Below, piece after piece: positions 1 to 64,000 of a DNA stretch of 64,000 nucleotides. This DNA comes from Clostridiales bacterium (GTDB lineage: Bacteria > Bacillota > Clostridia > Peptostreptococcales > Anaerovoracaceae): the NCBI GenBank assembly GCA_009776955.1, contig WRMW01000003.1:124001-188000 (forward strand), read 5' to 3'. Numbering within the stretch: the first letter of the stretch is position 1; the number at the start of each line of letters is the position of its first letter. The translations under genes and the position numbers were made by a program. Below the pieces are notes generated by a model. It had not been told where the DNA came from. It made no database searches and worked only from the letters and a program-made list of their open reading frames with translations.

Positions 1-7
1 AGTTCCG

Positions 8-35
8 GGATCACCCCCGCGTACGCGGGGAAAAC
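8..35 (-). repeat. Single CRISPR repeat at the left edge, isolated by a long insert
   Basis: A perfect copy of the 28-bp repeat (starts GGATCACC, ends GGGGAAAAC on the plus strand). Seven bases of an incomplete spacer precede it, so the array continues beyond the window. On its right lies a 372-bp insert instead of a 33-bp spacer. Confidence 0.95.
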
Positions 36-407
36 TTGTTTTGCGCTTTAGTCAGTTATACTTCACAAACTTAATTTCGACCTGGCCTTCGCTATCCTGC
101 GCCCATTCGGCAAAGCAAAAACGGTCATCCCATTTGTGCGGCAAATCATCTAGTACCCCTGCCTTTTTCCATTTTGGCTCAAATTCGCTTTCTGACCCTT
201 TTGGTATCAGCCATCCAGACAAATCGGACATATCCAAATCGCCTAACAATCTTTCGTGCCTTTCTTCGCAGTCAACAAAAAAAACAGCATCTTTCTTTGC
301 GGCCTCATCTTGGACGAGTCCAACAAAATTCTCAAAGTTTTTGTCCTCTGGCTTCCTTAACCCTTGCATTGTTGGCCTCTCCTTTCAAAACAGTTACAAA
401 TTCGTCG
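36..407. other. Oversized CRISPR interval A (372 bp) carrying a small gene
   Basis: This interval sits between two perfect CRISPR repeats (8-35 and 408-435) where a 33-bp spacer is expected. On the minus strand it starts with an open frame running from the repeat border to a stop near 335, which looks like the tail of an upstream gene. That tail overlaps the ribosome-binding site and start of a 105-residue gene, which is complete. About 16 bases of non-coding sequence follow before the next repeat. The base next to the repeat on the handle side is C on the minus strand, as at most ordinary spacers. The compact, overlapping gene layout is typical of a phage or plasmid. I infer a captured mobile-element fragment. 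Confidence 0.75.
52..369 (-). CDS. Hypothetical protein, 105 aa, inside the CRISPR array
   Basis: An acidic, soluble small protein with no signal peptide or membrane segment. I do not recognise the family. It has a good Shine-Dalgarno (AAGGAGAGG) seven bases before ATG at 369, and it overlaps the end of a frame truncated by the CRISPR repeat on its upstream side. The sequence is Trp-, Asp- and Glu-rich towards the C-terminus (WKKAGVLDDLPHKWDDRF). A real ribosome-binding site and normal composition make it a genuine gene rather than a chance frame. Its place in an array interval suggests it came in on a mobile element. It may or may not still be expressed. Confidence 0.6.
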   Translation of the reverse strand: MQGLRKPEDKNFENFVGLVQDEAAKKDAVFFVDCEERHERLLGDLDMSDLSGWLIPKGSESEFEPKWKKAGVLDDLPHKWDDRFCFAEWAQDSEGQVEIKFVKYN

Positions 408-557
408 GGATCACCCCCGCGTACGCGGGGAAAACAATACCACACACCGGGCGGGGTGTACCGCCACAGGATCACCCCCGCGTACGCGGGGAAAACTGAG
501 GCAGACGAACTCCGCACCAAGGTTGAGGAGGATCACCCCCGCGTACGCGGGGAAAAC
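408..557 (-). CRISPR. Type I-E CRISPR array, block of 3 repeats and 2 spacers
   Basis: Repeats start at 408, 469 and 530 with a 61-bp period (28-bp repeat, 33-bp spacer). The repeat core CCCCGCGTACGCGGGG is a palindrome that forms the Cas6e hairpin. Transcription should run on the minus strand from the leader beside cas2, so the crRNA repeat begins GTTTTCCCC and ends with the handle GTGATCC plus one spacer-derived base (usually C). Across the window there are 68 repeats and 63 normal spacers; this block is among the oldest, far from the leader. The spacer at 497-529 resembles the one at 2479-2511. Confidence 0.97.
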
Positions 558-712
558 TACTCATGCCCCCGCCTCCTTTCGCGCCAGGACAGATAGGCGG
601 CATTTGCCCCGAACAGGGCGGCGGCGACCAGGAACAAAACACGCTGCGTTCCCTCTGTCGGTATCGCTATCGCAATACAGGCCGCACACAAAATCATGGT
701 TGTAATTCTCAT
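557..712 (-). CDS. Small membrane protein, 51 aa, phage-like
   Basis: Two hydrophobic stretches (MILCAACIAIAI and VLFLVAAALFGANAAYL) are followed by a charged tail, WRERRRGHE. The size and layout recall small phage holin-like or accessory membrane proteins, but no family is recognised. I chose the ATG at 712; an in-frame ATG at 781 would add 23 residues encoded across the hairpin at 743-764. The stop codon TAG uses the last base of the CRISPR repeat, so the natural C-terminus may have been different. The last codons overlap a Shine-Dalgarno-like GGAGGCGGGGG and the ATG (562-564) of a further gene that is lost at the repeat border. Confidence 0.45.
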   Translation of the reverse strand: MRITTMILCAACIAIAIPTEGTQRVLFLVAAALFGANAAYLSWRERRRGHE

Positions 713-742
713 ATCTTTGCCGTATGATTCAAGGGTGGCTTC

Positions 743-764
743 CCCGGAGGCTTTAGCCTCCGGG
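743..764. repeat. GC-rich hairpin, 9-bp perfect stem
   Basis: CCCGGAGGC at 743-751 and GCCTCCGGG at 756-764 form a perfect inverted repeat with a 4-nt loop between the two small genes of interval B. There is no T-tract on either strand, so it is not a standard terminator. It may be a processing or REP-like hairpin. Confidence 0.5.
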
Positions 765-855
765 TGCCGGGATGCCGTCATCGCTTGCGCTTCTTGGGCT
801 TCTTGCGTTTGGCGGCTTTCTTGTCTTTGGCGATTGAGTGTACTAAGCTGATTGC

Positions 856-2189
856 GGGTTATAGGACAAAATGTGTGGGTTTTTTACCCTGTACGCGTTG
901 ATATATCAACGCGCACGGGCATTTAAAGTTGGTCTGCCCCAACTTGTCACATGGACAAAATGTGTGGGTAAAAAGGCTCGGAAGCATTGAAAAATACAGC
1001 CGTATAGCCCCTAAAAGTTGGTTTTGTAGCACAATTAGCGCATGAAGAATATTACATGCCCTTTGTGCGGAGGAAGAATGGTACGCTACGGAAAGACTTC
1101 GGCCGGTTCGCAGCGCTGGCAATGCAAGTCCTGCAAGGCGACAGAAACGCACCACGCCAACAATGACGCAAAGCTGCTGAAAGCATTTCTGGCCTGGCTG
1201 CTGTCCGGGCGATTGCAGAAAGACATGCCTGGGGGCGGTCGCACATTCAGGCGAAAAACCTCAAAATTGTGGAACATCTGGCCCTTGCCGCCTTTGATAG
1301 ACGAGGTTCATCGAGTCGTTTATGTCGATGGCATTTATCTTGGGCGCAAAGCCGTGATTCTGGTCGCAAGAGGCGAGAAGAATGTGCTTGGATGGTATCT
1401 TGCCCGCACGGAGAACTCACGGGCGTGGCAGGCTCTCATGGCCCGCATAGCGCAGCCGGAGGTTGTCGTGAGCGATGGCGGAAGCGGTTTTGAAAAAGCC
1501 CGGCGCAGAACCTGGCCAGGCGCGTCTGTCCAGCGATGCACTTTTCATGCCTTCTGTCAGGTGAAAAGATACACGACCTCACGCCCCAAACTCCCTGCCG
1601 GGGCGCAGCTTTACATGCTTGCCAAGGACTTGTTCCACGTCAAGGACGGCGGACAGGCAGCGGCATGGCTCGAACGGTACAGCGCTTGGTGCGCATACTG
1701 GAACGATTTCCTGAATGAGAGGACATTTGTGGACGGCAGATACGTCTTGACCCATGAGCGTCTTGTCAAAGCGAAAAACAGCCTCGACACCCTAATCCGC
1801 AAAGGGACGCTCTTCACATACCTTGATGCCAAGCTTGCGCTTGAAGGCACGCTTCCCGCGACAAACAACAAAATCGAGGGTGCGGTGAACGCGCCCCTCA
1901 GGCAGATGCTTCGCGACCACAGAGGGCTTAGCCTTATTCGGCGAATCAAGGCCGTATTTTGGTGGTGCTATATGCACACAGAACACCCTTTGCCGCCGTC
2001 CGAGTTGCTCAGAATCATGCCGACGGACGATGACATTGAAAGGCACTATCGCAGCCTTTCAGAACAAGGGCAATTGCACAATGCCATACCTGGATGGGGC
2101 GATGCCGTGGCGTGGAATGAGTTCCATAATTCAGCCCCTTACCGAATGGACTGGGATTAATTCCCACCACACATTTTGTCCTATAACCC
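856..2189 (+). mobile_element. IS1249-like insertion sequence (IS256 group), 1334 bp
   Basis: The element is complete. Terminal inverted repeats match for 23 bp, beginning GGGTTATAGGACAAAATG at 856 and as the reverse complement ending at 2189. It is flanked by a perfect 8-bp target duplication, CTGATTGC, at 848-855 and 2190-2197. It encodes one transposase (1042-2160). An 8-bp duplication fits the IS256 group. The motif GGACAAAATGTGTGGGT recurs at about 953-969 inside the left end, perhaps a subterminal transposase site. The element landed in a 44-codon gene inside an oversized CRISPR interval, so it inserted after that interval was formed. Confidence 0.93.
1042..2160 (+). CDS. IS1249 family transposase
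   Basis: The protein is 372 residues, the usual length for this family. The N-terminus is a zinc ribbon (CPLCGGRM ... CKSCK, residues 5-30), expected to bind the element ends. The RNase H-like catalytic core follows: an Asp in YVDGIYLG (about residue 95), an Asp in VVSDGGSGF (about 144), and the late Glu in NNKIEGAVNAPLRQ (about 279), matching the DDE triad of the MULE/IS256 type. The frame is intact, so the element may be active. No clear ribosome-binding site precedes the ATG. It catalyses cut- or copy-based transposition of the surrounding IS. Confidence 0.92.
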   Translation: MKNITCPLCGGRMVRYGKTSAGSQRWQCKSCKATETHHANNDAKLLKAFLAWLLSGRLQKDMPGGGRTFRRKTSKLWNIWPLPPLIDEVHRVVYVDGIYLGRKAVILVARGEKNVLGWYLARTENSRAWQALMARIAQPEVVVSDGGSGFEKARRRTWPGASVQRCTFHAFCQVKRYTTSRPKLPAGAQLYMLAKDLFHVKDGGQAAAWLERYSAWCAYWNDFLNERTFVDGRYVLTHERLVKAKNSLDTLIRKGTLFTYLDAKLALEGTLPATNNKIEGAVNAPLRQMLRDHRGLSLIRRIKAVFWWCYMHTEHPLPPSELLRIMPTDDDIERHYRSLSEQGQLHNAIPGWGDAVAWNEFHNSAPYRMDWD

Positions 2190-2328
2190 CTGATTGCTGC
2201 TATTGCTGTCATGCACACTCCGACAAGATTCCTCGACCACCAGTCCTCATTCATACGCTACCTCCTTTCACTCTCCCGGCTCACCGGTTCTTTATCTTAT
2301 GCCTTATTATATACCCAAAGGGCAATAG

Positions 2329-2784
2329 GGATCACCCCCGCGTACGCGGGGAAAACTGCACAGCCCCGCAATCTTGTTAATGTCCATAGGGATCACCCCC
2401 GCGTACGCGGGGAAAACATCGTGGCTACGTCCCTCGCCCGCCGTAGGTAGGGATCACCCCCGCGTACGCGGGGAAAACCATTGAAGGAAGCGGACGAGCT
2501 CCGCACCAAGGGGATCACCCCCGCGTACGCGGGGAAAACACCCACACCCCATCTTCGGTTTTGATGAAAAGGGGATCACCCCCGCGTACGCGGGGAAAAC
2601 GTGTACGGATTGTTCGTGCGACAAATGCAAGTAGGATCACCCCCGCGTACGCGGGGAAAACCTCTCCCTGCCCTGATGAAAAAATCGCCCGCATGGGATC
2701 ACCCCCGCGTACGCGGGGAAAACCATTCGGTTGTTTTTGAGAATTTTAATGTATAAGGATCACCCCCGCGTACGCGGGGAAAAC
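2329..2784 (-). CRISPR. Type I-E CRISPR array, block of 8 repeats and 7 spacers
   Basis: Eight identical 28-bp repeats start at 2329, 2390, 2451, 2512, 2573, 2634, 2696 and 2757. One spacer is 34 bp, the others 33 bp. The block lies between oversized intervals B and C. Its spacer at 2479-2511 shares a coding stretch with the spacer at 497-529 with only third-codon-position differences, so both appear to target homologues of the same phage gene. Confidence 0.97.
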
Positions 2785-3059
2785 TATCAAGCCTGTCATG
2801 GGCGCAAGGGCAATTGTTCGACTGGTCGTTTGAGGGAGTGCCGAGCGGTACGACCTGCGCCACCTCGTTCTCGTGCGCGGGTATAGACAAGGAAGCGGCT
2901 ATTGATGAGCTTGTCGCGGTCGTTGAAAAGATCAAGCCGTGCAAGCTGTATATCAAGTGCGGAAAAAAAGATGCTGAGGCATTGAGCAAACGGCTGGAAT
3001 TTGAGATAATAAATGTGTACGAGAGCAAAAGAAAGCCGAGAGGAGGCGGGAAGTGTTGA
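2785..3059 (+). pseudogene. 3' fragment of a DUF4417-like phage/plasmid gene
   Basis: The frame is open from the CRISPR repeat border to the TGA at 3057. It contains FDWSFEGVPSGTTCATSFSCAG followed by an amphipathic stretch, AAIDELVAVVEKIKPCKLYI, and KKDAEALSKRLEFEIINVY. This recalls the C-terminal part of DUF4417 proteins, where a D-F-x-G-(I/V)-P segment and a conserved helix are followed by a nucleotide-fold-like strand. The match is from memory and moderate. No credible ribosome-binding site precedes the possible internal TTG at 2814, so I treat it as a 5'-truncated gene. DUF4417 genes are common on phages and conjugative elements. Confidence 0.5.
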
Positions 3060-3319
3060 TAGATGTCACGGGTTTGGATGAATTGCTTGAAACAGGCTGG
3101 CTTGAAGAAATAGACCCGGAGAGGGTGCCTGATGGGCCTGAGTTTGGGTATCTGCTGAAAGAAGGAGCTCCACCCGATGTAAGAGAAAAGTTTGACTATT
3201 GGAAAGCGTTGATAGAATGGGACCACAACAACATGGTTATGGGCGTGACCTCAATGATAGAGGCGGCAGGCGGCGTGATAGGCAAAGACGGATGCGTACG
3301 CTATCCTGACAACGAATAG
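3053..3319 (+). CDS. Hypothetical protein, 88 aa, inside the CRISPR array
   Basis: A small acidic soluble protein. It overlaps the end of the DUF4417-like fragment by 7 bp and is preceded by a good Shine-Dalgarno (AGGAGGCGGG) just before a GTG at 3053 (TTG at 3056 is an alternative), so it was translationally coupled. It has an N-terminal LIDVTGLDELLETGW segment and ends CVRYPDNE. I do not recognise it. An intrinsic terminator follows within 30 bp, marking the end of the original transcription unit. Confidence 0.55.
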   Translation: MLIDVTGLDELLETGWLEEIDPERVPDGPEFGYLLKEGAPPDVREKFDYWKALIEWDHNNMVMGVTSMIEAAGGVIGKDGCVRYPDNE

Positions 3320-3345
3320 CAAGAAGGCTTTATATCAAGAGAAAG

Positions 3346-3377
3346 ACAGAAACGGTTTAATGGCCGTTTCTGTTTTG
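3346..3377 (+). terminator. Intrinsic terminator inside interval C
   Basis: ACAGAAACGG at 3346-3355 pairs perfectly with CCGTTTCTGT at 3364-3373 over an 8-nt loop and is followed by TTTG on the plus strand. It ends the plus-strand operon of interval C. It points against array transcription, so it should not stop the pre-crRNA. Confidence 0.8.
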
Positions 3378-3391
3378 TTATGGAGGGATGG

Positions 3392-4883
3392 GGATCACCC
3401 CCGCGTACGCGGGGAAAACTGCGTAGCGATTCGAGTGCACTTGACCCTACCGGGATCACCCCCGCGTACGCGGGGAAAACTAAGCGGTGCGGACATTGAG
3501 CCTGTGGACGTGAGGAACACCCCCGCGTACGCGGGGAAAACTAAATTGCTTTCCCATGATGTAACCTCCTTTGGGGATCACCCCCGCGTACGCGGGGAAA
3601 ACGTGAAGGGCATGAGCATAGAAAAAGATGTTAAGGGATCACCCCCGCGTACGCGGGGAAAACGGCAACCAGCCTCTCTCGGCCAAAATTCTGATGGGAT
3701 CACCCCCGCGTACGCGGGGAAAACTTACATATGAACGATGATAAAGAGGTCGCAGGGGGATCACCCCCGCGTACGCGGGGAAAACAGTCTGTCGTGACCT
3801 TGCTTTAGCATGGCAGGGGGATCACCCCCGCGTACGCGGGGAAAACTTTTGTAGCTCTCCCATTTGGGGACATTTCGTAGGATCACCCCCGCGTACGCGG
3901 GGAAAACATAGAAACGCTTGGTTACACAATTAATCCTGAAGGATCACCCCCGCGTACGCGGGGAAAACAGCACGAACCGTACGCACGGGATGGCAACGGA
4001 GGGATCACCCCCGCGTACGCGGGGAAAACTACGCGATTCGTTCAAAAGCAATTCCGGTGTCAGGATCACCCCCGCGTACGCGGGGAAAACGCTTGCGGGC
4101 TGATGCGCTTTCCCTGCTGTCAAGGATCACCCCCGCGTACGCGGGGAAAACGATTCCCTCGCTGACCTCTACACCTCCTCAATAGGATCACCCCCGCGTA
4201 CGCGGGGAAAACTGACAGATTGGGGCGGCAAGGACAAAGGTTCAGGGATCACCCCCGCGTACGCGGGGAAAACCAGCTATGACAAGCATTGATTGCGGCC
4301 TCTGGGGGATCACCCCCGCGTACGCGGGGAAAACAGAAATATTGAAACAACATAATTATGATGTATGGGATCACCCCCGCGTACGCGGGGAAAACCTTTC
4401 GGCGAGAGCGTATATGCAAGCGACGTTGGGATCACCCCCGCGTACGCGGGGAAAACGGCAACACGATAGACCGAGCCGACACCGCAGGGGGATCACCCCC
4501 GCGTACGCGGGGAAAACACTGTTACAATATCGCTCATTCCGTCACCTCCGGGATCACCCCCGCGTACGCGGGGAAAACAGAGCATTGGACAACAAAAGCA
4601 ACTCATCTTCGGGATCACCCCCGCGTACGCGGGGAAAACCTCCCGCCAAACACTGCTCGCACTTGCACCAAGGGATCACCCCCGCGTACGCGGGGAAAAC
4701 TTGGTGATACTCCCCGCACTCCGGGCACTCATGGGATCACCCCCGCGTACGCGGGGAAAACGTTGTGGATTGACGTCCAAAGTGTCTGCTGCGGGGATCA
4801 CCCCCGCGTACGCGGGGAAAACCTTTGACATTTTGGACAAAAACGACTGGTTCGGGGATCACCCCCGCGTACGCGGGGAAAAC
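3392..4883 (-). CRISPR. Type I-E CRISPR array, block of 25 repeats and 24 spacers
   Basis: Twenty-five repeats from 3392 to 4856 follow an exact 61-bp period. One repeat, at 3514-3541, carries the only substitution I found in the visible array (GGAACACC instead of GGATCACC), in the part that becomes the crRNA 5' handle. Many spacers look like coding or translation-start sequence: the spacer at 3542-3574 reads on the minus strand as AAAGGAGG followed at a normal distance by ATGGGAAAGCA. This block lies on the far side, from the leader, of the terminator at 4936-4965. Confidence 0.98.
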
Positions 4884-4884
4884 C

Positions 4885-4923
4885 ATATTCGTTGTCTACA
4901 AAATAAAAATCCAGTTCTTTCAC
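4885..4923 (-). pseudogene. ToxN/AbiQ-like endoribonuclease, first 13 codons only
   Basis: A GTG start at 4923 follows AGGAG with seven bases of spacing, directly after the terminator. The residues are MKELDFYFVDNEY, after which the frame enters the CRISPR repeat and reads nonsense. ToxN/AbiQ/TenpN proteins characteristically start with a short strand containing a Phe/Tyr-rich stretch, then Val-Asp and Tyr, and the position after repeats and a terminator is diagnostic. The remaining roughly 150 residues with the active site are missing, so no toxin can be made from this locus. Identification rests mainly on context. Confidence 0.55.
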
Positions 4924-4935
4924 GTCGGTTCTCCT

Positions 4936-4965
4936 AAAAACAAGAGGCCTTTTCAAGCCTCTTGT
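4936..4965 (-). terminator. Intrinsic terminator within the array, minus strand
   Basis: ACAAGAGGC (4940-4948) and GCCTCTTGT (4957-4965) form a 9-bp stem. On the minus strand it is followed by TTTTT (4936-4940). In type III toxin-antitoxin loci such a terminator sits between antitoxin repeats and toxin gene and lets about a tenth of transcripts through. Here it also lies in the sense direction of the pre-crRNA. Confidence 0.88.
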
Positions 4966-4976
4966 CGTCATTACAG

Positions 4977-5081
4977 CTTGCTCTCGAAGCGGCAAGGCGC
5001 TTTTCATAAATGACTTGCTCTCGAAGCGGCAAGGCGCTTTTCATAAATGACTTGCTCTCGAAGCGGCAAGGCGCTTTTCAT
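4977..5081 (-). repeat. Tandem direct repeat, 37 bp x 2.8
   Basis: Units occupy 4977-5013, 5014-5050 and 5051-5081 (last one partial, 31 bp). The copies are identical. They fill the space between promoter and terminator of the ToxI-like locus. Confidence 0.95.
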
Positions 5082-5091
5082 CACCACGTTT

Positions 5092-5119
5092 ATTGTATCT
5101 CTTTTCCGCCCTATGTCAA
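5092..5119 (-). promoter_or_regulatory. Sigma-A promoter of the ToxI-like RNA
   Basis: On the minus strand TTGACA (5114-5119) is separated by 16 bp from TACAAT (5092-5097), giving a start near 5085, just ahead of the 37-bp repeats. Confidence 0.8.
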
Positions 5120-5128
5120 GGGTTATTG

Positions 5129-6989
5129 GGATCACCCCCGCGTACGCGGGGAAAACTCGTCATGCCATGCCAGTATGTTCCTTGCCGCGGGATCACCCCC
5201 GCGTACGCGGGGAAAACTTATCCCTCTCATTTTTGCCCTCATACGTTCAGGGATCACCCCCGCGTACGCGGGGAAAACTTCACAATCCCCTCATTCTGCG
5301 CCGAGAGAAGGGGATCACCCCCGCGTACGCGGGGAAAACATCAAGCGCAGCCCACACCTCTGCATCGTTCGGGGATCACCCCCGCGTACGCGGGGAAAAC
5401 GAGCTATCGAGGTATAAATATGACCCCGCAGAGGGATCACCCCCGCGTACGCGGGGAAAACTTCTGCCTCGCCGTCCGCGCCTCGGTCTTGGTGGGATCA
5501 CCCCCGCGTACGCGGGGAAAACATCACGGCTGATGACTTGCCAAATGTTTCAGAGGGATCACCCCCGCGTACGCGGGGAAAACATAACTGCTGACGACTT
5601 GCCGGATGTATCGGAGGGATCACCCCCGCGTACGCGGGGAAAACGGTCGGCGGCGTTTCGTCCGTGTCCGTGTCGGGGGATCACCCCCGCGTACGCGGGG
5701 AAAACTCGTTCTTGAAAACGTAGCCCAACGGGTCAAGGGGATCACCCCCGCGTACGCGGGGAAAACAGGCGGTGATTTATGCGTCGTCGTTTTGGTGGAG
5801 GATCACCCCCGCGTACGCGGGGAAAACTCCACAGCTTCACCGACTTTGCGGCCGTCGATGGGATCACCCCCGCGTACGCGGGGAAAACGGTATCCATGGG
5901 CGCAAAATCTTCCGCAAGTAGGGATCACCCCCGCGTACGCGGGGAAAACGCTGCGAGGTCGGTCGCTGACGCAGCCCCGATGGGATCACCCCCGCGTACG
6001 CGGGGAAAACGGTGCGTACACTTTGCGAGCGACCGACGGCGTGGGATCACCCCCGCGTACGCGGGGAAAACTTGATACGACGCCTTGACGCGCCCGCACT
6101 GGTGGGATCACCCCCGCGTACGCGGGGAAAACGGTTCCGGGCGACGATGAAGTTGTTGGCGAAGGGGATCACCCCCGCGTACGCGGGGAAAACCAAATTG
6201 CGGAAGCACAGCGGTCAAGCAGTCTAGGATCACCCCCGCGTACGCGGGGAAAACTCTCCGGTCCCTTAAACTCTCGGATGCCATCTAGGGATCACCCCCG
6301 CGTACGCGGGGAAAACGGATGGGACGGTACCAAGGATTTTACGAAATAGGGATCACCCCCGCGTACGCGGGGAAAACGTTTCAAGGTGTACGCTTTTCGC
6401 CGTCCGTGCGGGATCACCCCCGCGTACGCGGGGAAAACAAATCGACAAAAACCGCTTGTAATGTATCGGCGGGATCACCCCCGCGTACGCGGGGAAAACA
6501 TGCGTTCGATTGTGTTAGCCTTTGACATTTCGGGATCACCCCCGCGTACGCGGGGAAAACAAGCTGTTAATGGCGGTCATAACAGCGTTGGCGGGATCAC
6601 CCCCGCGTACGCGGGGAAAACCACCTCCTTTCTTTTCTGCATCATCATTCGTCGGGATCACCCCCGCGTACGCGGGGAAAACACCCTTTATTTGCGTTTT
6701 AGGCGTTCTGTCGTAGGATCACCCCCGCGTACGCGGGGAAAACCATATCCGAATACGCAAGACCGTTTTTGTTCCCGGGATCACCCCCGCGTACGCGGGG
6801 AAAACTGTCGGCGCTCAAGTCGTCGGCGTTCGGCGCTGGGATCACCCCCGCGTACGCGGGGAAAACGAATAAGAAAGGAAAACCACCATGTTTAGAGAAG
6901 GATCACCCCCGCGTACGCGGGGAAAACGACAACCAAAATTTCAAAGGCACAAATTGGGGCGGGATCACCCCCGCGTACGCGGGGAAAAC
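5129..6989 (-). CRISPR. Type I-E CRISPR array, leader-proximal block of 31 repeats and 30 spacers
   Basis: Thirty-one identical repeats run from 5129 to the leader-adjacent copy at 6962-6989. The period is 61 bp, with two 34-bp spacers. This block holds the most recent acquisitions, since new spacers enter next to the leader. Neighbouring spacers 5523-5555 and 5584-5616 encode the same peptide (ITADDLP followed by N or D and VSE) with mostly synonymous differences. All intervals here have normal length, in contrast with the older part of the array. Confidence 0.98.
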
Positions 6990-7099
6990 ACATAATTATC
7001 CCTCATTTTGCAACAATCCCTAATTGCAGTATAGCAAAAAATATTCAGTTTTCAAAGTACGTGCCCCACAATGAAGCAAGTTGGTACGCATTGCAAGCC
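6990..7099 (-). promoter_or_regulatory. CRISPR leader with array promoter
   Basis: The 110-bp A/T-rich stretch between cas2 and the first repeat has no gene. On the minus strand it carries TTGAAA (7050-7055), 16 bp, then an extended -10 box TGC-TATACT (7028-7033), which would start the pre-crRNA about 30 bp before the first repeat. The position beside cas1-cas2 and the direction match a type I-E leader. Confidence 0.82.
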
Positions 7100-9151
<2,052 letters not shown>

Positions 9152-9152
<1 letters not shown>

Positions 9153-9847
9153 CAGAACACCTCCATAGGGTCGTGGACATCCCTTCCCAAAGGGTTTGTG
9201 ACCAAAACGGCATCAATCCTGCTGACCACACTTCGATACCCATACCTTCTATAGCTTTGATCAAATGAAATAGGGGCGTCCGCTCTCAAAAAGGCACCCT
9301 TCTCACTCGGGTCTGCATCGATCACAGTTTCAAGGTGCACCTCCCTCGCCTGCCTTTTCTGATACCAAATGCCTGCCTGCCACGGTGCCACCTCAGTGTC
9401 CTTCAAGGCATCCTCCAGACAAAGCCCTCTTTTGACTCCAAGAGATATGGGGCCTGACGGCGGGCAGGAGCGCCTGCCGAGATAAATTGGGAAAACTGGA
9501 CTCCTTACTGCCGTGTCTATTTTGTCCAGCAATACGTCATCTGCCTCCAATCCGACTACAAACAATGCATCTGCAAGATAGTAACGGTCGGATACAAATG
9601 CCTCGCCTGACAAGGAGCGTGCCGTATGAAAATCCCGCATCACCCTGCCAGCCTGATCTATTCTCACTCCAAACCTGACATCGAGCAAATCATCAATGGC
9701 CTCATCGCGCTTTCTGCCCATTGCGGCGGCAATCAGGCCGATGACCCCGCTTTTCGTAGGCTCATGCTCGGTAGTCCTTACGCTGAACCTGCTTGAAGAA
9801 CCCCATGCCTGAAGCGGTGCTGCAAAACGAAGTAATAGTGTGCTCAT
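9152..9847 (-). CDS. cas5e: Cascade subunit Cas5e (CasD)
   Basis: The 231-residue RAMP protein binds the 5' handle of the crRNA in Cascade. The N-terminus LLLRFAAPLQAWGSSSRF and the conserved stretch EPTKSGVIGLIAAAMG are typical. I chose the ATG at 9847, 14 bp after the cas7e stop; a longer frame starts inside cas7e. Its stop overlaps the cas6e start. Confidence 0.95.
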
Positions 9848-9861
9848 CCTGCCCTCCGTCT

Positions 9862-10935
9862 CTATTGGGGGATTGAAAGCATCGCTGACACCTTGGCTTC
9901 CAAGTCTTCCAGCAGCTTTGGCAATGCAACAGCCTCGCCAAGGCTGGAAAGACTTTCGGAAATGACCCAAGCATGCAAAGGTTCCCCGAAATAATCGCCG
10001 TATGTCTTTTCGGCATAGGATATGAGGCGCACCATGCTTTCTTTGGAGTACCCGGCTTCCTTTGCCGCAATTGGCATCTCAAACGCCCCTACTAAGTTTA
10101 TCGGCTGATCCGCCCTGATGGACACAACGACACCGTCAGGCAAGGTGCGATTGGCGAATGTGTTTTGCTTGCCTGTAGGCATGGACGTGATAAACGCCCG
10201 GGCAAATTCTTTTACCGCCTTTGCCGTCGCTTCCGAGGATTTTGACAATTCTTCAAACAATGAATGTCCGGCAACAGTCGCGTATCGATACAATGTCGAG
10301 GAGTTGTACTCTATCGTACCTATCATGCCCGCGCCGGCGTTGTCTTCCGGCGCCATGTCATCCACTGCCGTGAAATAATCATATTCATTGTCGACGCGAT
10401 GCGTAGAGATCGCATGTGCTACCTGCGCCGAGGCATCGCTGCTAAGTGATACGGGTTTCGCAACCATGCGGCCAAACAGAGCGATATCGACCCCAGTGCC
10501 TTCCTTCAGCGCCTCTTGTGCCTCTTTTTTGCCAAACTGCCCTGACAATGCCAGTCTTGCAAGATTTTCAGCCTGCTTTGCGCTCATAAAGAACAATGCT
10601 TTTGCTTCTGCGTCCTTTGTTTTCACCTCTGCCGCATTTATTACCTTTTTAGCAAGTTTCAGGGCATCATCATCGCTTTTTTCAGGATTGATTTTGAGGA
10701 TTTCGCTTTGAACCAAGCCGACAATTCTTTTGGTTCTGACACCAAGTTCGCTTTCGTCGAAGTTCTCCCTGAACATCTCCCGCATTGCACGCTTCCAGCT
10801 TTGCGAAGAAACCCTTGCACGCCTGACGCCGCCATAGACAGCAGTTTTGGGACTTCCCGTGTCATCGCGGTTGACGCAGCTTGGCGGTACCGTCTGAATC
10901 ACATGGAAATCAATATACATTTTGCTATTGCTCAT
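9862..10935 (-). CDS. cas7e: Cascade backbone subunit Cas7e (CasC)
   Basis: The 357-residue protein is expected to polymerise in six copies along the crRNA. The N-terminus is highly characteristic: IDFHVIQTVPPSCVNRDDTG, then KTAVYGGVRRARVSSQSWKR. The start overlaps the end of cse2 by 11 bp, so translation is coupled. Length and motifs are normal for the family. Confidence 0.96.
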   Translation of the reverse strand: MSNSKMYIDFHVIQTVPPSCVNRDDTGSPKTAVYGGVRRARVSSQSWKRAMREMFRENFDESELGVRTKRIVGLVQSEILKINPEKSDDDALKLAKKVINAAEVKTKDAEAKALFFMSAKQAENLARLALSGQFGKKEAQEALKEGTGVDIALFGRMVAKPVSLSSDASAQVAHAISTHRVDNEYDYFTAVDDMAPEDNAGAGMIGTIEYNSSTLYRYATVAGHSLFEELSKSSEATAKAVKEFARAFITSMPTGKQNTFANRTLPDGVVVSIRADQPINLVGAFEMPIAAKEAGYSKESMVRLISYAEKTYGDYFGEPLHAWVISESLSSLGEAVALPKLLEDLEAKVSAMLSIPQ

Positions 10936-11524
10936 TTGCAGACTCCTCCTTTTTACTCTTTTCTACTGTTCCTTTTCTGTAATAATCCTCGCCCCACCGA
11001 AGCAACACCCTGCTTTTCGTATCGGGAAAACCAAGCCCATAAAGGTCGGCGGCAAAAAGTCCATAGTCCAAAGGGATATCCTTTGACTTCAACAGCTGGA
11101 CCATGCCCCTGGCATAGAACGACAATTCGGTATATCCGTTCGCTGTGACAATTGCATCAAAACGCCGCTTTATGGATTGAGCATTGCCGCCATCCGGGTC
11201 TCTTAGCTTTTTTATTGCCGCCCCGAACGAGTCATTTCCTCGGTTCATAGATTCGCTTTTGCCCTGTTGGTGTACGGCGTATAGCGTCAAAGCGGTATAT
11301 ATCGCTTTCTCCGGGGCAGAAATCCTTCCGTCAAGGCTGAGCAGCCTCTCATCCAAGCCATCCAGCACGATATCCCAGACATCGGGCCTGCTTTCCATCT
11401 GCTTCCCAACCCCTTGACGAAGCTTTGCCATCATCGCCTTGGAATATGGGGAGTCGTCAGACAATACCTCAGCCTTCCATTTCACAAAGCTGCGGACAGA
11501 CTCTCGTATTGATATTTCAGCCAT
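10925..11524 (-). CDS. cse2: Cascade small subunit Cse2 (CasB)
   Basis: The 199-residue all-helical protein should form the dimer on the Cascade belly that stabilises the displaced strand. Family recognition rests on position between cse1 and cas7e, length, and the pattern of N-terminal FVKWKAEVLSD and the central helix ending MARLRQG-like (MAKLRQGVGKQ). I chose ATG 11524 (MAEISIRES), which overlaps the cse1 end by 8 bp; the longer frame lies within cse1. Confidence 0.9.
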   Translation of the reverse strand: MAEISIRESVRSFVKWKAEVLSDDSPYSKAMMAKLRQGVGKQMESRPDVWDIVLDGLDERLLSLDGRISAPEKAIYTALTLYAVHQQGKSESMNRGNDSFGAAIKKLRDPDGGNAQSIKRRFDAIVTANGYTELSFYARGMVQLLKSKDIPLDYGLFAADLYGLGFPDTKSRVLLRWGEDYYRKGTVEKSKKEESANEQ

Positions 11525-13133
11525 CCTGACCTCCTTCCAGGGTTTGTGTCGGTATTTCTTTGAATACCTTGCTTTTGAACAAGGAAAAAACATTAGGGCC
11601 ATTAAGATTTGAGTCGCGCCCTACCAATGCTGCATCGGCACACTCCGACACCAGCTTCGTACCCATCCGAAGAATGGAGTCCCGTACAAAGGCTTTCCAC
11701 TCCGCACATCGTTTGTCACGATCGTCGCAAATGCTTGAAATCGATGCAAGCCAGTTTCTGAACGGCAAATCGAAAAACGAGTAGGCTTCCTCTTTGATTG
11801 CGTTCCCTGCGGCTTCCATCAGTTTTTTGTCTTCGCTGTAGGCCCCCGCAGATTTTGCCAAATCCCTTGCAAGGTCGCCAAGCACACGAATACAGGCATC
11901 TGTGCTTTGCAGCGCATCCAGAATATGCGGAAGCCAATGTTGCCCCAAATCCGTAAGCAGATTCGCATTGAATGTCAGACGGTCGGTAATCAGTTCATCG
12001 ATGACCCCCATATTCTTGCCCCACTCGATGCCGACGACCGCAATGTTCACGGCATCAACATCGACAGCGTTTTCAGCCTGAAGCGACCCTCGCCACCTGA
12101 CAACGCCAGGTTGTATGTTTGCTATGTTTTCGGACGTAAATGGCAACAAGGAACTTAGGTCCCGCCAAATGCTGCGCTCCCTGTTCAAGGTATTTGGAAT
12201 ATATTTGTCTTTCAAAGACGGCTCAGAACTGATATGCCACCCGGACATCTGCTCCTCAAATGTGTTTTCTTTGTCAAACACGTCACCGTACGATGATAGC
12301 ACCCCATCGACAACACCTTCGTTCTCAAACAGCAACACGCGCCTTGATTGCCATGTCAGCAAATCAACAAAACCCCTTGGGCGAACATTGGCTTTTGCCG
12401 GGGTCTTGCTGTCATATGCCCAACAAGGCGATCCAAGGGGAATGATCGTATTGTCATCGACAAGCACCATGTTGAGAAGCAACGTCTCAAAAACACTGTT
12501 TCCCGTCAAATATACCACGCCGAGCTTGCCAAGCCAGCCAGTGCCGCCTCCGTTTGGGTCGCCCCCCACGGTGGATGCTTTTTTGCCTGCATAATCCCAT
12601 GCGTGGAGATTTATCAGCCATCTTGCAGCCTCGTCAAAGTTCAGCTGGCCCACTTCGCGTCCCAGCCGGTTTGAGAAAAAGCGCTTGACCGCTCTGCTGG
12701 GTACATCCGCAATGATCTGTGTGACAGGGTTCGTATCCCCATCCTTAGTGCGCAAGCCTGCAACCTGAAAAAACGGTGTCTCGGGATGAAACAAAAAGAA
12801 CCGATCCTCATAGAACTTAAGGTATTGCTCAATCTTTTCATATTGGAAATTTCCCCGCCCCCACAAAGACTTCCACAGTTGAAACATATCCGGCACCTTG
12901 TCAGGCGCAACACACCTTCCAGTAGCATCAATTTTTATGAACACCGCATAAATCACAGCCAGCAGCATACGAAGAATCGCAATATCCTGGGTCGGCAACT
13001 CGCCTGTCAACGCCTTGTAATTATGTGCATTTTTGTATAAATCTAACATCGAGACGGCTTGTCTCCGCCCTGCATCGTCGATCACCATTATCCAAGGCTC
13101 ATACAAAAGATTATACTTTTTCTCTACCGTCAT
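11517..13133 (-). CDS. cse1: Cascade large subunit Cse1 (CasA, Cas8e)
   Basis: The 538-residue protein reads the PAM and recruits Cas3. Recognisable parts are the N-terminal YNLLYEPWI, the AILRMLLAVIYAVF helix, the RFFLFHPETPFFQV segment, and the LINLHAWDYAGKK ... GGGTGWLGKLGVVYL stretch. I chose ATG 13133, which follows AAAGGG at 9 bp; a TTG 9 bp upstream is the alternative. The start overlaps the end of cas3 by 23 bp. Confidence 0.94.
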   Translation of the reverse strand: MTVEKKYNLLYEPWIMVIDDAGRRQAVSMLDLYKNAHNYKALTGELPTQDIAILRMLLAVIYAVFIKIDATGRCVAPDKVPDMFQLWKSLWGRGNFQYEKIEQYLKFYEDRFFLFHPETPFFQVAGLRTKDGDTNPVTQIIADVPSRAVKRFFSNRLGREVGQLNFDEAARWLINLHAWDYAGKKASTVGGDPNGGGTGWLGKLGVVYLTGNSVFETLLLNMVLVDDNTIIPLGSPCWAYDSKTPAKANVRPRGFVDLLTWQSRRVLLFENEGVVDGVLSSYGDVFDKENTFEEQMSGWHISSEPSLKDKYIPNTLNRERSIWRDLSSLLPFTSENIANIQPGVVRWRGSLQAENAVDVDAVNIAVVGIEWGKNMGVIDELITDRLTFNANLLTDLGQHWLPHILDALQSTDACIRVLGDLARDLAKSAGAYSEDKKLMEAAGNAIKEEAYSFFDLPFRNWLASISSICDDRDKRCAEWKAFVRDSILRMGTKLVSECADAALVGRDSNLNGPNVFSLFKSKVFKEIPTQTLEGGQDG

Positions 13134-15993
13134 TCGTGTCAACCCTTTCTGCGGACAGACCCCACTTTCTTGTATATCTTACCACATATCCGCAAAGCTC
13201 TGCTTCATATTTTTCATCCAGAAGCAACACCAATGCCCCCTTTAGCCAGCGTGAGTTCTGCCAACCCCCAATATGCGGAAGCGCTTTTTTTTCAAGCGCT
13301 TCTATCACTTTGTCGATCATCCATGGCGCACACATGATGGATGGAAGGTTCACAGTGCACCCAGCAAGCCGCTCGGCCAGTTCATCAGGGACAAAACCGG
13401 CAGGTATCGTGGTATTCTCGCATACCCAAGGCAGCATTTCTATGTGACCATCTGCAGTTTTTTGTGCAACGATGACTTCTAATGAATCGCTTGTGTCACG
13501 GACGCTTGCCTCCCCTTTTGAATCACTGTCGCCGACTGAAGTAGACAGCCAGCCTATCAATGTCTTGGCTTCATCAACCCTTCGGATGCGAAAACTCTCA
13601 GCCCTTGATATCTTGCAACTAATCTGGTTTTCATGCTCATTGTTCGCGGCCTTGATATCCTGCCTCCACCCTTCTGGAATGGTTGGCCCCTCCTGTTGAT
13701 AGACATCCTGCACAAGTGCTGGTATGTCGGTTGGCAATTTGATTGTGCTGACAGATTTCAGCCGGGCAAAAGTCGCTTCTAGCAAATATCTTCCGTATAT
13801 AACCTCGCTACCCCGATCAAATTCCGGGGCGACTTCGTCATCCCAAGCGCCCAACACCAAACACCTCGCTTCTTTCAACATTTCCGGCCTGTCATTTCGT
13901 TCATGCCGGAATAACCGACCCATCCTCTGAAGGAGAAGATCTATGGGAGCAATATCTGTGATCAATATGTCAAAATCTATATCCAATGACTGCTCCAACA
14001 CTTGAGTCCCTACAATGACTACCTTGTCCGGCCTTTCTCCTTGTGGTCCCAGCTTTCTGCGAAGATCTTCTTCTTTTTTTATCCTTTCCGAGCTGATGAA
14101 ATGGGCATGATACAGCTCAACATTTTCTTCCCCAAATGTCGCCTCCAACGCAATTGCAGTATCGCAGGCACTTCTCACGGTGTTGCGTATGACGCCGGCA
14201 CACCCCCCATTGACCAAATACTTCTCGATGATTTGTGGCAGACATACCTCATCCTCCTTGCTTAGAAACTCTATGCTTATTTCCGTGTTCCGACCGGATG
14301 CCTCAACTTCTTTGAAAAAAAGCTCCTCGCCATCCGAATATGTGATTAATGGGTATGTTCGACAATTGTACCACTCATCTTCGATGTCTTTATCGTCTTG
14401 GGCCTGCGGTAGCTCCCACGGGGATGCCGGCACCGCAGGCTTTTTATTGAGATAAGCGTCAACGATTGCTTTTCTCTTTTGTCCAGGCAGTGTCGCCGAC
14501 AATATAACTACTGGGACTCCATACGCTCCAAACCAGTGCAATGCCCGCTCTAAATATTGGCTCATGTAAGCATCATACGCATGACACTCATCAACAACAA
14601 CCACCTTATCGGCGAGACCGAGATGCCTCAATGCAAGATGTCTTTGCCTCAAAGCTGCCATCAACACCTGATCAATCGTGCCAACAACAAAGTCCGCAAG
14701 TATTCCCTTTTTGCGCCCTCGAAACCATTCGTGCACAATAGCGTTTTGAAACGAACTTTTTCCTTCGCTGTCCTCATCCGCAACATTTATTCCAAAAGAA
14801 AGGTTTGCAAGCCCCTTGTAATCCTCGTTGAATTTTGCCTTGCCATGTGCAAGCGTTATCGTATGGTTCTCATTGCTTAATGTGCCTATCCATTTAAGAA
14901 GCCTTGGAAACAGCCCATCTGTTGTTGCCTGTGTCGGCAACGCAAAAAACAGTCCGCTACGGCCGGTTTTTGCGGCCAATACTTCGGCGGCCATCAATGC
15001 TGCTTCCGTTTTTCCTTCTCCCATAGGAGCCTCTATTACTATTATCCCCGGCTTACGCAAATTGCTCGATATTTCAAGCGATGCGACTTGCAATGGTCGT
15101 GGTTCCACCATTTCAGAAGCATTGAAGCGCGAATGGAAGAATTCTTCGGCCGATAGTACGCTCCAAACGCGTTCGGGTTTCCAGCGAGGGGAAAACTCAA
15201 GGATTTTCCACGCAGTTTCCGCATAGGTTTCAGACGCATCGTTGCGTGGAAACTCAATGCTCTCAAGCGGAAACAGTTCATCGTCGCTTGCAAGCCAATC
15301 TGCCATGATGACGAGTCCTGTCAGAACCACCTGTGCTGGAATGCTCAACTCAAGATTTTTTATTGCATCCAAATCGATACCTGACAGCTCGATTGCATAT
15401 CCTGTAAGCTCCCGTTGCACGGCAACCCACTCCAAATCGCCAAATCCTGTGTTATTTGAAAAACTCACAGCATCATTCAATTGCCCTGTTGACGGACTCA
15501 TGCCGTGATGACCGCCTATCACTACACCGAAAGTTTCTGCAACGCCCTTTGGAAAGCCATTCTCTGTGCCCATTAGAAAATCTTGCAATATCACTTGACT
15601 TGAAATGCTATGTGGGATTTTTTTGTTTGCTGATGTTTGGTTGAACTGCAATCCGGATCGTTCAACGTTTCTTCGCAATATCTCGTTCCTGCTCTGGAAT
15701 TCCGGTGTTGCCTTTCCCAAATCATGTGCTGTTGCGAGAAAAAGAAATATGGTTTGCGCTGTCTTCAAATCATCGTCTATTGTTCGTTTGGCAGACTCCG
15801 AAACCCAGCGTTCCCAAAGAAGTTTCGCAATCTCCACAGCATCGGACATATGCTTGTGTAAAGGAAGCCAACTACCTTCCGGCCACTCTGTATTGAAGAA
15901 AGGTGAAGGTGTTTTCGCCCACAGAGATTTCGCCTTCGAAGACGGTTTTGAAGCTACCGATTCTCTTTTCGCCTTACTGCTGCTTTCAGCCAT
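13111..15993 (-). CDS. cas3: CRISPR-associated helicase-nuclease Cas3
   Basis: The 960-residue effector unwinds and degrades DNA marked by Cascade. The HD nuclease domain shows His48 in LHKHMSDA, His90-Asp91 in ATAHDLGKA and His162-His163 in GGHHGMS. The SF2 helicase follows: Walker A EAPMGEGKTE (321-330), DECH box (468-471), SAT motif in ILSATLPG, and the motif VI region QRMGRLFRHER. The first about 30 residues are Ser/Lys-rich and look unstructured. The gene starts 3 bp after the exonuclease stop and overlaps cse1 at its end, so it sits firmly within the operon. Confidence 0.97.
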   Translation of the reverse strand: MAESSSKAKRESVASKPSSKAKSLWAKTPSPFFNTEWPEGSWLPLHKHMSDAVEIAKLLWERWVSESAKRTIDDDLKTAQTIFLFLATAHDLGKATPEFQSRNEILRRNVERSGLQFNQTSANKKIPHSISSQVILQDFLMGTENGFPKGVAETFGVVIGGHHGMSPSTGQLNDAVSFSNNTGFGDLEWVAVQRELTGYAIELSGIDLDAIKNLELSIPAQVVLTGLVIMADWLASDDELFPLESIEFPRNDASETYAETAWKILEFSPRWKPERVWSVLSAEEFFHSRFNASEMVEPRPLQVASLEISSNLRKPGIIVIEAPMGEGKTEAALMAAEVLAAKTGRSGLFFALPTQATTDGLFPRLLKWIGTLSNENHTITLAHGKAKFNEDYKGLANLSFGINVADEDSEGKSSFQNAIVHEWFRGRKKGILADFVVGTIDQVLMAALRQRHLALRHLGLADKVVVVDECHAYDAYMSQYLERALHWFGAYGVPVVILSATLPGQKRKAIVDAYLNKKPAVPASPWELPQAQDDKDIEDEWYNCRTYPLITYSDGEELFFKEVEASGRNTEISIEFLSKEDEVCLPQIIEKYLVNGGCAGVIRNTVRSACDTAIALEATFGEENVELYHAHFISSERIKKEEDLRRKLGPQGERPDKVVIVGTQVLEQSLDIDFDILITDIAPIDLLLQRMGRLFRHERNDRPEMLKEARCLVLGAWDDEVAPEFDRGSEVIYGRYLLEATFARLKSVSTIKLPTDIPALVQDVYQQEGPTIPEGWRQDIKAANNEHENQISCKISRAESFRIRRVDEAKTLIGWLSTSVGDSDSKGEASVRDTSDSLEVIVAQKTADGHIEMLPWVCENTTIPAGFVPDELAERLAGCTVNLPSIMCAPWMIDKVIEALEKKALPHIGGWQNSRWLKGALVLLLDEKYEAELCGYVVRYTRKWGLSAERVDTNDGREKV

Positions 15994-15996
15994 TTT

Positions 15997-16539
15997 CTAA
16001 TTCTCCTCATGCAATTTCAAGAAGCAATGCAGTGTTGCTCTTGCATCCGCTTCTGCATTGTGTGCATCAGCCAAATCATAGCCATAATATGCCGCACATT
16101 TTCTCAGTGAAACATATTGCCTTAATCTGTGTTTGCCCTTGTCACCGTGCCTTTTTGCAAACTCATTCATAACATCATAGCAGTATTTGCCCGCAAACGA
16201 TATCTCTATGGCACGCAAGAACATTACGTCGAAACGCAGATTGTATGCAACAAGCAATTCCGCAGAATCTATATGGTGCTGAATCGTGTTTCTCAACTCG
16301 CTAATTGCGGGTTTGTCTCGCACATCTTCAGATGCTATTCCATGAATTTTTTGTGCTTCATCCCATGAACTCTTACCAACCGGTTTGAAGAAATCATTCA
16401 TTAGTAGTGTTCCTGTCCCATCTATTATTGCAAGCTGCAAAATCTCATGGCCGCAAGTGGATTTATAATCAGATCCGTCGGGCAAGCCTGTGGTTTCCAC
16501 GTCAAAGACGATGATGCTTTTTCTGTTTATCTTTAGCAA
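15997..16539 (-). CDS. Stand-alone DEDDh (DnaQ-like) 3'-5' exonuclease of the CRISPR operon
   Basis: The 180-residue protein is a minimal DEDDh nuclease: Asp13 and Glu15 in FDVETTGL, Asp104 in YNLRFDVMFL, His160 and Asp165 in AHNAEADARATL, all present. The TTG start at 16539 is supported by AGGGAG five bases before it. It ends 3 bp before cas3, so it is almost certainly the first gene of the I-E operon. DnaQ-family exonucleases can trim prespacers, and in some I-E systems a DEDDh domain is fused to Cas2. A trimming role here is inferred from context; a general DNA-repair role is the alternative. Confidence 0.88.
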   Translation of the reverse strand: MLKINRKSIIVFDVETTGLPDGSDYKSTCGHEILQLAIIDGTGTLLMNDFFKPVGKSSWDEAQKIHGIASEDVRDKPAISELRNTIQHHIDSAELLVAYNLRFDVMFLRAIEISFAGKYCYDVMNEFAKRHGDKGKHRLRQYVSLRKCAAYYGYDLADAHNAEADARATLHCFLKLHEEN

Positions 16540-16571
16540 TTATTCTCCCTTCTGCATATGTCCGAATACGC

Positions 16572-17570
16572 TCACAGCTCTATGCACATTTCATACTGCT
16601 TGACGGAGATGGCAAGACCGAGGTTTTGCAACTCGCTTATTAGTGCCGTTTCAGTGGTGGGGATGTTTGAAATGCTTAGGGTCTCGAACATGCCGGACAG
16701 ATGGGCAAGGATTGCGTGAAGGGAGTGTTTTGCGTCGGCTCTGGCAACAACATTGGCACTGGTAGCAGTCCCTGCATCGGCATCTGCGTCAGTAGCGGCA
16801 CCTGCGCCGCCCCCTGCCCCACCGAACACTATCTGCGGGATTCTTCCGGCGCTACTGTACACGACAGCCGTTTTCTTGCTATCTTCATTTATATATGCGA
16901 CGTTGTAGTCGGCGATGTTTCGATACAGTGAGCGGAGACGATTCCCGAAGGTCGGCTCGTAATTGCACAATTCCTCGCTTGGGAACTCCGAGGCGGAATC
17001 CGATGTTAAGTCCAATGGGAACTTCGATATGAACTCCGACAGCGGCAGAGTTTTCACCGCAAACCCGGCAGGGGCATCATCAGATCTGGCACCGCCGACC
17101 AAGGCGCCGCCACATGAGGCAGCATCGCCGCTCACCCGCCCTTTGACAAACGCGAGCTCCCTAAGTATCTTTCCGCCTTTCTTTGTATATATCGAGCGGG
17201 CTCTTTCGTTTGTGGTGATGACTTCGAGGTAGTAGTGCGTGATGCCGCCCGCTTTCAGGCTGTCTCTTGTGTATTCAAACATTTGCGAAAAAAGTCCCCT
17301 GCCGCGATGCTCTGGGACAATCCCTGTCATTGCGTCATAGGCGGCAAGGCTACCCCTGAAAGTGTCCACCGAGTTCAGCAGCAGACCGACGAGCTCGCCG
17401 CCGCAGAATGTGCCGTAGGATTGACGCCTGTCCACGCCCGTGACCTTTAGGTAGGCGTCCACGCTCTCAAGCGTCATCTCCAACGGAACGACATAGTCTG
17501 AAAAAGCCCTGTTCCATGTATCTGTGATGTCATCCAAACCGACGTTTTCAAGATTGCGAAATTCGTACAT
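16572..17570 (-). CDS. GNAT family N-acetyltransferase
   Basis: The 332-residue protein has a GNAT domain in the first half, with the acetyl-CoA motif PEHRGRGLFSQMF (about residue 90) and the ITTNERARSIYTKKGGK segment. A less conserved C-terminal half has two low-complexity linkers, one around residue 155-170 and an Ala/Gly/Asp-rich stretch (GGAGGGAGAATDADADAG) at about 250-270. The substrate is unknown. It lies 32 bp upstream of the CRISPR operon on the same strand, with no clear promoter between them, so some CRISPR transcription could start before this gene. Confidence 0.85.
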   Translation of the reverse strand: MYEFRNLENVGLDDITDTWNRAFSDYVVPLEMTLESVDAYLKVTGVDRRQSYGTFCGGELVGLLLNSVDTFRGSLAAYDAMTGIVPEHRGRGLFSQMFEYTRDSLKAGGITHYYLEVITTNERARSIYTKKGGKILRELAFVKGRVSGDAASCGGALVGGARSDDAPAGFAVKTLPLSEFISKFPLDLTSDSASEFPSEELCNYEPTFGNRLRSLYRNIADYNVAYINEDSKKTAVVYSSAGRIPQIVFGGAGGGAGAATDADADAGTATSANVVARADAKHSLHAILAHLSGMFETLSISNIPTTETALISELQNLGLAISVKQYEMCIEL

Positions 17571-17649
17571 CGTTCCCCTCCATCCTCAAAAAATCACGGC
17601 TGTGCCAAGCAACAAAGCAATTATGCCTGCAGTCCCTGAGCAGCTACTA

Positions 17650-17997
17650 TTACACCTCACCGCCGTCCCACTCGCACGCATCCATATCCACACACCCATC
17701 GAGCAAAAACGGCACGCCCTCCTCCTCTAGCATGGCACGCCGCAGCTCGGCAAAACCGCCGCCGGCTATGGAGCCGTCGGATTTTACGACGCGCTGCCAA
17801 GGCAGGTGTTCCGGGCAGACGCTCAACGCCCAGCCTACGGTGCGGGCGGCACGAGGGCTTCCGAGCATACGGGCTATCTGCCCATAGGAGACGACGCGAC
17901 CATGCGGCACTCGCGCCACGACCTCATAGACCCTGTCAAAGAAATTGGAGCTTTCGCTTCCCGTAAGGCGATGCGACTTTCTCACTTCATCAACCAA
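17650..17997 (-). CDS. Alkyltransferase-like (ATL) protein of the MGMT family
   Basis: The 115-residue protein matches the DNA-binding domain of O6-methylguanine methyltransferase: VPHGRVVSYGQIARMLGSPRAARTVGWAL. The catalytic PCHRV motif is replaced by PWQRV at residues 66-70, with Trp in place of the alkyl-accepting Cys. This is the mark of ATL proteins, which bind O6-alkylguanine without repairing it and hand the lesion to nucleotide excision repair. The TTG start at 17997 lacks a strong ribosome-binding site, but the gene begins 15 bp after the HigA-like stop. Confidence 0.9.
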   Translation of the reverse strand: MVDEVRKSHRLTGSESSNFFDRVYEVVARVPHGRVVSYGQIARMLGSPRAARTVGWALSVCPEHLPWQRVVKSDGSIAGGGFAELRRAMLEEEGVPFLLDGCVDMDACEWDGGEV

Positions 17998-18012
17998 TCT
18001 ACTACAATAGCC

Positions 18013-18369
18013 CTATTGTTGTATGCCTACGCTCTTGACGCGGACTATTTTGCCTATATAGCCCGGATTTGTATCCAGTTCGGCAAGCACCCTCATTGCC
18101 GAACCGCTCGGCTTTCGCGTCCCTGCCTCCCATGCCTCTATGGTCTTTCCCGACACGCCAACCACGCTGCCAAACACCGTCTGCGGCAAGCACAGCCTTT
18201 TTCGGAGTGCCTTGATTGTATTCGGTGAGTACAGCGGAACCGGCTCAATCTCCAGAACATCCATTCGCAACTTGCGCTTCCCTTCGGCATGCTCCAGCAT
18301 ATCGGTCGCGGCATCAATCAAAACCTCGCCAAACGTCTTGCTCTCGTACCCTGTCATATTCATTACCAT
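18013..18369 (-). CDS. higA: HigA-like XRE antitoxin
   Basis: The 118-residue protein contains a C-terminal XRE helix-turn-helix, SPNTIKALRKRLCLPQ-TVFGSVVGVSGKTIEAWEAGTRKP, and a charged N-terminal part likely to contact the toxin. It overlaps the toxin gene by 7 bp. The order toxin first, antitoxin second is that of higBA-type modules. It should bind the toxin and repress the promoter at 18739-18767. Confidence 0.85.
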   Translation of the reverse strand: MVMNMTGYESKTFGEVLIDAATDMLEHAEGKRKLRMDVLEIEPVPLYSPNTIKALRKRLCLPQTVFGSVVGVSGKTIEAWEAGTRKPSGSAMRVLAELDTNPGYIGKIVRVKSVGIQQ

Positions 18370-18725
18370 TGCACCTCACGTTTCTTGAATTCTTCGACCG
18401 TTGCTTTGCTTATCGACCGCAAGACCTTTTTCTCTGCAGCCGTCAGCGTATCTTTTTCGCTTTTCGGGTAAACCATCAGCAGATATACAAACGAGTATGC
18501 GGAAAGATCCATGTATATCACTCGAAATCCGCCTCTTTTGCCTCTATCCCATCTCCCGAAGCGCATCTTGCGTAAGCCACCCGTGCCTGCAATCACCTTC
18601 CCTTTGTCGGGGTTCCTGACGATTTCGTTCTGCAGACTGCGAAGGTCATCGTCATCCAAATCAAGTACTGCCCAGATGCTGTCAAACTGCCGCGAATGGA
18701 GAAACGCTCTTTTGTTTTTGTCCAC
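18363..18725 (-). CDS. higB: HigB/RelE-like ribosome-dependent mRNA interferase toxin
   Basis: The 120-residue basic protein has RelE/HigB features: an N-terminal helix, RNPDKGKVIAGTGGLRKMRF followed by GKRGGFRVIYMDL and VYLLMVYPKSEKDTLTAAEK. The K-S/N-E-x-D-x-L-T ending of the core is typical of HigB-type toxins. The GTG start at 18725 follows AGGAGG with good spacing. The toxin would cut mRNA on the ribosome unless bound by the adjacent XRE protein. Confidence 0.85.
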   Translation of the reverse strand: MDKNKRAFLHSRQFDSIWAVLDLDDDDLRSLQNEIVRNPDKGKVIAGTGGLRKMRFGRWDRGKRGGFRVIYMDLSAYSFVYLLMVYPKSEKDTLTAAEKKVLRSISKATVEEFKKREVQW

Positions 18726-18738
18726 ATATGCCTCCTAT

Positions 18739-18811
18739 ACTATAACCCCTACATTGCAGGGTGTCAATTGGCTATTATTTAATAATTTAACATATATTGA
18801 CAATGTAGTCA
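18739..18811 (-). promoter_or_regulatory. higBA promoter with palindromic operator candidates
   Basis: On the minus strand TTGACA (18762-18767), 17 bp, TATAGT (18739-18744). The spacer contains the imperfect palindrome CCCTACATTGCAGGG (18747-18761), and a related palindrome TGACAATGTAGTCA lies at 18798-18811. Both contain CTACATTG (or its complement), so they are plausible sites for HigA autorepression. Confidence 0.7.
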
Positions 18812-18870
18812 AGCCTTTTTTGCTGACACATATTCATAGGGCATTAGGACAATAGCATCGCAAAGCATGG

Positions 18871-18876
18871 TATTAT
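18871..18876 (+). promoter_or_regulatory. Extended -10 box of the Nudix gene
   Basis: TATTAT preceded by ATGG, only 6 bp before the ATG at 18883. No Shine-Dalgarno fits between, which suggests a leaderless mRNA. The -35 region is weak. Confidence 0.5.
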
Positions 18877-18882
18877 ATTGCC

Positions 18883-19296
18883 ATGTTAATGAATGAACCC
18901 AAACCCACCGTCCACGTCGCCGGGGCGGTCATAATCCAAAACCGAAAGCTCCTTGCCACGCAACGCGGGCATGGCGACTATGCGGGGTGGTGGGAGTTTC
19001 CTGGCGGCAAGATAAAGGAAGGCGAGACGCCGGAGGCTGCGCTCGTCCGCGAGATCAAAGAGGAGCTCGATGCGGAAATCGACATAGACCGCTACCTCGC
19101 CACCACCGAATACGAATACCCAAAGTCCCACATATCCATGCGATGCTACCTCTGTGCCCTCGCCCCAAACAGCGAAATTCAATTGCTCGAACACAGCTCT
19201 GCCCTATGGCTTGACCGCACGGAAATCCATTCCGTCAAATGGCTCGGCGCCGACCTGCCCATTCTCGACGAACTGATCCTCCAAAAAATCATATAG
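18883..19296 (+). CDS. Nudix hydrolase, MutT-like (8-oxo-dGTP/dCTP pyrophosphohydrolase)
   Basis: The 137-residue protein has a complete Nudix box, GGKIKEGETPEAALVREIKEEL, preceded by GYAGWWEFPGG-like residues (YAGWWEFPGG) and an N-terminal VAGAVIIQNRKLLATQRG strand. This pattern is that of MutT/CTP-pyrophosphohydrolases, which clean the nucleotide pool. ATG 18883 is used; ATG 18889 is possible. It is divergent from the HigBA-like pair. Confidence 0.9.
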   Translation: MLMNEPKPTVHVAGAVIIQNRKLLATQRGHGDYAGWWEFPGGKIKEGETPEAALVREIKEELDAEIDIDRYLATTEYEYPKSHISMRCYLCALAPNSEIQLLEHSSALWLDRTEIHSVKWLGADLPILDELILQKII

Positions 19297-19344
19297 CTTA
19301 GATTTCACTTTGATTTCATTTAGGCTCGTACTTCCAACAATTGC

Positions 19345-19373
19345 TTGACATATCGCGCCGCGCACAATATAAA
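19345..19373 (+). promoter_or_regulatory. Sigma-A promoter of the small membrane protein gene
   Basis: TTGACA (19345-19350), 17 bp, TATAAA (19368-19373), followed by GGAGG about 10 bp before ATG 19395. Confidence 0.75.
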
Positions 19374-19394
19374 ATATCAGTGGAGGTCAAAACC

Positions 19395-19709
19395 ATGACG
19401 GACAAGAAAACCAAGCGCCAAAGACGCGCACTGGCCCAGACCGCTCTTATCGGGCCGCCGTACTTTACCGCATATTTGATCACAATAATAATCGTCTTGG
19501 TCGCGACGGCGATTGGCATCACACACGCCAGAATGCTTGAGGTGCAGGACGGCGACAGGGTGAGTTGGTTTATCGCAGTGTTGCACTGGTTCGGCACCAT
19601 CATTCCGGGGCTATTCTTGGCGTTTGGCATCACCACCTTCGTTTTTGCCGTCATCGAGCGGGTGATGCGTACAGGCAGTCGTAAAAATCAATCGGATGAC
19701 GAAGAATGA
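19395..19709 (+). CDS. Small membrane protein with two transmembrane segments
   Basis: The 104-residue protein has a basic N-terminus (MTDKKTKRQRRALAQ), a first membrane helix (YLITIIIVLVATAIGI), a short outside loop, a second helix (TIIPGLFLAFGITTFVFAVI) and a polar tail. I chose ATG 19395 because of GGAGG and the promoter just upstream. The family is not recognised. Its end overlaps the end of the convergent tmk gene by 22 bp. Confidence 0.6.
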   Translation: MTDKKTKRQRRALAQTALIGPPYFTAYLITIIIVLVATAIGITHARMLEVQDGDRVSWFIAVLHWFGTIIPGLFLAFGITTFVFAVIERVMRTGSRKNQSDDEE

Positions 19710-20398
19710 TTGATAAGATTTTTTTCGGTCAATAATTGAATTATATTGTTGCTGATTTCGGTCGGTTCCAGTAGCCGTCCATCCTCGCCACCACAGTCTA
19801 TTATCTTGAAGTCCGGGTCAAAATCGCCAAGTTTAAGGTACTCTTTTTCGACATTTTTCTGCAACTCCAAATCGCTTTCGTGAATGTCCGAACAGCCTTT
19901 CAAGTAATCCCGATCCTGCCCTTCCCTGCTGCCTTTCAAGGTCTTTTCGGTAAATTCAAACGGGACTTTCAGGTATATTGTAATGTCGGGTTTGGGCAAA
20001 GAATTGTGCTCGTATTCCAGCTTGAGTATCCAGTCCCGCAACTCGTTTTTTTGACGTTCGTCGGCAACTTTTGCACATTGGTATGCGATATTTGAATGCA
20101 CATATCTGTCCACAATCAGGTAGTGGTGTTTGCCTATGCAATCGAGCAAAAACCGCTTGGCGTCGTTTCTATCCTGAGAATAGATCAGAGCGACCAGATA
20201 GGGATTGACGTCCTCGGCGGCTCCAAACTCCCCTCGCAAAAACCTCGCAATCATGTCGCCAATTATTCCCTCGCCAAGCCTGGGGAAATGCAGGAACTCG
20301 AAACTCGCGTCCCTTTCCGCCAAATAATCCGTCAGCATCTTGATCTGGGTTGACTTTCCGGCGCCATCCAAGCCCTCAAAAACAATAAATCTATTCAT
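19688..20398 (-). CDS. tmk: Thymidylate kinase
   Basis: The 236-residue kinase phosphorylates dTMP to dTDP. The P-loop is FEGLDGAGKSTQ near the N-terminus, the DRY motif is VDRYVHSNIAYQ, and a lid-like segment GSREGQDRDYLKG follows. At 236 residues it is somewhat longer than common bacterial enzymes (about 210), and it resembles the eukaryote/archaeal-like or phage-associated variants. I chose ATG 20398, 7 bp after the end of the nitroreductase gene. Whether it is the only thymidylate kinase of the cell cannot be seen. Confidence 0.85.
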   Translation of the reverse strand: MNRFIVFEGLDGAGKSTQIKMLTDYLAERDASFEFLHFPRLGEGIIGDMIARFLRGEFGAAEDVNPYLVALIYSQDRNDAKRFLLDCIGKHHYLIVDRYVHSNIAYQCAKVADERQKNELRDWILKLEYEHNSLPKPDITIYLKVPFEFTEKTLKGSREGQDRDYLKGCSDIHESDLELQKNVEKEYLKLGDFDPDFKIIDCGGEDGRLLEPTEISNNIIQLLTEKNLINHSSSSD

Positions 20399-20405
20399 TA
20401 TTCCA

Positions 20406-21260
20406 CTAAACACCGAACGACCAAAGCGCACGGTCCTCGTCCATTGCGACATCGACACTCGGCTCGTATCCTTTTTGGAGCAGGCCGAGCCAGAGGTGGG
20501 CGGCGCATATCCCGATATCGACGTCGGGGTGCTCCCATTTGAAGTGTTTGTAGCCCACGGGCTTGGCGACCGTCACCGTCTTGAAGTCGTCTTTCAGCCC
20601 GAACCGCCACATCTGCATATTGCCCGCGGAAGGAGCGAGCCTCGCAAGATCCAAGGCGGAGGCGATGTCATCGGGGATATTGGGCGCAAGCTCAGGGTTT
20701 TCCAAAAGCGCCTCTATCGGTTTCCTGTTGGCACTGATTTTCCCCGCAACAATATCCAAAAGACGCTTCTTCTCCCCGTCCCTGTAGCCGACCGGCGTGC
20801 CGCAGATGACGCGTTCGCCCACGTCCACCACCTTGCCATAACCGTAGCCCAAGTTGGACTCCTTTATCCTCTCCTCGGTGGCGATGCCCGGCACATACCT
20901 CCCGACCTCGGACAATTTATAGTGGCCGAACCAACAAGTCGAAAGCTCCAAACTCGTAGCATGAAGCAATAATAGCTCGCCAACGAACCCCGTTTTCGAG
21001 ACAGAGACCAAGTCGGTCTGCGAAAGCATCGCAATATTTGTCGGCGGGTTTATCCCATTGTTGTAAAGCTTTCTTCCAAGCTCCGCAGTGAAAATGTCGA
21101 ACCTTGTATTGTGCTCGAACGGGACGGCAAGCCCGTCGATAAATTCCCTTATGTCGCTCAGCTTCTCCTCCGGCACAGGCTCTCCCGTATAGACACGCAC
21201 CGAGCCACGCAACGGTATGGCGCCGGCAAGCCTGTCCACCATCTCGTTTTGCATTTTCAT
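20406..21260 (-). CDS. Nitroreductase family protein (TM1586-type)
   Basis: The 284-residue protein consists of two related halves as in the putative TM nitroreductase domain. It has IPLRGSVRVYTGEPV at the start, FVGELLLLHATSLELSTCWFGHY in the first half, and ALDLARLAPSAGNMQMWRF and VDIGICAAHLWLGLLQKG in the second. It probably binds FMN and reduces an unknown substrate with NAD(P)H. AGGAGGG precedes the ATG. It may be transcribed with vsr (upstream) and tmk (downstream). Confidence 0.82.
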   Translation of the reverse strand: MKMQNEMVDRLAGAIPLRGSVRVYTGEPVPEEKLSDIREFIDGLAVPFEHNTRFDIFTAELGRKLYNNGINPPTNIAMLSQTDLVSVSKTGFVGELLLLHATSLELSTCWFGHYKLSEVGRYVPGIATEERIKESNLGYGYGKVVDVGERVICGTPVGYRDGEKKRLLDIVAGKISANRKPIEALLENPELAPNIPDDIASALDLARLAPSAGNMQMWRFGLKDDFKTVTVAKPVGYKHFKWEHPDVDIGICAAHLWLGLLQKGYEPSVDVAMDEDRALWSFGV

Positions 21261-21301
21261 AGTCTATCAACCCTCCTATGTTATATGGTCATAGTACCAC
21301 A

Positions 21302-21859
21302 TTATTCGCCATCCGCACCTAACATTGTCTTCTGCTCGTCAATCTGTTTCACCGAGTAGCCTCCGCCCGGATCCTCGGCGACCATCAAGGGGCGCTCAAA
21401 CTTGACAAAGTCGGAATACAGACTTCCGCCCTCGACAGCCCGAATCAGCATCTCCACCTGGCCCACGCAGGCATCGACGTTTGACATGATATCCGTCTCC
21501 CAAAAACGCAAGACCTTCCAGCCCTGCTCAAAAAGCTCCCGCGTGGAACGCTTGTCACGCTCGATATTGCGTTCAATTTTTGCAACCCAGTATTCACGGT
21601 TGCTTTTGAATTTGTCTTTTTTCTGCCCCCAGTCCCTGCCGTGCCAAAACTCGCCGTCGCAAAAAATCGCTATCTTGTGCTTCACGATGGCGATGTCGGG
21701 CGAGCCAGGGGCTTTGCGGTAATTCTTCCTATACCTTATGCCCCTATGCCACAAAGCTTTTTGAAGCAACACCTCTATCGAGGTCCCCTTGCCTCTGACA
21801 CGGCTCATTGTATAGCTGCGTTTTTCCTCGGCTGTCCTCGTGTCCACTTTTTTCGCCAT
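21302..21859 (-). CDS. vsr: Very short patch repair endonuclease Vsr
   Basis: The 185-residue protein has the Vsr core: RSYTMSRVRGKGTSIEVLLQ, GSPDIAIVKHKIAIFCDGEFWHGRDW and GWKVLRFWETDI. The catalytic Asp in PDIAI and the conserved zinc-associated region are in place. Vsr nicks beside T:G mismatches arising from deaminated 5-methylcytosine and normally accompanies a Dcm-like methylase or restriction system. None is visible nearby. The last roughly 40 residues extend beyond the usual length. Confidence 0.93.
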   Translation of the reverse strand: MAKKVDTRTAEEKRSYTMSRVRGKGTSIEVLLQKALWHRGIRYRKNYRKAPGSPDIAIVKHKIAIFCDGEFWHGRDWGQKKDKFKSNREYWVAKIERNIERDKRSTRELFEQGWKVLRFWETDIMSNVDACVGQVEMLIRAVEGGSLYSDFVKFERPLMVAEDPGGGYSVKQIDEQKTMLGADGE

Positions 21860-21907
21860 GGCTAATTCCCTACCCCGCTTTCGCTAATCCACCGACTAAG
21901 TGTTGGA

Positions 21908-22303
21908 CTAGACCGGCAAAGCAGCAACGAAAAACTTCCGGCTTCTCGGCGGGTCGAACTCGCAGAAATAAATGCTCTGCCATGTGCCGAGGACAAGCCT
22001 GCCCCTCTCCACGATTACCGTCACGGAAGACCCCACCGCGCTCGCTTTCAAATGTGCCGCGCTGTTGCCCTCCACATGCCGGAACTCAGCACGGTCAGGG
22101 TACGCCCTTTCCAACCCGATGAGCAGATCGTGCAACACGTCGGGGTCGGCGTTTTCGTTTATCGTCATCCCCGCCGTCGTGTGCGGGCAATAGACCACCG
22201 CAATCCCGTCACCAACTCCACTCCCCTTGACGGCCTCGCGCACCTGCCCTGTGACATCATAAAACCCCTCACGCGGCGTGGACAAAGCAAACTCGTACAG
22301 CAT
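21908..22303 (-). CDS. YjbQ family protein (UPF0047)
   Basis: The 131-residue protein is a standard-length YjbQ homologue: CPHTTAGMTINENADPDV, HVEGNSAAHLKASAVGSS and LGTWQSIYFCEFDPPRSR with the conserved His and Glu residues. Members can show weak thiamine-phosphate synthase activity; the physiological role is not settled. AGGGAGG precedes the ATG at 22303. Confidence 0.93.
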   Translation of the reverse strand: MLYEFALSTPREGFYDVTGQVREAVKGSGVGDGIAVVYCPHTTAGMTINENADPDVLHDLLIGLERAYPDRAEFRHVEGNSAAHLKASAVGSSVTVIVERGRLVLGTWQSIYFCEFDPPRSRKFFVAALPV

Positions 22304-22427
22304 TCATAGCCTCCCTTCAAATGACAGCCCTGCCAGTATTATTGATTATACGAATAATCGTACGAAATACGCAATAGCCCGCGGACAATCATTTGTAAAT
22401 GGTCGTATTCGTGGGTGAAATCCGAGC

Positions 22428-22901
22428 TCAGATTGGGCTTTGCACGTTGCTCACTATGGGTTGACTGCCTTGCTTGCCCGCCACCTGCCCCACCCGCCAC
22501 TCTGTCAAATCCTTAACAAGCGCATAGTCAATCGACTTGTCTATCGGCAGCTGCACCGCTCCCTTGCTAGTCTTATACCCCGCAAGCCTGTTCGCAAAAA
22601 CGGCGATGGCTTCGCTGCCGGGGTAAAGGCCAATGTGGTTTTTGAAGGCGGCGAAGTGTATGAGGTTTTCGCCTTGGTGAAAGGTGGGCATATTCCATGA
22701 GATTTTTTCTGTGGCGTTGGGCACGGCGGCACGGATGGTTTCGCGTATCTTGGCGAGAATGGGGCGGACATCCTCGGGCTGGGCCGCTATGTAATCGTCA
22801 ATGGTCGCAATCTTGCCACAATAGTGGTCTTGATTGGTTTTTGTAAACTGACGTTCGCATTTTGGGCATTTCCACACTGGGGTTTCTCCTGTGACAAGAG
22901 C
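22428..22901 (-). CDS. DUF1801 (YdhG-like) protein with zinc-ribbon start
   Basis: The protein is about 157 residues from ATG 22901. A small Cys-rich segment at the N-terminus (WKCPKCERQFTKTNQDHYC) is followed by a DUF1801 domain: TIDDYIAAQPEDVRPILAKI, AVPNATEKISWNMPTF, FAAFKNHIGLYPG. The family has a frataxin-like fold and no well-established function. The gene follows the yoeB stop by 7 bp; a longer frame from 22961 would overlap yoeB. Confidence 0.8.
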   Translation of the reverse strand, partial: ALVTGETPVWKCPKCERQFTKTNQDHYCGKIATIDDYIAAQPEDVRPILAKIRETIRAAVPNATEKISWNMPTFHQGENLIHFAAFKNHIGLYPGSEAIAVFANRLAGYKTSKGAVQLPIDKSIDYALVKDLTEWRVGQVAGKQGSQPIVSNVQSPI

Positions 22902-22908
22902 CATCGAT

Positions 22909-23169
22909 TCAGTCGCCGTAATGACCCCCGCACTGGACGATGACAATCTGACTCTGTTCAACCTTGTATACTATTCGGTTTGTCTCGTCAATACGTCTGC
23001 TCCAATAGCCTTGCCTATCACCCTTTAGGGGCTCCGGCTTGCCAATGCCAGTGAATGGTTGGCGGTCGATGTCTTTGAGGAGTTCGTTTATGCGCTTCAG
23101 CGTCTTTCTATCTTCCCTCTGCCATGAGATATATTCATCCCACGCTTTGTCATGCCATATCTTATTCAT
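22909..23169 (-). CDS. yoeB: YoeB/Txe-like toxin, mRNA interferase
   Basis: The 86-residue protein matches Txe/YoeB: IWHDKAWDEYISWQREDRKTL, INELLKDIDRQPFTGIGKPEPL, YWSRRIDETNRIVYKV and a C-terminal CGGHYGD. The active-site candidates (Glu in the EPLKG region, Arg and the late His-Tyr) are in place. ATG 23169 overlaps the antitoxin end by 8 bp. Confidence 0.93.
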   Translation of the reverse strand: MNKIWHDKAWDEYISWQREDRKTLKRINELLKDIDRQPFTGIGKPEPLKGDRQGYWSRRIDETNRIVYKVEQSQIVIVQCGGHYGD

Positions 23170-23428
23170 CCCCCACCTCAATTATTTCGTGCATTTTGAG
23201 ATTTCTGCCTCTCTCCGCATCGGCAATCCTGCGGCTTAGTTCTGCTTGGTTCTTCTCGCTATAGAATGGGTCGTGTATTTCAAACGGAATCTTTCCCTGC
23301 CGCAAAGATTGGCGGGCAAAGATATTGAACGCCGTTGACAGATTCATGCCAAAATCGTTGAACATTTGCTCCGCCTGCTCCTTGACATCTCTGTCGAGCC
23401 TGATTGTTACGTTAATTGTATCAGCCAT
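23162..23428 (-). CDS. relB: RelB/DinJ-like antitoxin
   Basis: The 88-residue protein starts with the ribbon-helix-helix segment INVTIRLDRDVKEQAEQMF, then NLSTAFNIFARQSLRQGKIPFEI, typical of RelB/DinJ. The partner toxin is of the YoeB type rather than RelE or YafQ. It should bind its promoter at the inverted repeat 23470-23501. ATG 23428 is 6 bp after a GAGGGG ribosome-binding site. Confidence 0.92.
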   Translation of the reverse strand: MADTINVTIRLDRDVKEQAEQMFNDFGMNLSTAFNIFARQSLRQGKIPFEIHDPFYSEKNQAELSRRIADAERGRNLKMHEIIEVGDE

Positions 23429-23456
23429 TTCAAACCCCTCCTTCATCTATGCCCAC

Positions 23457-23501
23457 ATTGTATAATAAATTCTCGTGCATTTCAAGTGATTTGCACGAGA
23501 A
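23457..23501 (-). promoter_or_regulatory. relB-yoeB promoter overlapped by an inverted-repeat operator
   Basis: On the minus strand TTGAAA (23480-23485), 17 bp, TACAAT (23457-23462). The -35 box lies between perfect 10-bp arms TTCTCGTGCA (23470-23479) and TGCACGAGAA (23492-23501), an ideal place for autorepression by the antitoxin. Confidence 0.82.
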
Positions 23502-23522
23502 AAAACGGTCTCTCCAAACACA

Positions 23523-23830
23523 GTCTCTCACTCCCCTCAGAAAGATAGTTCTTAGCAATCTTCACATCGTCTTTGGTGATATCGCAGTGGCATAGATATC
23601 CGTGACTTGCTGATAAAAGTTCCGCTCGCTGCTTCGTATGTCGCGGATACGCTGCAAAAGTTCGCGGAAATAACGGAAGCCGCCCTGCTTTAGCCGTTCA
23701 TCGTCAAGGGTGAAGCCCTTTTGGATGTATTCGTGCAGCCGCGCGGCCGCCCAACGTCGGAATCTTGTTGCTATCTGCGATTGCACGCGATAACCGGTAG
23801 CGATAATGACATCTCTGAACGCACGTTTGC
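23523..23830 (-). pseudogene. RhuM family gene remnant
   Basis: A piece of a RhuM-like protein is readable: RDVIIATGYRVQSQIATRFR then RWAAARLHEYIQKGFTLDDE and RIRDIRSSERNFYQQVTDIYATA. Directly after this the frame is broken, and another frame resumes with the late family segment DITKDDVKIAKNYLSEG. The N-terminus and the middle are missing (family about 330 residues), so an internal deletion or frameshift and end truncations made it non-functional. RhuM genes usually travel on genomic islands. Confidence 0.75.
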
Positions 23831-23848
23831 GTCTGTGTCGATACAAAA

Positions 23849-24511
23849 TCACCCAAAGAAAAGTGCCGTGATGATTGGGTGAATCGTATTGTGCAGGGCG
23901 TGTGCGACAATTAGGGCAAGCAAGGTGCAATGTTTGATTTTTTCCCTGCAAACGCACCAGTAAATCCCCATGGCTGCTGTCAGGATTATTTGCAGAAAGC
24001 CCCCGCTAAAGATGTGGAGAATGCCAAAGAGAGCGGAGGAAGCAATGATGGCGAACCACTTTGAATCCGTCATGTCGAATAGCTTTTTGAACAAATGCCC
24101 GCGGAAAATGATTTCTTCGACAAGGGCGACCGCCAACATCATGTAGAGAAACTGGTATAGGATGCTGAGGGCGTCTACGCTTCCCACATAACCCGTCTGA
24201 AACCCGAAAAGTGCAGGCAGCACGATAAAAATGGCGAGCGAGCCGATGGCGACCAACACGCCGGCCAAGATTTGCCGCAAAACCTTTTCTTTTGCAAAAC
24301 CAATATCTTTCGCTGTTTCCTTGTCGCGACGCATGAAAAGCATTGCAGGGATCAGCATAGGCCACCAGACCACAATCGGCAAAACCAGTCGCAGTGCAAA
24401 GGGCATGCTTTGAGCCAGACTATTGACCCACCCTACAAATAGAACTCCAAGCAGCACCACAACAAAGGTTATTATTACTGCAAGCAAGTCTTTTCTTTGT
24501 CCCTCTGTCAC
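23849..24511 (-). CDS. CPBP family intramembrane glutamic endopeptidase
   Basis: The 220-residue multi-pass membrane protein has the three conserved motifs of the CAAX/Abi family: EEIIFRGHLFKKL, FGILHIFSGG and HALHNTIHP. GTG 24511 follows GGGAGGGG. Members process prenylated or other membrane peptides or serve in bacteriocin immunity; the substrate is unknown here. Its 3' end abuts the RhuM remnant. Confidence 0.9.
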   Translation of the reverse strand: MTEGQRKDLLAVIITFVVVLLGVLFVGWVNSLAQSMPFALRLVLPIVVWWPMLIPAMLFMRRDKETAKDIGFAKEKVLRQILAGVLVAIGSLAIFIVLPALFGFQTGYVGSVDALSILYQFLYMMLAVALVEEIIFRGHLFKKLFDMTDSKWFAIIASSALFGILHIFSGGFLQIILTAAMGIYWCVCREKIKHCTLLALIVAHALHNTIHPIITALFFG

Positions 24512-24551
24512 GAAATTGCCCCTCCCACATACTCTTGGATTGATTATACGA

Positions 24552-24998
24552 TTAAGCCTCTCGCCTCAAATATACCATATCCACCAACTGAACGCCGTCC
24601 TCAAACATCGGATGGTCGTAATTGTCCGTAAAGAAATTCTCAACCCTGTGAGAAATCTCAAAACCGTTTTTCTGGTAAAACCGCAATGCCTTTGGCACGT
24701 CGCCCGTGCCAACAAGCATCGTTTTGTACTTGCCCTTGTAATGCAGAATTACGTGTTCCAAAAGCTTGCTTCCATACCCTTTGCCGTGCCACTGCTCATA
24801 CGTGGCTATGTTTTTTAGCTCGCACACATCGTCGCTCTCCTGCGTGACAACGCAGACGCTTTTCAAGCCGCCATCGTACAAGGCGAAAAGCTCGCCCCGT
24901 TCCAAATATCTTTCAATCATGGATTCCGATTCGTCAGCCAGCAAAAGTAGCTCCAAAAAATCCCTCTTACCGCTCTCAACGATTTTGACCTCAATCAC
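24552..24998 (-). CDS. GNAT family N-acetyltransferase
   Basis: The protein is about 148 residues from GTG 24998, chosen because it follows the upstream stop at 25018 and fits the start of the fold (IEVKIVESGKRDF). The acetyl-CoA site is EQWHGKGYGSKLLEHV, and the late strand-helix is PKALRFYQKNGFEISHRV. The substrate is unknown. Probably co-transcribed with the YoaP-like gene upstream. Confidence 0.88.
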   Translation of the reverse strand: MIEVKIVESGKRDFLELLLLADESESMIERYLERGELFALYDGGLKSVCVVTQESDDVCELKNIATYEQWHGKGYGSKLLEHVILHYKGKYKTMLVGTGDVPKALRFYQKNGFEISHRVENFFTDNYDHPMFEDGVQLVDMVYLRREA

Positions 24999-25017
24999 GC
25001 TTGCACCTCGATAGGAT

Positions 25018-25785
25018 TCATTCCCGTGCGGCCAGCCCTTTTTCACTCAACAGCTTCTCAAACTTTTTGTCGGACAGGATTTCATTAGTGACAAACTCGC
25101 CATCAAAAAACAGGCTGTATGACGTGAACGGGGCGGGCGCGTTTTGTGCTTCTTCAGCTGTCTCATATCGTATTGCCACAAAGGGAACGCCTTTTGATTT
25201 CGCCATATCTTCAATCATCGGCACATATTTTGCCGTGAACGGGCATTGATGGGCGTAGTACAAGACGAAGCCTTGCTTATTGATTTTCGGCGCTTTGGCA
25301 GATGCCTTGAACCTTGGCTTTGCAGCGTTTGCGTCAAATGGCAGATACATCAATTCATAATATGGCTCCGCCGTATCCGCAACCGCAAAGCCTTTGTGCT
25401 TCAAGTATTTGGGGTCGGACAGGAACGGCATTTTCTTCTTTGATGACAGGACGCAAAGCCCCTTTTTGCCCTTTTCCTTGCTGTCCTTTATACATTCTTC
25501 GAGAAGCAGGTTTGAGCTGCCCTGCCCCTTGAATTGCCCCGACACCCAAAAGCAGTCGATGAACATATAGCCTTCCGCTTCGATTGGGCACCACGCCTTT
25601 TCAGCCGGTATGTACTCGATAAAGCATTTGCCCCGCACATCGCCTTTTTTGAAAACAAGCCCATCGTCAAAACGTTCCGCAAGCCATGATTTTTTCGACG
25701 AAACTTGAATGTCCTTGTTGTTTGAAATAGCACAACAGATGTGCTCTTGCTCCAAATTGTCTTTTGTCACGGTTATGATGTTCAT
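25018..25785 (-). CDS. YoaP-like protein: GNAT domain plus thioredoxin-like domain
   Basis: The 255-residue protein has an N-terminal acetyltransferase region (YMFIDCFWVSGQFKGQGSSN, with the acetyl-CoA loop) and a C-terminal YoaP-like thioredoxin fold with a single active Cys in YYAHQCPFTAKYVPMIED. This two-domain layout is found in YoaP of Firmicutes, whose reaction is not established. ATG 25785 begins MNIITVTKDN. Confidence 0.82.
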   Translation of the reverse strand: MNIITVTKDNLEQEHICCAISNNKDIQVSSKKSWLAERFDDGLVFKKGDVRGKCFIEYIPAEKAWCPIEAEGYMFIDCFWVSGQFKGQGSSNLLLEECIKDSKEKGKKGLCVLSSKKKMPFLSDPKYLKHKGFAVADTAEPYYELMYLPFDANAAKPRFKASAKAPKINKQGFVLYYAHQCPFTAKYVPMIEDMAKSKGVPFVAIRYETAEEAQNAPAPFTSYSLFFDGEFVTNEILSDKKFEKLLSEKGLAARE

Positions 25786-25839
25786 TGATTTTCTCCTCGT
25801 ATCGCAGCCTGCATAATTCACAATATTTGTCGCGGTTTT

Positions 25840-26490
25840 CTATAAAGCATCATTATCGAGTTTCCCCATAAACAAATACAGCCCCAATACCATCGTAAAA
25901 CCGTTTGCTGCAATCAGATTGCTGAACCTCTGGAACAGGCCAAAATACTCCGGCGGTGCAACGCCTGTACCTATCGCTCCTGCAAACATAAGGGCCAAGG
26001 CTATCGTTGCATATATGGAGAGCGAGACAAACCGCTTTTTGCGATATCCGCCAATCATTATCAGGACAAGGGATATGATGGAAAGCACGACAACCGCCAC
26101 TGTTACGGCAGTGTGCATGGCATCCTGGAACATCGCTCCGCCAGTTCCGCTTTCGGACAGGGGAAATGCGGCATAGCCGACAACAGACACCCACCACATG
26201 GTCGCAAAAAGGTAAATCCCCAGCCGCAGCGCCTTGCTCCATTTGCCTTGAATGGCAACACAGACCATCATAATGCAAACAACGCCGCCCACGCCGTACA
26301 CGCTCGACAACTGATTCCAAAGGGTGAGCGACGGCGCATCCGCCGCCATCAAATCGCTGACCGCTTGGCTTCGCCAGTCATATCCCGGATAGGCGAGCGG
26401 GGCAAACACGACCGCCGCCGCATACGAGACAAAGCTCGCCACTCCGAGCAGCCCAAGCCAGTTTATCAAAGTCCTTTTAGGTTTCGCCAT
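25840..26490 (-). CDS. DUF998 membrane protein
   Basis: The 216-residue protein has about six membrane helices. The first is WLGLLGVASFVSYAAAVVF, followed by the typical DUF998 loop YPGYDWRSQAVSDLMA with the conserved Tyr-Asp-x-x-Ser-Q-x-x-S-D/E pattern. The function of the family is unknown. ATG 26490 (MAKPKRT) is chosen. Confidence 0.85.
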   Translation of the reverse strand: MAKPKRTLINWLGLLGVASFVSYAAAVVFAPLAYPGYDWRSQAVSDLMAADAPSLTLWNQLSSVYGVGGVVCIMMVCVAIQGKWSKALRLGIYLFATMWWVSVVGYAAFPLSESGTGGAMFQDAMHTAVTVAVVVLSIISLVLIMIGGYRKKRFVSLSIYATIALALMFAGAIGTGVAPPEYFGLFQRFSNLIAANGFTMVLGLYLFMGKLDNDAL

Positions 26491-26515
26491 AACAGCCCTC
26501 CACAACTATAAACAA

Positions 26516-27262
26516 TTATACAAACTCCCCTGCCATTTTGCTCATAAATCGCCCCAGTCTTATCGGGAACAAATATGCCATTCCGGTTTGCAATCGCTGT
26601 GCGAACGAGTGGCATATGACGAATCTTTTCTTGTGGATATTCTTGGCGATGCCAGTTCCTACTTTTTGCGGGTCAGCCTTGAATTCTTCCGGAACAGGCA
26701 ACGGCTTTGCCGATGCCGTCTTGGTAAGCGGCGGGTGTATGAGGTGGAATGTAATGCCTGTATTTTGATACTCGATATTCATACACTTGGCAAGCGACTT
26801 AAGAGCCCCCTTGCTCGACGCATATGCACTTATATTTGCGAACCCCATAACGCCGACGCCGGACGAGGTTAAAAAAATCCGCCCGCCAGATTGCTCTTTC
26901 ATGGTTGGCAGAACAGCTTTTGTCATGTTTATTGCACCGTGATAATTCACATCAAAAACGCTCCTGTAATCATTGTCCGAAGTATCTTCAAAGTTGGCAA
27001 ACTGGCATTTGCAAGCATTGTGTATCGCATAATCGATGCCGCCAAAAGCGGATAACGTGTTGTCTACACTTTGAACGACTGCTTGAGGATCGCTGACATC
27101 ACATTCAAACAGCGAGAGGGTATCTGTGTGTTTTCCCTTCAATTCATTCAAGTTATCCAATTTCAAATCAAGCACCGCAACCATATGTCCGTCTTTCAGA
27201 AACTGCGACACCATATGAAATCCGATCCCCTCATTGCCGCCAGTTAAAATTATTCTTGCCAT
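26516..27262 (-). CDS. SDR family oxidoreductase
   Basis: The 248-residue protein has a classical short-chain dehydrogenase layout: TGGNEGIGFHMVSQF for the cofactor, then HNACK instead of the usual NNAG, SSGVGVMGFANISAYASSKGALKSLAK with catalytic Ser, Tyr and Lys. Enzymes with this C-terminal region (RLGRFMSKMAG) resemble 3-ketosphinganine-reductase-like SDRs, but the substrate cannot be told. Confidence 0.88.
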   Translation of the reverse strand: MARIILTGGNEGIGFHMVSQFLKDGHMVAVLDLKLDNLNELKGKHTDTLSLFECDVSDPQAVVQSVDNTLSAFGGIDYAIHNACKCQFANFEDTSDNDYRSVFDVNYHGAINMTKAVLPTMKEQSGGRIFLTSSGVGVMGFANISAYASSKGALKSLAKCMNIEYQNTGITFHLIHPPLTKTASAKPLPVPEEFKADPQKVGTGIAKNIHKKRFVICHSFAQRLQTGMAYLFPIRLGRFMSKMAGEFV

Positions 27263-27387
27263 TTCATACCTCACCTATCATAAACAATGCAGGGTCAGCA
27301 TACCACGGATCCCGCCCATTACCCACCTGACCACTGGCATTTTAATCCCCTTTTAATGATTCCGCACCGACCCCCATTGGCATCATT

Positions 27388-27942
27388 CTACTTACGCAAT
27401 TTCAAGTCAATGCCTTTTTCATCGGCCGCCATCTGAAACAGACCGACAACAATTGCAGCCTTTTCCTTTGCGGAAATCTGCGGGTCCACTTCAACAGCCA
27501 CCTGCTCCATAACAGTTTTTATATCATGCAAATCCAAGAGATTGACTGCCAAACAATAAAACCCTTTACGCCGCCCATCATCATAGTATTCCAACAATTC
27601 CTCTAATATCTTCACTTTTTCATTCAGTTCAACTTTGTATGCGTCAATGCCGAGCTGTTTTGCTTTCTCTAAATCCCGCATACGGTTTTTATGTGAGACA
27701 AACGAGTCGGACGTTCCCGCACCGTCATATTTCTCGCAAGGATACTCCCCACATTCAAAGCAATACTCCATGCCTTTTCGTTGACAGCATGACAAAACCC
27801 CGCATGCAGGGTGTACTTCCGAAAAACCCTCGCCGGCACAGCCAGGACATCTCGATGTCCCTTCCGTATAATAACGTGGGCATAGGCCGCAGTTGAGGCC
27901 ACAGGCCGCAAACAATGGGTAACTCCTTGTTTTGTACTCCAT
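27388..27942 (-). CDS. DUF3795 Cys-rich protein
   Basis: The 184-residue protein carries an N-terminal Cys cluster, AACGLNCGLCPRYYTEG then CPGCAGEG, CGVLSCCQ and YCFECGEYPCEKY, typical of DUF3795 proteins, presumably a metal or Fe-S site. The C-terminal half is helical. The function is unknown. ATG 27942 (MEYKTRS) is chosen. Confidence 0.82.
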   Translation of the reverse strand: MEYKTRSYPLFAACGLNCGLCPRYYTEGTSRCPGCAGEGFSEVHPACGVLSCCQRKGMEYCFECGEYPCEKYDGAGTSDSFVSHKNRMRDLEKAKQLGIDAYKVELNEKVKILEELLEYYDDGRRKGFYCLAVNLLDLHDIKTVMEQVAVEVDPQISAKEKAAIVVGLFQMAADEKGIDLKLRK

Positions 27943-28141
27943 AGACTTTATCCTCACACATGTTGCTTGCTATAAGCAATGCACTCCGTATCGGCTATCC
28001 GCGTTCTCAATCGCTGGTGCAGAAAACAGCGGCACGACGCAAAATGACTATAGCACAGGCTTCCCTCCGGGGCAAACCTAACCATTTAAATCCAAGCGAA
28101 TCAGCGACAAAACGCTACCACGAAATTCTCAAAAATATAGG
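27943..28141. other. Intergenic region without a recognisable gene
   Basis: This spacer between the divergent DUF3795 and hicAB genes has a short plus-strand frame (27960-28145) without ribosome-binding site or recognisable family. I see no feature until the hicA promoter at 28142. Confidence 0.4.
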
Positions 28142-28170
28142 TTGACACATATTTAATTATATGCTATTAT
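28142..28170 (+). promoter_or_regulatory. hicAB promoter
   Basis: TTGACA (28142-28147), 17 bp, TATTAT (28165-28170) with TGC just before the -10 box. Confidence 0.8.
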
Positions 28171-28223
28171 ATCCCATATTATGCAATATAAGAAAGTTGC
28201 ATAATTGTTGGATAAGTGATATT

Positions 28224-28245
28224 ATGACACCATATACGGTGTCAT
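28224..28245. promoter_or_regulatory. Palindromic operator upstream of hicA
   Basis: ATGACACC and GGTGTCAT form a perfect 8-bp inverted repeat around ATATAC, 13 bp before the hicA start and downstream of the promoter. It is a likely HicB binding site. Confidence 0.78.
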
Positions 28246-28258
28246 CGAAAGGAAAGGC

Positions 28259-28570
28259 ATGACCCGTAAGCTAAACCGGCTGGCACGGTGTCGGAACAAT
28301 CCGAACGCTGTCAGTTTTGAAGAATTGAAGATGCTGCTTGAATCTTTTGGGTTCGAGGTGAAGAATTATTCAGGCGGCAGCCACTTTTCGGTTTCACATT
28401 CAAGGTATGATGTAATCAATGCCATGGAGCCAAATGCGATTCCGATGAAGAAGCCGCATATACTGCCGGTTTATGTAAGGCGAGCAATCAGATGGATCGA
28501 AAAAGTTATCGAGATGCAAGAGGGAGGCGAGGCTGCTAATGACAATGCGAGCAAAGACCAAATCGATTGA
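28259..28570 (+). CDS. hicA: HicA-like toxin
   Basis: The 103-residue protein has a HicA double-stranded RNA-binding fold: SFEELKMLLESFGFEVKNYSGGSHFSVSH, with the His in GGSH that is catalytic in HicA, and a later KPHILPVYVRRAI. It should act as an mRNase. AAGGAAAGG precedes the ATG, and the end overlaps hicB by 32 bp. Confidence 0.85.
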   Translation: MTRKLNRLARCRNNPNAVSFEELKMLLESFGFEVKNYSGGSHFSVSHSRYDVINAMEPNAIPMKKPHILPVYVRRAIRWIEKVIEMQEGGEAANDNASKDQID

Positions 28571-28931
28571 GGACTACATGGCGCTTGGCTACCCATTCAT
28601 CGTCGTGCCGTTCCACGAAGACGGGTTCGTTGGCTATAGGGCTTTTCTGCTCGATATCCCAGCGGTTGAATCTCTTGGGACAACGCCGGAAGAAGCCTTG
28701 CACGATCTCGATGAGGCAAAGAGGGAATGGCTGTCTTTTGCATTGAAAAAAGGCATTGCCATACCTGAACCGAACGTGGATTTCCCCGCAACGATGGCGT
28801 ATAGCGGCCGCGTCACGCTGCGCATATCGAAAACTCTGCACCGCCAAGCATCAGAAAGGGCGCATATGGACGGTATTTCACTAAACTCATACCTCAACGA
28901 AGCTATTCGGCGAGGAATAGAAAGGACTTGA
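28539..28931 (+). CDS. hicB: HicB-like antitoxin
   Basis: The 130-residue protein has the partially degraded RNase H fold of HicB (YMALGYPFIVVPFHEDG, PAVESLGTTPEEALHDLDEAKREWL) and a C-terminal ribbon-helix-helix for DNA binding (RVTLRISKTLHRQASERAHM, NSYLNEAIRRGI). It pairs with the upstream HicA and probably binds the palindrome at 28224-28245. Confidence 0.9.
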   Translation: MTMRAKTKSIEDYMALGYPFIVVPFHEDGFVGYRAFLLDIPAVESLGTTPEEALHDLDEAKREWLSFALKKGIAIPEPNVDFPATMAYSGRVTLRISKTLHRQASERAHMDGISLNSYLNEAIRRGIERT

Positions 28932-28934
28932 ACC

Positions 28935-29723
28935 ATGATAATGTTTTATTTTTCCGGAACTGGCAATTCCAAATACATTGCCGAGCTGTTTTGCACCACT
29001 ATGGGCGTTGCGTGCCACTCCATCGAGGAAGAGGTTGACTTTGGGCAGTTGATGGACACGGAGGATGTCATCGGGTTTTGCTATCCGGTCTATGGCTCGC
29101 GGGTGCCGAGGGTCATGCACGAATTTGCCAAGCGTCATATGGACTCGCTGAAAGGCAAGAAGCTGATATTATTCTGCACTCAGATGTGTTTTTCGGGCGA
29201 CGGGGCAAGGGCGTTCACCGACATATTCCCGCGTGGCTTCGCCCAGGTGATATATGCAGAGCATTTCCCTATGCCCAATAACGTATGCAACCTTTTGTTT
29301 CTGCATCTGGACGACGAAAAAAAGGTCGAGAAGTACTTGGCGCGGGCGCACAAGAGAATGCAGGCCGTCTGCGACGAGATACAGCGCGGCGTCGTGAAAA
29401 AACGTGGCTTCAACCTCTTTTCGCGTGCCTTTGGACTGACGCAGGGCATGTTCTTCCCAGCGTTTGAGAGGCGGGGGCTGAAAAGCGTCTGGGTTGACGA
29501 GGACTGCAATGCGTGCCTACTTTGCGTGACAAACTGCCCCATGAAAAACCTTGAAATCGTGAACGGAAAAGTGGTCGCCAAGGACAATTGCACCATGTGC
29601 TACCGTTGCATCAACAAATGCCCCCAAAAGGCGATTGCCGTGTACATAAACAAAAAAGTTAAGGCGCAATACAAGGGCGTGCAAGCGGGGCAAGGTGCCT
29701 TTTTTGCGGGAAACGATTGTTGA
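28935..29723 (+). CDS. EFR1 family ferrodoxin (flavodoxin-like plus 2x[4Fe-4S])
   Basis: The 262-residue protein starts with a flavodoxin-like FMN site, FYFSGTGNSKYIAE, and ends with two ferredoxin motifs, CNACLLCVTNCP and CTMCYRCINKCP. It is thought to serve electron transfer in anaerobes, common in Clostridia and Bacteroides. It begins 3 bp after hicB, but a functional link is doubtful. Its stop lies in the first of the 23-bp repeats. Confidence 0.9.
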   Translation: MIMFYFSGTGNSKYIAELFCTTMGVACHSIEEEVDFGQLMDTEDVIGFCYPVYGSRVPRVMHEFAKRHMDSLKGKKLILFCTQMCFSGDGARAFTDIFPRGFAQVIYAEHFPMPNNVCNLLFLHLDDEKKVEKYLARAHKRMQAVCDEIQRGVVKKRGFNLFSRAFGLTQGMFFPAFERRGLKSVWVDEDCNACLLCVTNCPMKNLEIVNGKVVAKDNCTMCYRCINKCPQKAIAVYINKKVKAQYKGVQAGQGAFFAGNDC

Positions 29724-29852
29724 TTTTCAACCACCATCATTGTCAATTTTCAACCCTTACAATTGTAGAAATTCAACCCATTTAATTGTTGATTTTCAAC
29801 CCATATCATTGTATAATTTCAACCAACAGTAATGTTGAATTTTAAACGATGA
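29716..29852. repeat. Six 23-bp tandem repeats with inverted GTTGA/TCAAC cores
   Basis: Units start at 29716, 29739, 29762, 29785, 29808 and 29832 (fifth is 24 bp, sixth partial). Each begins ATTGT (the sixth ATGT) and contains TCAACC or a variant; units 1 and 4 contain the palindrome GTTGATTTTCAAC. The array ends about 10 bp before the start of the DUF4143 ATPase, so it looks like a multi-site operator. Confidence 0.85.
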
Positions 29853-29862
29853 GGTGAGATTG

Positions 29863-31044
29863 ATGGCAATTATTGAACGAAAATTATCTGCGAAGCTGAA
29901 GGAGTATGCCGACACATTCCCAGTCGTCTATTTGACGGGTCCGCGACAAAGCGGAAAAAGCACTTTGCTCAAACACGTTTTTCAAGGTCACCACTATGTC
30001 AGCCTTGAGGAAAAAGACATCAGGGATTTTGCGATATCCGACCCCAGAGGATTTCTGTCAGGGTTCGGCAGCCCTGCGATAATAGACGAGGCCCAGTATG
30101 CGCCCGACCTGTTCTCCTATATCCAGTCCTTGGTCGATGGGGAGGACAGAGCAGGGATGTTTGTCCTGTCGGGGTCTCAGAATTTCCTGATGATGAAAAG
30201 CATCTCGCAGTCATTGGCAGGGCGGGTCGGCATATTGTCGCTGCTTCCTTTTTCGGACATGGAAATAGCATCGACAGGGAAACCCACAACCGACACAAAC
30301 GACTGGCTATTTTCCGGGCACTACCCGCGAATGGTGGTTCGGGGCATAAAGCCTACAGACTTTTATCCAAACTATATCAAGACATATGTGGAAAGGGATG
30401 TGCGAGAGGAGACGGGTGTTCAGAATATTGAAAAGTTCACCAAGTTTATGAGGCTGTGCGCAGCAAGCGTCGGCAGCCCTGTCAATCTCTCGTCTATTGG
30501 CAACGCGATAGGCACGGACTCGCGAACGATTTCTTCGTGGCTAAATATTTTGGAAGAGAGCTATATCGCATTCAGGCTCAAGGCGTATACGAAAAAGCCC
30601 GCCCTGCGATTTTCAAAGGTGCCGAAACTTTACTTCTACGACACCGGCCTGCTTTGCAGCCTGCTCGGCATCAAGGCTACCGACGCCCTGAACCTCTACG
30701 ACAAGCGCGGGCAGATCTTTGAAAACGCGGTAATCACCGAGTACTACAAAACCGCCTACAACAGGGGCTGGTTTCCGTCGGACAACACTTATTTTTGGCG
30801 GGATTCGAGCAAGCGCGAAAAAGAGGTTGACTTCATCATTGAGAATGGCGACAGGCTCGACCTGTACGAAATCAAATCTTCGCAGACGATAAAAGAGAGG
30901 TCTGCGGACAACCTGCGTTTGTTCGAGAAAAATTCAGGTCTTGCGGATTGCATCAAAACGGTCATCCACGACGGCCCGCACAATATGATCATAAACGGGA
31001 CGGCATTTGTAAACAGACGCGGCATATGGGATGATTATTGTTGA
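29863..31044 (+). CDS. AAA-type ATPase with DUF4143 domain
   Basis: The 393-residue protein has an N-terminal AAA_14 domain (Walker A TGPRQSGKST, Walker B AIIDEAQYAP, arginine region GSQNFLMM) and a C-terminal DUF4143 domain with a nuclease-like fold (YFYDTGLLCSLLG, FENAVITEYYK, EVDFIIENGDRLDLYEIKSS). These genes are frequent, multi-copy accessory genes of anaerobes with unproven function. ATG 29863 follows GAGGTGA. The repeat array upstream is likely its regulator. Confidence 0.92.
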   Translation: MAIIERKLSAKLKEYADTFPVVYLTGPRQSGKSTLLKHVFQGHHYVSLEEKDIRDFAISDPRGFLSGFGSPAIIDEAQYAPDLFSYIQSLVDGEDRAGMFVLSGSQNFLMMKSISQSLAGRVGILSLLPFSDMEIASTGKPTTDTNDWLFSGHYPRMVVRGIKPTDFYPNYIKTYVERDVREETGVQNIEKFTKFMRLCAASVGSPVNLSSIGNAIGTDSRTISSWLNILEESYIAFRLKAYTKKPALRFSKVPKLYFYDTGLLCSLLGIKATDALNLYDKRGQIFENAVITEYYKTAYNRGWFPSDNTYFWRDSSKREKEVDFIIENGDRLDLYEIKSSQTIKERSADNLRLFEKNSGLADCIKTVIHDGPHNMIINGTAFVNRRGIWDDYC

Positions 31045-31120
31045 GGAAACGTGAAATGATAGCGGTCGGTGCAATCTGGGAGGCCATCAGCAGGCACCGA
31101 AAAGGTGTATGATTGTATGG

Positions 31121-31126
31121 TATAAT
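31121..31126 (+). promoter_or_regulatory. -10 box of the lipoprotein gene
   Basis: TATAAT preceded by ATGG; no clear -35 box. GGAGGG follows before ATG 31152. Confidence 0.5.
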
Positions 31127-31151
31127 TCATGCTTATGGAGGGTTTTCGCTT

Positions 31152-31493
31152 ATGAAAAAAATAGCTTTGGCATTGGCGTTCGTGCTGTTGGTCTGCATTC
31201 TTTCTGCGTGTGGGTCATCAGCAAACTACGAGAGCCTTAAAACGCTCGACAACGGCGCAAAGCTTGAATGGGGGGAGCGGACATATTCATTCTACAGCGC
31301 GAAACCAAACGCCGTTCAAATCGGAAAGCAGGTCGCGATAGTGGACGATGACCGCAAGCACAAGATTTTTGAAGTCGAAGGCTATAGCCATGAAGAATGG
31401 ATTGTCGAATACTATGACGTCATCATGTCCACGTACAGCCTCTACAAAGCCGATGGCGTGACAGATGTTCCGGCACCGTTTCAACAGCCATAA
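31152..31493 (+). CDS. Small lipoprotein
   Basis: The 113-residue protein starts with a lipoprotein signal (MKKIALALAFVLLVCILSAC), with Cys20 in the lipobox LSAC. The mature part of about 94 residues is soluble and rich in Tyr and Asp (GKQVAIVDDDRKHKIFEVEG). I do not recognise a family. It should be anchored to the outer face of the membrane. Confidence 0.75.
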   Translation: MKKIALALAFVLLVCILSACGSSANYESLKTLDNGAKLEWGERTYSFYSAKPNAVQIGKQVAIVDDDRKHKIFEVEGYSHEEWIVEYYDVIMSTYSLYKADGVTDVPAPFQQP

Positions 31494-31523
31494 AAATGTC
31501 TGAATAATGTGCAAGGAGGCAGA

Positions 31524-32141
31524 ATGGACAAGGCAATCCAAAACACCATGAGCGGTTTGCGGAACAACAATATGTCTGGCTATTTCGTGGCCGGCAAGTG
31601 CGAGTTGGCGGACTTGCTTCACACCCTTATACCGGATGGGGCCACCGTTGGTTGCGGGGATTCCGTAACTCTGGAGCAGATGGGCGTGTTTGAGTTTCTG
31701 CGAGAGGGAACATATGTTTTTTACGACAAACACAAGCCTGGCCTCACATCTGCGGAAAAACGTGCCCTTTACCTGAAAAACTTTTCGGCGGACACATTTA
31801 TCACAGGGGTGAATGCGGTGACGGAGGACGGCAAGATTTTCAATATCGATGGCAACGGAAGTCGCGTGGCCCCCATGATTTACGGGCCTGAGCAAGTCAT
31901 AATGGTGGTGGGGAAGAACAAGATCGTGGCGAATGTCGAGGCTGCCATCGAGCGGACGAGGCAGCTCGTAGCGCCCTTGGACGCCAAAAGGCTGAACAAG
32001 GATACGCCCTGCGCCGAGTTTGGCAAGTGCGTGGACTGCAACCACGAACAGCGCATCTGCAATAGCTTCGTCCTGATAACAGGCCAGTTTTCAAAGGACA
32101 GGATAAAGGTCATCATCGTTGACGAAGCGCTGGGGTATTAG
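31524..32141 (+). CDS. LUD domain (LutC/YkgG-like) protein
   Basis: The 205-residue protein is a stand-alone LUD domain: VGCGDSVTLEQMGVFEFLREG, FITGVNAVTEDGKIFNIDGNG, VAPMIYGPEQVIMVVGKNKIV and a Cys-rich segment CAEFGKCVDCNHEQRIC. LUD proteins take part in lactate utilisation in some bacteria; in Clostridia many stand alone with unknown role. It ends 12 bp from the convergent phoR end. Confidence 0.88.
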   Translation: MDKAIQNTMSGLRNNNMSGYFVAGKCELADLLHTLIPDGATVGCGDSVTLEQMGVFEFLREGTYVFYDKHKPGLTSAEKRALYLKNFSADTFITGVNAVTEDGKIFNIDGNGSRVAPMIYGPEQVIMVVGKNKIVANVEAAIERTRQLVAPLDAKRLNKDTPCAEFGKCVDCNHEQRICNSFVLITGQFSKDRIKVIIVDEALGY

Positions 32142-32152
32142 GCTCCCGCCTT

Positions 32153-33481
32153 TCACTCCGAAGGGAAGCGTATAATAAAGATGCTGCCTATGCCCACTTC
32201 GCTCTCCACGGAAAGCGTGGCGCCGAACAATGCGGCGATATGTTTGACTATGGCGAGCCCCAGGCCTGTGCCGCCCGCCTCGCGCGAGCGCGACTTGTCC
32301 ACGCGGTAGAAGCGCTCGAAGACGCGCGGGATGTCTTCCTCCAAGATGCCTATCCCTTCATCGCGTACGCTGACGCAGATGCGCCCGTCATCCTCTTTCA
32401 CTGCCTTGATGAAAACATGCTTGCCATCCCCCGAATACTTTATAGCATTTTCGGCCAGATTGAATATCAACTGTTTGAAGCGACCCTCATCCCCGCCGAT
32501 ATGCATTTCGTACTGGATCTCGAAGCGCAGCTCCACCCCATTGCTTTCGGCCAAAGGTCGGAGCGCTTCAAGGACATCCTCAACCGCCTGCTTGATGTCG
32601 ATGCTGCCGCCGGGCTCCATGGTGTCCCGGCCGCTCTCAATATCCGAAATGACAAGCGTATCGTCGATAAGACGCGCCAGCCGTGCCGCTTCGATAGATA
32701 TGATCTCAAGGAAGCGAGCCCGTGCCTCGGGATTCTCGCCCGCCCCGCCTTGCAATGTCTCGGCAAAGCCAGATATAGACGTAAGCGGCGTTTTTAGCTC
32801 GTGCGTCACATTTGCGACGAACTCCTTGCGGATGTTTTCTGCCTTCTTGTTCTTTTCGAGTGTATCGGCAAGCTGTTGCTCCATCTCCCTTATCGGACGG
32901 GTAAGCCTGCGCGTATAGAATGCGGCTATCACCACCGCGAGCACGACACCTATTGATATGGCAACCGCCGCAGCCGCCCGTGCATGCTCGGCGACTATCC
33001 TCGCCTTGTCCACCTCAATGGACAGACGCACGACCATCGTGTCCCCGACGGGAAGGTCTTGCAGAACAGCCGTATATATGAACTCACGGCCAAAGCTCTC
33101 GCTCACGCGGCGGGCGTGCCCCACCCCTCCCGCAAGCGCCTCAGCCACTTCCTCGCGATTTGAATGGTTGCGCATATGGATGTAGTTTTCGCCCGATGCC
33201 GAGTCCGCAAGCACCTCGCCGGAGCCGTCTATCAATGTGACCCTAAACCCCGTAAACTCCTCGCAACGCACAGCATATTCGTACAAAGCCGCCTCGGAAC
33301 CCGACACCGCCCCGTCCGCTATCTCGGCGCCTAGCAGCAGGCATATCCTCTGCATCTCCCGCCTTTTGTCCTCAAGCGTGTTCTCCACGATGATGCCTGC
33401 CGACACAGCAAACGCCACCGTCATGCTTGCCAGCACTATTATTATCGAATATATGAATATGCGCCTTCGCCAGAAGCTCAT
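32153..33481 (-). CDS. phoR: Phosphate sensor histidine kinase PhoR-like
   Basis: The 442-residue membrane kinase has two membrane helices (about 10-32 and 170-189) around an extracytoplasmic sensor, a HAMP-like linker, His227 in NVTHELKTPLTSI for autophosphorylation, and N, G1 and G2 boxes (NLAENAIKYSG, VRDEGIGILEED, GGTGLGLAIVKHI). Its start overlaps the phoB stop (ATGA). As the last gene of the pst-pho operon it should sense phosphate status through PstSCAB and PhoU. Confidence 0.92.
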   Translation of the reverse strand: MSFWRRRIFIYSIIIVLASMTVAFAVSAGIIVENTLEDKRREMQRICLLLGAEIADGAVSGSEAALYEYAVRCEEFTGFRVTLIDGSGEVLADSASGENYIHMRNHSNREEVAEALAGGVGHARRVSESFGREFIYTAVLQDLPVGDTMVVRLSIEVDKARIVAEHARAAAAVAISIGVVLAVVIAAFYTRRLTRPIREMEQQLADTLEKNKKAENIRKEFVANVTHELKTPLTSISGFAETLQGGAGENPEARARFLEIISIEAARLARLIDDTLVISDIESGRDTMEPGGSIDIKQAVEDVLEALRPLAESNGVELRFEIQYEMHIGGDEGRFKQLIFNLAENAIKYSGDGKHVFIKAVKEDDGRICVSVRDEGIGILEEDIPRVFERFYRVDKSRSREAGGTGLGLAIVKHIAALFGATLSVESEVGIGSIFIIRFPSE

Positions 33482-34191
33482 AGCATTTTGTATCCCAAGC
33501 CGCGAACCGTTGATATATGCTCGCCGGCGGCACCCAGCTTTCTGCGCAAATACCGGATATGCACGTCGACCGTCCTAGTTTCGCCAAGATACTCGTAGCC
33601 CCAGACGCTGTCAAGCAATTGCTCGCGCGTAAGCACCATACCCCGGTTTTCTGCAAGGATGCGCAGCAACTCGAACTCCTTGAGCGTCAGGCTCACGCTT
33701 TCGTCGCCTGCCGTCACCTCATGACGCGGCACGTCAATCACAAGGTCGCCGATATCTATAACGTCTCCGTTTGCCGAACTGGCGTTCGCTACGCTCTCGT
33801 CCACGTCACCGTCTGGTCGGTAGCGCCTTAGCACAGCCTTGATACGTGCCTTGAGCTCGCGGACGCCGAAAGGCTTTGTGATATAGTCATCCGCCCCAAA
33901 TTCGAGGCCTATCACCTTATCGGCTTCCTCGTTCTTGGCGGTAAGCATGATTATCGGCGTCCCTACGCCGTCACGGCGCAGCTCCTTGACCACTTCAAAA
34001 CCGCCCATCACAGGCAGCATCAAATCAAGCAAAATCAAATCGGGCGCCTCGCTTCGCACCTGCTCAAGCCCCTCCCGACCGTCGCATGCGCTGACGCACC
34101 CATACCCTTCCTCGGACAGGTTCCAGGTGACAAGCTCGCGGATGCTCGGATCGTCTTCGATGATAAGGATTTTTGGGGCTGTCTTGTCCAT
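33478..34191 (-). CDS. phoB: PhoB/PhoP-like response regulator
   Basis: The 237-residue regulator has a receiver domain with Asp56 in LILLDLMLPVMGG and Lys in LTAKNEE, and an OmpR-type winged-helix domain (LTLKEFELLRILAENRGMVLTREQLLDSVWGY ... RTVDVHIRYLRRKLG). Gap of 38 bp to phoU. It should bind the TTAACA boxes upstream of pstS. Confidence 0.93.
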   Translation of the reverse strand: MDKTAPKILIIEDDPSIRELVTWNLSEEGYGCVSACDGREGLEQVRSEAPDLILLDLMLPVMGGFEVVKELRRDGVGTPIIMLTAKNEEADKVIGLEFGADDYITKPFGVRELKARIKAVLRRYRPDGDVDESVANASSANGDVIDIGDLVIDVPRHEVTAGDESVSLTLKEFELLRILAENRGMVLTREQLLDSVWGYEYLGETRTVDVHIRYLRRKLGAAGEHISTVRGLGYKML

Positions 34192-34229
34192 GCACTGATT
34201 ATACTACGTTTCAAACGAGAATATCTGCC

Positions 34230-34880
34230 CTACTCCATTTCTATCGCGCCTTCCATCACAAAAACAGCTTCTTCGCATATATTTGTAGCGTAATCGGCGA
34301 TGCGTTCGAGGTGTGCAGCTATGAACAGCAGCATAATGCATTGCTTTGCGTTCTTTGAGTCTTTTTCCGCAAACTCCAGAAGCTCGTCGTGCAAGTCGCG
34401 GAATATCTCGTCCACTTCCTCATCGGCTTTCCAGACCTTTCGCGCCAGTCTCAGGTCGCGGTGGACGAAAGCGTCGATGGCGTTCTTTACCATCCGCGAT
34501 GCCATGTCCGCCATTCGCTGTATGTCGATAAGCTCCTTAAAGCATTCCTCTTTTTCAAAACGCAGGGTGTACTTCGCGATATCCTCGCAATGGTCGCCTA
34601 TCCGCTCCAGGTCGCGTATTATCTTCATAATTGATATCACGTAACGCAGATCGCCTGCGACCGGCTGTTGCGTCGCGAGGAAACGCAGGCATAGCTCGTT
34701 TATCTCGTCCTCCATGTCGTCGATGCGTTCGTCCTCGATGATAAGCGCGCGCGCGGCGTCCGGGTCACGCTCCTTCAGCGTCCTTATCGCAGTCGAAATG
34801 GTCGACTCGACCAGGGCGCCCATCGCGATGACGCCTTCGCCTATGTCCTTCAGTTCCGCTTCTAATATCGGTCTCGCCAT
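34230..34880 (-). CDS. phoU: Phosphate signalling protein PhoU
   Basis: The 216-residue all-helical protein contains two PhoU domains with ERIGDHCEDIAKY and ERIADYATNICEE, the metal-binding E/DxxxD patterns. It couples PstB to PhoR. It lies 18 bp after pstB in the operon. Confidence 0.94.
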   Translation of the reverse strand: MARPILEAELKDIGEGVIAMGALVESTISTAIRTLKERDPDAARALIIEDERIDDMEDEINELCLRFLATQQPVAGDLRYVISIMKIIRDLERIGDHCEDIAKYTLRFEKEECFKELIDIQRMADMASRMVKNAIDAFVHRDLRLARKVWKADEEVDEIFRDLHDELLEFAEKDSKNAKQCIMLLFIAAHLERIADYATNICEEAVFVMEGAIEME

Positions 34881-34898
34881 GTCTATTCCTCCTGATTA

Positions 34899-35660
34899 TT
34901 ATCCGAATCTGCCGGTGATGTACTCTTCGGTTTTGGTGTTTGCGGGGTTGGCGAAAATCTTTTCGGTGGTGTCCGTCTCCACGATCACGCCGTTCAGGAA
35001 AAACGCCGTGAAATCCGAGATACGCGCCGCCTGCTGCATATTGTGCGTAACTATCACTATGGTGTAGTTTTCGCAAAGTCCAGACATCAATTCCTCGATT
35101 TTCAATGTCGCTATGGGATCGAGAGCAGATGTCGGCTCGTCCATAAGCACCACTTCCGGCCCTACGGCGAGGGCACGAGCGATGCATAGCCGCTGCTGCT
35201 GCCCGCCGGAAAGGCCCAGCGCCGACTTGTTCAGGCGGTTCTTCACCTCGTCCCATAGCGCGACCTCTTTCAAGGTACGCTCGACTATTTCGTCAAGCCT
35301 GTCCTTGTTCTTCTCGCCGTGTATCTTCGGCCCGTAAACGACGTTTTCGTACACGGTCTTAGGGAAGGGGTTCGGACGCTGAAACACCATGCCGACCTTT
35401 TTTCTGAGGGCTATCACGTCGCAGGCCTTGTCGTAGATGTCCTCGCCGTCGAACATCACCTTGCCTTCCACGCGGCAGGACGGTATAAGATCATTCATGC
35501 GGTTGAGCGTGCGGATGAACGTGGATTTCCCGCAGCCGGACGGCCCGATAAGTGCCGTAATCCTCTGGCGCGGGATGATGATGCCTACATCTATGAGAGC
35601 CTGAAACGCCCCGTAGTGGAGGTTGAGATTTTCGATTTCGAATACGTTTTCCTTTTGCAT
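34899..35660 (-). CDS. pstB: Phosphate ABC transporter ATP-binding protein PstB
   Basis: The 253-residue ATPase shows Walker [20 protein letters not shown], signature [16 protein letters not shown], Walker [17 protein letters not shown] 35660 follows AGGGG; a GTG 12 bp upstream is the alternative. Eight base pairs separate it from pstA. Confidence 0.96.
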
Positions 35661-35668
35661 TTTTCCCC

Positions 35669-36508
35669 TCACGCAGAATTTATGGCGCCAACCTTCCTGC
35701 CGATCAGGTTTGCCGCCGAGTTGATAATAAGTATGATGATGATAAGCAAGGCGGCCGTGGCGAAGGTCTTTTCCATCGACAGCCCTTCCGATGTCAGGAC
35801 GAACATATGCATGGACATGGTGCGACCTGCGTCAAAGGGCGAAAGCGGCAGGCGCAGAGCCCCTCCCATGGTAAGCATCACGGCCGCCGTCTCTCCGACC
35901 GCCCTGCCTACGCCGAGTATGACGCCGGTGACTATGCCTTTGACGCAGCAGGGAAGCACCACCTTTACCGTAGTCTGCCAGCGCGTGGCGCCGACCGAAA
36001 GGCTTCCCTCCCTATAGGACATCGGCACCGTTTCAAGGCTCTCTTCGGTAGACCGCACTATGGTCGGCAATATCATCATAAACAAAGTGAGGCCGCCGGA
36101 CAGCACTGACCAGCCCAAGCCGAGGAATACCACGAAAAACGCGAACCCAAACAGCCCGAACACTATGGAAGGTATGCCAGCCAGCACCTCGGTAAAGATG
36201 CGGACTATCTGTATGAAACGCCCGCCCTTTGAATACTCTTTGAAGAACACCGCCGCGCCGATGCCTATGGGGCAGGCTATGACGAGGGCTATGGCGGTGG
36301 CGTACAGGGTCGCAACGATTATGGGGAATATTCCCCCTTCCTTGCCCATCGAACGGGGACGCTCGGTAAGGAACTCCCATGTGATATGGGGCAGGCCGTT
36401 GCTCGTGATATAGACTATTATTACAATAAGGCAGAACAGCGTAAACACGGACAGCGCCGCAATCACGCCGTAATACGCTATGTCTTTTCTGCGTTTGCTG
36501 CTGCTCAT
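35669..36508 (-). CDS. pstA: Phosphate ABC transporter permease PstA
   Basis: The 279-residue permease has six membrane helices and the conserved [15 protein letters not shown] and [18 protein letters not shown] (EAA loop) segments. Overlaps pstC by 4 bp (ATGA). Confidence 0.95.
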
Positions 36509-37413
36509 TTTCCGCCCACCCCCATCCTCGACGCGACAAAGCGCGCAATGATGTTCAATATGAATATTATGCAGAACAACACGATGCCGACTGCGAAGAG
36601 CGCCTGCTGATGGCCGGCGTCCGCATAGCTCATTTCGAGCGCTATGGTGCCGGTGAGCGTCGCCACGGGGTCGAGGATACTGCCCGGCAGCAAGGCCACG
36701 TTTCCGGTGATCAACAGCACTGCCATGGTCTCGCCTATGGCCCTGCCCATCCCCAGTATAATGGAAGCGAGAATGCCCGACTTCGCGGCGGGGACAAGCA
36801 CGCGCATCGCGGTTTCGCGTTTGTTCGCGCCTATCGCGAGCGAAGCCTCACGGTAATCGCTGGGGACTGCGGAGATGGCGTTCTCAGAAAGCCCCACCAC
36901 GGTGGGGAGTATCATAATGGCGAGCACAAGCCCGCCGGCCATGATGCTGAAGCCCGTGGTCGTGGCCTCCGGGTCAAAGACCTGCAAGATGGGCAGGAAT
37001 ATCCTCTTGACCATGGGCACGATGATGATAAGGCCGAAAAACCCATAGACCACGGAGGGGATGCCCGCAAGCAGCTCTATGGCGAACTTGAACACTGCCG
37101 CCGGCTTTTTGGGGAGGATGTCCGAGAGGAACACCGCGCTTGCCACGCCGGTCGGAACGCCTATCAGCAGGGCGAGCCCCGTGACACAGAGGGTGCCGAC
37201 CACGAGCGGCAGGATGCCGAAGAGGCCGTTGGTCGGGCGCCAGCGATCGCCAAGCAGGAACTCCATAAACCCGTGCTCCACCATGCTCGGAAGCCCGTTC
37301 ATAAACACGAAAACAGTGATAAGAGCCACGGAAACCATTGCGACCGCCGCGGCGATCAGCAATAGTTTCTCAATGGCTCGTTCGTATAGTTTGTTGGAGG
37401 AGGAAGATACCAA
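36505..37413 (-). CDS. pstC: Phosphate ABC transporter permease PstC
   Basis: The 302-residue permease has the matching ELLAGIPSVVYGFFG and LGMGRAIGETMAVLLITG segments. The start appears to be TTG at 37413, 21 bp after pstS, with a weak ribosome-binding site. It forms the channel with PstA. Confidence 0.95.
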   Translation of the reverse strand: MVSSSSNKLYERAIEKLLLIAAAVAMVSVALITVFVFMNGLPSMVEHGFMEFLLGDRWRPTNGLFGILPLVVGTLCVTGLALLIGVPTGVASAVFLSDILPKKPAAVFKFAIELLAGIPSVVYGFFGLIIIVPMVKRIFLPILQVFDPEATTTGFSIMAGGLVLAIMILPTVVGLSENAISAVPSDYREASLAIGANKRETAMRVLVPAAKSGILASIILGMGRAIGETMAVLLITGNVALLPGSILDPVATLTGTIALEMSYADAGHQQALFAVGIVLFCIIFILNIIARFVASRMGVGGK

Positions 37414-37434
37414 CGTTACTAACTCTTCTCTACG

Positions 37435-38355
37435 CTACATTACGGGGATATAGCCTGAGCTCTCGACTATCGCCTGCCCCTCGGGGCTGAATATGAAGTC
37501 GAGGAAGGCCTGTGCCTGCTCGCTCAGGTCGCGTGCCGTAATGTAAAGGTAGGGGCGCGCGACTTTGTAGCTTCCGTCAAGCACCGTGGCTGTGCTGGCC
37601 TCAACGCCTTCCACCATGATGAGTTTGACGCTGTCGTTTACCGCGCCGAGCGAGGCGTAGCCTACGGAATTCTCGGTCGAACCCACGGTGGTCATCACTG
37701 CGCCGGTGGAGCCTTGTATAAGGGCTGTCTCGACCGTGTTGTCCACGTTGTTGCCGTCGGCATCCCTGCCTTCCACGCCGGTTATCTCATTGAATGCGCC
37801 TCTGGTGCCGGAGCCTTCCTCACGCACAACGACCTCTATCCTGCCGGCGGAGCCGCCCACTGCGCTCCAGTCCGTAATCTCGCCGGTGAAAATGCCATGT
37901 ATCTCGTCCAGAGTCAGGCTGTCCACATCTACGTTGTGGTTCGCTATGATGCCGATGCCGTCCATCGCCACCACAAACACGCCGCCCGTCGCAAGCGCCC
38001 TCTCTTCATCCCTGAGCTCGCGGGAAAGCATGCCGAAGTCCACAAGGTCCTCTTCGACCGCACGTACGCCCTGGCCGCTTCCGCCGCCCTGAACGTCTAT
38101 CATCACGCCCCTGTGCATATCCTCAAACACGTCCGCAAACTCCTGCGCAAGCGGCTGCACGGAGGTCGAGCCTGCAAGCGTGATGTCGCCGGAAAGCTCG
38201 GCCGTGGCCGGTTCGGGGGCAGGCGCGGGGGCGGGAGCGGGGGCAGGCGCGGGAGCCGGTGCCGGCTCAGGTGCGTTGTTGCAGGCCGCCATCAGGGCTG
38301 CTGCGAGCACGAGCGCGAATACGAGCGCAATAATTTTCGTAATCTTTTTGTTCAT
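37435..38355 (-). CDS. pstS: Phosphate-binding lipoprotein PstS
   Basis: The 306-residue protein has a lipoprotein signal (IALVFALVLAAALMAAC), a Pro-Ala-rich linker (about 20 residues of alternating P/A) as a flexible tether, and the binding domain with GSTSVQPLAQEFADVF, GSGQGVRAVEEDLVDFGM and REEGSGTRGAF, the phosphate-coordinating loops. ATG 38355 is preceded by GGAGAA. Confidence 0.95.
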   Translation of the reverse strand: MNKKITKIIALVFALVLAAALMAACNNAPEPAPAPAPAPAPAPAPAPEPATAELSGDITLAGSTSVQPLAQEFADVFEDMHRGVMIDVQGGGSGQGVRAVEEDLVDFGMLSRELRDEERALATGGVFVVAMDGIGIIANHNVDVDSLTLDEIHGIFTGEITDWSAVGGSAGRIEVVVREEGSGTRGAFNEITGVEGRDADGNNVDNTVETALIQGSTGAVMTTVGSTENSVGYASLGAVNDSVKLIMVEGVEASTATVLDGSYKVARPYLYITARDLSEQAQAFLDFIFSPEGQAIVESSGYIPVM

Positions 38356-38394
38356 TGTTTGTAATTCTCCTTTTCTTATTCTTAACATAGGCAC

Positions 38395-38448
38395 ATCATA
38401 AAGGGGGTTTGTTAAATACCAAGGGGGCGAATGTTAATTCAGTGTAAA
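38395..38448 (-). promoter_or_regulatory. Pho boxes and promoter of the pst operon
   Basis: On the minus strand TTTACA (38443-38448), TTAACA (38432-38437) and TTAACA (38410-38415) are spaced 11 and 22 bp apart, the helical phase used by Gram-positive PhoP/PhoB. A -10-like TATGAT (38395-38400) follows the last box by 9-10 bp. Activation on phosphate starvation is expected. Confidence 0.75.
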
Positions 38449-38489
38449 CATTATTTTGGGAAAAAATTAATTATTATGTAAAATAATGG

Positions 38490-38517
38490 TTGACAAATTG
38501 CTATTATATGGTATCAT
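38490..38517 (+). promoter_or_regulatory. Promoter of the Tad-like cluster
   Basis: TTGACA (38490-38495), 16 bp, TATCAT (38512-38517) with ATGG before the -10 box. The first usable ATG (38527) lies 9 bp downstream, suggesting a leaderless transcript. Confidence 0.7.
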
Positions 38518-38526
38518 GTGCATATT

Positions 38527-39207
38527 ATGGGTGCAAAAACAAACAAACTAAAGACGGCGTTGGGCATATTGCTCGTGCTGCTCGCGATAGCGGCCTTGTT
38601 CTTTTGGGAAGCTGAGGGGCGGGAAATATTATTGATGGACACCGTGCTTGTGGCAGAAGCCGACGTGAAAGCTGGGGCAGCCGTGGACGCAGGGCTGTTC
38701 CGCATGGTGTCCGTGCCAGCAGGGACGCTTGTGGACGGCGCAGTCACGCCAAAGGATGCGGCCATGCTTTACGGCAAGGAGGCAGCGATGGACATAGTGA
38801 AAGGCTCGCAGTTGTCGCTTAGGTATCTACGCGACCCTGATACGGCGGCAGAGCCTAAGCCCGAAACCTCATTCTTCGTCATAAGGAACGAATGGATATA
38901 TATGTGCTCAAGCTCGCTCAGGCGTGGCGACGAGGCGCTTATAACATCTGCGGACGGAAAGCTTGTGCTCGGACGCTTTGCCGTAGCCTATGTCAAGGAC
39001 GGGGACGGGCGCGAGGTCACGGACGCCTCATCGGGCATGTACAGCTTCACAGGTGCAGGCGGCGAAAGTGAGCGCGTAAACACTTCTTCCCCGATCCACC
39101 ATATCGAGATCGTATGCGAGCTGAAGGATTATCGGCGCATACTCGACTATTGCAACGGCAGCGCAGGGGCGACGCTTATGCTTATAAGGGAAATGGGGCA
39201 TGGGTGA
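38527..39207 (+). CDS. SAF-domain protein, CpaB/RcpC-like
   Basis: The 226-residue protein has one N-terminal membrane helix (ALGILLVLLAIAALFFW) and a SAF-like region (VLVAEADVKAGAAVDAGLFRMVSVP ... DIVKGSQLSLRYL), as in CpaB/RcpC of Flp pilus systems. The rest is not conserved to my eye. It opens a run of seven closely spaced genes. Confidence 0.72.
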   Translation: MGAKTNKLKTALGILLVLLAIAALFFWEAEGREILLMDTVLVAEADVKAGAAVDAGLFRMVSVPAGTLVDGAVTPKDAAMLYGKEAAMDIVKGSQLSLRYLRDPDTAAEPKPETSFFVIRNEWIYMCSSSLRRGDEALITSADGKLVLGRFAVAYVKDGDGREVTDASSGMYSFTGAGGESERVNTSSPIHHIEIVCELKDYRRILDYCNGSAGATLMLIREMGHG

Positions 39208-39213
39208 TTTGGC

Positions 39214-40569
39214 ATGAACGATAACGGGATGAGATTTGAGGAAGTGTGCCGCTTCGTCGAGTCCGTGCTTTCGCCAAGCGAGCAAGGGGCTGACAGCGCC
39301 GTGTCCGACAGGCTGCCTGAACTGGCGACGCAAAAGCGGGCGATCATCGGATATACGGACGAGGTGAACACATATATGAGGGCTATAGGGGAGATACTTT
39401 CTTCGCATGGGCTGCACGGGAAGTTTTCGGTGCCGCTCTGGTACGAAAGCGAGGAGGACGCTGTCTTTCAGGAGATTTGGGGCCGTGCCGGCATGGCGCA
39501 ATGGTGGCGCTCGCCTTTCTTGAGCAGCCCAAGCGCCAAGATCATCGGCGACGAAATCTACTTTTTGGTTGACGGGAAGATGAAGCGTATGCCGCAAAGA
39601 ATCGATATGCATAGACGCGAGCAGCTTGTGCGGTCGTTTTTGCTGCTTTCACCGGAAGAAAGGCTTGACCGCGACTTCCACGAGATATATCTGCTGGACG
39701 GCTGCCGCGTGACGGTGTTCAAGGGCTCCATGGCAAAGAAGGGGCGTGACACCATCATATTCCGGCGGTATATCGTGCCCGAATACACGCTTGAGGAGCA
39801 GGCCGCACGGGGTGCCATACCGTCAGCGGCCATACCAATGCTCTCGGCCATGGTGCGCGTAGGATACAATGTAGCCTTTTGCGGCAGCGTGCGCTCGGCG
39901 AAGACGACCTTTCTTTCGACGTGGCAGCGCATGGAAGATCCGACGCTCGAAGGCGTCATGGTCGAGACGGATCCGGAGATACCTCTGCACAGGCTTATGC
40001 CAGGCGCACCTGTTGTGCAGCTTATATGCGACGGCGAGCGGCTCACCTCGATATCAAAGAACCTTCTGCGCAGCGACGCGGACTATTTTATCATCGCCGA
40101 GGCCCGCGACGGCATTGCGCTCGATACGGCGGTAAGGGTGGCCCGGCGAGGGCAGGGGCGGCTCAAGATGACATTCCATACACGCGACCCCATGCACTTC
40201 CCCGAGGATGCAGCTGTAGAGATAGTGCGTAGCGTCGGCGGGGACATCCGCGAAACGGCCATGCGCGTGGCGGGAAGCTTTGACTATCTGTTCCACTTCG
40301 TTTCTGTAAGGCAGCAAAATGCTAAAAAACTGCGCGGCATCTACGAGGTCGGGAAGGCTGGGGACGAGCCGCGCATGGCGACTGCAGAAGAGCGAGCGCG
40401 CGGCTGGTATGTGCGCGAAATCTGTCGCTATGATTTCACGCGCGACGAATGGGGCTTTGAAAACCATATATCCGCCGGCAAGAAGCTACGCGGCATCGAA
40501 AGCGACGAGGAAGCGTTCGCGGAATTTGCCCGCGAGCTGGAGCGGCTGAGCGAAGGGAGGCATATATGA
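39214..40569 (+). CDS. CpaF/TadA-like secretion ATPase, divergent
   Basis: The 451-residue protein has the layout of type II/IV secretion ATPases: a P-loop-like VAFCGSVRSAKTTFLSTWQ (about 220-238), an Asp-box region, FIIAEARDGIALDTAVRVARRGQG as Walker B, and a His box TFHTRDPMHFPEDA. The P-loop has Ala where the glycine before Lys is normally fixed (SAK instead of SGK), and the usual GExR is AEAR. It may still bind ATP. The end overlaps the next gene by 4 bp. Confidence 0.8.
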   Translation: MNDNGMRFEEVCRFVESVLSPSEQGADSAVSDRLPELATQKRAIIGYTDEVNTYMRAIGEILSSHGLHGKFSVPLWYESEEDAVFQEIWGRAGMAQWWRSPFLSSPSAKIIGDEIYFLVDGKMKRMPQRIDMHRREQLVRSFLLLSPEERLDRDFHEIYLLDGCRVTVFKGSMAKKGRDTIIFRRYIVPEYTLEEQAARGAIPSAAIPMLSAMVRVGYNVAFCGSVRSAKTTFLSTWQRMEDPTLEGVMVETDPEIPLHRLMPGAPVVQLICDGERLTSISKNLLRSDADYFIIAEARDGIALDTAVRVARRGQGRLKMTFHTRDPMHFPEDAAVEIVRSVGGDIRETAMRVAGSFDYLFHFVSVRQQNAKKLRGIYEVGKAGDEPRMATAEERARGWYVREICRYDFTRDEWGFENHISAGKKLRGIESDEEAFAEFARELERLSEGRHI

Positions 40570-41510
40570 CGATAGACCATACCATGCTTATGGCATCGGT
40601 CTCCGCGCTTATCTACCTCTTGCTCGTGGTGGGCGTATTGATATTGATGCGCAGAAAAATAGACGCAGCCATCGATGTCTTCCGCTCGCGCCACAGACTC
40701 AGGCCAGAGCGCGGCTCAGGCGAACCCATGTTTACAGGGCTCGACCGGCTTCTGCGAACAACCATGAGAAAGCCCCTGTCTGTGACCGCGTTCGGGGTCC
40801 TTACCATCGTGCTGTTCTTCACGGTATTTATCGCATCTGCGAAAACCATCGCACCAGGGCCCGCTCTCGCGACCGGTGCCGCGTTCGCGGGCCTGCCCTA
40901 TCTATTCCTCAGGGTGCGGCTCGAACGGCTAAGGCGTGCCGGCAGCTTCGAGGGCGAAAAGCTGGTGTCTGCGTTTTTGACGGCCTACCTTATTTCGGGC
41001 GGCAATATATACGAAACCATCGAGCGTGCCATACAGTCCTCGCCGCATCTCAAGATCACGGCGAAGCTGTTGTCTGACCTGCTTATAGAATTGAGAAAGA
41101 CGGCGGATCCCGTGCGTGTCAGGGCGGCGACGGACGCTTTCGCCTACGGGGTAGGCACGAACTGGGCGTCCATGCTCGCCTATGCCATCAGGACGGGCAC
41201 GCTCAAGGGCACGGACATGACGCCCGCCATAGAGGATATACTGTCGCAATTGCGGGAGGCGCGCGCCCTCGCCGAAGCCCGCAAACGCATAAACGGCGAA
41301 TCCGTACGGATGGCGGCATACCTGACGCCAATCCTATATATAGGCTCCGTGTTTACCGCCATCGCAGTAATGGGGCTGCCGCCAGGACGCCTGCTGTACA
41401 ACCAGTTTTTCACGGCACAGGGCTTCGCCTTGTTTACGGCGGGGCTGTTCCTCTTTCTGCTGAACCGTATGCTGCTTGAGACGCTTACGAACCGTAAGCT
41501 GGACTTTTGA
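40566..41510 (+). CDS. TadB-like inner membrane protein
   Basis: The 314-residue protein has membrane helices at the N-terminus and around 80-110 and 255-300, and a cytoplasmic GspF-like helical core (FEGEKLVSAFLTAYLISGGNIYETIERAI). This pattern and position after the ATPase match TadB. Coupled by ATGA to the ATPase gene. Confidence 0.72.
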   Translation: MTIDHTMLMASVSALIYLLLVVGVLILMRRKIDAAIDVFRSRHRLRPERGSGEPMFTGLDRLLRTTMRKPLSVTAFGVLTIVLFFTVFIASAKTIAPGPALATGAAFAGLPYLFLRVRLERLRRAGSFEGEKLVSAFLTAYLISGGNIYETIERAIQSSPHLKITAKLLSDLLIELRKTADPVRVRAATDAFAYGVGTNWASMLAYAIRTGTLKGTDMTPAIEDILSQLREARALAEARKRINGESVRMAAYLTPILYIGSVFTAIAVMGLPPGRLLYNQFFTAQGFALFTAGLFLFLLNRMLLETLTNRKLDF

Positions 41511-41520
41511 GGACGGGCGA

Positions 41521-42204
41521 ATGGGGTTTTTCGTGGCAGTGACAGTGGCGGTTATTTTTTCGGCAGGTGTGTTTGTGCTGCTGATGCAAGCCGCGCCACG
41601 GACTTACAGGCTGGCGGAGGAGCGGAAGTCTGGCGGTGCTATGATGCGTGAGGCGTTGACTAGGGCGGCAGCGGCGGCGGGCAAACGCATATCTGGCATC
41701 CGCACGGTAAAACGGCAGGAACTCGTGCAGAAGGAGCTCTACTCCGCCCTTTCCGTGCTTCGCAACCACGCCAGCGCGGATGACGGAAGAGGGGCGGCGG
41801 GCGCCTGCGTGACCACCGACTATATACTTGAGCAGTTCGCAAGCTCAGACGGCACGCTGAAGGAAGCCTTCGCCGGCGCCCTGCGCCTTATGCGCACCGG
41901 GCGCCGTTCCGAAGCGACCGAATACTTCACCGCAGCCGCAGGAGAGGAGCTTGCAAGGGACTTCATACTGCTTGTGCTCGACTGGGACGCCGTCCCGCCC
42001 CACAAGCTCAAACATACCGTGAGCGCATTCCAGAACGCGCTTAGGGAAACACGCACCACGGAGCTTATCCGCAAAAACGAATTGTTGAGCGACCTGGTCT
42101 ACCTGCCCGTGGTCACCGGCGTCCTCGTCGTATTCGTCAACTTTATCTACATAGCTTACTTCGCAGAGCAGCGCGCATTGCTCGGCGAGCTGTTTATGAT
42201 GTGA
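41521..42204 (+). CDS. TadC-like inner membrane protein
   Basis: The 227-residue protein has an N-terminal helix (FFVAVTVAVIFSAGVFVLLM), a helical cytoplasmic core and a C-terminal helix (VYLPVVTGVLVVFVNFIYIAYF). It takes the usual TadC place after TadB. ATG 41521 follows GAGG; a longer frame would overlap the previous gene. Confidence 0.6.
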   Translation: MGFFVAVTVAVIFSAGVFVLLMQAAPRTYRLAEERKSGGAMMREALTRAAAAAGKRISGIRTVKRQELVQKELYSALSVLRNHASADDGRGAAGACVTTDYILEQFASSDGTLKEAFAGALRLMRTGRRSEATEYFTAAAGEELARDFILLVLDWDAVPPHKLKHTVSAFQNALRETRTTELIRKNELLSDLVYLPVVTGVLVVFVNFIYIAYFAEQRALLGELFMM

Positions 42205-42238
42205 TTCGCAGGGCTCTACATAAAGGAGGATTAACAAT

Positions 42239-42397
42239 ATGAAACAAATGATTGTCTTGCTCAGCACCGTGATACTCGGAATCGCCATCGCAGCGATGGT
42301 GCTCAGCTTCAAGGACACGACGCAAGGGCTTACGGAGTCCACAAAGGCCCGCATGGAAAGCGCTCTCGGCTTCGACGGGCCGGCCGGAACACCATAG
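42239..42397 (+). CDS. Small pilin-like protein, 52 aa
   Basis: The sequence begins MKQMIVLLSTVILGIAIAAM and continues with an amphipathic helix (DTTQGLTESTKARMESAL). Strong ribosome-binding site AAGGAGG. The size, a single N-terminal hydrophobic helix and the position after TadC fit a Flp-type pilin without a long leader, although the G/FL-E processing site of classical Flp is not obvious. It shares its MKQ(M/F)IVL start with the next two genes. Confidence 0.6.
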   Translation: MKQMIVLLSTVILGIAIAAMVLSFKDTTQGLTESTKARMESALGFDGPAGTP

Positions 42398-42417
42398 AAA
42401 GGGGGCGGGCGGCAAAG

Positions 42418-42570
42418 ATGAAGCAATTTATCGTTTTGATGAGCATGGTCGCGCTCGGCATATTTATCTACGCCTATATAGCCGGCGGCGGGGACTCCAT
42501 ACTGACCGCGCTAAAGGCGATATGGCGACAAGAAGCCGTAGCGAGCCCTTACTCAGGGGGCGGCCTGTGA
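42418..42570 (+). CDS. Small pilin-like protein, 50 aa
   Basis: The sequence begins MKQFIVLMSMVALGIFIYAY and ends in a short Gly/Ser tail (SPYSGGGL). GGGGGCGGG lies upstream of the ATG. It has one membrane helix, and its stop overlaps the GTG of the next gene. Probably a minor component of the same surface structure. It is too short to assign by family. Confidence 0.55.
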   Translation: MKQFIVLMSMVALGIFIYAYIAGGGDSILTALKAIWRQEAVASPYSGGGL

Positions 42571-43106
42571 AGCAATTTATAGTGCTCGCGGCTATCTTGC
42601 CAATAATGCTCGTCTTTGTGGCACAGCTTTCGCTTGAAGGCGTGCGTTCGCTACGGATGAACGCAGCGGAGGACGCCATACGCGCTTTCTGCATCGAGGC
42701 CGCTTATTTTGGCGGAGGCGGGTCGGCGGAGGCTGACGCCCTGCGTACACGGCTCGCCGGAATATTCCGCGCCGACCCGCGCGACGTCCATGTGGACCTA
42801 ACACCGGCGGGCGAATGGCGGATAGACTGGTGCGTGTCATTCCCTGTCGGGGACATCATGGCCGGCGCACGCCTTATGGGACTATCCCCCGCGGAGAACC
42901 GTGGCCGTGCGGATATGGGCGGCACCATCGTCATAGCACCCCCGTCTCCAGATGCGCCCCCGCCACCAGAAGCGCCCCCGCCACCAGAAACACCGACGCC
43001 AGATGCGGACGGCCAGGACACGCCAAATGACGCTGACACAGAGACCGGCGAGGATGCAACACCCCCGGACGAGACCGACCCGGACCCCAGCCCAAATCCA
43101 CACTAA
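42567..43106 (+). CDS. TadE-like protein with Pro-rich tail
   Basis: The 179-residue protein starts at GTG 42567 with the same MKQFIVLAAILPIMLVFVAQ pattern, then a soluble domain (VRSLRMNAAEDAIRAFCIEA, DVHVDLTPAGEWRIDWCVSF) with two Cys and a tail of about 60 residues rich in Pro, Glu and Asp. The fold after the helix recalls TadE/DUF4320-type pseudopilins. The tail likely spans or contacts the cell wall. Confidence 0.6.
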   Translation: MKQFIVLAAILPIMLVFVAQLSLEGVRSLRMNAAEDAIRAFCIEAAYFGGGGSAEADALRTRLAGIFRADPRDVHVDLTPAGEWRIDWCVSFPVGDIMAGARLMGLSPAENRGRADMGGTIVIAPPSPDAPPPPEAPPPPETPTPDADGQDTPNDADTETGEDATPPDETDPDPSPNPH

Positions 43107-43139
43107 TCATTACAATTGCGAAAGGAAAAATCAAAAACA

Positions 43140-46100
43140 ATGCTTATAAAGATCAACACCTTACTTATTGCGATGCTCGTTATCGCGCTCTTTCTCGGCT
43201 CGTTTATGAGTGTCACCGCCGAGCCCCCCACGACGAGCCATACGGAGACGGGGCCTGCGGAGAGCGAGCCTCCTGCCATTTTTGACGAACATACGTTTTT
43301 GCATGACATTCCGCCAGAGGGAAACCCGGCCGAGGATATGCTTACCCTCGACATAGACATAGACGAGCCGGCACCCACAGAGACGAAGCCTGCGTTCCTT
43401 TCGCTGGAATCCGCCCAACTCGCCCCGATGTCAAATGTCATCGTGCCTGTCGCCCCGCTGGTGAACATAACGGTAAGTGACGAGGCCGCTCTCAGAAAAG
43501 CCATCACGGACGCAGATGACAATGCACCTTATCACATAAGGCTTGATGCGAATATACATCTGACAGGAAGTGCCTTGGCAATCCCTGCAAACAAGAACAT
43601 CTGGCTTACCGGCGCCATTCTCGTGGCTGGAAGGGTATTTCCAGTCAGCGTTATTGGAGCCCACAATCAAACGACTGTGACCATCGCCGCCAATGCTGTC
43701 CTTAATATAGATGGTGTTTCCATAACCCACGCCAACGGCATCAACGAGGAAGGGGTAATGGTGACAAGCAGAAGGGGCAGGGGGGTCACCGTCAACGGTA
43801 CGCTCAATCTGGTTTCAGGGGGGATCACGCACAACCGCTTTGTGGGCAACGGCGGAGGGGTGAGCATAAACAGCACCGGCATCTTCAATATGTATGGCGG
43901 AAATATCTCTTATAACTATGCCAATAGCGATACCTCCACCGATCCGGCGACAATCAACTGGGGCGGGGGCGTATACGTTTCTGGCGGGGTGTTCAATCTA
44001 TATGGCGGGGAAATTGTACACAACAGAGCCACCGCAGCAGGCGGAGGGGTCAGGGTCCAATCAGGGCACTTCAATATGCACAACGGCTATATTTACGACA
44101 ACTGGTCGTCCACGAGCTCGGGCGGCGGCGTGAGTTCAAACGCGACCAGCAGGATGTACGGCGGGGGAATCCAGGAAAACGGCCTCAACAGAGACAATGA
44201 AACAACTCCTGTGACAACAACAGCCGGCGGCGGCATCGGGGTCGTGGGCGGCACCTTCACGATGCTGGGCGGAGAAGTGTCGAATAACTATTCAGGTTCG
44301 TCGGGCGGCGGCGGGGTATATATCTCAGGGGGCACGTTCAGGCTTGCTGCAGAGGACGGGTATGACGGCGGTAGCATTGCTGCTAACGAGACCAGAGGGC
44401 CAGGGGGCGGCATAAGGAATAACGGGGGAACCCTCCAAATCACAGGCGGGAATATCATCGGTAACTATGCAGGGGGAGGAGTCGATCTCGCCCATGACAG
44501 CGGGAGGAACGGCGGAGGCATCGTCGGGGCCATATCGGGCACGATGGCGAATGTGAAGATAAGCGACAACAAATGCACCGGCTCGGGAGGGGGAATATCT
44601 ACAGCAAACGCCCTCACGGCCGACCGTGTCGAAATAACCGGAAATTTTGCGGGCGCTACAGGCGGCGGCATACGATCCTCAGGCACACTGACATTGTCCA
44701 ACTCGAGCATATCAGAAAACACCGCAAGAAGTTCAGGCGGCGGCATATACAAATCGGCGGGCAGCACCGTCCTGAACAGCAGCGCCGTGAGCTTAAACAA
44801 CTCATACAACGACCTTGTGCATGAAGTCGATGACGATGGCAACCCTCTTTCCTCGTCCGCTTACGAAGGAGGCCATGGCGGCGGTATCTATCAAGGCGGC
44901 GGGTCAAGCATAAGGCTGACGCACACCGAGCTTGAAGACAATATAGCAGGTCGCTCAGGCGGCGGGCTTTACTCGACGGGTTCTGTCACCCTGACCGACT
45001 CGTCGGTCAGCCAGAACGTTGCTGAAGGATGGAACATCAACACAGGGGAATACACTGGCGCTGGCGGCGGGTTGCGCGCCGTGGACGCGACGGTCACGGT
45101 GAACAACTCCGTCATTGAGGGCAACCGTTCCAACAAGGGCGGCGGGATATACGCAAACTCGACAGTGACCGTCACTTCCGGCACGATCTCAAAAAACACG
45201 GCATTCCTCAACGGCGGCGGGATATGGGTGACGGACACCACTAGCAACCTCACCAGGGCAAGAATCGCCGCAGGGGTTACTTTCTCTGGAAACCTTGCCT
45301 CTAACGGAGGGCCTTACCCTAGAAGGCCTGCCGACATCACCACATACAATAACAACATCGGGTCGAGCGGCACGGGCGTCACATGGACATACCCCTGGAG
45401 CCAAGGTTACAACAACCACGACATAGCCTATGTCAACGGCGAGGAGATAACATCCCCCGTCCATAGGGTGACCGTCAACTCGTCCTGGGCGACGGGGCAG
45501 TGGCCACACTCCATTCATTCATTGTCAGGCACGGGCGATTACATATTCGGCGAATCAATTGTACAGATTGATGCAGGGTCGAGGACGGGCTACTCTTTCA
45601 GCGGCTGGACGGTGAACAGCGGCGGCGCATCCCTCGCAAACCCGAACTCCGCCGTGACGACATTCCCTATGGCCGACTCGTCGGTGACGGTCACTGCGAA
45701 CTGGACGGCAAACAGCTATACCGTCACCCTTGACAGGCAGGGCGGCAGCGGTGGTACTGCCAGCGTCACTGCCGTTTTCGATTCAAATATGCCTGCGATG
45801 ACCAGACCAACCCGCACGGGCTACACGTTCGGCGGCTACTGGACAGGGGCAGGAGGCACGGGCACGATGTACTACACAAACACAGGCGCTTCGGCTAGGG
45901 CATGGAACCTACCATCCGACACAACGCTTTACGCTCGATGGACGGCAAGCACTTACACCATAACCTACGACACCAACGGCGGGACAGGCAGCATGGCACA
46001 GACAACTGCGACATATGACGCAAGCGTATCGCTAAGGGCGAACAGCTTCACACGCACTGGCTACACCTTCGCAGGCTGGGCCACAAGCACGGCAGGCCCT

Positions 46101-48941
46101 GTCGCATATCAGGATTTGTATTCCTTCACCCCTTACAAGATCGCGAGCGGGCTGTCGCTTTTTGCCGTATGGACCGCCAACACCTATACCGTGACTTACA
46201 ACGACAATGGCGGGTTCGGCACAATGGGGGAAGGCACGGCCACGTTCGACTCCCCGTTCACCATTGCCGCCAACGCTTTTGCGAGGCCAGGCTTTCAGTT
46301 CAGGGGATGGAACACGGCTTCAAACGGGCTCGGCACGGCATACGAGCCGGATCATGCGTTTTCGCCTTGGGGCATGACATCGAACTTGAGCCTTTACGCT
46401 CAATGGGATGTCTGGGTGACAGTCTCGCTTGATGTAAGAAAGGACGGAGAGCCTTGGGATAGCCATGGGAAATCGTTTGAACTCAGACTGGATGGAAACG
46501 AGGATACGAGGATGCCTCTGTCATACAAAGGCGGCATGCTAACGACCGAGGCCAGTAGCGGAATATGGAAAGTGTTTGAAAACGGCATCGACACCAGCCG
46601 GACCATTGCTGTCACAGGGAGCCATGCGGAGTTTGCCTTGGATTACCATACAATAATGTTTTCCGCTGAACCTGACCCATTTACTCCGTCTGTAAACGCA
46701 ACCGCCTCGGCTACATATGGGGGCGAGGACATCGCGAGCGGGTCTGTCTTGCTTGGCGGCAGGGAGCTTATCGTCACGATTGCGGCCACTGGCGCTGACA
46801 GCTACGGATATGCGTGGAGCGGCGGCAGCATCGGGACAGGAGCGACACGAATCGTCTCGGCTGTGGCTTCTTTGCAAAACATAGCCTGCCAAGTCACAGG
46901 CCTGTATGCACCCTCAATATCGTCAAACGCCTTTCTGGGCGGTACGGACGGCAAGGGCGGCACGGTCGGCGTGCCATACAGCCAAAGCCTTGCAGCAGAG
47001 GGGACGCAGCCTGTCACATGGAGCGTGGAAAGCGGCACCATGCCGCCCGGCCTGACGCTCCTAGGCAATGGCACGATCGAGGGGACTCCGACCGCGGCAG
47101 GCGTCTACGCTTTCACCGTGCGGGCGCAAAACGGCGTGATTCCCGCCGCGTCAAAAGACTTCGAGATAAATATAAGCGGCGGCATCGCCACGCTCAATGC
47201 CTACAAGGACGGCGCCCCGTGGGGCGGGCACGGCAAAGATTTTGAGCTGCGGCTAAACACTGACGAGAGCGTAAGGACGGCTCTGGCAGGCACGGGCGGC
47301 ATCCTGGCGGCAAGCGTCGCAAACGGACTGTGGAAAGTCTACGACGGCGGCGTGTACACCGAAACGGACATCCATATCAACGACTTAAACGCCGTCGGGC
47401 GGCTTTCGTACTATACGGTGAACTACGCCGTTTCGCCCCACCCCGATTCTCCTAAACTCGCCGTAAGCGCCGAAGCGACATACGACGGCATCCCAGTGGA
47501 AAACGGGGACATAGTCCTTGGCGGCGGCGAGCTTGCCGTAACGGTCAAAGCGGAGGGTGCGGTCGGCTATGAGTATTATTGGGGCGGCGTGACGGCGGGC
47601 GGATCGCCAAATACGGTGCCAAGCGGGTCGCATACATACACGGCCACGCTCGCATCCACCTCAGCCATATCGTGCCGCGTGGCGGGGATATATACAGCGA
47701 CACTGAACGTATACAATGACGGCTCGCCGTGGAGCGATTACGAAAAAAATTATTCATTGAAGCCTGGCACGGGCGAGAACGCAATTGTGGCGATGACGAA
47801 CATGGGTTCTTCTTCGAGTGCTGAAGTCAGAAGCGGCACGTGGATGGTGTATGACGGCGACACCTACACCGGCATCACGATTGCGGTAAGCGGGCAAGAT
47901 GCCGACGCCACGCTCGCCTATTACACGGCGACCGCGAATGTCTATAGGGACGGCGAGCCGTGGGCTGCCCATGGCAGGGATCTGACGCTTAGGGCTGCAG
48001 GGAATGCGAGCGTGGTCATCCCTCTCGGCTTTGGCGAGGGGGGCGAGATGACCGCGCCCGTCTGGAACGGGACTTGGGCTGTTTATGATGGCAACAATCC
48101 CACCGGGCAGTCAATAACGATAAACAATCGTGCGAGGGACGGCGCTGTTGCATATATGCCGCTCTATGAGCACTTGGTTGAGGCTTACGATGTCACGTTG
48201 AGCGTCAACAAGGACGGAGCGGCGTGGGAAGACCATGGGAAGGTGTTCGCTCTCAGGTATTCGGCGGACGGAGAGATAGGCAAGCCCGTAGCGAATGGTG
48301 TGGCAAGAGGCGTGCCAAACGGCGTGTGGAGGCTTTTTGAAAGCGGGCAGGACACGGGCGCGCAGATAAAGGTAAACAGCCGGCCGGTCAATGCGACGCT
48401 GAACTACAACACCGTTGTCAAGCCTGGGGATTCAGGGGCGAGCTCGGGCTCGGGCTCAGGTGCGGGCACTGGCTCTGGGTCGGGCTCTGGGTCGGGGGCA
48501 GGTTCGGGGGCAGGTTCGGATTCGGGGGCGGGGCAGGACACGGACAGCATATATCTGACGGATGTGGTGATTGCGGATGAGGGAGGAGACCGCACGGCGG
48601 CGGACTCGGATTCCACAACCCTGGGAAACATAGTGGACGGAGGTTCGGGCGGAGGTTCGGGCGGTGCAGGGTCAGGCGGTGATGGAAGTGGCGGTGATGG
48701 TGGCGGCGGGGGCGGAGGTTCGAGCTTGGGCAGCCTTATGCAGGAAATCGGCAACCTCGTTTTGCGTGCGGTCGAAGCGTTGATCGCCCTGCCGCTTGCG
48801 GACAAGGTGTTGCTAGGCACCGCCGCCTGCGCCCTCGGATTGTTGTGCAAACTGATGTTCGGATTTTTCGCAGGAGGGCCAAAGCGTAAAGGCGATAGGG
48901 ACGGCAGAGGCGGAAAGGTAAGGTCGCCCGCCTACGCCTGA
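43140..48941 (+). CDS. Giant surface adhesin with beta-helix and multiple repeat types
   Basis: The 1933-residue protein has a signal peptide (LLIAMLVIALFLGSFMSVTA), a right-handed beta-helix region of GGG-type rungs (about residues 130-720), three or four InlB-type (Listeria-Bacteroides) repeats with Y-x-V-T-Y/F-D and GYTFxGW motifs (about 780-1090), an Ig-like region (PVTWSVESGTMPPGL), and five copies of a ~75-residue repeat (V-x-KDG-x-PW-x-x-HGK ... GxWxVY) between 1090 and 1760. A Ser-Gly and Gly-rich linker, a membrane helix (VLLGTAACALGLLCKLMFGFF) and a basic tail end it. No LPxTG. Last gene of the Tad-like cluster, so probably its client or tip adhesin. Confidence 0.85.
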   Translation: MLIKINTLLIAMLVIALFLGSFMSVTAEPPTTSHTETGPAESEPPAIFDEHTFLHDIPPEGNPAEDMLTLDIDIDEPAPTETKPAFLSLESAQLAPMSNVIVPVAPLVNITVSDEAALRKAITDADDNAPYHIRLDANIHLTGSALAIPANKNIWLTGAILVAGRVFPVSVIGAHNQTTVTIAANAVLNIDGVSITHANGINEEGVMVTSRRGRGVTVNGTLNLVSGGITHNRFVGNGGGVSINSTGIFNMYGGNISYNYANSDTSTDPATINWGGGVYVSGGVFNLYGGEIVHNRATAAGGGVRVQSGHFNMHNGYIYDNWSSTSSGGGVSSNATSRMYGGGIQENGLNRDNETTPVTTTAGGGIGVVGGTFTMLGGEVSNNYSGSSGGGGVYISGGTFRLAAEDGYDGGSIAANETRGPGGGIRNNGGTLQITGGNIIGNYAGGGVDLAHDSGRNGGGIVGAISGTMANVKISDNKCTGSGGGISTANALTADRVEITGNFAGATGGGIRSSGTLTLSNSSISENTARSSGGGIYKSAGSTVLNSSAVSLNNSYNDLVHEVDDDGNPLSSSAYEGGHGGGIYQGGGSSIRLTHTELEDNIAGRSGGGLYSTGSVTLTDSSVSQNVAEGWNINTGEYTGAGGGLRAVDATVTVNNSVIEGNRSNKGGGIYANSTVTVTSGTISKNTAFLNGGGIWVTDTTSNLTRARIAAGVTFSGNLASNGGPYPRRPADITTYNNNIGSSGTGVTWTYPWSQGYNNHDIAYVNGEEITSPVHRVTVNSSWATGQWPHSIHSLSGTGDYIFGESIVQIDAGSRTGYSFSGWTVNSGGASLANPNSAVTTFPMADSSVTVTANWTANSYTVTLDRQGGSGGTASVTAVFDSNMPAMTRPTRTGYTFGGYWTGAGGTGTMYYTNTGASARAWNLPSDTTLYARWTASTYTITYDTNGGTGSMAQTTATYDASVSLRANSFTRTGYTFAGWATSTAGPVAYQDLYSFTPYKIASGLSLFAVWTANTYTVTYNDNGGFGTMGEGTATFDSPFTIAANAFARPGFQFRGWNTASNGLGTAYEPDHAFSPWGMTSNLSLYAQWDVWVTVSLDVRKDGEPWDSHGKSFELRLDGNEDTRMPLSYKGGMLTTEASSGIWKVFENGIDTSRTIAVTGSHAEFALDYHTIMFSAEPDPFTPSVNATASATYGGEDIASGSVLLGGRELIVTIAATGADSYGYAWSGGSIGTGATRIVSAVASLQNIACQVTGLYAPSISSNAFLGGTDGKGGTVGVPYSQSLAAEGTQPVTWSVESGTMPPGLTLLGNGTIEGTPTAAGVYAFTVRAQNGVIPAASKDFEINISGGIATLNAYKDGAPWGGHGKDFELRLNTDESVRTALAGTGGILAASVANGLWKVYDGGVYTETDIHINDLNAVGRLSYYTVNYAVSPHPDSPKLAVSAEATYDGIPVENGDIVLGGGELAVTVKAEGAVGYEYYWGGVTAGGSPNTVPSGSHTYTATLASTSAISCRVAGIYTATLNVYNDGSPWSDYEKNYSLKPGTGENAIVAMTNMGSSSSAEVRSGTWMVYDGDTYTGITIAVSGQDADATLAYYTATANVYRDGEPWAAHGRDLTLRAAGNASVVIPLGFGEGGEMTAPVWNGTWAVYDGNNPTGQSITINNRARDGAVAYMPLYEHLVEAYDVTLSVNKDGAAWEDHGKVFALRYSADGEIGKPVANGVARGVPNGVWRLFESGQDTGAQIKVNSRPVNATLNYNTVVKPGDSGASSGSGSGAGTGSGSGSGSGAGSGAGSDSGAGQDTDSIYLTDVVIADEGGDRTAADSDSTTLGNIVDGGSGGGSGGAGSGGDGSGGDGGGGGGGSSLGSLMQEIGNLVLRAVEALIALPLADKVLLGTAACALGLLCKLMFGFFAGGPKRKGDRDGRGGKVRSPAYA

Positions 48942-49582
48942 GTCTTGCCGCTGTACAGGCAGAGGTCGCTTACGATGCATCCACCGCACTCCGGCCTGCG
49001 TGCGTGGCAGACCCGACGGCCGTGAAATATAAAGTAATGATGGGCGGCTGAAAGCCGCCCTTTTGGGATGCATGTGACAAGCGCCTCCTCGGTTTTTTCC
49101 GGCGTGCTCTCGCAGCACAGGCCTATACGGTTTGCCACGCGGAACACATGCGTGTCCACCGGCATACGTTCCTGTCCGAACCCGAACGCCAGAACGACGT
49201 TTGCCGTCTTGCGCCCCACCCCCGGAAGCGTAAGGAGTTCATCAAAATCGCCAGGCACCTCGCCGCCGTAACGCTCGCCCAATATGGCGGCGAGCTTCAC
49301 TATATTCGCGGCCTTCGTGCGGTAAAGCCCTATGGTCCGTATCACCTCAGCCACCTCAGCGGGGTCGGCGGCGCCAAGCGCCGCCGCGTCCGGCCACCGC
49401 CTAAACAGCTCAGGCGTCACCTTATTGACCGAGGCATCCGTTGTCTGCGCCGAAAGCACCACGCACACAAGCAGTTCAAACACGCCGGAATGTACGAGCG
49501 CCGTGCCCTCGCCCTCGTATGACACGGCTAGGCGGTCCACCACCTCCGCAACCTTATTCTTGCTTAGAATCTTATCGCCCAT
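48932..49582 (-). CDS. nth: Endonuclease III
   Basis: The 216-residue base-excision glycosylase/AP lyase has the HhH motif LPGVGRKTANVVLAF with catalytic Lys, the later Asp in VDTHVFRVANRIG, and the Fe-S cluster cysteines CHARRPECGGCIVSDLC. I chose ATG 49582, 8 bp after a -10 box TATACT. Its end overlaps the adhesin end by 10 bp. Confidence 0.94.
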   Translation of the reverse strand: MGDKILSKNKVAEVVDRLAVSYEGEGTALVHSGVFELLVCVVLSAQTTDASVNKVTPELFRRWPDAAALGAADPAEVAEVIRTIGLYRTKAANIVKLAAILGERYGGEVPGDFDELLTLPGVGRKTANVVLAFGFGQERMPVDTHVFRVANRIGLCCESTPEKTEEALVTCIPKGRLSAAHHYFIFHGRRVCHARRPECGGCIVSDLCLYSGKTQA

Positions 49583-49590
49583 ATGCATAG

Positions 49591-49596
49591 AGTATA
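49591..49596 (-). promoter_or_regulatory. Extended -10 box of nth
   Basis: TATACT preceded by ATGG on the minus strand, 8 bp before ATG 49582. There is no room for a Shine-Dalgarno, which suggests leaderless translation. Confidence 0.5.
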
Positions 49597-49818
49597 CCAT
49601 GCGATCAGCAGCGGCACACAATTTGCGAGCCTCCACAGAAGCGCGCAATTCCACTGGAAAATGCCGTCGCAAATCAAACTGTCTGAGCCAGCGAGCGTAG
49701 CGAGTGCTGCGAGTTTTTGATTTGCAGGCAGAGGCCAGCATGGAATTTCCAGCTTCGAGGACTAGCGAGCAGAATTGTCGTGACGCTGCAAGCCGCTAAA
49801 TTCCGTGCCCACCGCCCC
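49597..49818. other. Intergenic region without recognised features
   Basis: About 220 bp between nth and rlmN. It contains GAGCGTAGCGAG-like short repeats but no convincing gene, promoter for rlmN or terminator. Confidence 0.4.
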
Positions 49819-50853
49819 CTATTTTCTACGCAAGCGTAACTGTCCGCACGCCGCCCCAATATCCGCCCCCAACGACCGCCTTACCGTCGCCGGCACCCCC
49901 TTTCGCCCAAGCCCCTCACGAAACCTCTCAGCCGCCTCGGAGCCCGACCCGTGCACCGTGCCAAGACCCGTACCCGCCCCATTAAGCGGTATCAAATTCA
50001 CGAGGCAATTCATCCCCCTAAGCAACGCCGCCAGCTCCGCCGCATGACCCGCCCCATCATTGAACCCATCGATCAATGCGTACTCAAACGTCGTTCGCCT
50101 ATGCGTAGCCTCGTAATGCCTGCGTGCCGCCTCCACCACTGCCCGCACCCCATACTTCTTCGTGACAGGCATCATCTGCACCCTAAGCTCATCGTTCGGC
50201 GCGTGCAGCGACACCGCAAGCTCCACCTGCGGCAATTCCGCCGCAAGCCTTTTCATCCCCGGCACAATCCCGCACGTCGACAGCGTGATTGAACGCCGCG
50301 ACAGATCGCGCCCATGATCGTCCGTGAAATTCTCAATGAACTTTTTTACATTGTCGAAATTGTCAAGTGGCTCGCCTATCCCCATCAACACGATATTCTT
50401 CGTGCGGGCACCCGCCGCATTCTCCGACAGGATCACCTGGAGCGCCATTTCTGCCGGGCTGAGGTTCCGCGAAAGCCCAAGCTCCCCCGACGCACAAAAC
50501 AAGCACCCCATCCTGCACCCCGCCTGCGTGGAAATGCAGACCGAGTTGCGGTCCTTGTACTTCATAAACACCGTCTCGATCTCGATATAGTTCCCATCGT
50601 GCGTCCCGAACAAGTGCTTAGTTGTCTGCCCGTCCGCAGAAGATATGGACTCCACAAGGCCGAGGTCATCGATGCAGGCCGCCGCCATAAGCTTCTCCCG
50701 CACCGCCGCCGGCACATCGGTCATCTTCGCAAAATCGTTCACGCCCTTGGCATAAAGCCACGAGTAAAGCTGACGTGCCCTAAAAGGCCTCTCGCCGAGC
50801 CCGTCGCAAAAATCCACCAGCTCGGCAAGGCTTAAATCATACAACGAAACCAT
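49819..50853 (-). CDS. rlmN: 23S rRNA (adenine-2503-C2)-methyltransferase RlmN
   Basis: The 344-residue radical SAM enzyme methylates A2503 of 23S rRNA and A37 of some tRNAs. The cluster motif is CRMGCLFCAS, preceded by SVCISTQAG. GIGEPLDNFDNV and the C-terminal Cys in DIGAACGQL are conserved. It starts 6 bp after the cyclophilin gene, so it is co-transcribed. Confidence 0.96.
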   Translation of the reverse strand: MVSLYDLSLAELVDFCDGLGERPFRARQLYSWLYAKGVNDFAKMTDVPAAVREKLMAAACIDDLGLVESISSADGQTTKHLFGTHDGNYIEIETVFMKYKDRNSVCISTQAGCRMGCLFCASGELGLSRNLSPAEMALQVILSENAAGARTKNIVLMGIGEPLDNFDNVKKFIENFTDDHGRDLSRRSITLSTCGIVPGMKRLAAELPQVELAVSLHAPNDELRVQMMPVTKKYGVRAVVEAARRHYEATHRRTTFEYALIDGFNDGAGHAAELAALLRGMNCLVNLIPLNGAGTGLGTVHGSGSEAAERFREGLGRKGVPATVRRSLGADIGAACGQLRLRRK

Positions 50854-50859
50854 TGGGCA

Positions 50860-51513
50860 TTATTGCCTGCGTATCGTCTCCATGACCGGCGGGTCTATCG
50901 CCCTGTCCCCGTTCACCGGCACGGACGCAATCGCATCGACCACTTCGATGCCAGAAATCACCTTGCCAAATGGCGCATAATCGCCATCAAGGAAGAAGCA
51001 GTCCACGTCCGTGATAAAGAACTGGCTGCCCGCCGAGTTTGGATCGCCCGAGCGCGCCATGCCTATGGTGCCGCGCGTAAAGCTGAGGGGGTTGTCATAC
51101 CCATTGGCCGCAAACTCGCCGAAGATACGCTCACTCGGCCCGCCGGTGCCCGTACCGTCAGGACACCCGCCCTGAATCATAAACCCTTGGGAAATCCTAT
51201 GGAAAGTCAGGCCGTCATAAAAGCCTTGGTCTACAAGCTTGAGAAAGTTCTCCACCGAGATCGGCGCTGCGTCTGCGTCAAGCTCCAACACTATCACGCC
51301 GCCGTCCTGCATAACTATCTCCACAACCGGCGACCCATCAGACTGAGCCGCATCGCCGCCCGCATCCGAAGGCGCCGTAGTCGTGGCATCGTTGCCACCG
51401 TCGTTCAAATCTACCGACCCGCCCGGCTCGCCGCCGCCAGAGCTACACCCCGCAAGCAGAGCGCCCGACGCCAAGGCAAACGCCATCGCCAATATCAGCT
51501 TATTTCGCTTCAT
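50860..51513 (-). CDS. Peptidyl-prolyl cis-trans isomerase (cyclophilin), lipoprotein
   Basis: The 217-residue protein has a lipoprotein signal ending LASGALLAGC, a low-complexity Gly/Asp/Thr linker and a cyclophilin domain (FLKLVDQGFYDGLTFHRISQGFMIQGG, GTIGMARSGDPNSAGSQFFI, FGKVISGIEVVDAI). It should help folding of secreted proteins outside the membrane. The start (51513, or 51519) overlaps the end of the small membrane protein gene. Confidence 0.92.
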   Translation of the reverse strand: MKRNKLILAMAFALASGALLAGCSSGGGEPGGSVDLNDGGNDATTTAPSDAGGDAAQSDGSPVVEIVMQDGGVIVLELDADAAPISVENFLKLVDQGFYDGLTFHRISQGFMIQGGCPDGTGTGGPSERIFGEFAANGYDNPLSFTRGTIGMARSGDPNSAGSQFFITDVDCFFLDGDYAPFGKVISGIEVVDAIASVPVNGDRAIDPPVMETIRRQ

Positions 51514-51799
51514 CGTCATTTTCCTCATCGTCCTCCTCATTTTCTCCATCATACTCTCCATAATATTCATCCTCGTACTCCTCGTCTTCCGCGCCGTCGC
51601 GCTCCTCCGTTACGATTCGCAACCCATACCGGCCGTCATCCTGCCCGAATTGCCCTGCGCCCGTACCGTGGTTCTCCTCCTCAGCCCGGCTTTGCTTTAT
51701 CTTTTCGCGTAGGAAATGGGCGATAATAAGCACGACCGCAATCAAAATGGCCGAGACTATCACCGTAGGGTTTGCAAAAATGTTTTCGCCGCTACTCAT
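51500..51799 (-). CDS. Small membrane protein with acidic tail
   Basis: The 99-residue protein has one membrane helix near the N-terminus (VIVSAILIAVVLIIAHFL) and ends in a strongly acidic, Tyr-rich tail of over 30 residues (DEEYEDEYYGEYDGENEEDD). The family is not recognised. It starts a short operon with the cyclophilin and rlmN and is divergent from the XdhC-like gene across a symmetrical promoter. Confidence 0.65.
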   Translation of the reverse strand: MSSGENIFANPTVIVSAILIAVVLIIAHFLREKIKQSRAEEENHGTGAGQFGQDDGRYGLRIVTEERDGAEDEEYEDEYYGEYDGENEEDDEENDDEAK

Positions 51800-51803
51800 G
51801 CGC

Positions 51804-51836
51804 CTATTCTACCACAAGATACATATGGTAGAATAG
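51804..51836. promoter_or_regulatory. Symmetrical divergent promoter (11-bp inverted repeat)
   Basis: CTATTCTACCA (51804-51814) and TGGTAGAATAG (51826-51836) form a perfect inverted repeat with 11-bp spacing. Each arm holds an outward extended -10 box TGG-TAGAAT, 6-7 bp before the start codons at 51799 (minus) and 51842 (plus). The element seems to drive both leaderless transcripts or to bind one regulator. Confidence 0.65.
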
Positions 51837-51841
51837 ACCCT

Positions 51842-52870
51842 ATGAGCATCACGACCAAAAAACTATACGCCGAGCTGATGGGCATCCTCGCAAACGGACA
51901 GAGCGCCGCCGTCATATCCGCCTATGTGCCAGATGGCGGGGTAACAAAACGCGTTGTCGCCGAGGGGGATTATGTAGAGTATTCCGGCAGCCCTGTAACG
52001 CATTCCTACGCCCCCGACGGCACCCTGACCGTCGTTGAGCGCTATCTGCCAAGGCCGCGCCTTGTCATACTCGGCGGCGGCCATATCGCGCTCGCCCTTA
52101 CGCAAATGGCGAAGGCCTGCGATTTCTACACACTCGTGTTCGATGACCGCCCGATGTTCGCAAACGCCGAGCGATTTCCACATGCGGACGAAGTCATATG
52201 CGATGATTTCTCATGCCTGTTCGAACGCATCGGGATTCGTGCCGCCGATTACGTGGTCATAGTGACGCGCGGCCACAAGCACGACCAAGAGTGCATCGAG
52301 GGCGTGTTAAAAGGCGAGCCGCCCGCCTATACAGGCATGATAGGCTCGCGCCGCCGCATCGCCATAGTAATGAAGCAGCTTGCGGACGAGGGCTACCCGC
52401 AAGAGCGGCTTGACGAAGTGTACTCGCCCATAGGACTTAGAATAGGCGCCATCACCCCGGCGGAAATCTCGGTGTCCATACTCGCCGAGCTTATACAGAT
52501 CCGACGCGCAAAGCTCGCAGACCCCGCTCTCGCCACAGGGACGGCCGACCCCGCCAATACGCTCTCCTGCGACCTTGAGACCGCCGCCCGCCTCGCCGAG
52601 CATGGCGAAAGCGCGGACGCCCTTATTACAATACTGGAAACGCATGGCTCCGTGCCACGCGAGACTGGCGCGAAGATGGGAATGTCATACGAGGGCTCGA
52701 TTATCGGGACCATAGGCGGCGGCTGTGCGGAAGGCGGCGTTATGCAGGACGCACGGCCCATCATCCGCGACGGCGGCTGGCGAACGGTCACGGTCGACAT
52801 GACGGACACCGCCGAGGAAGACGGCATGGTCTGCGGCGGCCATATGACCGTGCTTATCGAGAAGGCCTAA
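51842..52870 (+). CDS. XdhC family molybdoenzyme maturation protein
   Basis: The 342-residue protein has a Rossmann XdhC_C-type domain first (LVILGGGHIALALTQMAKA, DDRPMFANAERFPHAD, YTGMIGSRRR, SPIGLRIGAITPAEISVSI) and an XdhC/CoxI-like domain last (ILETHGSVPRETGAKM, GTIGGGCAEGGV, MVCGGHMTVLIE). XdhC proteins insert or sulfurate the molybdenum cofactor. The domain order is the reverse of classical XdhC, and no molybdenum hydroxylase is encoded nearby. Confidence 0.88.
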   Translation: MSITTKKLYAELMGILANGQSAAVISAYVPDGGVTKRVVAEGDYVEYSGSPVTHSYAPDGTLTVVERYLPRPRLVILGGGHIALALTQMAKACDFYTLVFDDRPMFANAERFPHADEVICDDFSCLFERIGIRAADYVVIVTRGHKHDQECIEGVLKGEPPAYTGMIGSRRRIAIVMKQLADEGYPQERLDEVYSPIGLRIGAITPAEISVSILAELIQIRRAKLADPALATGTADPANTLSCDLETAARLAEHGESADALITILETHGSVPRETGAKMGMSYEGSIIGTIGGGCAEGGVMQDARPIIRDGGWRTVTVDMTDTAEEDGMVCGGHMTVLIEKA

Positions 52871-52950
52871 GACATTTCACCGAATGCATTCGGTCAGCGT
52901 CCCGACCGCTATCAATTCCGACCATTCTTATCGACCACGCCCCTTACGCC

Positions 52951-55900
52951 CTACCCCAACGCCATATACTCCTCCAACGTCCTATACACAGGCTCCGCCC
53001 CAGACTTCTTCATGCTCAACGCAAGCAAAAACAGCTCGGCCGTATCCACGCAAGTAAGCACTGGCAAATTCCGCTCGGTCGCGTACCGCCGCACCTCAAA
53101 CGAGTCGGTCTCTGGGCGGTTCGCCACGTTCGGGACGTCGAAAACAGCCTTGATGACCCCGTCGGCGATAAGCCGCCTCGCCGTCTTTGCGTCCGCCTCG
53201 CTCACGCTCACCCCAAGCCCAAGCGACTGCAAATAGCCTAGCGTCCCCCCGTACGAATACATATCAAAGCCTGCGTCCGCATACGAACGTATGATCTTCG
53301 CCGAAGCCTCGTTCTTGTCCGGGTCGCGGAGCCGCACGTACAGCCCGCCACCTTCCGCCGGTATCTGCACGCCGGACGCAAGAAATCCCTTGTACGACGC
53401 CTTCTCAAAACTTTCGTCTATGCCAAGCACCTCGCCCGTGGACTTCATTTCAGGGCCGAGCGCGATATCCACGTCCGTCAGCTTTGCACCCGAAAACACC
53501 GGCAGCTTCACCGCCACCAGTTTCTTTTTCCTATACAGCCCCACTCCGAACTCGCTGTCACGGAGCCTGTGCCCAAGCATCGCCGCCACCGCGAGCTTCA
53601 CCATCGGCACGCCCGTCACCTTGCTTATTATCGGCACAGTACGCGATGCACGCGGGTTTATCTCAATTACATAGATCTCGTTTCCCTCCCAAGCGTACTG
53701 GATGTTCACAAGCCCGCAGACCTTCAGCGCGCGCGTGATGCGGTTTGTATAATCGACCAGGACATCGGCCACTTTGTTTGGCAAAGTGTGCGGCGGATAG
53801 GCACTTATGCTGTCGCCGGAATGGACGCCCGTCCGCTCCACATGCTCCATTATGCCGGGAATCAATATGTCCTCGCCGTCAGAAATAGCGTCAACCTCGA
53901 TCTCCTTGCCCTCGATATACTTGTCGATAAGCACTGGGTACTCGTCCGAAAGCGACACCGCCTCGCTTAGGTACTCAAGCAGCTCGACGTCCGAATAAAC
54001 GACCTGCATCGCCCGCCCGCCTATCACGTACGAGGGGCGAACCACAAGCGGATACCCTAGCTCCTTCACTGCAGCCATGGCCGCCTCTTTCGTCGTCACG
54101 CTATAGCCTGGCGGCGTCTTGATGCCGAGCCCCGCAAGAAATTCCGAAGTCTTTTGCCTGTCCTCCGCCAAATCGATGCTCTCAAACGAGGTCCCCAGAA
54201 TATTCATGCCTCTGCGGTCAAGATCCTCCGCAAGGTTGAGTGAGGTCTGCCCGCCGAACTGCAATACCACGCCCAACGGCCGTTCTTTCTTGATGACGTT
54301 CATCACATCGTCTATATGCAGCGCCTCGAAATACAGCTTGTCCGAGGTGTCGAAGTCCGTGCTGACCGTCTCTGGATTGTTGTTGATAATGACGGCTTCG
54401 TAGCCAAGCTCCTTGGCGGCCCAGACGCCGCGCACGCAGCAATAGTCGAACTCTATCCCCTGCCCGATGCGTATGGGGCCGGAACCGACGATCAAGACCT
54501 TTTCCGCCTTTGATGCGACGCTTTCGTCCCCCTCCTCAAAGCACGAATAATAGTACGGATTGCTCGCCTCGCTCTCCCCGCCGAAGGTGCTGACCGCCTT
54601 GTACACGGGGAAAATGTCGTTGTAGACGCGGATATCCGTCAGCACCTCGCGCTTCGCCCCTGAGAGCGAAAGTATCTCATTGTCGGTGAAGCCTATGTCC
54701 TCCGCCTCGTGGATAATCGCCGCGCTCAGCTTGCCGCCCGTCCCCGCAAGCGTCTTTTCCATCTTCACGATGCGGTCTAGCCTGCCGAGAAACCACTTGT
54801 CGATCTTCGTAATCTCGTAAAGCCTGTCGATGGAGAAGCTGTCGCGCCGCAGGGCCTCCGCAATCGCGAATATGCGCTCGTCGTCCTCGTCCTCTATCTT
54901 TGCGACAAGTTCAACGTCGTTTTTTTGCATAATATAAGGGATCCGCAGTCCGTGCATTTTGATTTCCAGTGAGGTTATCGCTTTTAGAAGCGCGCTCTCA
55001 AATGTGTGCGAAATGCTCATCACCTCGCCAGTCGCTTTCATCTGCGTGCCGAGCTTACGCGATGCCGTCTTAAACTTTTCAAACGGCCACCTCGGAAACT
55101 TCACCACACAATACTCGAAAACAGGGTCAAAGTCCGCGGCGGTCTTGCCTGTCGAATAATTTTTGAGCTCGTCAAGACTGTAGCCAAGCGCGATTTTGGC
55201 AGCAATTTTCGCAATCGGGAAGCCCGTCGCCTTGGACGCAAGCGCAGAGGAGCGGCTTACGCGCGGATTGACCTCTATAGCCACATACGCGTTGGTCACG
55301 GGGTCGAGCGCAAGCTGCACATTGCAGCCGCCCTCTATCCCAAGGCTCCGCACAATCCTGTGCGCGGCGGCCTCCTGCATCTTGTATTCATCGTCGGTCA
55401 GGGTCTGCATGGGCGCCACGACTATGGAGTCGCCCGTATGCACGCCGACCGGGTCAAAGTTCTCCATGCCGCATATTGTGATGCAATTGTCCTTTGCGTC
55501 ACGCATCACCTCGAACTCCAGCTCTTTCCACCCCGCCACGGATTCCTCAAGCAGTATCTGGCCTATGGCACTGCTCTCGACCCCGCTTGTAACAAGAGTT
55601 TCAAGCTCTCGCTCGTCCTTCGCTATGCCCCCGCCTGTCCCGCCGAGCGTATATGCCGGCCGGATTACCACAGGGAAGCCGACTTCCTCGATAAAGGCTC
55701 CGCAATCTTCAAGGCAATTGGCTATCGTGCTGCGAGGCACGGGCTCCCCGATCTTCCGCATAAGCGCCCGAAATTCCTCTCGGTCCTCGGCCTTCTTTAT
55801 GCTGTCGCGGTTGACCCCAAGCAGGGCCGCCCCATACTTCGCAAGCACGCCTTTCTCGTCCAGCGACATCGCCAGATTTAGCCCCGTCTGCCCGCCGAAG

Positions 55901-56166
55901 CCCGCCAACACCCCCTGCGGCCTCTCCCGCTCGATGATGGCCTCAAGCGCCTCGTCGGTCAGCGGCTCCATATACACCTTGTCCGCTATCCCATCATCCG
56001 TCATAATGGTTGCCGGGTTTGAGTTCACAAGCACGCACTCTATGCCCTCCTCGCGTATGGACTTGCACGCCTGCGTCCCCGCATAATCAAACTCCGCCGC
56101 CTGCCCTATCACGATAGGCCCGGAGCTTATCATCAACACCTTTTTCAAACTTTCATTCTTCGGCAT
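52951..56166 (-). CDS. carB: Carbamoyl-phosphate synthase large subunit
   Basis: The 1071-residue enzyme makes carbamoyl phosphate for pyrimidines and arginine. It has two ATP-grasp halves, the first beginning KKVLMISSGPIVIGQAAEFD and the second EKVLIVGSGPIRIGQGIEFD, and the C-terminal allosteric (MGS-like) domain. Length is standard. The partner carA is not adjacent, so the glutaminase subunit must be elsewhere. A promoter lies at 56229-56257. Confidence 0.97.
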   Translation of the reverse strand: MPKNESLKKVLMISSGPIVIGQAAEFDYAGTQACKSIREEGIECVLVNSNPATIMTDDGIADKVYMEPLTDEALEAIIERERPQGVLAGFGGQTGLNLAMSLDEKGVLAKYGAALLGVNRDSIKKAEDREEFRALMRKIGEPVPRSTIANCLEDCGAFIEEVGFPVVIRPAYTLGGTGGGIAKDERELETLVTSGVESSAIGQILLEESVAGWKELEFEVMRDAKDNCITICGMENFDPVGVHTGDSIVVAPMQTLTDDEYKMQEAAAHRIVRSLGIEGGCNVQLALDPVTNAYVAIEVNPRVSRSSALASKATGFPIAKIAAKIALGYSLDELKNYSTGKTAADFDPVFEYCVVKFPRWPFEKFKTASRKLGTQMKATGEVMSISHTFESALLKAITSLEIKMHGLRIPYIMQKNDVELVAKIEDEDDERIFAIAEALRRDSFSIDRLYEITKIDKWFLGRLDRIVKMEKTLAGTGGKLSAAIIHEAEDIGFTDNEILSLSGAKREVLTDIRVYNDIFPVYKAVSTFGGESEASNPYYYSCFEEGDESVASKAEKVLIVGSGPIRIGQGIEFDYCCVRGVWAAKELGYEAVIINNNPETVSTDFDTSDKLYFEALHIDDVMNVIKKERPLGVVLQFGGQTSLNLAEDLDRRGMNILGTSFESIDLAEDRQKTSEFLAGLGIKTPPGYSVTTKEAAMAAVKELGYPLVVRPSYVIGGRAMQVVYSDVELLEYLSEAVSLSDEYPVLIDKYIEGKEIEVDAISDGEDILIPGIMEHVERTGVHSGDSISAYPPHTLPNKVADVLVDYTNRITRALKVCGLVNIQYAWEGNEIYVIEINPRASRTVPIISKVTGVPMVKLAVAAMLGHRLRDSEFGVGLYRKKKLVAVKLPVFSGAKLTDVDIALGPEMKSTGEVLGIDESFEKASYKGFLASGVQIPAEGGGLYVRLRDPDKNEASAKIIRSYADAGFDMYSYGGTLGYLQSLGLGVSVSEADAKTARRLIADGVIKAVFDVPNVANRPETDSFEVRRYATERNLPVLTCVDTAELFLLALSMKKSGAEPVYRTLEEYMALG

Positions 56167-56228
56167 AACAACTACCCTCTATCCCTTCCACAACCTTTCA
56201 CTAGCACAGTATTGCACAATGATGCATA

Positions 56229-56257
56229 ATTATACACATTAATTAATAATTATGCAA
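56229..56257 (-). promoter_or_regulatory. carB promoter within a 10-bp inverted repeat
   Basis: On the minus strand TTGCAT (56252-56257), 17 bp, TATAAT (56229-56234). GCATAATTAT (56224-56233) and ATAATTATGC (56246-56255) form a perfect inverted repeat covering both boxes, which may be an operator. Confidence 0.7.
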
Positions 56258-56274
56258 GTGCGGCTTTGTTTAAG

Positions 56275-56937
56275 CTAATTGGTATTTTGTCGTTCCTGTA
56301 TCGCCTCCGCGAGCATCATGTCCTTGACCTTCATCAGGCGGACCTGATTACCGCGCTCGTTTTCGTCCAGCTTCATGCGGATGAACTTTATGGTTTCTTG
56401 CAAGTTCGGGATCATAATGAACTCCAGGGCGTTGACGCGTCTGCGCGTCCTCTCTATCTCCCCCGCAAGCAAGGCAAGCTTCTTCTCCTTGGCTGCCAGT
56501 TCAAGCATGGTGGGAAAGACTTCCGACAAGTCCTTTATGGCGCCGTCGAGCTCCCCCGAAGTATGGGCGAAGCCGTAGGGATAGATATCCGAATCGCCCA
56601 CGCTCTTATAGTCGAACTCAAACTCCGGCACTATTACCGACATTACATTCGCATAGCTTACGCTTACGGCGGCGCTCCGCTTGGGGTACATCAGGGCTTC
56701 CTCCAACGCCTCCCTCGACATCACCGCGCCTGCGATGGAGAAGCCGGCGTACACGCCCGTGATATGCTCCTCCACCCTGTCCCGTAGCTCCTTGTTCTCC
56801 TTGGCAAGCTCGATAAACCGCTTCATAAGCTCGTCCCGCTTGTCCTTCATCAGCTTATGGCCACGCATGGCGGTATAAAGACGCCCTTTGAGCGTAGTCA
56901 TCACCATTCTTGTCGGATTTACGTTAAGTCTCGCCAT
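56275..56937 (-). CDS. ntpD: V-type ATP synthase subunit D
   Basis: The 220-residue coiled-coil protein is the central rotor stalk. The N-terminal NPTRMVMTTLKGRLYTAMRGHKLMKDKRDELMK and C-terminal RTRRRVNALEFIMIPNLQETIKFI are typical. It is the last gene of the operon, 25 bp after subunit B. Confidence 0.95.
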   Translation of the reverse strand: MARLNVNPTRMVMTTLKGRLYTAMRGHKLMKDKRDELMKRFIELAKENKELRDRVEEHITGVYAGFSIAGAVMSREALEEALMYPKRSAAVSVSYANVMSVIVPEFEFDYKSVGDSDIYPYGFAHTSGELDGAIKDLSEVFPTMLELAAKEKKLALLAGEIERTRRRVNALEFIMIPNLQETIKFIRMKLDENERGNQVRLMKVKDMMLAEAIQERQNTN

Positions 56938-56962
56938 TAAGCCTTATCCCGCACCACTCAGC

Positions 56963-58342
56963 CTATCCCTCGTCCTTGGGATAATACTTCTTGATGTTTT
57001 CTTCCCTGACGCGTTTCAGCTCCGACTTAGGCAACATTCCAAGCAACTGCCACCCAATGTCCAGAGTCTCCATTATGTCGCGGTCGGCCTCGTAGCCCTG
57101 GCTTACATACTCCCTCTCAAACTCATCGGCAAACTTGGCGTATAGCAAGTCCATGTCCGAAAGCGCGCCCTCGCCCAGAATAGTCATAAGCTCCTTGCAG
57201 TCCTTGCCCCGGGAATAAGCCGCGAAAAGCTGGTTCATAATGTCGGGGTGATCCTCCCTGGTCTTGCCCGCGCCCACACCTTTGTCTTTCAGGCGGGAGA
57301 GGGACGGCAGCACGTCTATGGGCGGCCTCATGCCCTTGCGGTGAAGGTCACGCGAAAGGATTATCTGCCCCTCAGTGATATAACCCGTCAGGTCAGGGAT
57401 TGGGTGCGTCTTGTCGTCCTCTGGCATCGTAAGGATGGGTATCAAGGTGATGGAGCCTGCGCCCCTTTTCTTTCTCCCCGCCCTTTCGTACATCGTGGCA
57501 AGGTCCGTATAAAGGTAGCCGGGATAACCCCTCCTGCCCGGCACTTCCTTGCGGGCGGCGCTCACTTCGCGCAGAGCCTCTGCATAATTCGTGATGTCCG
57601 TAAGTATGACAAGCACGTGCATATCGCAGTCATATGCAAGGTACTCCGCCGCCGTCAACGCCATACGCGGCGCGGCGATACGCTCCACCGCGGGGTCGTT
57701 TGCAAGGTTCATAAACAGCACCGCCCTGTCGATGGCGCCCGTGCGGTTGAAATCCGAGATAAAAAAGTTCGCTTCCTCGTAAGTGATGCCTATGGCGGCG
57801 AACACCACGGCGAAGTTCGACTCGTCGCCCCTTACCTTCGACTGGCGCGCTATCTGCGAAGCGAGCTCCGCATGAGGCAGGCCTGCACCCGAAAAAATTG
57901 GCAGCTTCTGCCCTCGCACCAAGGTGTTGAGCCCGTCTATCGCCGATATGCCGGTCTGGATAAATTCATTGGGGTATTCGCGCGCGGCGGGGTTCAGCGG
58001 CAACCCGTTTATATCCGCCCTTTTTTCGGGTATTATCTCAGGGCCTCCGTCATAGGGCTTGCCCATGCCATCAAACACGCGCCCAAGCATATCCTGGGAC
58101 ACCGCCAAGTCAAGTCCACGCCCCAAGAACCGCACCTTTGAATCCTTCAGGTTTATCCCTGCCGAGCTCGTAAAAAGCTGAACCAATGCATCCGAGCCGT
58201 TGACCTCCAACACCTTGCAATGGCGGATCTCGCCGTTTTGAAGCTCTATCTCGCCAAGCTCGTCATACGAAACGTCCTCCACGCCCCTGACAAGCATCAG
58301 CGGGCCTACGACCTCAGATATCGTCCTGTATTCTTTAATCAT
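56963..58342 (-). CDS. ntpB: V-type ATP synthase subunit B
   Basis: The 459-residue non-catalytic nucleotide-binding subunit has [25 protein letters not shown] (no P-loop Lys, as expected), [16 protein letters not shown] and [20 protein letters not shown]. Its start overlaps the end of subunit A by 8 bp. Confidence 0.97.
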
Positions 58343-60113
58343 CTTGCTCCGCCTCCTTCTCCACGAGGTCTTGCACGCCAGCCCGCATCTCCGCCAAAAT
58401 CCTTTCGTACTCCGCGCCGCATTCCGCTTCCTCTACATACTTGAAGCGCCCTATGGCCTCCCGCACTTCCATGTCAATCAATTTCTGGAACCACACCCCC
58501 TTGTCGAGCGCGCCCACGGCAAGCCTGTAAAATTCAAGCACAAGCACGAGCAGGTGGTATTGTTTTGTGAGGGACGCATATTGGTCCACTTCATGGAACG
58601 CGTTTTGGTGCAAATAGTCCTCCCTGATGGAGCGGCACGCCTCAAGCTTGACCCTGTCGGCGGGCGACAATGCATCCACACCCACAAGCTGCACTATCTC
58701 GTTAAGCTCAAATTCCTCTTGCAGCAGCCTCATCGCCTCGCTTCGGAGGGCGGGGAAGTCGCTCGCCACATTCTCCGCAAACCACTTGTCCAAGCTGTCG
58801 ATATAGAGCGAATAGCTGTTGAGCCAGTTGATGGCGGGGAAGTGCCTTTTGTACGCAAGCGAAGAATCCAAGTTCCAAAACACCTTAACGATACGCAAGG
58901 TCGCCTGGCTTACAGGCTCAGAGATATCGCCACCTGGCGGGCTTACCGCGCCGATGGCGGACAGGGAGCCCTCACGCCCCTCTTTCCCCAGGCTGATGCA
59001 CTTGCCGGCACGCTCGTAAAACTGGGCAAGACGGGAGCCGAGGTAGGCGGGGTAGCCTTCCTCGCCCGGCATTTCCTCAAGGCGTCCCGACATCTCGCGC
59101 AGAGCCTCCGCCCACCGTGAGGTTGAGTCCGCCATAAGCGCCACCGAATACCCCATGTCCCTGAAATACTCCGCGATGGTGATGCCCGTATATACCGACG
59201 CCTCGCGGGCTGCCACCGGCATATCCGAGGTGTTGGCGATAAGGAGCGTGCGCTTCATCATGGAATGCCCTGTCTTTGGGTCTATCAATTCCGGGAACTC
59301 CACAAGCACGTCGGTCATTTCGTTCCCGCGTTCGCCGCAGCCTATATATACAACAATTTCTGCATCGGCCCACTTTGCGAGGGAGTGCTGCACCACGGTC
59401 TTGCCAGAGCCGAATGGCCCAGGCACCGCCGCCACGCCGCCCTTGGAAATGGGGAACAATGTGTCTATCACCCTTTGCCCCGTGACCAAGGGGGTGTCCG
59501 GCGCCTTCTTCTCCTTGTACGGGCGCCCCATCCTGACTGGCCACTTCTGCATCATGGTCAATTCCCTGGTCTCACCGGACTTTGTCTTGACTTTCGCCAC
59601 GACGTCCTCTACAGTGAAGCACCCTCCCTCAATGGACTTCACGACGCCCTCCACACCGTATGGCACCATTATTTTATGCACGACCAAAGCGGTCTCCTGA
59701 ACAGTCCCTATCACATCGCCGCTCTCCACCTCGTCGCCAGCTTCCACCGCGGGCACAAACTCCCACTTCGCATGCCTGTCGAGGGATGGCACCTGTATGC
59801 CCCTCGTGATATGGTGGCCCACCATGTCGTATATGACTTCAAGCGGGCGCTGAATGCCGTCGTAAATATTCCCCATCAGCCCTGGCCCAAGCTCGACACT
59901 GAGCGGCGCGCCCGTGCCTGTCACAGATATGCCCGGTCCAAGCCCGGCAGTCTCCTCGTAGACCTGGATCGATGCCTTGTCCCCCCGCATTTCGATGATC
60001 TCGCCGATAAGCCCCTGCTCGCCCACGCGTACGACGTCGAACATATTCGACCCCTGCATCCCCTCGGCTATCACCAGAGGCCCCGACACTTTTACTATCT
60101 TCCCCTGCTTCAC
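58335..60113 (-). CDS. ntpA: V-type ATP synthase catalytic subunit A
   Basis: The 592-residue catalytic subunit has the P-loop [17 protein letters not shown], the non-homologous insert of the A-type family (about residues 115-190), [16 protein letters not shown]-like [16 protein letters not shown] and [20 protein letters not shown]. It hydrolyses or makes ATP coupled to ion flow. Overlaps subunit F by 4 bp. Confidence 0.97.
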
Positions 60114-60436
60114 TTATGCTCACCTCCAAACAATATGTCCGCGCCGACAGCGCGCTCCACAGACTTCTTCAGCTTTCCGAACCCCACGCCGAAATTTCCG
60201 TCCATTCCCGGTATCGGCACAATTGCCGGCAATTTTTCCTCTTTGTATTGGTCTATTGCCGACAGCATTTTTTTCGCATAGCCCTCGGTAATGAAAACAA
60301 TTGCATAGCCCTCTTTCGCCGCCTTGGACAGCGCCTTTTTCGCCTCGTCCACGCCTATGCAAGGAAAGGCGTCAAAGCCTACCGCCTTGAATCCGAGCAC
60401 GCTGTCGCGGTCGCCTATCACGCATACCTTATACAT
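60110..60436 (-). CDS. ntpF: V-type ATP synthase subunit F
   Basis: The 108-residue protein shows the Rossmann-like start [19 protein letters not shown] and the [13 protein letters not shown] motif of subunit F, which binds the rotor shaft. It overlaps subunit C and subunit A. Confidence 0.93.
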
Positions 60437-61445
60437 AGGTGTCCCTCACCCTCTCCCTTATCGACTCCGCCGGCAGGCCCGCAAGCTTCCCCGCCATGAT
60501 GATTCTCGCCGTCTTTATCTCGCTTTCTTTGGCGACAATGTAGGCGATAAGGGGCTCGATGCCGCAGGTCACGAACTTCGCTTCCTGCATGTAGTCCAGT
60601 ATAAGATTGTCGCATAATTTTTCGAGCGCCGTGAACCTCCCTGTATCCTTGAGCATCTGCGAGCCTTCGACAAACACGTCTTTGAGCCCGTATGTGTCGA
60701 GCCTGTCCGCAAAATGCTCCACTGTTTCGTCGTATCCGCCGATGTAGAGCCTTTCTGGGACGCTTCCGCCTTCAATGAATATCTTTGAGAAAAAGTCTCT
60801 CGGCTTCTTCATCGCCCTGACCCTGACATATGATTTTAGGTTTATTGTGTCTATTTTCAGCGACAGATAGCCCTTGATAAAACCTATGCCCAGAGCGTTT
60901 GCGAGAACGCTCATGTCCTTGTAGCAGGCTCTGTCGAGAATAAGATCCACGGCCTGCGGGTCCCCCGTGGTGCCATACGCCTCTATCGCTTCCTCCACAC
61001 CCTGAGCCATGTTTTCGCGCATGGCAGAATAATTTCTGCCTTGAATCATCTCCGTGATTTCGTCTATAGAAAAGACCCCCGCGTCTATCAACAGCCCCTC
61101 TGCGGAAATGCCGAGAAACTCAGCCTTGAGAAGCGCTTTGATATTGTGGTAGTCGTTCGGGTATAGCAGCACCTCAAAATAGGCCTGCTCAGGCACCATG
61201 CCAATAACCAGCTTATAGGTCTTTTCAAGCTCGCCGGACAGAAGCGTCTCAAACTCCGCCGCCGAAACGCTTTCCGTGCCGTCGCCATAGCCGAGCTCGA
61301 CAAGGCTTCTTATGGCCTCGTCCGCCGTTCTTGCGTCCAGCATCCTCTCGACCTTATCACGCGTGAGAAGGTATCGCTCCCTGCTTGCCATGCAGGCGGA
61401 GGCGAATAAATAGTCATCCCATCTATATCTCTGCACGCTTGACAC
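60429..61445 (-). CDS. ntpC: V-type ATP synthase subunit C
   Basis: The 338-residue helical protein (AC39 family) connects the rotor ring with the central stalk. Typical parts are YPNDYHNIKALLKAEFLG and the late YIVAKESEIKTARIIMAGKLAG. Adjacent to subunit E without a gap. Confidence 0.94.
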   Translation of the reverse strand: MSSVQRYRWDDYLFASACMASRERYLLTRDKVERMLDARTADEAIRSLVELGYGDGTESVSAAEFETLLSGELEKTYKLVIGMVPEQAYFEVLLYPNDYHNIKALLKAEFLGISAEGLLIDAGVFSIDEITEMIQGRNYSAMRENMAQGVEEAIEAYGTTGDPQAVDLILDRACYKDMSVLANALGIGFIKGYLSLKIDTINLKSYVRVRAMKKPRDFFSKIFIEGGSVPERLYIGGYDETVEHFADRLDTYGLKDVFVEGSQMLKDTGRFTALEKLCDNLILDYMQEAKFVTCGIEPLIAYIVAKESEIKTARIIMAGKLAGLPAESIRERVRDTYV

Positions 61446-62030
61446 CTATTCCCCGAACAATATCCCCACCACCTCAGCCGTAGTTTCTTCTCGTACCGAA
61501 TCCACTATGGCCTTGAGTGTGGAATTGACTTCCTTTGTGCCGTACTTCAAGATAAATCCGCCGTTCGCGTCGATGCAGTCCTCGGAAAGGGCGATCTTGC
61601 CGCTCTTTATCTGGTCGTTCGCCGCCTTGACAAGCTTCTTGCCTATGGCTTTCCTGTCTTCTGCGTTAAGCAACAGCTCCCCTTCGCGAACGCCGGTCCT
61701 TGCGATAATCTCCGCAAGAAACTTGATTTTTTCATCCGCTTTCAGACCCGCCAGACATTCGGCCGCACCTTCCATTATGCAAGACACCTTCTCCTGCTTC
61801 AAGGCAAGCCGTATCTTGCGTCCCTCCAGCTCTGCCAACGCCTGCCTTCTTTGAACCAATACCGCCGAGTCCTTTGCCGCCTTCTCGACCGCTCGCCCCC
61901 TTATAGCTTTGGCTTCCTGCTCTGCGTCCGCTATGATTCTCTCCGCCTCTTTTTTTGCATCGGAAATCACGCCGTCCGCATAGCCGGCCGCATCTTCCGC
62001 GATCTTCGCCGTGATAGCGTCTATGCCCAT
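61446..62030 (-). CDS. ntpE: V-type ATP synthase subunit E
   Basis: The 194-residue peripheral stalk protein has an N-terminal coiled coil (AEDAAGYADGVISDAKKEAERIIADAEQEAK) and a globular C-terminal domain ending SVREETTAEVVGILFGE. ATG 62030 is chosen at the normal family start. Confidence 0.92.
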   Translation of the reverse strand: MGIDAITAKIAEDAAGYADGVISDAKKEAERIIADAEQEAKAIRGRAVEKAAKDSAVLVQRRQALAELEGRKIRLALKQEKVSCIMEGAAECLAGLKADEKIKFLAEIIARTGVREGELLLNAEDRKAIGKKLVKAANDQIKSGKIALSEDCIDANGGFILKYGTKEVNSTLKAIVDSVREETTAEVVGILFGE

Positions 62031-62077
62031 ATGCTCACATCCTTGTCCTGCATCGCCATGAAAATCCCGCACGCAAA

Positions 62078-62527
62078 TCAAACATTGCTATACATGATAA
62101 AGGAGATCAACAACGCAAATATCGCATAGGTCTCTATCATGGCCGCGTAGATAAGCGCCTTCGACAGCTCGCCGGACTTCTTCCCGATAAGCATGATGCC
62201 CGAAACCAGTGCCTTGCCCTGCACCATTGCCGCCACAAGCCCGACCACTCCCATGGGAACGCAACTGAACAGCAGCCACAGGCCGGTGTTCGCATCGGTC
62301 ACGGTCATGCTTCGCTGGATTACCAGAAACGCAAGCAGCAGGCCGTAAATGCCGTTCGTCGAACCCATCGCCTGAAGAACCAGCGTCTGCCCAAACTTCC
62401 TTGAGTCCTCCTTGACCACGCCGGCGGCGGCCTGCCCAGCCCAGCTCATCGCCACAGCGGAGCCGGCGCCCGAGCAGCCGAACGCGATAACAGCCCCTAT
62501 CAAGCCAAATACCATACCTATTTCCAT
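62078..62527 (-). CDS. ntpK: V-type ATP synthase subunit K (membrane ring)
   Basis: The 149-residue proteolipid has four membrane helices in two hairpins, the double-length form. The ion-binding Glu lies in the last helix (AAMIETYAIFALLISF). Other positions recall the sodium-binding NtpK ring: Thr in GSTNGIYG and Gln in MVQGKALVSG; but the Gln after Thr is Asn. ATG 62527 fits AAGGAGG nine bases upstream. Confidence 0.95.
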   Translation of the reverse strand: MEIGMVFGLIGAVIAFGCSGAGSAVAMSWAGQAAAGVVKEDSRKFGQTLVLQAMGSTNGIYGLLLAFLVIQRSMTVTDANTGLWLLFSCVPMGVVGLVAAMVQGKALVSGIMLIGKKSGELSKALIYAAMIETYAIFALLISFIMYSNV

Positions 62528-62528
62528 A

Positions 62529-64000
62529 CTATACATCCTCCTTCACTATTCTTATATACTCCGTCTTTCTCATAAAAGGTTCAAAGGCTATACCTGAGCC
62601 CTCATAAAACTTGCCCATAAACTCCACGTATTGCAGGCGGATCGAATGCACGAAAGCGCCCATCCCGCTCATTAGGAAATTGAATATGTGGGACGCGAAC
62701 ACAATCAAGATAAACGGGATGATTCCGAGGATGCCGCTCGCCGACATACCCGCTAGCATATTGAACACCTCCGCTATAACGGAGCCTGCCAAGCAAAGGG
62801 CAAGCAGCCGCATATAGGACAGGACATCGGAAAGATAGCCGACAATCCCGTAAAGGTTCATAAACCCCGAAAGCCGTTTGGCTCCCTTTCCCGCAAACAT
62901 GGGCACCACTATTATTCCGCCGGCGGAAAGAATGGTCATCCAGAGCCCGACGGTCGAAGCGCCCGCGAAAAGGCTGTCGCCCGCAAGAAGAAAGACCAGG
63001 CCCGGTATCAACGCATACCAGAGGAACACGCCGCCGATGGCTTCTGCGACCTTTCCGTCCCGTACAAGAAGATGGGCCTTCACGCCCAAGGCGACAAAGA
63101 TATGTATGAGGCCCACGATACAGGAAAAGACCATCATGTACATGGTGTTTTCGACGGGGTCGAACCAAAGCGGATCGAGCACCGCCGTCCCGTCCCCGAA
63201 TGTCGCAGAGGCCACGGAGACCAAGTCGCCGAAAAAACTGCCGAACACCATGCCCCATATAAAGGTCGCGACCCCGCAATATCCAAGCTGCTTTATGAAC
63301 TTTCGCGCGGTACCTTCCATCTTGCCCGACCTCACCAAGACGAAACTCACTGCCGCCAAAATTGCGCCATACCCCATGTCCGCAAACATTATGCCAAAAA
63401 AGCAGATATAGAACAGGGCGAACACGGGTGTCGGGTCTATCTCCTTGGAACTCGGCAGGGCGTACAGGCTTGTAACGATCTCCACCGGCTCGATAAATTC
63501 GTTGTTCTTCAATAATATAGGCGTTTCCTCGTCCTTTTCAGGGGCGGTGATCTCATAGTAGCAGCCGTGCCTGGCCAACAATGCGCCAAGAGCCTCAGAT
63601 GCCGACGCTGGAACCCAACCGTCCAAGTAGAAAGTCCGCTCCGTAATAAGCATACGGTCCGCTGCCTGCGCCCTGTCCCTCTCGATGACAAGATAATCGT
63701 GGTACAGCTCTATTGATTCTTTGTGCTCCGCCATGGCGGCAAGGCTTTCCTCCGCCTGCCTCATGCCGTCTGCCAACGCCGCACGCTCTGCCTCGCAACG
63801 GGCTATATTGTCTGCGGTTGTGCCCTCTATATCCTTGAAAACCACTTCGCCGAAGCTGTACTCCCTCAGCGCTTCCCCTACCGCCTCCGCCGCCTCTTTA
63901 TGGTAGACCGCGTAAACATACTTGCTGTCCGCATCCTCGGAAACGACGGCAAGCTCGAACATATCTGTCTTTTCCTCTATGGCGCTCTGCACGATGCCAA
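62529..64000 (-). CDS. ntpI: V-type ATP synthase subunit I, 5' end outside the window
   Basis: At least 490 residues of the roughly 640-residue a-type subunit are visible. The cytoplasmic N-terminal domain is partial; the membrane domain has seven to eight helices (PVFALFYICFFGIMFADMGYGAI, TFIWGMVFGSFFGDLVS, LSYMRLLALCLAGSVIAEVFN, with the conserved Arg in YMRLLALCLAG). The reading frame is open to the window end, so the start lies beyond 64000. It is the first gene visible in the operon I-K-E-C-F-A-B-D. Confidence 0.95.
   Translation of the reverse strand, partial: GIVQSAIEEKTDMFELAVVSEDADSKYVYAVYHKEAAEAVGEALREYSFGEVVFKDIEGTTADNIARCEAERAALADGMRQAEESLAAMAEHKESIELYHDYLVIERDRAQAADRMLITERTFYLDGWVPASASEALGALLARHGCYYEITAPEKDEETPILLKNNEFIEPVEIVTSLYALPSSKEIDPTPVFALFYICFFGIMFADMGYGAILAAVSFVLVRSGKMEGTARKFIKQLGYCGVATFIWGMVFGSFFGDLVSVASATFGDGTAVLDPLWFDPVENTMYMMVFSCIVGLIHIFVALGVKAHLLVRDGKVAEAIGGVFLWYALIPGLVFLLAGDSLFAGASTVGLWMTILSAGGIIVVPMFAGKGAKRLSGFMNLYGIVGYLSDVLSYMRLLALCLAGSVIAEVFNMLAGMSASGILGIIPFILIVFASHIFNFLMSGMGAFVHSIRLQYVEFMGKFYEGSGIAFEPFMRKTEYIRIVKEDV

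Follow-up and report, generated by a model that had tools for sequence, protein, structure and literature searches.

An uncatalogued Tad-like machine found widely among Gram-positive bacteria and their plasmids

Genes of the cassette

The window, a 64,000-nucleotide stretch of contig WRMW01000003.1 from a Clostridiales bacterium, carries on its + strand a gene cassette (38518-43106) followed by the gene of a giant surface protein. Directly 5' of the first gene lies a promoter-like site, TTGACA-16-TATCAT (38490..38517, + strand), which is a consensus match only, with 11 of the 12 consensus bases. The first gene (38518..39207, with an alternative ATG at 38527) encodes a CpaB-like protein with an N-terminal transmembrane (TM) helix and a SAF domain; the SAF match in Pfam (5.4e-6) is above its cut-off and the CpaB match in NCBIfam (5.5e-6) is below. 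A CpaF/TadA-family ATPase (39214..40569) follows, with the P-loop GSVRSAKTT, the Asp box ETDPE, the motif AEARD and the His box TFH. Two platform proteins come next: a TadB-like protein of T2SSF fold (40566..41510), assigned by fold model and profile comparison, and a TadC-like protein (41521..42204), assigned by weak T2SSF matches in its family, profile comparison and gene order. Family alignment and a start-site survey define MKQ1 (42239..42397, 52 amino acids) and MKQ2 (42418..42570, 50 amino acids) as leaderless proteins with a single TM helix; MKQ1 is of Flp-pilin size and has AGGAGG shortly 5' of its ATG. MKQ3 (42567..43106, GTG start at 42567, 179 amino acids) is predicted to be pilin-like, with a long N-terminal helix, an alpha/beta head and a proline-rich tail. 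The giant protein (43140..48941, 1933 amino acids) is a neighbour, outside the conserved machine.

The first-pass annotation of this DNA had listed the same run of CpaB-, CpaF-, TadB- and TadC-like proteins, three MKQ proteins and a giant, and had read SAK for SGK and AEAR for GExR in the ATPase; all genes were found as placed, on the + strand, and both motifs are indeed those of the sequence. It had also listed missing parts. The locus has neither prepilin peptidase nor TadZ nor outer-membrane parts, with no secretin (RcpA/CpaC) among its ORFs, as expected in a monoderm; TadZ, however, is a normal cassette member, absent from this genus, and the one prepilin peptidase (A24) of the genome lies on a different contig.

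Relationship to Tad and distribution of the family

The gene run recurs, with its order kept, in about 80 further loci of Family XIII type (80; 81 including the window), which excludes a chance arrangement. The complete set is cpaB-tadZ-tadA-tadB-tadC-mkq1-4, from which the genus of the window lacks tadZ and mkq4; tadZ is present in 61 of the 81 loci and the CpaB/SAF gene in 76. The order is also kept in a second Clostridia family (f36), in two genomes of which the cassette lies within a conjugative element, on plasmids of Bacilli and in chromosomes of other Bacillota families. Searches for defence systems with PADLOC gave no match, and no relative was found in viral contigs.

Two features of a Tad system, a CpaF/TadA-family ATPase and two single-domain platform proteins, were found. 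The profile of the ATPase family (A1) has CpaF as its best PDB match (E 6e-9) and aligns with canonical TadA in hhalign at E 2e-22. CpaF uses the Glu of its Asp box, the Walker B Glu, the Arg and the His of its His box (PMC11300603), and these residues are kept in the aligned members. The divergent ATPases form their own long-branch clade. Most Family XIII members and some plasmids share the P-loop GxVR[ST][AS]K, whereas basal members retain GK. This conservation rules out the altered P-loop as a sign of a pseudogene; the change is common to much of the family and does not stem from an error in sequencing. The AlphaFold model of the TadB-like protein (pLDDT 86) matches SpoIIIAB, PilC, OutF and EpsF at Z 9.1-9.6, the next unrelated row being at 6.1, and its profile aligns with canonical TadB at E 1e-5 (hhalign). 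For the TadC-like protein, weak T2SSF matches were obtained in 9 of 26 family members (best E 0.003), and hhalign against canonical TadB gave E 3e-4.

The single ATPase sequence is under the Pfam and NCBIfam cut-offs and the cassette proteins score under the main thresholds of both collections, the SAF domain alone passing. With ATPase and platform proteins too divergent to reach these limits, the family is missed by standard annotation. A literature search on leaderless pilins, Tad in Anaerovoracaceae and DUF4320 returned nothing relevant. The canonical Tad locus is separate, elsewhere in the same genome (G000:C3, L057), and the original suggestion of a distinct, Gram-positive, Tad-like system is supported. 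The cassette is real: it encodes an uncatalogued relative of the motor of bacterial Tad pili, and this relative is widespread among Gram-positive bacteria and on their plasmids.

The MKQ proteins

To our knowledge, every known type IV pilin carries a leader peptide, and cleavage of this leader by a prepilin peptidase is regarded as a universal, defining trait of type IV filaments. The pilins of this superfamily bear a class III signal, a leader ending in Gly/Ala and followed by a hydrophobic helix (PMC10191384). The MKQ proteins instead begin at the helix, which in all alignments starts at once after M1 K2 Q3; the Gly/Ala-xxxx-Glu prepilin site was found in none of 246 MKQ N-termini, with neither leader nor Glu5. 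Ribosome-binding sites and in-frame stops support these starts. A Shine-Dalgarno match of at least four bases precedes 58 of 67 mkq1 starts, against 16% of random places, and the start is the first possible one after an in-frame stop in 40 of 46 mkq4 and 46 of 66 mkq3 genes.

The AlphaFold model of MKQ3 (pLDDT 92) consists of a 47-residue N-terminal helix (residues 2-48), a second helix (53-66) and strands 75-82, 85-96 and 112-122, a predicted pilin-like lollipop. Profile alignment did not support homology to TadE, the score being within the range of hydrophobicity-preserving shuffles, and no pilin family was found for MKQ3 in Pfam. The PDB fold search gave no clear match either: its best rows were unrelated enzymes (pantoate ligase, Z 8.7), which are not convincing, and the type IV-like pilin TTHA1219 reached Z 4.1 only.

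Interpretation and known systems

Four other accounts of the locus have to be weighed. The cassette could be an ordinary Tad pilus locus served in trans by the prepilin peptidase that belongs to the canonical Tad system; its MKQ proteins would then be standard pilins whose leader is very short. The genome has a single A24 peptidase, nearly all cassette genomes also carry one, for other systems, and MSH pili, which lack their own peptidase, may share one (PMC6668835). Since the enzyme is so generally present, loss of processing has to be argued from the N-termini and not from its absence. The N-termini, with no leader to remove, make this account unlikely, and in none of the ten plasmid records that carry the cassette does the plasmid itself encode an A24 peptidase. 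That the cassette is a degenerating, no longer functional Tad relic in the genus of the window would agree with the absence of tadZ, mkq4 and the pair of SLH protein and giant described below from the four members examined; yet all four have intact reading frames for the genes that remain, and the ATPases, 69-76% identical, keep their motifs, so that we regard a relic as the least probable account.

The first-pass annotation had proposed a secretion or display system dedicated to the 1933-residue adhesin. The adhesin gene starts 34 nt after MKQ3, a gap that leaves no room for a terminator, so the two are probably co-transcribed, and on plasmids giant proteins often follow the cassette. However, no giant gene accompanies the cassette in the loci of its nearest relatives (L032, L034), which rules out the adhesin as a fixed partner. 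Among the 38 loci for which 3 kb or more of downstream sequence is available, a clear giant gene adjoins the cassette only in the window and in one further locus; the adhesin does not always accompany the ATPase, as that proposal had asked to be checked. The protein has a repeat-rich N-terminal half and Listeria-Bacteroides repeats (Pfam Flg_new, 2e-32); its apparent Sec signal and C-terminal TM helix would dispense with a special exporter. Parts of the protein have matches in further giant ORFs, both here in the genome and in relatives, so it is one of many giants. Dedication to this adhesin is thus very unlikely, and the window's giant is a local neighbour of the machine. In the wider family a different giant does track the machine, which bears the proposal out in part: a pair of SLH protein and giant of about 2000 amino acids is present in 14 of the 29 genomes that have the machine and in none of the 32 that lack it (Fisher 3e-6 overall and 0.009 within the family, uncorrected for shared ancestry). 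The window's giant occupies the same slot as these machine-linked giants, but does not match their profile and is unrelated. The cassette could also belong to conjugation, as a mating-contact or DNA-transfer machine with domesticated chromosomal copies. Two f36 genomes have it flanked by PrgI/VirB3-like and VirB4 genes, together with TrbL, a MobL relaxase and a TraG coupling protein. Ten plasmid loci were examined, and in most of them a gene annotated as coupling protein, relaxase or replication-relaxation protein is within 12 kb. This account is nonetheless quite unlikely: neither the window nor the Family XIII loci have, close to the cassette, a T4SS or relaxase gene related to the f36 ones, most cassette plasmids are typed non-mobilizable and a clear VirB4 is present on one only. 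A lead considered was pXO16, a conjugative plasmid from B. thuringiensis israelensis with a transfer apparatus unlike known T4SS (PMC9673590); the cassette ATPase had no match to it among the matches listed.

With slightly better than even confidence, we propose that the cassette encodes a machine of Tad descent which builds a filament or a pseudopilus from unprocessed subunits, serves surface contact and displays giant adhesins. We infer that the MKQ proteins polymerise, and the functional steps are put forward on the same footing. In the model, a Tad-derived type IV filament machine would have lost the usual pilin-processing step. The CpaF-type ATPase would drive the two platform proteins, TadB and TadC, which would pull the short, N-in/C-out MKQ1 and MKQ2 from the membrane into a thin filament or an envelope-spanning pseudopilus, initiated or capped by MKQ3 (plus MKQ4 where kept). 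Because the subunits start directly at the helix, a prepilin peptidase would not be needed. The SAF/CpaB-like protein would be anchored in the membrane as a part outside the cytoplasm, and TadZ, in loci that have it, would position the machine. Other lineages would combine the machine with an SLH protein and a giant, Sec-exported protein that works in the manner of an adhesin, at the tip or in the cell wall; for plasmids and the conjugative element, the role would probably be mating contact. The genus of the window would then have a reduced machine, with an unrelated giant adhesin at the end of the operon. More tentatively, and at somewhat less than even confidence, the family may represent a Bacillota branch of the type IV filament superfamily, on chromosomes, plasmids and conjugative elements, whose leaderless pilins are polymerised without peptidase and whose giant, SLH-partnered tip adhesins serve cell-cell or mating contact. 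If so, a widespread motor and platform with leaderless subunits would make the need for prepilin cleavage directly testable, and the link to plasmids and to a conjugative element suggests that Gram-positive mating employs a surface appendage so far unrecognised.

The cassette shares with the monoderm Tad (type IVc) pilus, of which the canonical Tad locus of this genome is an example, the order TadZ-TadA-TadB-TadC, a CpaF-type ATPase, two separate platform proteins and small membrane proteins of Flp and TadE size. It differs in that prepilin leaders and a peptidase are missing, the CpaB/SAF gene comes first and the ATPase is divergent, in many members with Ala or Ser for the P-loop Gly. The Kil system of Myxococcus xanthus is likewise a divergent Tad-like machine, and its function is surface contact; unlike the cassette, its locus has a peptidase, KilA, and its minor pilins have predicted prepilin sites (PMC8460266, PMC12075869). 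SpoIIIAB of endospore formers is the top structural match to the TadB-like platform fold, whereas the gene neighbourhood and the ATPase of the cassette are Tad-like. The tip adhesin of type IVa pili, PilY1/PilC1, is a large, Sec-exported non-pilin protein associated with its machine; the pair of SLH protein and giant, in which the giants range from about 750 to 2250 amino acids and have SLH or other secreted partners, resembles it by analogy.

The gene run and its putative motor

The cassette occupies positions 38518-43106 of the plus strand in the window. It opens with a CpaB-like SAF-domain protein (38518-39207); a CpaF-family ATPase (39214-40569) and two platform proteins, one TadB-like (40566-41510) and one TadC-like (41521-42204), come next, and the tightly spaced run closes with the tiny proteins MKQ1 (42239-42397) and MKQ2 (42418-42570) and with MKQ3 (42567-43106). 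The gene of the 1933-residue surface protein (43140-48941, plus strand) starts 34 nt past MKQ3. Since a strong promoter-like site lies immediately 5' of the CpaB-like gene and the gap between MKQ3 and the giant showed nothing like a terminator, the cassette genes and the giant probably form a single transcript. Upstream, on the minus strand, a PstS-like protein (37435-38394) carries a long Pro-Ala (PAPAPAPA) linker after a lipoprotein-like signal.

Taken singly, the cassette proteins miss nearly all thresholds of Pfam and NCBIfam, the SAF domain alone passing. Among solved structures, a profile of the ATPase aligned from 21 relatives matched CpaF best (E 6e-9), with FlaI and VirB11 next, and an alignment of the family with the canonical TadA proteins from these genomes reaches E 2e-22. 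The catalytic residues of CpaF comprise the Asp-box Glu, the Walker B Glu and Arg and the His-box His (PMC11300603), all retained in the cassette ATPase. The altered P-loop and the AEAR variant described in the first-pass annotation are both present, as GSVRSAKTT and AEARD. The predicted model of the TadB-like protein resembles SpoIIIAB, PilC, OutF and EpsF (Z 9.1-9.6, the next row being clearly lower), while weak T2SSF matches and gene order point to the identity of the TadC-like protein.

Distribution, conjugative elements and plasmids

Strong relatives of the ATPase occur in 29 of 61 related genomes, and a search of species genomes yielded 154 loci; nearly all of the best 80 are labelled Clostridiales Family XIII, Firmicutes or Clostridia, with Sinanaerobacter, Anaerovorax and Bacilliculturomica among them. 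Class- and phylum-wide sampling, in which as elsewhere many genomes are MAGs, placed the family also in other Bacillota. The order cpaB-tadZ-tadA-tadB-tadC-mkq1-mkq2-mkq3-mkq4 is near-strict; tadZ was seen in 61/81 loci and mkq4 in 46/81, contig ends cutting many loci, and the genus of the window has neither. In a tree, the cassette ATPases of Family XIII, of the second Clostridia family f36 and of plasmids fall into a single clade, which a long branch separates from canonical TadA with moderate local support (0.84). Members from f36 and basal members keep the P-loop Gly; most Family XIII members and some plasmids of Bacilli have Ala or Ser in its place.

In two f36 genomes (G192, G256; L190-L194) a conjugative element has the cassette within its T4SS operon, with PrgI/VirB3-like genes on one side and VirB4 on the other; SLH and giant genes are inserted in the operon with it. 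MobL relaxase, TraG coupling protein, TrbL and ParAB are also encoded by this element. The cassette is also found on large plasmids of Planococcus, Cytobacillus, Niallia, Terribacillus, Paenibacillus, Alicyclobacillus and Bacillus, and most of ten plasmids examined have a coupling protein, relaxase or replication-relaxation gene at most 12 kb away. Ahead of cpaB, most plasmids and f36 (L201, L203, L204, L206-L210, L186) encode a protein of about 390-510 aa that by eye resembles a receiver; the window lacks it. Downstream of the cassette on a B. amyloliquefaciens plasmid, at a distance of about 9 kb (L202:22067-24027), lie genes for a membrane protein and for a second ATPase, of the T2SS/T4P type.

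Giant surface proteins

An apparent Sec signal peptide and a C-terminal transmembrane anchor mark the adhesin of the window, whose N-terminal half is rich in repeats and which also contains Listeria-Bacteroides repeats. Several other giant ORFs of its genome match pieces of it; two, of 7518 and 7607 aa on contigs C2 and C6 (G000), have repeats in common with it. It is absent from the same locus in the nearest relatives.

An SLH-domain protein and a giant of about 1750-2250 residues stand 3' of the cassette in f36, G055 and G031, and as a two-gene pair away from it in seven other genomes; the giants of the pair have a YWxLHR-like C-terminus. The pair occurs in 14/29 genomes with the machine versus 0/32 without it (Fisher 3e-6; 0.009 within the family; both ignoring shared ancestry). 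This conserved module of SLH protein and YWxLHR-ending giant of about 2000 aa, found only in machine-bearing genomes, is exemplified by L221-L227, L047, L051 and L186. A profile of machine-linked giants matches the f36 giant and 5/7 plasmid giants tested (E 6e-21 to 3e-5), and gave no match to the adhesin of the window. From the co-occurrence and profile results, therefore, a giant surface protein is an evolutionary partner of the machine; the adhesin of the window fills its slot without being that giant.

Leaderless putative subunits and comparison with canonical Tad

Nearly all MKQ1-3 proteins and the MKQ4 of relatives start with Met-Lys right before a hydrophobic helix. In the majority of the 246 mkq genes surveyed the start is the first possible one past an in-frame stop, and overall Shine-Dalgarno matches greatly exceed background, reaching at least 4 bases in 58/67 mkq1 genes against a background of 16%. 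Reviews take a cleaved class III signal as the defining mark of prepilins (PMC10191384); none of the 246 MKQ N-termini has a Gly/Ala-xxxx-Glu prepilin site. Plasmid cassettes have N-termini of the same leaderless kind, and none of ten cassette-bearing plasmid records encodes an A24 peptidase in the plasmid sequence itself. The high-confidence predicted model of MKQ3, in which an alpha/beta head follows a helix of 47 residues, has the outline of a pilin, and one plasmid homologue comes just below the DUF4320 cut-off. Searches by structure and by sequence did not recognise MKQ3 as a pilin; the MKQ proteins are therefore putative pilins by their topology, size, operon place and predicted shape.

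We propose a model of polymerisation, display and transfer built on these gene-level observations. In the model, a Tad-derived motor would build a filament or pseudopilus from unprocessed mini-pilins; this structure would display or position giant adhesins and, on mobile elements, may serve mating contact.

The genome of the window has, on the same contig (about 15-22 kb), a separate canonical Tad locus, whose TadA bears the motifs SSGK and GEVR and is accompanied by TadB and TadC, a Flp-like pilin with the leader MKSLLKNPRGG and TadE-like proteins with leaders and Glu5; its single A24 prepilin peptidase is on a different contig. Hence, the cassette is a distinct second Tad-type system of this genome.
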